From the IMG/VR virus record IMGVR_UViG_3300010401_000594, positions 1 to 20,240 of that record: 20,240 nt of DNA. The stretch is one strand, 5' to 3'. The notes beneath the pieces are model-generated. The model made no database searches. It was not told the origin of the DNA and saw only the letters and a program-made list of their open reading frames with translations. Of the stretch, positions 1-20,240 are shown one piece after another. The DNA comes from a virus. Positions within the stretch are counted from its first letter, which is position 1; each line of letters begins with the position of its first letter. The translations under genes were made by a program, and so were the position numbers.

Positions 1-3000
1 CGTCCCGCTTGGACCGTTCCATGATCTCGTCTCACCTGCTTTGATTCCAGGCCGTGAAGGAAGTGGAGCACGTGATGTTGCAGCCGCGTCAATCCGCCCG
101 CCCGCCGCTCCTTGACGCGCTCGTTCTGCTCCTGGGTGAGGGTGAGCAGTCGCTCTCGCTCCGGGTTCAGTTCCCGGACCTCGGCGGCCGGCCCCACGTC
201 GAAGTGGTACTGCTCAGCCTTGCGCGTCTTGTGGACCACGATGTCACGGCCTTTGCAGGCACGGGCCACGACCAGGTCTTCTCCGAACAATCGCTGGCCG
301 TCATTGGAGATGACCACCGTCACCAGCGCGCTGTTGCCGATCCCCTTGGCCGCGCCCTGAAGCGGGTCTCGACCGCGTTTGATCTCTTCCCAGCGCCAGG
401 CCGCGTACCAGATCGAGACGCTTCCGGTCGGATCGGTTAAGGTAATGAGCGCCCGCTCCCCGGCCCCGGTCTTGGTGCGGACAGGTTGGGCGTCGATCTC
501 GGTGACGCGCCCGAGCATGCGGAAGCAGGAACGGCCGTAGCCGCCTTGCAGTTGCTCCAGCACCCGACCGATAGGGACACAGTTCATCCGCTCGAAGGCG
601 GCCTGCTCGAACTCGTTGTAGACGATCTCGACGAACCAGGGTGCGACCGCGAGCGCGATGTCCAGGTTCACCTGATTCTTGTGCAGTCCGATGGCCTGCA
701 GGTTCTTGGAGAGGGCCGTTGGGCAGCTTTCCAGGAACCGGGTCCAGTCGGAGTACGGCTGTTTCCGCAGTAGGAGCCGGGCCGCCGCCTCTCCCACGCC
801 TTTGATGTTCACGAACCCGCCCAGGATCGTGTTTTCGGCCGGGCTGGAGAAGTTCATTTGGGAACGGTTTGGATCGAGCAGCATCAGGGTCCCGCCGTTT
901 GCTTTGAACTCCCGCAGCAGTTCTCGCTGCTGGCTTTCTTTCCTCTCGTGGTTTACCATGACGCAGGCGAAGGCCGCCGCGAAATGGGTCTTCAGATAGG
1001 CGGTCCAGTAGGCCATCAGCCCGTAGGCGGCGCCGTGGGCCTTGTTGAACAGGTAGTTCCCGGCTTTCTGGCACTGGACCCAGAGGTGCTCGGCTTCGGT
1101 TTCGTTAATTCCCCGGCCACTCATCCCGTCGAGATACGGCTGATGGTACTGCTCCAGCACCTGGGTTCCGCCCGATTTCGAGATCAGCTTTCTGATCTTG
1201 TGGACATCCGGCCAGTCCATACCAGCGACCCGCATCAACTCCATGACCTGCTCCTGGTAGACGATGACCCCGTACGTTTCCCTGAGCACTTCCATGACCG
1301 CCGGGTGATAGTCGGGCATCGGCATTCGGCCGTGCTTGCGCTCGATGTATTCATGCGTGCCGCCCGACTGCAACGGGCCGGGACGGCCGAGTGCCGCGAG
1401 CGCCACCAGGTCGAAGATGTTCGAGGGCTTCAGGTCTTTCATGATCCGGCCGGTGGTTTGCCCTTTGAACTGGAACAGCCCGGTGTTCCGGCCCTCGGAG
1501 AGAATCTGGTAGATCAATACATCGTCGAACGGGAGCCGGTAGACCCAGTCGTGATCGTGCCCTTTCTGCTCCAGCAGTTCGGACACGGCCGCCATCGTCT
1601 CGCTGGAGAGCAGATCGATCTTCAGCAGTCCCTGCTGAGCGGCGAAGTTCATATCGCAGGCGACGACTCTCGGAAACTTCTTGCCGCGACTGTCCGGTGG
1701 CCGGGCCACGATGCCGACAATTTCCGAGAGGTTGTTGCAGTCTACGACGACTCCTGCCGCGTGAATTGTCTGGTTCCTGATCTGCCCTTCCAGTTGGGCG
1801 GCCAGCGCGAGTTTCGGCTGCTGTCTGACGAGCGCCTGCGCCGACTTGCTGTCGTGGATCAACTGCCCTAGCAGCCCCTTGGCCTTGATCCCACCCTCAT
1901 TGTCGATCTCAGGCAAGAGACCGATCAAGGAGGCCCCGTCACTGTAGGGGATTTCGTGAACGTCGCACAGGTCTTTGATCGACTGCTTCGGCCGGAAGGT
2001 CGAGAGTGCCGCGATCTGTGCCGTGTGTTCGGTGCCGTATTTCTCTTCCAGGTAATCGACCACCCGTTCCCGGTACCGGGCGTCGATGTCGAGATCGATG
2101 TCCGGCATGTCTTTGCGGGTTTTGTCGATGAATCGTTCGACCGGGCATTTGAAGAAGATGGGGTCGATCTGGGTAATCGAGAGGTACCAGCAGATTAAGG
2201 AGCCGCCCGCCGAGCCGCGCGCGATGCACCAGTAGCGCCGTTCCCGGCACCAGCGGACGATGTCGGTCACAACCAGGAAGTAGTTCTCGAAGCCGTGGTA
2301 CCGGATGATCTCCAGTTCGTAGGCGAGCCGCTCCTCGTACACCTGCCACTCCGGGGTGTCCTCGTCGGGCAGGAGCCCCAGGCCTCGCCGGTACGCCTTG
2401 CCGTCCGCGATCCACTGCACGAGGAGGTCGTAAGCCGTCCAGTCCGGTTGACATTCCGGCGCGGACTGGATGTTGTAAATCGGGCCGGTCGAGCGGGGGA
2501 GTTCGACCTGGCACATGTCGGCGATCTTGACCGTGTTCGCGCAGGCCGTCTCCAGGACGATCTTGTCCGCCAGCGGCATGACCTCGGCGGCGCGGGCCAT
2601 GATCTCTTCCCCGGTGCAGTAGTAGTGGTAAGCGGGAATCTTGTACCGCTTCGGATCACTCATCTTCCGGCGCTGACCGATGGTGAAGACGGTATCCTGC
2701 GCTTCGGCATGGGCCGGCTCAGGGAAATGACCGTCATCGGTCAAGACCATCGGGATGTTCAACTCTTGGGCGATCCGGTACAGGGTGTTGCAGTGATCGT
2801 AGGAGGAGACGCCGAATACCTCGTTCGTGCGCGGGTTGACCGTCTTCTCCAAGCCCGGACAGGGCACCAGTTCCACGTAGAACTGCTCGATCTTTTCTTT
2901 CAGTGTTGCGCAACAATCGTAAGCCGATTCAGCGTCTCCTTCCTGGATCATCCGGGAGATGAGACCGCCGATGCAGCCGGTCATTACTACGAGCCCTTCC

Positions 3001-3428
3001 TGATGCTGGATCAAGCATTTCCAGTCGATCCGGGGCTTGCTGTAGAAACCTTCCGCGTAGGAGAGATAGTACATCTGCAACAGGTTCTTGTACCCTTGCT
3101 GGTTGTAAGCCAGTACCGTTAGATGCGCCTGCTTATTGTCCTTGGTCGCCTGCTCCTTCTTGTTCGAGGAGACGGCACCCTTCTGGCTCATGATGTTGCA
3201 GTGGTAGAACTCCACTCCGAGTATCGCTTTAAGGCCAGCCTTTTGCATGGCGCAGTAAAAAGGAGCATGCGAAAAAATTGAACCATGATCGGTGATTGCA
3301 CAAGCCGGTTGTTGAATGGCTTTCAATCGAGAAACAATCTGCTCGGGTGTGCCGTACCCGTCCAGAAGCGAAAACATTGAGTGTCGATGAAGCCCAATAT
3401 AGCTAATCCGATCCGTTTTTTCTTCCAT
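1..3428 (-). CDS. dnaE: DNA polymerase III alpha subunit (DnaE-like), 3' end outside window
   Basis: This is the replicative C-family polymerase. The frame is open without a stop from the ATG at 3428 to the left edge, giving about 1142 residues, close to the usual DnaE length of about 1160, so only the extreme C-terminus should be missing. An N-terminal PHP domain carries LHRHS (H14, H16), D23, ITDHG (H48), GVE (E73), H102, C152 and D232/H234. The polymerase core has a GSAGGSL motif near residue 405, MPDIDLDID with the catalytic pair D445 and D447, and KIDLL with the third aspartate D605. FNKAHGAAYG starts at F794, a helix-hairpin-helix lies near 873-890 and an OB-fold near 968-1010. An AGGA-type ribosome site lies 10 bases before the ATG, inside the end of the GIY-YIG gene, which overlaps by 26 bases. 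The first 75 codons are AT-rich compared with the rest. No DnaQ-like exonuclease domain is fused to it. Confidence 0.96.
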   Translation of the reverse strand, partial: MEEKTDRISYIGLHRHSMFSLLDGYGTPEQIVSRLKAIQQPACAITDHGSIFSHAPFYCAMQKAGLKAILGVEFYHCNIMSQKGAVSSNKKEQATKDNKQAHLTVLAYNQQGYKNLLQMYYLSYAEGFYSKPRIDWKCLIQHQEGLVVMTGCIGGLISRMIQEGDAESAYDCCATLKEKIEQFYVELVPCPGLEKTVNPRTNEVFGVSSYDHCNTLYRIAQELNIPMVLTDDGHFPEPAHAEAQDTVFTIGQRRKMSDPKRYKIPAYHYYCTGEEIMARAAEVMPLADKIVLETACANTVKIADMCQVELPRSTGPIYNIQSAPECQPDWTAYDLLVQWIADGKAYRRGLGLLPDEDTPEWQVYEERLAYELEIIRYHGFENYFLVVTDIVRWCRERRYWCIARGSAGGSLICWYLSITQIDPIFFKCPVERFIDKTRKDMPDIDLDIDARYRERVVDYLEEKYGTEHTAQIAALSTFRPKQSIKDLCDVHEIPYSDGASLIGLLPEIDNEGGIKAKGLLGQLIHDSKSAQALVRQQPKLALAAQLEGQIRNQTIHAAGVVVDCNNLSEIVGIVARPPDSRGKKFPRVVACDMNFAAQQGLLKIDLLSSETMAAVSELLEQKGHDHDWVYRLPFDDVLIYQILSEGRNTGLFQFKGQTTGRIMKDLKPSNIFDLVALAALGRPGPLQSGGTHEYIERKHGRMPMPDYHPAVMEVLRETYGVIVYQEQVMELMRVAGMDWPDVHKIRKLISKSGGTQVLEQYHQPYLDGMSGRGINETEAEHLWVQCQKAGNYLFNKAHGAAYGLMAYWTAYLKTHFAAAFACVMVNHERKESQQRELLREFKANGGTLMLLDPNRSQMNFSSPAENTILGGFVNIKGVGEAAARLLLRKQPYSDWTRFLESCPTALSKNLQAIGLHKNQVNLDIALAVAPWFVEIVYNEFEQAAFERMNCVPIGRVLEQLQGGYGRSCFRMLGRVTEIDAQPVRTKTGAGERALITLTDPTGSVSIWYAAWRWEEIKRGRDPLQGAAKGIGNSALVTVVISNDGQRLFGEDLVVARACKGRDIVVHKTRKAEQYHFDVGPAAEVRELNPERERLLTLTQEQNERVKERRAGGLTRLQHHVLHFLHGLESKQVRRDHGTVQAG

Positions 3429-4080
3429 TACGTTTTCGTTCCTGGTAGCGACGTTGCCGAAGTCTCGCGAGCATGAGGTATCTTTCCTGATTGTTTATTT
3501 GCCATCGTTCGTCAGCAGCCTTACGACACGTTTTGCATCTTCTGCTTCCATAAACTTCGATATGCAGGTTATCTCCAGTCAGAGAATGCCCATTTTTACA
3601 GTGTGTGACTCGTTTTTCCTCCGACAATTTCTTTCCCGTTTTCGAAGCGCGCATCTTCTCAATTGATTCCGGTTTGATGATGCGCCCTTTGTTGGATTCA
3701 CTTATTCGTTGCCGTGTCGTTGCGCTGTGCGTGTAACCTGCTCGCGACTTGGTTCGTCGTTCAATTTCCTCCGGTGAAAGTCTTCGCCCCGCTGAACCGT
3801 CGCCGCCATCCGTTAGATTGGTTAACCTAGCACCGTTCGAGCGGTATCGTTCAATCCAGTGTTCCTCACGGTCACGGTTCGTTGTCTCTTCGAGGATCAG
3901 TAACTTTGGTATCCGGCCATCTCTCAGTAAGGACCGTATCCATTTACAGCGATAGGTCGCGCCACCTTTTTCTGCGTAGCGAATGTGGTCGCGTAGTCGA
4001 TACTTGGCAGGACCCTTTGTGACCCCGATATATCTAACTTCGCCTGTGTCCGGTTCTGTAAGTGCATAGATTGTGTTCAT
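3403..4080 (-). CDS. GIY-YIG homing endonuclease
   Basis: A free-standing homing endonuclease of 225 residues. The N-terminal GIY-YIG nuclease domain begins with IYAL and RYIGVTKG, followed by RLRDHIRYA and the conserved glutamate region REEHWIERY with NLTDGGDGS. The middle (about 115-165) carries two NUMOD3-like DNA-binding repeats of the form RQRISESNKG and IEKMRASKTGKKLSEE. The C-terminus has a zinc-finger-like CKNGHSLTGDN followed by CKTC. G+C is far below the surroundings (about 40 % in 3541-3600 against 65 % in 2401-2460), a sign of recent arrival. Its 3' end overlaps the dnaE start by 26 bases, so it sits exactly between the helicase and polymerase genes without breaking either. The ribosome site is weak. 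The role as an intron-less mobile gene is inferred from the family; its target is probably the polymerase gene of related phages lacking the insert. Confidence 0.93.
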   Translation of the reverse strand: MNTIYALTEPDTGEVRYIGVTKGPAKYRLRDHIRYAEKGGATYRCKWIRSLLRDGRIPKLLILEETTNRDREEHWIERYRSNGARLTNLTDGGDGSAGRRLSPEEIERRTKSRAGYTHSATTRQRISESNKGRIIKPESIEKMRASKTGKKLSEEKRVTHCKNGHSLTGDNLHIEVYGSRRCKTCRKAADERWQINNQERYLMLARLRQRRYQERKRNGRKNGSD

Positions 4081-4139
4081 GCTTCACTGTTTTCTACCCC
4101 ATTAATCGCTACCTTCTCTGCAGGGGCAAGTAAGGGATG

Positions 4140-6083
4140 TCAGGCATTCGTCTTCTCCCTTGCCTCCCGATACAGCAGCCGCTCAATCAACGTGGCGAAC
4201 GCTTTGGTCTTGGTCGCCGAGTCCGAACTGCTGCCGTGGACCAGGCAGTTGTTGGACAGGAGGCAACTCCAGAGCATCTGCGCCGCGAGCCGGTCACCCA
4301 GCAGTTCATCCAGGTGGGTGCGTGTCAGCCGGTTGTGAGTGATGAAGTGGCGGCAGATAACGTCACGCGGCACGGTCTGACAGGCGGCAATAGCCGCGAT
4401 CACGGCGTTCTCGTTCGGGATCGTCTGCCGCGCATACTCGACCTGCGAGTATTGATCGTAGCCCATCGCCAGGTCGTCATAACACCGCTCCAGGTGGGCG
4501 ATGGCATACTGAACATGGCCGATCCCGACATGGAGCACCATCTTGCCGTCCACCTCCCGGAAGTTCCCACATAACGCCGCAATCGGCACCGAGAGCTTGG
4601 CCAGCTTGTCGAACGCGCGCCCCTTCTCCATCAGCGGGATGCTCTCGTGGTACTTCGCGGTCAGCCGGATCGTCTCTTTCTGGAGCAGTTTCTGGGCGCC
4701 CTCAGTGAACGAGACCTGGTCCCGCTGCAGGCTCCAGACGAGAATCGCCAGGTTGTTGAAATGCCGGCGCACGCCGGGTCGCTCATTTCGCTCCCGAAGC
4801 TGGGTGATGACTTCCACTGAGGTCGACTCGGAGGCGACGGCAATCGACTTCGTGAACCGGGCGATGTCCTGGCGGCTGCGGATGACGCCTTCAATCGCGC
4901 GGCAGGCGCCGTTGTAGCTGGCGATCGTACGGCCATCCTCGGGATTCGTAATCCAGACCATGCGGACCATCGCAGGCGTCTTGGCGTTATGAATCTTGGT
5001 GATCTCGGCGCGGCCCGAGGAGCGCAGCGCGGTCAACTGGCTGGTGATGTCCCGGTTCTTCCGCTGCATCTCGTCGATTTCGTCGAGCACGACGAAGCCC
5101 CGGTGGTTGCGAGGCAGAGCGCCCCACTTGGTAATGGGCACCTTGTCGATGAACTCGATCCCGCCGATGAGTCCCGCGAGCGAGACGTTCTCGGCCGAGA
5201 TGAACTCCCCGACATCGATCATCTGCATCATCCGGCGCGCGAGAGTGGACTTGGCCATTCCGGTATCGCCGATGATGAGCGTTTCCACCCAGCCGTTTTC
5301 GATCTGCCGGTTCCCGCAGGAGAACTCCAGCGCCGAGAAGATCGTGTCGAGCACCACCTGCTGCAAGTCGTGCTGGCCCCAGATACCGGTGTCCTGCTCG
5401 ATGTAGGTGTGGAGCTTGGACAGGTGATCGGCGACCTGCTCGCCCTGACCGGGCTGGAACCATTCGATGGCATCGAGCACCTCCTCGTTCAGGATAAAGT
5501 TATCGAGCGCGTTGCGGGCCGGCTCTGCCCGGTGCAGGTTCAAGATCATCTCCTGACTTTTCGGATCGGCCTGGACTGAGCCCCAGAACCAGTAGTCGTG
5601 GTTGTCGCCAATCGGTTCCCCGTGGTAGTACGCCTTCCGGATACCGTTGTAATCCTCGCGCATCTGGGAAAGCTCGACCGGGGGCGAGATAAGCAAGTGC
5701 TGGATCGATTGCCGCTTCGCGGTGTGCAGTCGCACGACTTCACACCGCTTGTAGACCCCGAGTATTCGACGAACCGCCTGGTTCTGCTGCTCCTCCGAGA
5801 CCCGGAACATCTGGAGTGCTTTTTCCGAGCGATAGTTGATCGGCAGCCGCCACGGCTTCTCCTCGACGTTCATCTCGTAGATCGAGCAGTGCTCACACAG
5901 CTTTTTCTGGTTCCGGGGACAGTCCACTACCAACTCAGTGGGGACCTGATAGCTCGTGAGCCCGTGGCTCTTTCCCATGGCGTGACCGAGAAACTTCACC
6001 TGCTGCCCGAACAACTGGACCGTGTCCAGGTCTTTGAACGAGACCTCCTGGACCTCTTCCGTCTCGCTCCAGTCCTCGGTCAT
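4140..6083 (-). CDS. MCM-family AAA+ replicative helicase
   Basis: A 647-residue AAA+ ATPase that best fits the MCM helicases, which unwind the replication fork as hexamers. The N-terminal third carries a cysteine cluster C55-x7-C63-x2-C66 where MCM proteins hold a zinc finger, and probably an OB-fold. The ATPase core has an MCM-style Walker A (GDTGMAKS, K278), a loop region AENVSLAGLIGG, Walker B VVLDEIDEM (D334, E335), sensor 1 WITNPEDGR (N380) and a probable arginine finger RSRQD (R404). Spacing and order match the MCM pattern GDPGTAKS, DEFDKM, ANPxxGR, SRFD. About 130 C-terminal residues look helical and may form the winged helix. It follows the primase gene by 18 bases, which supports a fork helicase role. 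Other AAA+ relatives (Mg-chelatase or McrB types) share the Walker A and are the main alternative. No DnaB-like gene is in the window. Confidence 0.85.
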   Translation of the reverse strand: MTEDWSETEEVQEVSFKDLDTVQLFGQQVKFLGHAMGKSHGLTSYQVPTELVVDCPRNQKKLCEHCSIYEMNVEEKPWRLPINYRSEKALQMFRVSEEQQNQAVRRILGVYKRCEVVRLHTAKRQSIQHLLISPPVELSQMREDYNGIRKAYYHGEPIGDNHDYWFWGSVQADPKSQEMILNLHRAEPARNALDNFILNEEVLDAIEWFQPGQGEQVADHLSKLHTYIEQDTGIWGQHDLQQVVLDTIFSALEFSCGNRQIENGWVETLIIGDTGMAKSTLARRMMQMIDVGEFISAENVSLAGLIGGIEFIDKVPITKWGALPRNHRGFVVLDEIDEMQRKNRDITSQLTALRSSGRAEITKIHNAKTPAMVRMVWITNPEDGRTIASYNGACRAIEGVIRSRQDIARFTKSIAVASESTSVEVITQLRERNERPGVRRHFNNLAILVWSLQRDQVSFTEGAQKLLQKETIRLTAKYHESIPLMEKGRAFDKLAKLSVPIAALCGNFREVDGKMVLHVGIGHVQYAIAHLERCYDDLAMGYDQYSQVEYARQTIPNENAVIAAIAACQTVPRDVICRHFITHNRLTRTHLDELLGDRLAAQMLWSCLLSNNCLVHGSSSDSATKTKAFATLIERLLYREAREKTNA

Positions 6084-6101
6084 CCGGGCACCGGGCGGCG
6101 C

Positions 6102-7046
6102 CTAGACCTTGACCGCCTGCTCGACCAATGCTACCCAATCATCCAGTGTATGTCCCAGGTTGACCCAGTCCGAGAAGTCGCCGTTCGCCGGCAATCCTTC
6201 GGAAGGCAACGTGACAATGTAAACAGCCTCGGCTGAGAGCGCCAGCTTCTGGGCGGCCCGCTCGGCGCCCTTCTTGCCGGCCTCATCGATGTCGAAGCAG
6301 AGATAGACCGTCTTACCCTTGAACAGTTCGTGGCTATTGTCCGGCACCTTTCCGGCCCCGCCCGTGAAGGCGAAGGCGCTGTGGATGCCGAACTCCCAGG
6401 CCCGCATCGCGTCCTTCTCCCCTTCGAGACCGACCAGGATTTCATACTGACTCTGGTGCTCGATAGGGAAGAACCGGACAGCGCCGTGGCCCGGAGCCCA
6501 GTGGAGCATCTTGGCGCGTTCGTCGTTCCGGTTGTACAGGCGCACGTCCACCCACTCCCCGTTCTCCCCCTTGATGGGGATGGTCAGGCGTGACGGGTTC
6601 GGATCACGGCGCATGTAACCGATCTGAAAATGCTTCATCGTGCTGGCCTTCAGGCCCAGCATCTCGCAACAGACTTGCAGCACTTTCGGCCGGGAGAACA
6701 GGAAATCGTGATGCTGCTGTACGATCGCATCACTGATCTCCCCGATGATCCCCAACTCCAGCGCGAGCTTGCGGATTGCCTCCCCATTGCTCGCGATCCC
6801 GTGATGGATGCGATACAGGTCGATCACGTCCCCTTCCGCGTTACAGTTGGAACTCTGGCATTTCCAGAGACCGGTGTGAACATTGAAGGAGGCCGAGGAG
6901 GTATGGGTGTTATCATGGGAGATACAGAAGAAGCGCGCCTCCCCGGAATCGGAAACCGTCTCGATCCGGGCATAACGGCCCAGCCACTTTTCATAACCGT
7001 CCGTTTTCTGAATTTTCTCCTTACACAGTTGCCCCAGCCGTGCCAT
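6102..7046 (-). CDS. DnaG-type DNA primase
   Basis: A 314-residue primase that should make RNA primers for the phage fork. The N-terminal part has a CHC2-like zinc-binding module (C41, H44, C63, C68) in the order CISHD ... WKCQSSNCN followed by GDVIDL. The central part FQIGYM and LTIPIKGENG resembles the catalytic core start of DnaG. The TOPRIM domain shows ILVGLEGEKDAM (E208), AFTGGAGK and YLCFDIDEAGKKGAE (D252, D254). It is about half the length of cellular DnaG (about 580) and lacks room for the C-terminal DnaB-binding domain, which fits with the neighbouring helicase being MCM-like. The ATG at 7046 has a good GGGAGAG site 5 bases upstream and overlaps the J-domain gene by 26 bases, so translation is probably coupled. 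Confidence 0.92.
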   Translation of the reverse strand: MARLGQLCKEKIQKTDGYEKWLGRYARIETVSDSGEARFFCISHDNTHTSSASFNVHTGLWKCQSSNCNAEGDVIDLYRIHHGIASNGEAIRKLALELGIIGEISDAIVQQHHDFLFSRPKVLQVCCEMLGLKASTMKHFQIGYMRRDPNPSRLTIPIKGENGEWVDVRLYNRNDERAKMLHWAPGHGAVRFFPIEHQSQYEILVGLEGEKDAMRAWEFGIHSAFAFTGGAGKVPDNSHELFKGKTVYLCFDIDEAGKKGAERAAQKLALSAEAVYIVTLPSEGLPANGDFSDWVNLGHTLDDWVALVEQAVKV

Positions 7047-7563
7047 GTTCGCTCTCCCTGTCCTGCTCTTGTTGTTTGATTGTGATAGCCTGCTTGTACG
7101 CCAGGTTCACCTCGACCATCCGTTTATGGTCACCCCCGACATCCGGATGGTGAATTTTGCTCAAAATTCGGTAAGCGGCCTTGACCAGGTCCAGCGGCGC
7201 ATCCTCGGTCAGGTGAAGCTGCTCCCAGCAGGTTTTCGTCTTGGCCCCGGTGCCTTTGAAAGGATTGCGCTTCCAATCATCCCATTCCTGGCTCGGATCA
7301 CGTCGTTTCTGCTGCTGATCCTTCTGAGTGCGCTCTCGACCGTGATGACCCTTCGTGCCAAGATCGTTGTTGACGGCAGAGTCCAGGAACCGGCAAGCAT
7401 CTTTGAACCAATCAATATCGACGTACCAGACCTTGTCCCCACCGTCCCACTTGCGGAAGTTCGAGGGCACCTGCTTGATCGCCTGAACCAAGTCCGGGTC
7501 ATATTCGAACCAGATGTGACAGCCTTTACCGTCATGAGTGACCGCGTATTCATAATAGGCCAT
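7021..7563 (-). CDS. J-domain (DnaJ-like) protein
   Basis: A 180-residue protein. The C-terminal part (about 112-160) is a J-domain: CWEQLHLTEDAP, then AAYRILSKIHHPDVGGD with the diagnostic HPD triad at H139-P140-D141, then a last helix with NLAYKQAI. J-domains stimulate the ATPase of DnaK. The N-terminal 60 residues (VPSNFRKWDGGDKVWYVD) resemble the short module seen at the start of HARP/UvsW-type helicases, which is inference. A basic, glutamine-rich linker lies at about 70-110. It overlaps the primase and precedes the helicase gene, so a helicase-loading or remodelling job together with host DnaK is plausible, by analogy with lambda P/DnaJ/DnaK. There is no Shine-Dalgarno sequence: a 16-bp hairpin ends only 10 bases before the ATG. 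Confidence 0.88.
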   Translation of the reverse strand: MAYYEYAVTHDGKGCHIWFEYDPDLVQAIKQVPSNFRKWDGGDKVWYVDIDWFKDACRFLDSAVNNDLGTKGHHGRERTQKDQQQKRRDPSQEWDDWKRNPFKGTGAKTKTCWEQLHLTEDAPLDLVKAAYRILSKIHHPDVGGDHKRMVEVNLAYKQAITIKQQEQDRESEHGTAGATV

Positions 7564-7573
7564 GAGTGTAAAA

Positions 7574-7612
7574 CGGATCGGGAAGGCTCGTCGCCTGAGC
7601 CTTCCCGATCCG
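7574..7612 (-). terminator. 16-bp hairpin between the SSB-like and J-domain genes
   Basis: A perfect inverted repeat, arms 7574-7589 and 7597-7612, with a 7-base loop. On the minus strand it is followed by GTTTTAC, a short U-tract. It follows the stop codon of the SSB-like gene (7628) and precedes the J-domain ATG (7563) by 10 bases, so it may be a leaky terminator or attenuator between the recombination genes and the primase/helicase/polymerase genes. On the plus strand it is followed by CGCCTCCTTTTAG, so a two-way function cannot be excluded. Confidence 0.65.
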
Positions 7613-7627
7613 CGCCTCCTTTTAGGT

Positions 7628-8413
7628 TTAGCTTACTTTCCAGGGGGCTTTGCCGCCGGCCTGTCCCGCTGCGGCTGCCGCGCGCGGGCGCGGCCTCGGG
7701 GCCACGACTTCTTCGACCGGCTCCGGATCGTCCAGAGGCTCCAGTTCATCCTCCGGAAGCTCCTCCTCGTTCACTTCCAGGTCGTCCTCCGGATCGTCGT
7801 CCTCGGTCTCGACGACCGGCACGGCCACCGTCTCGTGGTTGTCTTCCACGCTGCCGAAGTATGAGTCATCAGGAAGCGGGTACTTGCTGATCGGCTCGTA
7901 GCCCGCGAAGTCGATGATCGAGCGGTCCCGCTCCTGGTTCTTATAGGTGCTGGTCTCGGTCTTGACATCTGCCCAGACGAACGCTTCCATGAAGTCGATG
8001 GGCTTACCGGAGAACTGGTCCTTGTCGTCGTCCCAGAGCCCGACGGCTTTCGCGAACACCTTGAACCGGGTGACGCCCTTGCCCTTCGCCATCAGGCGAT
8101 CCGTAATCGTTTCACCGATGAACTGGGGATCGTCGCAGGAGATCACCTTGAAGGTCAATTCCAGGTACGGGATTTTGGCCTTGGCCTGCTGCGTCTTCTC
8201 GTCGATCCCGCCCTTCGACTCCTTCATGATCAGGTCCACGACCTGCAGGGCGTACTTGCCGGGGGTAAAGAGGACGTAGCCGCCACCACCCTCGCTGCCG
8301 TCTACGGTAAAGTCGTCGTTGAGCCCGATGCTGCCACCTCCGTTGCCGGACGGGGATTTGCGCTGCAGGCGCTCAAGCTCGGCTACTTCGTCGTCGATTT
8401 CTTGCTTTGCCAT
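7628..8413 (-). CDS. Probable ssDNA-binding protein (DUF669-like)
   Basis: A 261-residue protein with no enzyme motif. Residues 1-35 are charged and glycine-rich; about 45-160 form a beta-rich region (YVLFTPGKYALQVVD, PYLELTFKVISCDD, GVTRFKVFAKAVGL) that could be an OB-like ssDNA-binding fold. Residues about 195-240 are strongly acidic (EDDDPEDDLEVNEEELPEDE), followed by a proline/alanine/arginine stretch and a short KAPWKVS end. An acidic tail is typical of SSB proteins, which use it to recruit replication partners. The gene directly follows a Sak4-like ATPase, the usual partner of DUF669-type phage proteins. The assignment rests on layout and context more than on a diagnostic motif. The ribosome site is weak (GGAG 14 bases before the ATG). 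Confidence 0.6.
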   Translation of the reverse strand: MAKQEIDDEVAELERLQRKSPSGNGGGSIGLNDDFTVDGSEGGGGYVLFTPGKYALQVVDLIMKESKGGIDEKTQQAKAKIPYLELTFKVISCDDPQFIGETITDRLMAKGKGVTRFKVFAKAVGLWDDDKDQFSGKPIDFMEAFVWADVKTETSTYKNQERDRSIIDFAGYEPISKYPLPDDSYFGSVEDNHETVAVPVVETEDDDPEDDLEVNEEELPEDELEPLDDPEPVEEVVAPRPRPRAAAAAGQAGGKAPWKVS

Positions 8414-8449
8414 GATCTGTTGTTTATCTCCGTGTGTGGGTTGGGTTGG

Positions 8450-9220
8450 TTACGGTTTGAGACACTTCTGGATCAGCTTGGTGATGTGCGGCTCCTCCCA
8501 GTCGCCGAGACGGGACGAGCGGCACTTCGCGTTCACTTCGACCGCCCCAAGCTGAGGACGGAGGCGAAGTTTGCGGATGACTTTGACGACATCCTTGTTT
8601 TGCGGGTCCGGCTTTTCGAGCATCGTGTACCGGGCCATCGTGTCCACATAACCCGGCAACTCCTCTTCGATCCGGCCCGAGAGAGCCGGCCCGATCCCGT
8701 TCTCCGTGCTTCGCTCGTGCGCCAGGAAGATGGTGTGGATCGGCAGGTTTCGCAGTTGGCGGACGATGGCCTGCATCTGCATCAGGATGAGGTTCCAGTC
8801 CTGCAACTGCGGGAGAACGCGGTCGGCCTGCTTCAGGATGTCGTTCATCAACACCCGCTGAAGCTCGGTCAGGTTGTCCACGACTACGGTTCCCCACCAG
8901 TTCGGATCGGCTTTGCACTCATTGCCGACTTTCTGGATCAGATTGACCATGTCCGCGAACGACTTGATCGGCTCGAAGAACAGGTCATCCAGGTTGATGC
9001 CGAGTTCTTTGATGAGGGTCGGGTCCGGGTTCTGAAGGGCCAGGAGGCCCTGATCGCAGTCAGCGAACAGGATCGGGCCTGGGGCGGTCGCGGCACAGGT
9101 CGTTTTCCCTGCGCCGGGACGTCCGTAGATGATTGCGTTGAAACGGAACTGCGATACATCCGAGACACGCCGGGGACGCTGAAACCGTGCCACCGGCTGC
9201 CTGGGGGCAGCGGCTGCCAT
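8450..9220 (-). CDS. Sak4-like RecA-fold ATPase (AAA_24)
   Basis: A 256-residue single-domain ATPase of the phage Sak4/RecA-core type, involved in single-strand annealing or recombination-dependent replication. Walker A is GRPGAGKTT (residues 33-41, K39), the strand ILFADCDQG follows at 50-58, and Walker B is TVVVDNLTEL (D115). A later strand HTIFLAHERS may carry the sensor residues. The C-terminus is basic, with VIRKLRLRPQLG. The ATG at 9220 has the best ribosome site of the region (AAGGAGG with about 5 bases spacing). It is the first gene after promoter P1 and is followed at 36 bases by the SSB-like gene, the expected partner. RAD52-like or Erf annealases are excluded by the clear Walker motifs. 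Confidence 0.85.
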   Translation of the reverse strand: MAAAAPRQPVARFQRPRRVSDVSQFRFNAIIYGRPGAGKTTCAATAPGPILFADCDQGLLALQNPDPTLIKELGINLDDLFFEPIKSFADMVNLIQKVGNECKADPNWWGTVVVDNLTELQRVLMNDILKQADRVLPQLQDWNLILMQMQAIVRQLRNLPIHTIFLAHERSTENGIGPALSGRIEEELPGYVDTMARYTMLEKPDPQNKDVVKVIRKLRLRPQLGAVEVNAKCRSSRLGDWEEPHITKLIQKCLKP

Positions 9221-9266
9221 CTTTCCTCCTTGTTATCGTATCGGAGTTTAAGGGCTTGGTTGGAGT

Positions 9267-9292
9267 GGGTTTGGGTTAGGGCTTGGGTTGGG
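9267..9292 (+). other. G-quadruplex motif in the P1 leader (plus strand)
   Basis: Five runs of three G (9267-9269, 9273-9275, 9279-9281, 9285-9287, 9290-9292) are separated by loops of TTT, TTA, CTT and TT. This meets the classical G4 rule. It lies between promoter P1 and the ribosome site of the Sak4-like gene, so the G-rich strand is the template strand and the transcript leader is C-rich. A shorter GGG/TTGGG tract lies at 8438-8449, just before the SSB-like gene. Confidence 0.7.
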
Positions 9293-9305
9293 CTTGAGTA
9301 GTCTC

Positions 9306-9334
9306 AGTGTATCCCGAGCAACCGTGTTTGTCAA
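9306..9334 (-). promoter_or_regulatory. Promoter P1 (TTGACA-17-TACACT)
   Basis: On the minus strand a perfect -35 TTGACA (9334-9329) is separated by 17 bases from TACACT (9311-9306), which is preceded by GGGA. Transcription should start near 9299, giving a leader of about 79 bases to the Sak4-like gene. It lies in the 142-base gap after the SNF2 gene, and the same element occurs at 16866 and 19890. Confidence 0.82.
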
Positions 9335-9362
9335 AGACGTTCGGAGACTATTTTGAAACCAC

Positions 9363-11246
9363 TTATCCGTTCCCGAAACCCTGGACCAGGAGCATTTCGG
9401 AGAGGTCTTGTTTCCGCTGGAGAGCGGTCAGAATCTCGTGATCCACCGTCGTCTTCTGCCGGCTTCCCTTCTTGTCCGTCTTCGGCAGATAGGTCACCAG
9501 GTCGATGATCTGGTACGGCCGGGTCCGGCCCATGCGGTGACCCCGGTCCACGGATTGGCTACGTTCCAGGAAACTGAACGTCAGCGAATGGTAGATCATC
9601 ACATCGGCAGCCGGGAGATCGAGCCCGTAGGCCCCGGCCTGTATCTGACAGATCAGCACGCGCAGCGGGTTCTCCCGGTCGTTCAGGCTCACGCGCAGGT
9701 GCTCCCGGTGCTCGTTCTTGACGCCTCCCTGGATGATTCCGAAGTCACGGTCCTCGACCAGCCCTGCCTCCATCAGCGCATCCCGGATGGCCTCAATCTC
9801 CGGTCGGAACCGACACCAGACCACGATTTGCTGGTCAGTGTCGGCGAGCGCGTACCGGACGTAATTCACGAGCCAATCGGTCTTGGCCGACTTGATCCGC
9901 TCACAGATGGCCCGCTCGCCGATCTCCTTCTGGACCGGGAACAAGCCCGAGGTCACCTGCTGCAAACGGGTGATCTGCACCAGTGCGTTGGCGACCGAAA
10001 GCTCCTGAACGGTGCCGTCCTCATTGGTTCGCGCCGCGTACATTTCTTCTTCGATCTGTCGATAAAGCTCGGCCTGTTCGATAGATAGGGCGATATCCAC
10101 CTGCTGGTAGCTCTTCTCGGGCATGTCCGTGATCGTCGCCTTGGTCACCCGGTAGGCACACGAATACATCCGCGCGATAAAGCTCCCGATCTGAAGCGGA
10201 TTGAAGCCGGTGAAGTCGTTTCCGGAGAACCCTCCCAGGAGGAAGTACTGCCGCATGAAGTTCCAGTAGCTGGTGCCGAACACCCTGTCGTCGATGAACC
10301 GATAAAGACTCCACAGGTCCCCCGGATGGTTGCCGAGCGGGGTCCCGGTCATCGGGACCCGATACTCGGCGTGATCGGCCAGCTTGAACGCCGCTTTCGA
10401 AACCTGCGCGGTGCGCTCTTTGATCGTGGTCGCCTCATCGGCGATAACCGCTTTCCAGTAGAACTTGCAGAGCGGCTTGATGAGCCTGGCCAGCGCCTCC
10501 CAATTCAAGATGAACACGGTCGGCCGTTCATCGAACTGTCCGGGCTCGCCGTCGTACTGCCCTTTCTCACAGTGCCGTTCGAGGATGTCACGGCGTTCGG
10601 TCAAAGGGAGATCGATCAACATGACGACATTGGCTTCCGGCCAGATCGCTTCGATAGCCGCCTTCCACTGCAAGGAGGTGCCCTTCTTGCAGAGGACGAG
10701 GAAATTACTGCGGGTATCGAGCCAGCGCATCACGTCGTTGGCCCAGCGCGTCTTGCCACATCCCATCTCGGAGTACTGGCCGAAGCCGCCGAATTTGCGC
10801 TGCCGGAAGGTCTCGACCGCCCAGCAGAACGCATCGGTTTGATGCTTGTAGGGAGCGGGTTGACCGAAGGGTGTCTCCGGGTAAGCGGTCGCCCACTCCT
10901 TGGGAGACGCGAGCATCTCATCCCGAATGGCAATGTACTCGTCCGTTGCCTCGTCGATCCGGCCGACCGTCTCGGTAACCAGGATGTTCGTTTTCGAGAG
11001 GGGATAGGCGAGGCAGTCGTAGGTTTGCCAGCGCATCGCGCCAGGGAGATGGGAGAGCATCCCCAGCGGCTTTTCCCGGCCGGCGAAGCAGATCATCCGC
11101 TGACCCAGCGCATCCGGCGCGATCCCCACTTTGTTCATTTCTGAAAGGCCGATCTCTTTGGGTCCGGTGGGAGCATTGATCCGCACCCGGCCCCCGGACC
11201 AGCTTTCTTTCTTGGGTCCTTCGACAATCAACAAGTCATCAATCAT
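9363..11246 (-). CDS. SNF2-family DNA helicase/translocase
   Basis: A 627-residue superfamily 2 ATPase of the SNF2 branch. After about 130 N-terminal residues of unknown role come the PYKHQTDAF motif (Q-motif-like), motif I SEMGCGKTR (K165), motif Ia FLVLCKKGTSLQWK, motif II IADEATTIKE (D270-E271-A272-T273, a DEAT box in place of DEAH), motif III VPMTGTPLGN, and in the second lobe motif IV/V VLICQIQAGAYGLDLPAAD and motif VI SQSVDRGHRMGRTRP (R571, R574). Length and motif order match phage SNF2 proteins, which act as dsDNA translocases in replication or recombination. The start overlaps the sigma factor stop as ATGA, with no strong ribosome site, so translation is coupled. Confidence 0.93.
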   Translation of the reverse strand: MIDDLLIVEGPKKESWSGGRVRINAPTGPKEIGLSEMNKVGIAPDALGQRMICFAGREKPLGMLSHLPGAMRWQTYDCLAYPLSKTNILVTETVGRIDEATDEYIAIRDEMLASPKEWATAYPETPFGQPAPYKHQTDAFCWAVETFRQRKFGGFGQYSEMGCGKTRWANDVMRWLDTRSNFLVLCKKGTSLQWKAAIEAIWPEANVVMLIDLPLTERRDILERHCEKGQYDGEPGQFDERPTVFILNWEALARLIKPLCKFYWKAVIADEATTIKERTAQVSKAAFKLADHAEYRVPMTGTPLGNHPGDLWSLYRFIDDRVFGTSYWNFMRQYFLLGGFSGNDFTGFNPLQIGSFIARMYSCAYRVTKATITDMPEKSYQQVDIALSIEQAELYRQIEEEMYAARTNEDGTVQELSVANALVQITRLQQVTSGLFPVQKEIGERAICERIKSAKTDWLVNYVRYALADTDQQIVVWCRFRPEIEAIRDALMEAGLVEDRDFGIIQGGVKNEHREHLRVSLNDRENPLRVLICQIQAGAYGLDLPAADVMIYHSLTFSFLERSQSVDRGHRMGRTRPYQIIDLVTYLPKTDKKGSRQKTTVDHEILTALQRKQDLSEMLLVQGFGNG

Positions 11247-12157
11247 GGGTTCTTGAGGAATTCAGCGGCCTGGTACAGATCAGGGCTGCTCGCCATCTGC
11301 TGGCTGGCAACCTCGCGCAGTTTGCGAAGACTGCGTATCTGGGTGTGACGGACACCCTCGCGCGACATGTGGAAAACATCAGCGCATTCTTTCAAGGTCC
11401 AAACCCGGCCATCCCGGATGCCGTAACGGCACTCGATAATGGCCCGTTCGCGCGGCTGCAGGCTGCTCAACAACTGCTCGATGGATTTGATTCCCACCTT
11501 TTGCATGAACAGGACTGCCGGATCGACTGCCTCCTCATCGGCGACCTTGTCGCGCAGCGGCTCGTCCTGATCTTCGTTCGAGATCAGGGCATCCAGCGAC
11601 AGCGGTTCACTCGGGTAATGGATCAGCGCCTGAACGATGCTCCGGGAAAGAGAGGTCGCCGCGACAAGCTCTTCTGCGGTCGGGGCGCGGCCCAACTGAA
11701 GGGAGAGTTTCTTCTCATATTGGCGCACCTTTTTCTCGGCGTTGCAGCCGTAGGTCGGCAGCCGAATGATCCGGTCAGTTTTTTCGATGGCCCGAACGAT
11801 GGCCTGCCTGATCCAATAGGTGGCATAGGTGGAAAAGCGAAAGCCGCGCGTCACATCGAACTTCTTGATCGCCTCCAACAGCCCGATGATCCCTTCCTGA
11901 ACGATGTCCTCGTATGTCATGCTGCGGGCGTTGTACCGCCGCGCGACCGACATGACCAGGCGAATGTTGGCCTCCATCATCTCCTGTCGCGCGGCTTCGT
12001 CACCGCGCTTGGCGCGGGTACAGAGATCGATCTCTTCAGCGGCGCTCAAGATGCGTTTCAGGCATGGATAACTGGTAGAAATCGAATGCGCATTCCGCTC
12101 AACGGGCGCGGTTTTATCCGGTTCTTCCGTACCGTCAAACTCCTCAACGTCGTTCAT
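11243..12157 (-). CDS. Sigma-70 family RNA polymerase sigma factor
   Basis: A 304-residue sigma factor with the full group 1/2 layout but a short N-terminus. Region 1.2/2.1 spans about 36-75 (AEEIDLCTRAKRGDEAAR, EANIRLVMSVARRYN), region 2.2 EDIVQEGIIGLLEAIKKFD 83-101, regions 2.3-2.4 FRFSTYATYWIRQAIVRAI 106-124, region 3 about 125-190, region 4.1 around SLQPRERAIIECRYGI, and the 4.2 helix-turn-helix TLKECADVFHMSREGVRH (R266, E267, R270). Key -10 contact residues are mostly kept, but the threonine normally found in region 2.4 (IRQAIT) is V121 and one of the paired tryptophans is tyrosine. It sits between a methyltransferase (4-base gap) and the SNF2 gene (ATGA overlap). It may read the TTnACA/TACwCT promoters found here, which is inference. 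Confidence 0.95.
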   Translation of the reverse strand: MNDVEEFDGTEEPDKTAPVERNAHSISTSYPCLKRILSAAEEIDLCTRAKRGDEAARQEMMEANIRLVMSVARRYNARSMTYEDIVQEGIIGLLEAIKKFDVTRGFRFSTYATYWIRQAIVRAIEKTDRIIRLPTYGCNAEKKVRQYEKKLSLQLGRAPTAEELVAATSLSRSIVQALIHYPSEPLSLDALISNEDQDEPLRDKVADEEAVDPAVLFMQKVGIKSIEQLLSSLQPRERAIIECRYGIRDGRVWTLKECADVFHMSREGVRHTQIRSLRKLREVASQQMASSPDLYQAAEFLKNP

Positions 12158-12161
12158 GGGG

Positions 12162-13013
12162 CTACCCCCTCGGTGGCGGAAGGATCACATTTTCCAGAAC
12201 GGCCTCGACCTGGGTCATCCGGCGGACCCTGTTGACGGTCTCGCGCAGATAATCCGCGTTCAGATCGAAGCCGAAGTAGTTGAGGCCATAGTGAGCCGCG
12301 ACCACAGCCGTGGCTCCCAGGCCGTTGAATGGATCGCAAAGCGTGAACCCGTCCCGCAGTCCTTCGGGCGGCAGCCCGTGCAGTTTCACGCACCATTCCA
12401 CCAGGTCTTCGGGGAAGGTGCAGGGATGTAGCCCTTTCGCTTGACGAGTCTGATATGGGATGAGCCAATTGTTACCGCGACAATGCAGGCCATGTTCTTG
12501 CGCTGAAGCCCAGCGGCGCCGATTGGACGGATCGGTGTGTGGCACGCCAACGGCCATGCGGTTCAAAGGAACCTGACCATCGCGGGTAAAGTGGAAGATG
12601 TACTCGTGACAATCGTTCACGAAGCGCGGCGAGTTCAGCGGTTTGAACTGGCCGACCGTCTCTTCGCGAACCGTAATCGACTTAATCCAGTGTAGCTCAT
12701 TTTGAAGGACGAGTTCCGGTCGAAAAACGTTCGCCACATCATGGGGAATCCACGGATCGGTCGGCTTGCCGCTGATATTCAAAAACAACGAGCCTTTCGG
12801 TTTGAGCCGGGTCCGGATCGCGACCGCGAGCGTGGCCATCTGCAAGAGATATTCGAGACGTGGCTGATCGTCTTTGAACTCCCCGTAGTTGGTGCCGATG
12901 TTGTAATGGGGGGAGGTCACGATCACGTCGAGCGAATCCGGTTCCAGCCGCATGAGTTCTTCAATCGCATCGCCGCGCCGCAGGGTAATCGTTGCCGTTT
13001 CAGTTTCACTCAT
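12162..13013 (-). CDS. DNA methyltransferase, beta class (N4-C or N6-A), orphan
   Basis: A 283-residue SAM-dependent DNA methyltransferase. The catalytic motif IV TSPHYNIG (residues 33-40) comes before the SAM-binding motif I LCDPFNGLGATAVVAA (226-240), the order that defines the beta class. Ser-Pro-x-Tyr is typical of N4-cytosine enzymes, but here the usual second proline is H36, so the modified base is uncertain. LKPKGSLFLNI is the strand after motif IV. The ATG overlaps the previous gene's stop (ATGA) with a good AGGGAG site. No restriction endonuclease lies beside it, so it is probably an orphan enzyme that protects phage DNA from host restriction or marks its own genome. Confidence 0.9.
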   Translation of the reverse strand: MSETETATITLRRGDAIEELMRLEPDSLDVIVTSPHYNIGTNYGEFKDDQPRLEYLLQMATLAVAIRTRLKPKGSLFLNISGKPTDPWIPHDVANVFRPELVLQNELHWIKSITVREETVGQFKPLNSPRFVNDCHEYIFHFTRDGQVPLNRMAVGVPHTDPSNRRRWASAQEHGLHCRGNNWLIPYQTRQAKGLHPCTFPEDLVEWCVKLHGLPPEGLRDGFTLCDPFNGLGATAVVAAHYGLNYFGFDLNADYLRETVNRVRRMTQVEAVLENVILPPPRG

Positions 13014-13609
13014 TGATTGTCTCCCTGCCGCAGTTCGAACGGCTCTTCGTCATCAGTCTTGATCCGGCACAGTTCGGTCTGCAAGATGTCGAAATCACCT
13101 TCCCCGAGCAACCGGGCCATCTGAAAGGTCTGCTCCGAAGCGGCGAGCAGCCCCACAAACCGGTCGAGGTCCAGGTTCCAGTACCGGCAGCGGCTCACCA
13201 GTCGCTCCAGACGCCCGAGGTAGGCCCCGAATAGCCGGGCGCGCTCTTGATCGCGCTGACGGCCTTCCTGGCCCGTCAGCAGGGCATCGTAGCGACTCTG
13301 GTTGAGCATTCCGCGCGAGAAGTGGATGATCCGCTGGACCTTGTCCGCTCGAACGAAAGTCCCCTCCCGCTCATAGTCGTTCCACGGTTTTTGCGGGCCG
13401 GGAATGTACAGTTGCTCGGACGGTCGCCACCGTTTGCAGCGCACATAGTTTTGACCCAGATCGGGAACCCCTGCGGGCAAGACGTAATAGAGAATCTCCT
13501 GATAATAGTCCAGGACGCCTAAAACCGAGCCGACGGCGTAGACGCAGGATGGAACTTCCATGAATTGACCAAAGCCGGCTCGCCGCTTCGCCTCGGTGTT
13601 CCGTTTCAT
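13010..13609 (-). CDS. Hypothetical protein, 199 aa
   Basis: I do not recognise this protein. It is soluble, rich in arginine, tyrosine and glutamine, with no signal peptide or membrane segment. The C-terminal half (about 105-199) looks helical, with LFGAYLGRLERLVSRCR and LGEGDFDILQTELCR. The ATG follows the clamp gene's TAG stop directly, with no good ribosome site, so it depends on translation of the clamp, and its stop overlaps the methyltransferase start as ATGA. This tight coupling suggests a job tied to replication or DNA modification, but no motif supports a specific function. Confidence 0.8.
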   Translation of the reverse strand: MKRNTEAKRRAGFGQFMEVPSCVYAVGSVLGVLDYYQEILYYVLPAGVPDLGQNYVRCKRWRPSEQLYIPGPQKPWNDYEREGTFVRADKVQRIIHFSRGMLNQSRYDALLTGQEGRQRDQERARLFGAYLGRLERLVSRCRYWNLDLDRFVGLLAASEQTFQMARLLGEGDFDILQTELCRIKTDDEEPFELRQGDNQ

Positions 13610-14713
13610 CTAAGGCGCGACCATCGGCATCAGAATAGCGTAGTAGGCCCCGGAGTCCGGACTGAAGATCAGGGGGCGCAGGTCACTGGTGTAGTGCAGG
13701 TTGACGCGGGCGCCGTTGAAGCTGTTCAGGATGCCGGCGACTTGCCGCGCGTGCAGCCAGAGACTCTGCTCGGTTTCCGGGAGATCGTTCTCGCACGGAA
13801 GCTCCTCGTGGGCATCACCCACACCCTTGGCCTCCGTCCAGAAGCGCATCGCGTTCCCGTCGATCTCCAGGCGGAACCGGTGCATGTCCTCCTTGGCCAA
13901 GACGTCGATTCGCTTGACCGTCTCCAGGAGCATCTCCCGGTTCACGCTCACGTTCGAGATCGGCTCGCGAGGGATCACCTTCTGATAGTCCGGCGCGCGC
14001 CCGCTGTTCAGGCGGCTCTTGATCGTGTAGAACGGGGTCCGAAATTCGATCTGGCCCTCGTCTACCACAATCTCGATCTCCTCGTCCTCATCCTTGGCGA
14101 GAAAGTTCTGGATTTCGGTCACGCTGCGCCGGGGAATGGTGCAGGCGAACTCGGGCAGATCGTCGCCCACCAACTGCACCGGGTAGACCGCAAGCTGGTG
14201 GGTGTCAGTCGCTGCCATCTCCACCTTCCCTTCACAGAGAGTGAAGCGCGCCCCGTTCAGGCCGGGCCGGTTGGCGTCGTTCCCCATCGCGAACTCGACC
14301 TTCTCCAGCATGTCCCGGAGGAGCGACTGCGAAAGGATGACGCCGACCTTGTCATCGGTCGCGGGGAGCGTGGGCATCGGATCGGGGTAAGCGGTAAGCC
14401 GGAAATGGGAGCGGCCCGACTTCAGATGCGCGATGTCGTCCACCACCTTCAGGGTGACGTCGGCCCCGCTGAAGGCCGAGATTACTTCCATGAACCGCTT
14501 CGCCGGCAGGATCACCTCGCCCGTCGCCTCGACATGGCAGCCCAGCGCGCACTTGATCTCCAGTTCGTAGTCGGTCGCGGTCAGTTCGATCCCGATTTCC
14601 CCGGTCACGACCCGGATACACTCCAGCGCCGTGACGCTGGCGTTCTTCTTGACGCCTCTGCTCGTAAGCGCCAAGAGTTCTTTTAGATGCTTTGTAGGAC
14701 AGGTGACCTTCAT
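13610..14713 (-). CDS. dnaN: DNA polymerase III beta subunit (sliding clamp)
   Basis: A 367-residue processivity clamp, almost exactly the length of bacterial DnaN (about 366). Three repeated clamp folds are visible: residues 1-120 with LTATDYELEIKC and ILPAKRFMEVISAF, 125-245 with SLLRDMLEKVEFAMGND, RPGLNGARFTL and the strongly conserved AATDTHQLAVYPV, and 250-367 ending in YYAILMPMVAP, like the YVVMPM end of bacterial clamps. It should encircle DNA and tether the phage Pol III alpha subunit encoded about 10 kb away on the same strand. The start overlaps the HNH gene's stop as ATGA; an AAGGA site lies 11 bases upstream inside the HNH gene. The first 20 or so codons are AT-richer than the rest, as seen also at the start of dnaE. 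Confidence 0.95.
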   Translation of the reverse strand: MKVTCPTKHLKELLALTSRGVKKNASVTALECIRVVTGEIGIELTATDYELEIKCALGCHVEATGEVILPAKRFMEVISAFSGADVTLKVVDDIAHLKSGRSHFRLTAYPDPMPTLPATDDKVGVILSQSLLRDMLEKVEFAMGNDANRPGLNGARFTLCEGKVEMAATDTHQLAVYPVQLVGDDLPEFACTIPRRSVTEIQNFLAKDEDEEIEIVVDEGQIEFRTPFYTIKSRLNSGRAPDYQKVIPREPISNVSVNREMLLETVKRIDVLAKEDMHRFRLEIDGNAMRFWTEAKGVGDAHEELPCENDLPETEQSLWLHARQVAGILNSFNGARVNLHYTSDLRPLIFSPDSGAYYAILMPMVAP

Positions 14714-15273
14714 TTAGTGTCCGATCCTTCTCTGGCTCGGTGATGATACACCTGACGCACCCATTCCAGGAAATCATCCAAAGACCTGTCGAGTTTCGCT
14801 TTATTGCAAGGACCACAGCATGACACTGCGTTCTCTTTCGTGTAACCTTGCTTGTTGTCAACTCGATCAATACCATTCCATCGACATCCGCCATTGACGT
14901 CCGGTCGTCGCCATTCATGTTTCGGAGAGCAACCACAATAGAAACACGGCTGACTTATAAGAACGATGGTCTCTTCGCGTGTCAAACCCCACGGAATCCC
15001 TCGGGTTTTTGCTCGGTACTGAAGCTGATAAGCAACGTTATTTATCGCTGCAAGACCTTTAGGGCGCCGCCATCGTTGACTTGAAAATTCTCGGCGATAA
15101 CAACCACAGCTAGTAGTGTCCCCTCGGCTCAAGTTATTTGCACGAACCTTTGTTTCTGTGCCGCAATCACAAATGCAGAGCCAGACAGGATGGTTGTACC
15201 GGTTTTCAGCCCGGTATAGGACCGTCAGTCGTCCATACCGTCGGCCCGTCTTGTCATCAAGTTTCGCACCCAT
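14710..15273 (-). CDS. HNH homing endonuclease
   Basis: A 187-residue HNH nuclease when started at the ATG at 15273, which lies 14 bases after GGAGGA and just past the stop of the zinc-ribbon gene. The frame stays open to an ATG at 15339, but that start would overlap the upstream gene. The N-terminus has the RRYGRLTVLYR ... WLCICDCGTETKVRANNLSRG ... SCGC module common in phage HNH proteins, probably a zinc ribbon for DNA binding. The nuclease part has CFYCG, WNGIDRVDNKQGYTKENAV and CCGPCNKAK, the classic HNH with two cysteine pairs. G+C is low (about 43 % in 14821-14880). Its TGA overlaps the clamp ATG, so it sits directly before the clamp gene without disrupting it. Confidence 0.92.
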   Translation of the reverse strand: MGAKLDDKTGRRYGRLTVLYRAENRYNHPVWLCICDCGTETKVRANNLSRGDTTSCGCYRREFSSQRWRRPKGLAAINNVAYQLQYRAKTRGIPWGLTREETIVLISQPCFYCGCSPKHEWRRPDVNGGCRWNGIDRVDNKQGYTKENAVSCCGPCNKAKLDRSLDDFLEWVRQVYHHRAREGSDTK

Positions 15274-15283
15274 ATTCTGCCCA

Positions 15284-15472
15284 TCATTCCTCCGGCTCCT
15301 TTGGACCATTGGCGGCACAGAGACGGTTAGCGGCCTCAAGGAGTGGCTTGCAGTGTGAACAGGCGTTTTTACCGCTGCCAGCGATCATGACGCCTGAGTG
15401 GTACCGCTCAGCTCGATCCTTGAACGGGGTTCCGCATGCTTCACACGCTCCGAACGGCTGAGTGTCGTTCAT
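15284..15472 (-). CDS. Small zinc-ribbon protein, 62 aa
   Basis: A 62-residue protein with two cysteine pairs, CEAC (C10, C13) and CSHC (C38, C41), 24 residues apart, the layout of a small zinc ribbon. Such proteins usually bind nucleic acid or another protein; no closer family is apparent. The ATG at 15472 overlaps the stop of the 118-aa gene as ATGA and has an excellent AAGGAGG ribosome site 4 bases upstream. Its end contains the GGAGGA used by the HNH gene. Before the HNH gene arrived, it was probably the direct neighbour of the clamp gene. Confidence 0.75.
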   Translation of the reverse strand: MNDTQPFGACEACGTPFKDRAERYHSGVMIAGSGKNACSHCKPLLEAANRLCAANGPKEPEE

Positions 15473-15825
15473 GGCTCCTCCTTGCGTTTGTATTCCTGGT
15501 ACAGCTTCTCGGCGATCACATCCAGGAGCCGGATGGCTTCCAGAAGCGCCAGTCCCATGCTCGTGTACGGGTAGCCTTCAGAGCGCGGCTCCCAGGCTTG
15601 TCGCGGCGCCGGGCTTTCCAGGCGCTGGGTGCAGTTCTTCAAAATGTTGATGACCTGCTGCCGGTTTTCATCCGGGGTGCCGGAAACATGCATCTGGAAC
15701 CGCTTCCGAGCGCGGTTGTCCCAGTCCGGTTCCCGTACCGGCGGCGGTTTTACCGTAGGTTTGCGAACCGAGCGTCTGGCGACCTCGGCTTTGAAGTCGA
15801 TGAACAGTTCATCATTCTTGTCCAT
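15469..15825 (-). CDS. Hypothetical protein, 118 aa
   Basis: An unrecognised protein. I place the start at the ATG at 15825 because AGGA lies 6 bases upstream; the same frame could start 15 bases earlier at a TTG inside a terminator U-tract, which is less likely. The N-terminus is charged with basic and proline-rich stretches (RRSVRKPTVKPPPVREP), and the C-terminus is a predicted amphipathic helix (LALLEAIRLLDVIAEKLYQEYKRKE). No membrane segment or enzyme motif is seen. It is the first gene after an intrinsic terminator and opens the long coupled block with clamp, sigma factor and SNF2 genes. Confidence 0.72.
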   Translation of the reverse strand: MDKNDELFIDFKAEVARRSVRKPTVKPPPVREPDWDNRARKRFQMHVSGTPDENRQQVINILKNCTQRLESPAPRQAWEPRSEGYPYTSMGLALLEAIRLLDVIAEKLYQEYKRKEEP

Positions 15826-15838
15826 CTGGGGTCCTGAC

Positions 15839-15875
15839 AAAAAATGGGCAGACCGGCTTTTAGACCGGCCTGCCC
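15839..15875 (-). terminator. Rho-independent terminator
   Basis: On the minus strand an 11-bp stem (arms 15875-15865 and 15856-15846, with one G-U pair at 15869/15852) closes an 8-base loop and is followed, after one A, by six T (15844-15839). This is the strongest terminator signature in the window. It ends transcripts from promoter P2 through the tRNA, lipoprotein and non-coding stretch. The next gene starts only 14 bases further on. Confidence 0.85.
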
Positions 15876-15876
15876 C

Positions 15877-16267
15877 AGGTGGTCTTCGCTATGTCTCGTT
15901 CTCTGCAGGTTGCAGACATCAGGTAAGGGGCTCGAACCCTCGCGTCCTCAAGACGGTCCCGTTCCTGGGAATGGCGAAGCCGGCAGCCCAGACCACTTCC
16001 TTCCTTATCGCAGTTCGAAGAGAAGCGATCCGGGACTGCCGGCTTTGAGGTGCTTTTAACTGGAACTGCATGCTACACGGGAGGTCCCTCCGCAGTCGCC
16101 TCTGGCGGGGCACAAAGGGTTCCAGAAACAGTCGGGTTGCCAGGCCGCCTGTGTCCTCTATGGTAATGGCGTTGGTAAGTTCAAAGCCGCGAGGGTTATA
16201 GGGTCTCGCGGCTCGCCTCATCTGACGGGTAACGCCGATTCCGTCAGAAACCTGAAAGTGGGGGCGC
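15877..16267 (-). other. Non-coding stretch rich in stem-loops (possible structured RNA)
   Basis: A gap of about 390 bases between the lipoprotein gene and the terminator. The one long minus frame (15919-16221) has no ribosome site. Minus-strand stem-loops include CTGACGG/CCGTCAG (7 bp, near 16225-16250), AGCCGCGAG/CTCGCGGCT (9 bp, near 16185-16214), and AAGCCGGCAG/CTGCCGGCTT (10 bp, arms near 16035-16044 and 15977-15986) enclosing an ATCGC/GCGAT stem. Near 15925-15941 a T-arm-like element (GAGGG, TTCGAGC, CCCTT) follows a hairpin resembling a long variable arm. No acceptor stem or D-arm could be matched, so this may be a decayed class II tRNA or an unknown RNA. Confidence 0.4.
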
Positions 16268-16678
16268 CTAGTAGGCTGACTTGAAGTTGTATTTGCAGCC
16301 GATCACGTACCGGTTGTCGGCGGTATCGAAGCGGCGCTCGAAATAGGTGTAGGCGACGAGCCCCTGCTTACCGACCGGAACCTCCAGGCCCGTGAACAGC
16401 TTGTTCTCTTTGCACCAGGGCAGCCCTTTTCGCAGGTTGATGTTGGCGCCGCCGTAGAGGCCAACCGGGCCGAAGAGCCGGTTCAGGTGCAGTTCACCCT
16501 TGACCATCGGGCTATCGTCCTGGGGCCGGTCATCCGTCACCCAGGTCGGAGTTTCGAGGCCGATGTAGCCGGTCGCCATGCGGCTTGCGGCGTGGCTCGT
16601 GGCCGGGCAGCAGCCGACGATCACCGTGAGGGCCAGGAGCATCATCAGGAGCAGGACGAATGGCGTTCGCAGTTTCAT
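16268..16678 (-). CDS. Small secreted lipoprotein, probably beta-rich
   Basis: A 136-residue envelope protein. The start is the ATG at 16678, which has GGAGGA 4 bases upstream; the longer frame reads back through the tRNA and is rejected. Residues 1-22 are a signal peptide (MKLRTPF, then a hydrophobic LLLMMLLALTVI core) ending in the lipobox IVGC with C23 as the likely lipidated cysteine; an alternative is cleavage after SHA by signal peptidase I. The mature part alternates short strands (ATGYIGLETPTWV, VGLYGGANINL, LFTGLEVPVGKQG, LVAYTYFERRF, YVIGCKYNF) like a small outer-membrane-type sheet. It follows the tRNA in the P2 transcript. A role in superinfection exclusion is possible, as for T5 Llp, but this is only inferred from location and type. 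Confidence 0.78.
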   Translation of the reverse strand: MKLRTPFVLLLMMLLALTVIVGCCPATSHAASRMATGYIGLETPTWVTDDRPQDDSPMVKGELHLNRLFGPVGLYGGANINLRKGLPWCKENKLFTGLEVPVGKQGLVAYTYFERRFDTADNRYVIGCKYNFKSAY

Positions 16679-16710
16679 AAAATCCTCCGTTGCGTTTGAC
16701 GTTGAGCAGG

Positions 16711-16785
16711 TGGTCGGCGGGGCAGGGATCGAACCTGCAACCCTCATCGTGTCGGGATGACGCTCTACCGTTGAGCTACCCGCCG
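16711..16785 (-). tRNA. tRNA, anticodon read as GAC (Val), with CCA
   Basis: A full cloverleaf of 75 bases can be drawn by hand. The acceptor CGGCGGG/CCCGCCG is 7 bp perfect, the D-stem GCTC/GAGC is 4 bp, the anticodon stem TCATC/GATGA is 5 bp, the variable loop is GGGTT, the T-stem GCAGG/CCTGC has loop TTCGATC, the discriminator is A and CCA is encoded. The anticodon loop is CCGACAC, giving GAC (valine), but position 33 is C instead of the near-universal T. The C1-G72 pair with A73 is more typical of proline tRNAs, so the amino acid identity is not certain. It lies in the P2 leader, before the lipoprotein gene. Confidence 0.88.
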
Positions 16786-16790
16786 AAAGA

Positions 16791-16814
16791 AGCCCCGCCG
16801 TTTCCGGCGGGGCT
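16791..16814 (-). other. Leader hairpin with GAAA tetraloop before the tRNA
   Basis: A perfect 10-bp stem (arms 16791-16800 and 16805-16814) is capped by GAAA on the transcribed minus strand and followed by TCTTTC. It lies between promoter P2 and the tRNA. The arms contain the same CGGCGGG/CCCGCCG sequences as the tRNA acceptor stem, so alternative pairing with the tRNA ends is possible. The U-tract is too broken for a strong terminator. Confidence 0.6.
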
Positions 16815-16865
16815 GGCTCAGGAAGTGAGCAGGATGAGCATAAGTCCAGGGAGTGTTCTGCTTTG

Positions 16866-16894
16866 AGTGTATCCGTGACAAGCTATTTTGTTAA
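16866..16894 (-). promoter_or_regulatory. Promoter P2 (TTAACA-17-TACACT)
   Basis: On the minus strand -35 TTAACA (16894-16889) and TACACT (16871-16866) are 17 bases apart, with CGGA before the -10, matching P1 and P3. Transcription should start near 16859 and cover the leader hairpin, tRNA and lipoprotein gene. It lies just after the stop of the NPPY methyltransferase gene. Confidence 0.8.
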
Positions 16895-16908
16895 CGTTGC
16901 CGCCGCGT

Positions 16909-17577
16909 TTATTTTTGAGGGCACTCCCGTTTCTGACCGATCAAATCCATGTGTGTCGTGCCGCTGTACCCTTTCCGCCACACGAACAGAGCATGATCGC
17001 GCGGGGGTGTCTTTCGGGCGCCGTCCGCGCGCCAGGAGATACGGCGGGAATAGACCGCGTACAGGTAGAGCGGGTGTTCGGCGTACAGGCCGTCGCGACG
17101 TTTTGACCCGGTGCAGAACTGAAGCCGCAGCAAGAAGATCAACCAACCTCCATCTCGCAACCGGCGCATGCTTTCCTTCACGAAAGTCTCGGCCTGATTA
17201 TAGGGAGGGTTTCCCACCACCAGGTCGTAGCCTTGCATGGAATGATCGCCCGGAAACCGGCCGACGATGTATCGATCGTACGCCTCAGGCGTCGGCTGCG
17301 GGGTAATCTCGACACCATGGATCACGGCCTCGGGCCAGATTTCCCGCGCGACGGACCCCCACACGCCGGGACCCGCGCCAGGGTCCAGGATGAACGGCGC
17401 CCGCGCGGCCCCGTGGCGGTTCATACCCGGTCGCGGCAGCCGCCAGTTTGGCTGCCATTTCATAAACATCGAGTACGCCTGCTCGCACTCCAATCTCGGG
17501 GTGATATACCGGTCGTGCTCGGCGCGCTCGGGAAGCTCCTGATCGGGAACATAGGCATCACCGCACAGTTTTGCCAT
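16909..17577 (-). CDS. DNA methyltransferase, NPPY type (gamma-class order), orphan
   Basis: A 222-residue SAM-dependent methyltransferase. Motif I FILDPGAGPGVWGSVA (62-77, D65) comes before motif IV YDLVVGNPPYNQAETF (117-132, N123-P124-P125-Y126), the gamma order usual for N6-adenine methylases. HGVEITPQP supplies the acidic residue after strand 2. No separate target-recognition domain is evident, so the protein is near minimal. The ATG follows the stop of the Sm-like gene directly (TAA then ATG) with no ribosome site, so translation is coupled. It is the last gene of the P3 unit. N6-adenine DNA methylation is most likely; action on RNA or protein cannot be excluded with an NPPY motif alone. 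Confidence 0.85.
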   Translation of the reverse strand: MAKLCGDAYVPDQELPERAEHDRYITPRLECEQAYSMFMKWQPNWRLPRPGMNRHGAARAPFILDPGAGPGVWGSVAREIWPEAVIHGVEITPQPTPEAYDRYIVGRFPGDHSMQGYDLVVGNPPYNQAETFVKESMRRLRDGGWLIFLLRLQFCTGSKRRDGLYAEHPLYLYAVYSRRISWRADGARKTPPRDHALFVWRKGYSGTTHMDLIGQKRECPQK

Positions 17578-17802
17578 TTAAGGCGTCTCGACTGACACGA
17601 TCAACTGCACGCGGCGGCATGGCACAGCCAGGAGCGGCGCTTTACGAATGGCGTAGTAGGTCACGTCCTTGAGGTAGTAGAACTTAGCGTCCTGAGCGAT
17701 CAGTGTCCCTTCGGCCGTGTTTCCTTTGTCCAGGAGCAGACGCACTCGCGTGTCTTTGAAGTAACTGCTGAAAACGTCCTCAAGCACTACTGCTTCGGTC
17801 AT
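17578..17802 (-). CDS. Small Sm/Hfq-like protein, 74 aa (candidate)
   Basis: A 74-residue protein with a good ribosome site (GGGAGG, 7 bases). After a short N-terminal helix-like stretch (1-16), residues about 18-47 follow the Sm1 pattern: VRLLLDKG, AEGTLIAQD, FYYLKD, with glycine, glycine, leucine, aspartate and leucine at Sm-like spacing. It aligns without gaps to the Hfq stretch [20 protein letters not shown], keeping both glycines, the aspartate and LK. The end LLAVPCRRVQLIV resembles the Sm2 strand; the Hfq YKH triad is replaced by RKA. If right, it would form a ring that binds RNA. It overlaps RNase H by 23 bases. No family match can be confirmed by eye, so the fold assignment is a proposal while the gene itself is well supported. 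Confidence 0.6.
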   Translation of the reverse strand: MTEAVVLEDVFSSYFKDTRVRLLLDKGNTAEGTLIAQDAKFYYLKDVTYYAIRKAPLLAVPCRRVQLIVSVETP

Positions 17803-18220
17803 CTCTGATCCTCCCGCAGGCGATTCCCGCTAGATGGTCTGCCCGATTGTTGTTCTCGTCCTTGTCATGACCTTTGACCCAGTGAATGGTGACGCGGCCG
17901 AACTCCTTCATCCGGGTCTTGACCGCCTGGATGAGCGGAATGTTATACTTGGGGTTCCAGTTCAGGGTGAGACAACCGCGACAGTACTGGCTGTCCGTGG
18001 TGACGGTTACCCAGAGGTTGGCCCGGTCTTCGAGCTTGCCGAGAGCCTCGAAGATCGCCAGCAGTTCCGCCTGCTGGTTAGTACCCGTGCCCAACGGTTC
18101 AGCCCATTCCTGGCGATACCCCTCACATTCCGCAACGATCCCCGCCCCGATATGGTGCAAGACACCTTTATTCGGCATCTTGCGGCAGCCACCGTCCGTC
18201 CAGAGGTAGACCCGTCTCAT
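17780..18220 (-). CDS. rnhA: Ribonuclease HI
   Basis: A 146-residue RNase H, close to the 155 residues of bacterial RNase HI, which removes RNA from RNA-DNA hybrids such as primers. The four acidic catalytic residues are visible: D9 in LWTDGGC, E52 in TNQQAELLAIFEAL, D76 in VTTDSQYC and D128 in NNNRADHLAG, with the helper histidine in WVKGHDKDEN (H118). The start is the ATG at 18220, overlapping the methyltransferase stop as ATGA; a longer frame reaching 18403 is only the methyltransferase in another frame. In this phage it probably clears primers laid down by the encoded primase. Confidence 0.95.
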   Translation of the reverse strand: MRRVYLWTDGGCRKMPNKGVLHHIGAGIVAECEGYRQEWAEPLGTGTNQQAELLAIFEALGKLEDRANLWVTVTTDSQYCRGCLTLNWNPKYNIPLIQAVKTRMKEFGRVTIHWVKGHDKDENNNRADHLAGIACGRIRDDRSSSA

Positions 18221-19383
18221 TCCGCAGCCGCTTTCATCTGCCAATAGCGGATACGGGCGCGTGCGATGGCCGCGTAGTGGGGGTCTAGCTCGCAGCCGTA
18301 GAAGCCGAAACCCAACGGCACGGCCCCGCAGCCGGTCGAGCCCGAACCCACGAACGGGTCCAGGATGTAGCCGCCGACCGGCGTCACCAGAGTACAGAGC
18401 CACGCCATCAGCTTCCGGCTCTTGACCGTGGTGTGATTGTTCTTCACCTGCACGGGGGCGAAGCGGGGGTCCTTTTCGAGGCCGCCCGGATTGACCCGGT
18501 GCAAGGTGACCATGGGGAACTCTTCGAGACCAGCTTCCTTTTCGCTGCGGCTTGGTTTAGCCTGGTAACCGAAGCAGGGGAAGTAGCGACTCACCCCTCC
18601 CGAATCGCCTTGCGTTTCCGCTCCGGTGAATTCGGGCATCGGTCCCGCGTACCCTTCTCGATTCTTCCGCCGAGTGCCCGCTTTCATCTTACCGCTCTTG
18701 CGCGTCCCGACCTGTTCATCCAGCACTTCGTCGGCTCCCTCGGACAAGACCAGATTGGGCGGCCAGCGGTTTTTGTCGCCGCATCGCTCCTGGATTTCCT
18801 CGGCACTCATCGCCCGAATACGAAAGGTCGAGTCGCCCTGAAAACCAGCCGAACCATCAGCACCGCTCTTGTGCCAACCGGGAACATCGTGGCTCGCCCG
18901 TGAGACGCTACAAGCATCGGTGTTCAGGCCGCCCGTTCCGTGAGACGCAAAGTTCGCGGTGATGCTGCCCTTGACCGGTTTGCGCGCCAGTATCCAGTGC
19001 TCGGCCGCCGGCTTCAACGCGGTGCTCCAGCCATCTCCCAACTTCTTGACTTTGGGGCCGCCCTGACCATAGATGTGATGCACGATGTCCCGGATGTCAA
19101 AGCCGCTGTTGTCGAGCGCGGTCGCGGTCCAGTAGGAGGTGCGCGGGATCGCCCAGACGAGGGCATGGGACCCTGGTTTCAATACCCGCAAGCATTCCTT
19201 GAACCGAGCCTCAGCCCACGCGATCCACTTGTCCCGGTTCCCGTAATCGGTATCCCATTGGTTCCGCTTCCCCATGAACTTAATCCCGGCCGGGGGATCG
19301 GTCACCATACTGTCGAAAGCGTTCTCGGGAAGCGTGCGGATGAGATCGAGACAGTCGCCTTCGGCGATCTCCCACTCACTCAT
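18217..19383 (-). CDS. DNA methyltransferase, DPPA type (beta class), orphan
   Basis: A 388-residue DNA methyltransferase. The catalytic motif VTDPPAGIKFMG (D29-P30-P31-A32) has alanine where most enzymes have tyrosine; this DPPAGI-FMG form is known in a phage branch of site-specific methylases. The SAM-binding motif ILDPFVGSGSTGCGAV lies near the C-terminus, giving beta-class order, followed by GFYGCELDPHY. The long middle (about 110-330) should recognise the target. The start is the ATG at 19383, chosen because MSEWEIAEGDCLD is the expected start of the fold; the frame continues to 19488 only through the preceding gene, which it overlaps by 8 bases. No restriction partner is seen. Confidence 0.9.
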   Translation of the reverse strand: MSEWEIAEGDCLDLIRTLPENAFDSMVTDPPAGIKFMGKRNQWDTDYGNRDKWIAWAEARFKECLRVLKPGSHALVWAIPRTSYWTATALDNSGFDIRDIVHHIYGQGGPKVKKLGDGWSTALKPAAEHWILARKPVKGSITANFASHGTGGLNTDACSVSRASHDVPGWHKSGADGSAGFQGDSTFRIRAMSAEEIQERCGDKNRWPPNLVLSEGADEVLDEQVGTRKSGKMKAGTRRKNREGYAGPMPEFTGAETQGDSGGVSRYFPCFGYQAKPSRSEKEAGLEEFPMVTLHRVNPGGLEKDPRFAPVQVKNNHTTVKSRKLMAWLCTLVTPVGGYILDPFVGSGSTGCGAVPLGFGFYGCELDPHYAAIARARIRYWQMKAAAE

Positions 19384-19825
19384 CTTGTTTTCCCACGAGT
19401 CGCTGTACGACCTCGTAAATCTTGCCCCAGCGGCGCTTCGTTCGCTCTGAAACCACCATCCCGAAAGTGCCCAGATAACCAGCAGCATCCAGGATGTTGT
19501 CGTATTTGTGCCTGCGTCCCTCGCGACTGATCTTCAGGAGGACCATCATCATCGGCACATCTTCGGGAGCAAATGCCGCCCCTTCGACCAGAAGCCCCCG
19601 CGCTCGTCCCCAGGTGGTCCAGTAGTCGGCCGTGTCGCAGAAGTCGTCGAGAGGATGGCCATAATCCGTGTTGCGGGCGCCGTGGATCAGTGTGTCGGCG
19701 TGTTGGAGGAGAAATTCGTAAACGTCATCAGCAGTTATCGGTGCTTCAGCCAACTGCTGCTGTGCGCGAGCATAAGACGGGTTGTGAACGGTCTTCGATT
19801 CCTTTTCCTCTTGCCAGCCGGCCAT
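19376..19825 (-). CDS. DUF6378-like phage protein, 149 aa
   Basis: A helical protein with the pattern I associate with the DUF6378 phage family: RNTDYGHPLDDFCDTADYW, then FAPEDVPMMMVLLKISREGRRHKYDNILDAAGYL. The conserved acidic and histidine residues suggest an all-alpha fold such as the MazG-like nucleotide pyrophosphatases, but a reaction is not established. The start is the ATG at 19825, which has GGAGG 7 bases upstream; the frame extends to 19885 but that part forms the leader hairpin. It is the first gene after promoter P3 and overlaps the methyltransferase by 8 bases. Confidence 0.8.
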   Translation of the reverse strand: MAGWQEEKESKTVHNPSYARAQQQLAEAPITADDVYEFLLQHADTLIHGARNTDYGHPLDDFCDTADYWTTWGRARGLLVEGAAFAPEDVPMMMVLLKISREGRRHKYDNILDAAGYLGTFGMVVSERTKRRWGKIYEVVQRLVGKQDE

Positions 19826-19848
19826 TGTCTCCTCCCCAAGCATGAAGA

Positions 19849-19874
19849 AGGAGCCGGTCTTTCGACCGGCTCCT
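19849..19874 (-). other. Leader hairpin with GAAA tetraloop in the P3 transcript
   Basis: A perfect 11-bp stem (arms 19849-19859 and 19864-19874) is capped by GAAA on the transcribed strand and followed by TCTTC. It begins about 9 bases after the predicted P3 start and ends about 24 bases before the ATG. A 5' stem-loop so near the end of an mRNA often protects it from decay. The U-tract is too weak for confident termination. Confidence 0.65.
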
Positions 19875-19889
19875 GGGTGTTCCACGCTT

Positions 19890-19918
19890 AGAGTATCCTT
19901 CGGAGACGCTTTTGTTAA
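19890..19918 (-). promoter_or_regulatory. Promoter P3 (TTAACA-17-TACTCT)
   Basis: On the minus strand -35 TTAACA (19918-19913) and TACTCT (19895-19890) are 17 bases apart, with AGGA before the -10, as in P1 and P2. Transcription should start near 19883 and cover the DUF6378-like, methyltransferase, RNase H, Sm-like and NPPY methyltransferase genes. Confidence 0.78.
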
Positions 19919-19920
19919 AC

Positions 19921-19945
19921 GAAACCGACTTTTTTATTCGGTCTC
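19921..19945 (-). terminator. Probable terminator at the end of the right-edge gene
   Basis: On the minus strand an 8-bp stem (arms 19945-19938 and 19928-19921, one G-U pair) closes a 9-base A-rich loop and is followed by GTTTAAC. It overlaps the stop codon at 19934-19936 and lies directly before promoter P3. The U-tract is short, so this is a weak call. Confidence 0.4.
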
Positions 19946-20240
19946 TTCGTCCTCCGTATCATCCGGAGCAAGTGTCTCGCCGTTATTGGCGCGATAGTCT
20001 TCGGCGTACTTCTTCAAAGTCGCGCGCATCACGTTCTCTTCGGCGACCGCCGCATTCCAGAGGTCTTCGTCCCGAACCTCGGTGACAGCATCGGTTACCA
20101 ACTGCGCGAGCAACCGGGGCTCCAGCGCGTCCAACTCCCAGCTACTCTCACCGAACCGTTCGATGTAGCCCACGTACCGGCTGTCGGTGGTCTTGGCCGG
20201 GTTCTCCGGGGGATTGTACTCCTCGACCTGATCCATGTTC
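19934..20240 (-). CDS. Hypothetical phage protein, C-terminal part (5' end outside window)
   Basis: About 102 residues are visible. An ATG at 20236 could start a 100-residue protein, but no ribosome site can be seen in the four bases before it. The sequence VEEYNPPENPAKTTDSRY followed by SWELDALEPRLL resembles the C-terminal end of longer phage proteins, so I think the gene continues past the right edge and the methionine is internal. The tail from about residue 84 is acidic (LAPDDTEDEETE). I cannot name a function. A terminator-like hairpin overlaps its stop. Confidence 0.7.
   Translation of the reverse strand, partial: NMDQVEEYNPPENPAKTTDSRYVGYIERFGESSWELDALEPRLLAQLVTDAVTEVRDEDLWNAAVAEENVMRATLKKYAEDYRANNGETLAPDDTEDEETE

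Follow-up and report, generated by a model that had tools for sequence, protein, structure and literature searches.

Gene content of the window

The DNA analysed here, referred to as the window, comprises the whole of an IMG/VR record (20,240 bp), itself a fragment of a viral genome. Nearly all of its genes lie on the minus strand, in a cassette of early genes comprising DnaE, a NUMOD3/GIY-like ORF, a helicase, a primase, a J-domain protein, a Sak4-like protein, an SNF2 protein, a sigma factor, methyltransferases, a beta clamp, and RNase H (Table 1). Genes had been placed at this locus by a first-pass annotation, and ORFs were found at the positions it gave. The C-terminus of DnaE is truncated by the window edge. 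Besides the MCM-family helicase described below, the SNF2 gene is the only helicase-like gene found in the window; DnaB is absent from its 20 kb, and no Orc/Cdc6 loader was seen.

Several smaller features accompany these genes. The NUMOD3/GIY-type, homing-endonuclease-like ORF (3403-4080, minus strand) sits between the helicase and DnaE and overlaps the DnaE start; a 46%-identical stretch is found at another place in a relative (L092:5214-5513). Directly upstream of the primase gene, and overlapping it, is a gene for a small protein with a C-terminal, DnaJ-like J-domain (7021-7563, minus strand), which might bring DnaK of the host to the replication complex. Almost 190 bases of the RNase H ORF are shared, in a different frame, with the second methyltransferase ORF (18217-19488, minus strand), and the RNase H start is probably misplaced. 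In the phage early region, a tRNA-Val (GAC) gene is predicted at 16711-16785 (minus strand), on the margin of a small ORF.

Table 1. Positions of replication-related genes and sequence features in the window.
Feature	Position	Strand	Evidence and remarks
Pol III alpha (DnaE)	3..3428	-	PHP, palm, fingers and HhH; Pfam PF07733 3e-60; phrog_405 4e-240
MCM-family AAA+ helicase, 647 aa	4140..6083	-	Pfam MCM, PDB profile matches, AlphaFold model, Foldseek, VIA
R409, equivalent of the MCM SRFD arginine and putative arginine finger	4857..4859	-	invariant, 65/65
Walker B LDEIDEM, residues 333-339	5067..5087	-	E335 in 64/65
Walker A GDTGMAKS, residues 272-279	5247..5270	-	G272, D273 and K278 invariant, 65/65
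Four invariant cysteines, C55, C63, C66 and C114	5742..5921	-	65/65 aligned members
TAG stop, sole interruption between primase and helicase modules	6102..6104	-	in frame with the helicase ORF
DnaG-type primase, 314 aa	6102..7046	-	CHC2-like zinc ribbon (C41, H44, C63, C68); RNA-polymerase core with TOPRIM (E210, D252, D254)
Sak4-like RecA-fold ATPase, a partner for recombination within the cassette	8450..9220	-	phrog_124 5e-38
SNF2-family helicase/translocase	9363..11246	-	Pfam SNF2 7e-19
DNA polymerase III beta sliding clamp, three domains	13610..14713	-	Pfam PF00712/02767/02768; phrog_947 9e-64
RNase H, may remove primers at this fork	17780..18403	-	Pfam RNase_H 1.4e-19

An MCM-family helicase

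The helicase gene is confirmed to encode an AAA+ protein of the MCM family. The protein is built of an N-terminal OB/zinc tier (residues ∼14-190), an AAA+ core (∼200-420), a lid (∼430-550), and a helical, possibly winged-helix-like C-terminal tail (∼555-646). The Pfam MCM model matches it with 41.4 bits (E 1.2e-10) and is matched by 61 of 65 family members. A PDB profile search built from 7 sequences gave MCM proteins as the best 60 of 87 matches (top E 9.5e-17), and when it was repeated with 65 sequences only MCM appeared among the matches listed (best E 8e-13). The AlphaFold model (pLDDT 90.3) retrieved MCM or MCM complexes in all of the best 50 Foldseek matches (top E 5.9e-21). Alignment of the model with Sulfolobus MCM (6mii) by VIA-align gave a Z of 29.5 over 447 residues (rmsd 4.8) and spanned model residues 3-544, so that the N-terminal OB/zinc tier matches as well as the ATPase. 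Two pairs of model strands, 307-312/315-320 and 358-362/366-370, correspond to the helix-2 insert and the presensor-1 beta-hairpin of MCM, and in the HMMER alignment the sequence ITK(I) of the helicase lies opposite ISKA of MCM2, which holds the lysine of the presensor-1 hairpin. The C-terminus is modelled as helices and short strands at 558-646; structural matches cover mainly residues 5-549, and single, weak helix-turn-helix matches were obtained in relatives.

It is highly improbable that the protein belongs to another branch of the AAA+ superclade, such as Mg-chelatase, RavA/MoxR, McrB, or the sigma-54 activators, and resembles MCM in its motifs by chance. Pfam Mg_chelatase does reach the cut-off with 23.1 bits, but it is matched by only 2 of the 65 family members, MCM is far better in Pfam, in the PDB sequence profiles, and in structure, and the N-terminal OB/zinc tier is also MCM-like. 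Scored with the family HMM, haloarchaeal MCMs gave 13-45 bits, compared to 1.9 for E. coli NtrC, −0.3 for YifB, and −3.4 for McrB, with RavA unlisted. Chelatase, RavA, and McrB thus do not match the protein better than MCM does; like NtrC, they stay at background.

The first-pass annotation had called an MCM-type AAA+ protein after the primase, and Pfam, PDB profiles, and fold all bear this out; the Walker A and Walker B sequences and the cysteines that it listed are real, and so is a sensor-1 asparagine. The cysteine cluster is probably a zinc site in the N-terminal tier, judging from its conservation. N380 and D406 are likewise invariant in the 65 sequences. One motif had been misassigned: the SRQD sequence listed in the MCM signature set is not the arginine-finger motif. 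It contains S403 and R404, which vary freely, and lies just upstream of R409, which is the equivalent of the arginine in MCM SRFD and would be the finger. The context of R409 is A-R-F-T in the window and R-F-D in most relatives. In the sensor-2 region, 58 of 65 relatives have arginine at position 491, where the window helicase has phenylalanine.

The primase and its usual fusion to the helicase

The ORF upstream of the helicase is a complete DnaG-type primase without a DnaB-binding domain. Searched against Pfam, the window protein has sound TOPRIM matches and a weak zinc-ribbon match, while in the family the CHC2 DnaG zinc ribbon is recognized in 59 of 68 members and Toprim_2 in 56 of 68. In an alignment with 67 relatives, G209, E210, D252, D254, G257, and D290 are invariant, and the zinc cysteines C41, C63, and C68 are kept in 90% or more of the aligned members. 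The model (pLDDT 94.4) retrieved Aquifex DnaG first (E 6e-16), followed by other DnaG proteins and by the Twinkle, T4, and T7 primases. The ORF stops after the TOPRIM core, and the C-terminal DnaB-binding domain is absent. The first-pass annotation was right about this absence in a shortened primase, but the relatives change how it is read: the domain is missing because the primase is normally the N-terminal half of a DnaG-MCM fusion protein.

At least 261 relatives were confirmed in viral contigs by a scan with a five-row alignment, and 80 loci were examined for fusion. Primase sequence was present in the frame of the helicase at 75 of these (at L079 as a fragment only), three more were cut by a contig end, and the last two, L055 and L088, hold a stand-alone helicase. 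An adjacent split primase/helicase pair was found at none of the 80. The fused protein has ∼950 aa, with 930-984 aa in the five isolated phages ctIqW946 (a metagenomic isolate record), Krampus, Wollypog, BSTP5, and API480. The two stand-alone MCM-like helicase genes (L088:9989-11857 and L055:3886-5718) lie near Sak4-like and queC genes; no primase was found in frame with them, nor in the ten other ORFs scanned. Fusion to a primase is therefore not obligatory.

In the window, the primase and helicase ORFs share one frame (7046-6083, 321 codons), which only the TAG interrupts. An ATG at position 6083 follows 18 bases past the TAG, just ahead of the conserved helicase domain. TAG is an ordinary stop in the window, where it ends several other genes, the clamp gene included; a tRNA with the anticodon CUA was not found there, and recoding of TAG (code 15) was rejected on these grounds. 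The products may be two coupled proteins or a read-through fusion; otherwise the TAG would be an error in the sequence or a recent mutation. That the split is real and functional, with the helicase re-initiating at the ATG and the two proteins acting as separate subunits, is a serious possibility, though we stop slightly short of calling it an even chance. The ordinary use of TAG, the lack of a matching tRNA, and the well-placed ATG all favour it. Against it, the purine-rich ribosome-binding sequence that several other genes of the window have is missing before this ATG, a split pair is without precedent among the 80 relatives, and the closest of them (L010, 63% identical) has no stop at the TAG position and has its modules fused; sequence error or read-through would account for the TAG equally well. 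Separate subunits would be compatible with the primosome proposed below. In Krampus (L003) and Wollypog (L005) it is Pol III alpha that is divided over two genes and the primase-helicase that is fused, the reverse of the window.

The same helicase family also carries a different primase. The helicase of Bacillus phage vB_BboS-125 is a member (543 bits) and is fused to an archaeo-eukaryotic primase (L004:18876-21959; Pfam DNA_primase_S); in a quick tree it is nested among DnaG-fused members with supports of 98 and 85, on a long branch. One MCM family thus carries DnaG, an archaeo-eukaryotic primase, or none. Two unrelated primase classes on the same helicase family are direct evidence for the exchange of modules between ‘bacterial’ and ‘archaeal’ replication systems.

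The DnaG-MCM primase-helicase is widespread in uncultured phages and is not a one-off. A scan of genome_contigs with the five-row alignment, through two peptide patterns, returned no relative, so that the family looks viral as far as these two patterns reach. Scans of viral contigs with single proteins confirmed 0 relatives, the chosen peptides not being conserved. A search for closer kin with alignments of the window and L010, for both MCM and DnaE, returned only the contig of L010 itself and one distant DnaE. A helicase relative is also encoded in a Bacillus velezensis plasmid record of 70.5 kb (NZ_CP079100.1, 49123-50757), where the gene bears the annotation DNA primase small subunit; this record is perhaps a phage-plasmid.

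A proposed primosome and its known counterparts

A search for DnaB_C (PF03796) in 50 related records, six of them full-length phage records, gave no match. The genome to which the window belongs is partial, and the absence of DnaB is for it evidence by kinship. The L010 record (63 kb, partial) extends downstream of the helicase and the window upstream of it; DnaB is encoded in neither. Pol III alpha is present in 13 of the 50 records, among them the isolated phages Krampus and Wollypog, and Pol A in 32, with no record encoding both. Mapped on a tree of 52 helicases, the choice of polymerase requires 3 changes, of which starred branches force at least 2, compared to 12 in shuffles.

The combination of MCM, bacterial primase, and Pol III alpha is thus recurrent. 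With phrog_947, none of 50 related records yielded a beta clamp, and with PF02767 none of 22 did; among the matches listed, the organisms given for phages with a window-like clamp and for phages with this helicase did not overlap. The contig of L010 ends inside the primase and is therefore silent on a clamp in its upstream cassette. The first-pass annotation had proposed a hybrid replisome, unusual in having a complete bacterial-type set around an MCM. The joint presence of MCM, DnaG-type primase, Pol III alpha, and clamp holds, but the rarity does not extend to the set as a whole, and it is the clamp only that makes it unusual.

Very probably, the pair is a DnaG-MCM primase-helicase that serves as the replicative primosome of the phage instead of DnaB and DnaG. 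Computation establishes the family and fold of both modules, their intact catalytic residues, their near-universal fusion in relatives, the failure to find DnaB there, and the joint presence with either Pol III or Pol A, while the hexameric state of the helicase, its 3′-5′ polarity, its loading, the geometry of the fork, and the use of the clamp are inferred by analogy. The MCM part would form a hexameric ring around the leading-strand template, along which it would travel 3′-5′. RNA primers would be laid by the primase, bound to or contacting the fork-facing N-terminal tier at the place where the excluded lagging strand would emerge; the phage's Pol III alpha and beta clamp would extend these primers, and RNase H may remove them. 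The logic would be that of T7 gp4 or Twinkle, but with an MCM AAA+ motor instead of a RecA-fold one and with the opposite strand tracked. Counting against this reading are the phenylalanine at residue 491, the TAG, which could mean that primase and helicase act apart, the two relatives with a stand-alone helicase, and the fragmentary genome, the remainder of which could encode a DnaB. A plain motif search for peptides that might bind the clamp gave nothing convincing, a result of little weight.

It seems unlikely that the protein is instead an MCM-related ATPase that acts only in initiation or in recombination-dependent restart while host DnaB unwinds the fork. Such a role would suit the fragmentary record, the ability of phages that encode a primase to borrow DnaB from the host, and the recombination-type genes (Sak4, SNF2) of the same cassette. 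However, the primase lacks a DnaB-interaction domain and is fused to MCM in nearly all relatives, which ties primer synthesis to the MCM motor, and the helicase has the complete N-tier and AAA+ fold of MCM.

Beyond a primosome at this locus, we give roughly even weight to a broader reading: a largely undescribed, widespread class of phage primosome that joins MCM with DnaG, has exchangeable modules (DnaG, archaeo-eukaryotic primase, or none), and has been paired repeatedly with Pol A or Pol III alpha. The lineage of the window would add a beta clamp, and its 3′-5′ motor on the leading strand would drive a bacterial Pol III/clamp replisome. The bacterial Pol III replisome is built around DnaB on the lagging strand, whereas MCM works on the leading strand. 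If the broader reading is true, the motor would be the only non-bacterial part of the fork in this lineage, and a leading-strand motor would drive a replisome that in bacteria follows a lagging-strand helicase. A replisome of MCM, DnaG, Pol III alpha, and clamp would in this way test how far helicase polarity and replisome layout are exchangeable.

Archaeal MCM and eukaryotic MCM2-7 share the N-terminal OB/zinc tier and the AAA+ fold with presensor-1 hairpin with the window helicase, but are only ∼13-16% identical to it in structural alignments and carry no fused primase. Cellular MCMs are loaded by Orc/Cdc6. In T7 gp4 and Twinkle a zinc/TOPRIM primase likewise precedes a ring helicase, and the primase fold matches that of the window; their motor, however, has the RecA fold (SF4) and moves 5′-3′ along the lagging strand, and the window protein, with an MCM AAA+ motor, is hence not a member of this group.

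Closer counterparts come from phages. MCM helicases joined to archaeo-eukaryotic primases (AEP) have been described in bacterial phages and plasmids (PMC5862659, PMC4538821). BcMCM of a Bacillus cereus prophage and gp45 of Bacillus phage vB_BboS-125 (AEP-MCM) resemble the present pair in the fusion of a phage primase to an MCM-type helicase, but their primase is of the archaeo-eukaryotic type and that of the window is a TOPRIM primase of the DnaG type. BcMCM is reported to be a 3′-5′ helicase that also has primase/polymerase activity (PMC4538821). In the literature searched, which covered surveys of viral replication and BcMCM in part, no description of a DnaG-MCM fusion was found.

The nearest known systems are Krampus gp47 (Microbacterium phage) and Wollypog gp50 (Arthrobacter phage), labelled ‘DNA primase/helicase’ (cf. 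phrog_18685), in which a TOPRIM primase is likewise followed by an MCM-like helicase, with 27-28% identity over 78% of the length of the window helicase. Krampusvirus and Wollypogvirus have DnaE-type Pol III genes nearby, as in the window, but they differ from it in having one fused gene, and a phage clamp was not found in them. The gene is annotated just as primase or primase/helicase, the Krampus copy being entered as ‘DNA Primase’ in the Microbacterium phage paper (PMC7302621), and the PHROG belongs to the function-unknown class. The present comparison suggests a likely function both for this PHROG and for the ‘DNA primase’ or ‘primase/helicase’ gene of dozens of isolated phages.
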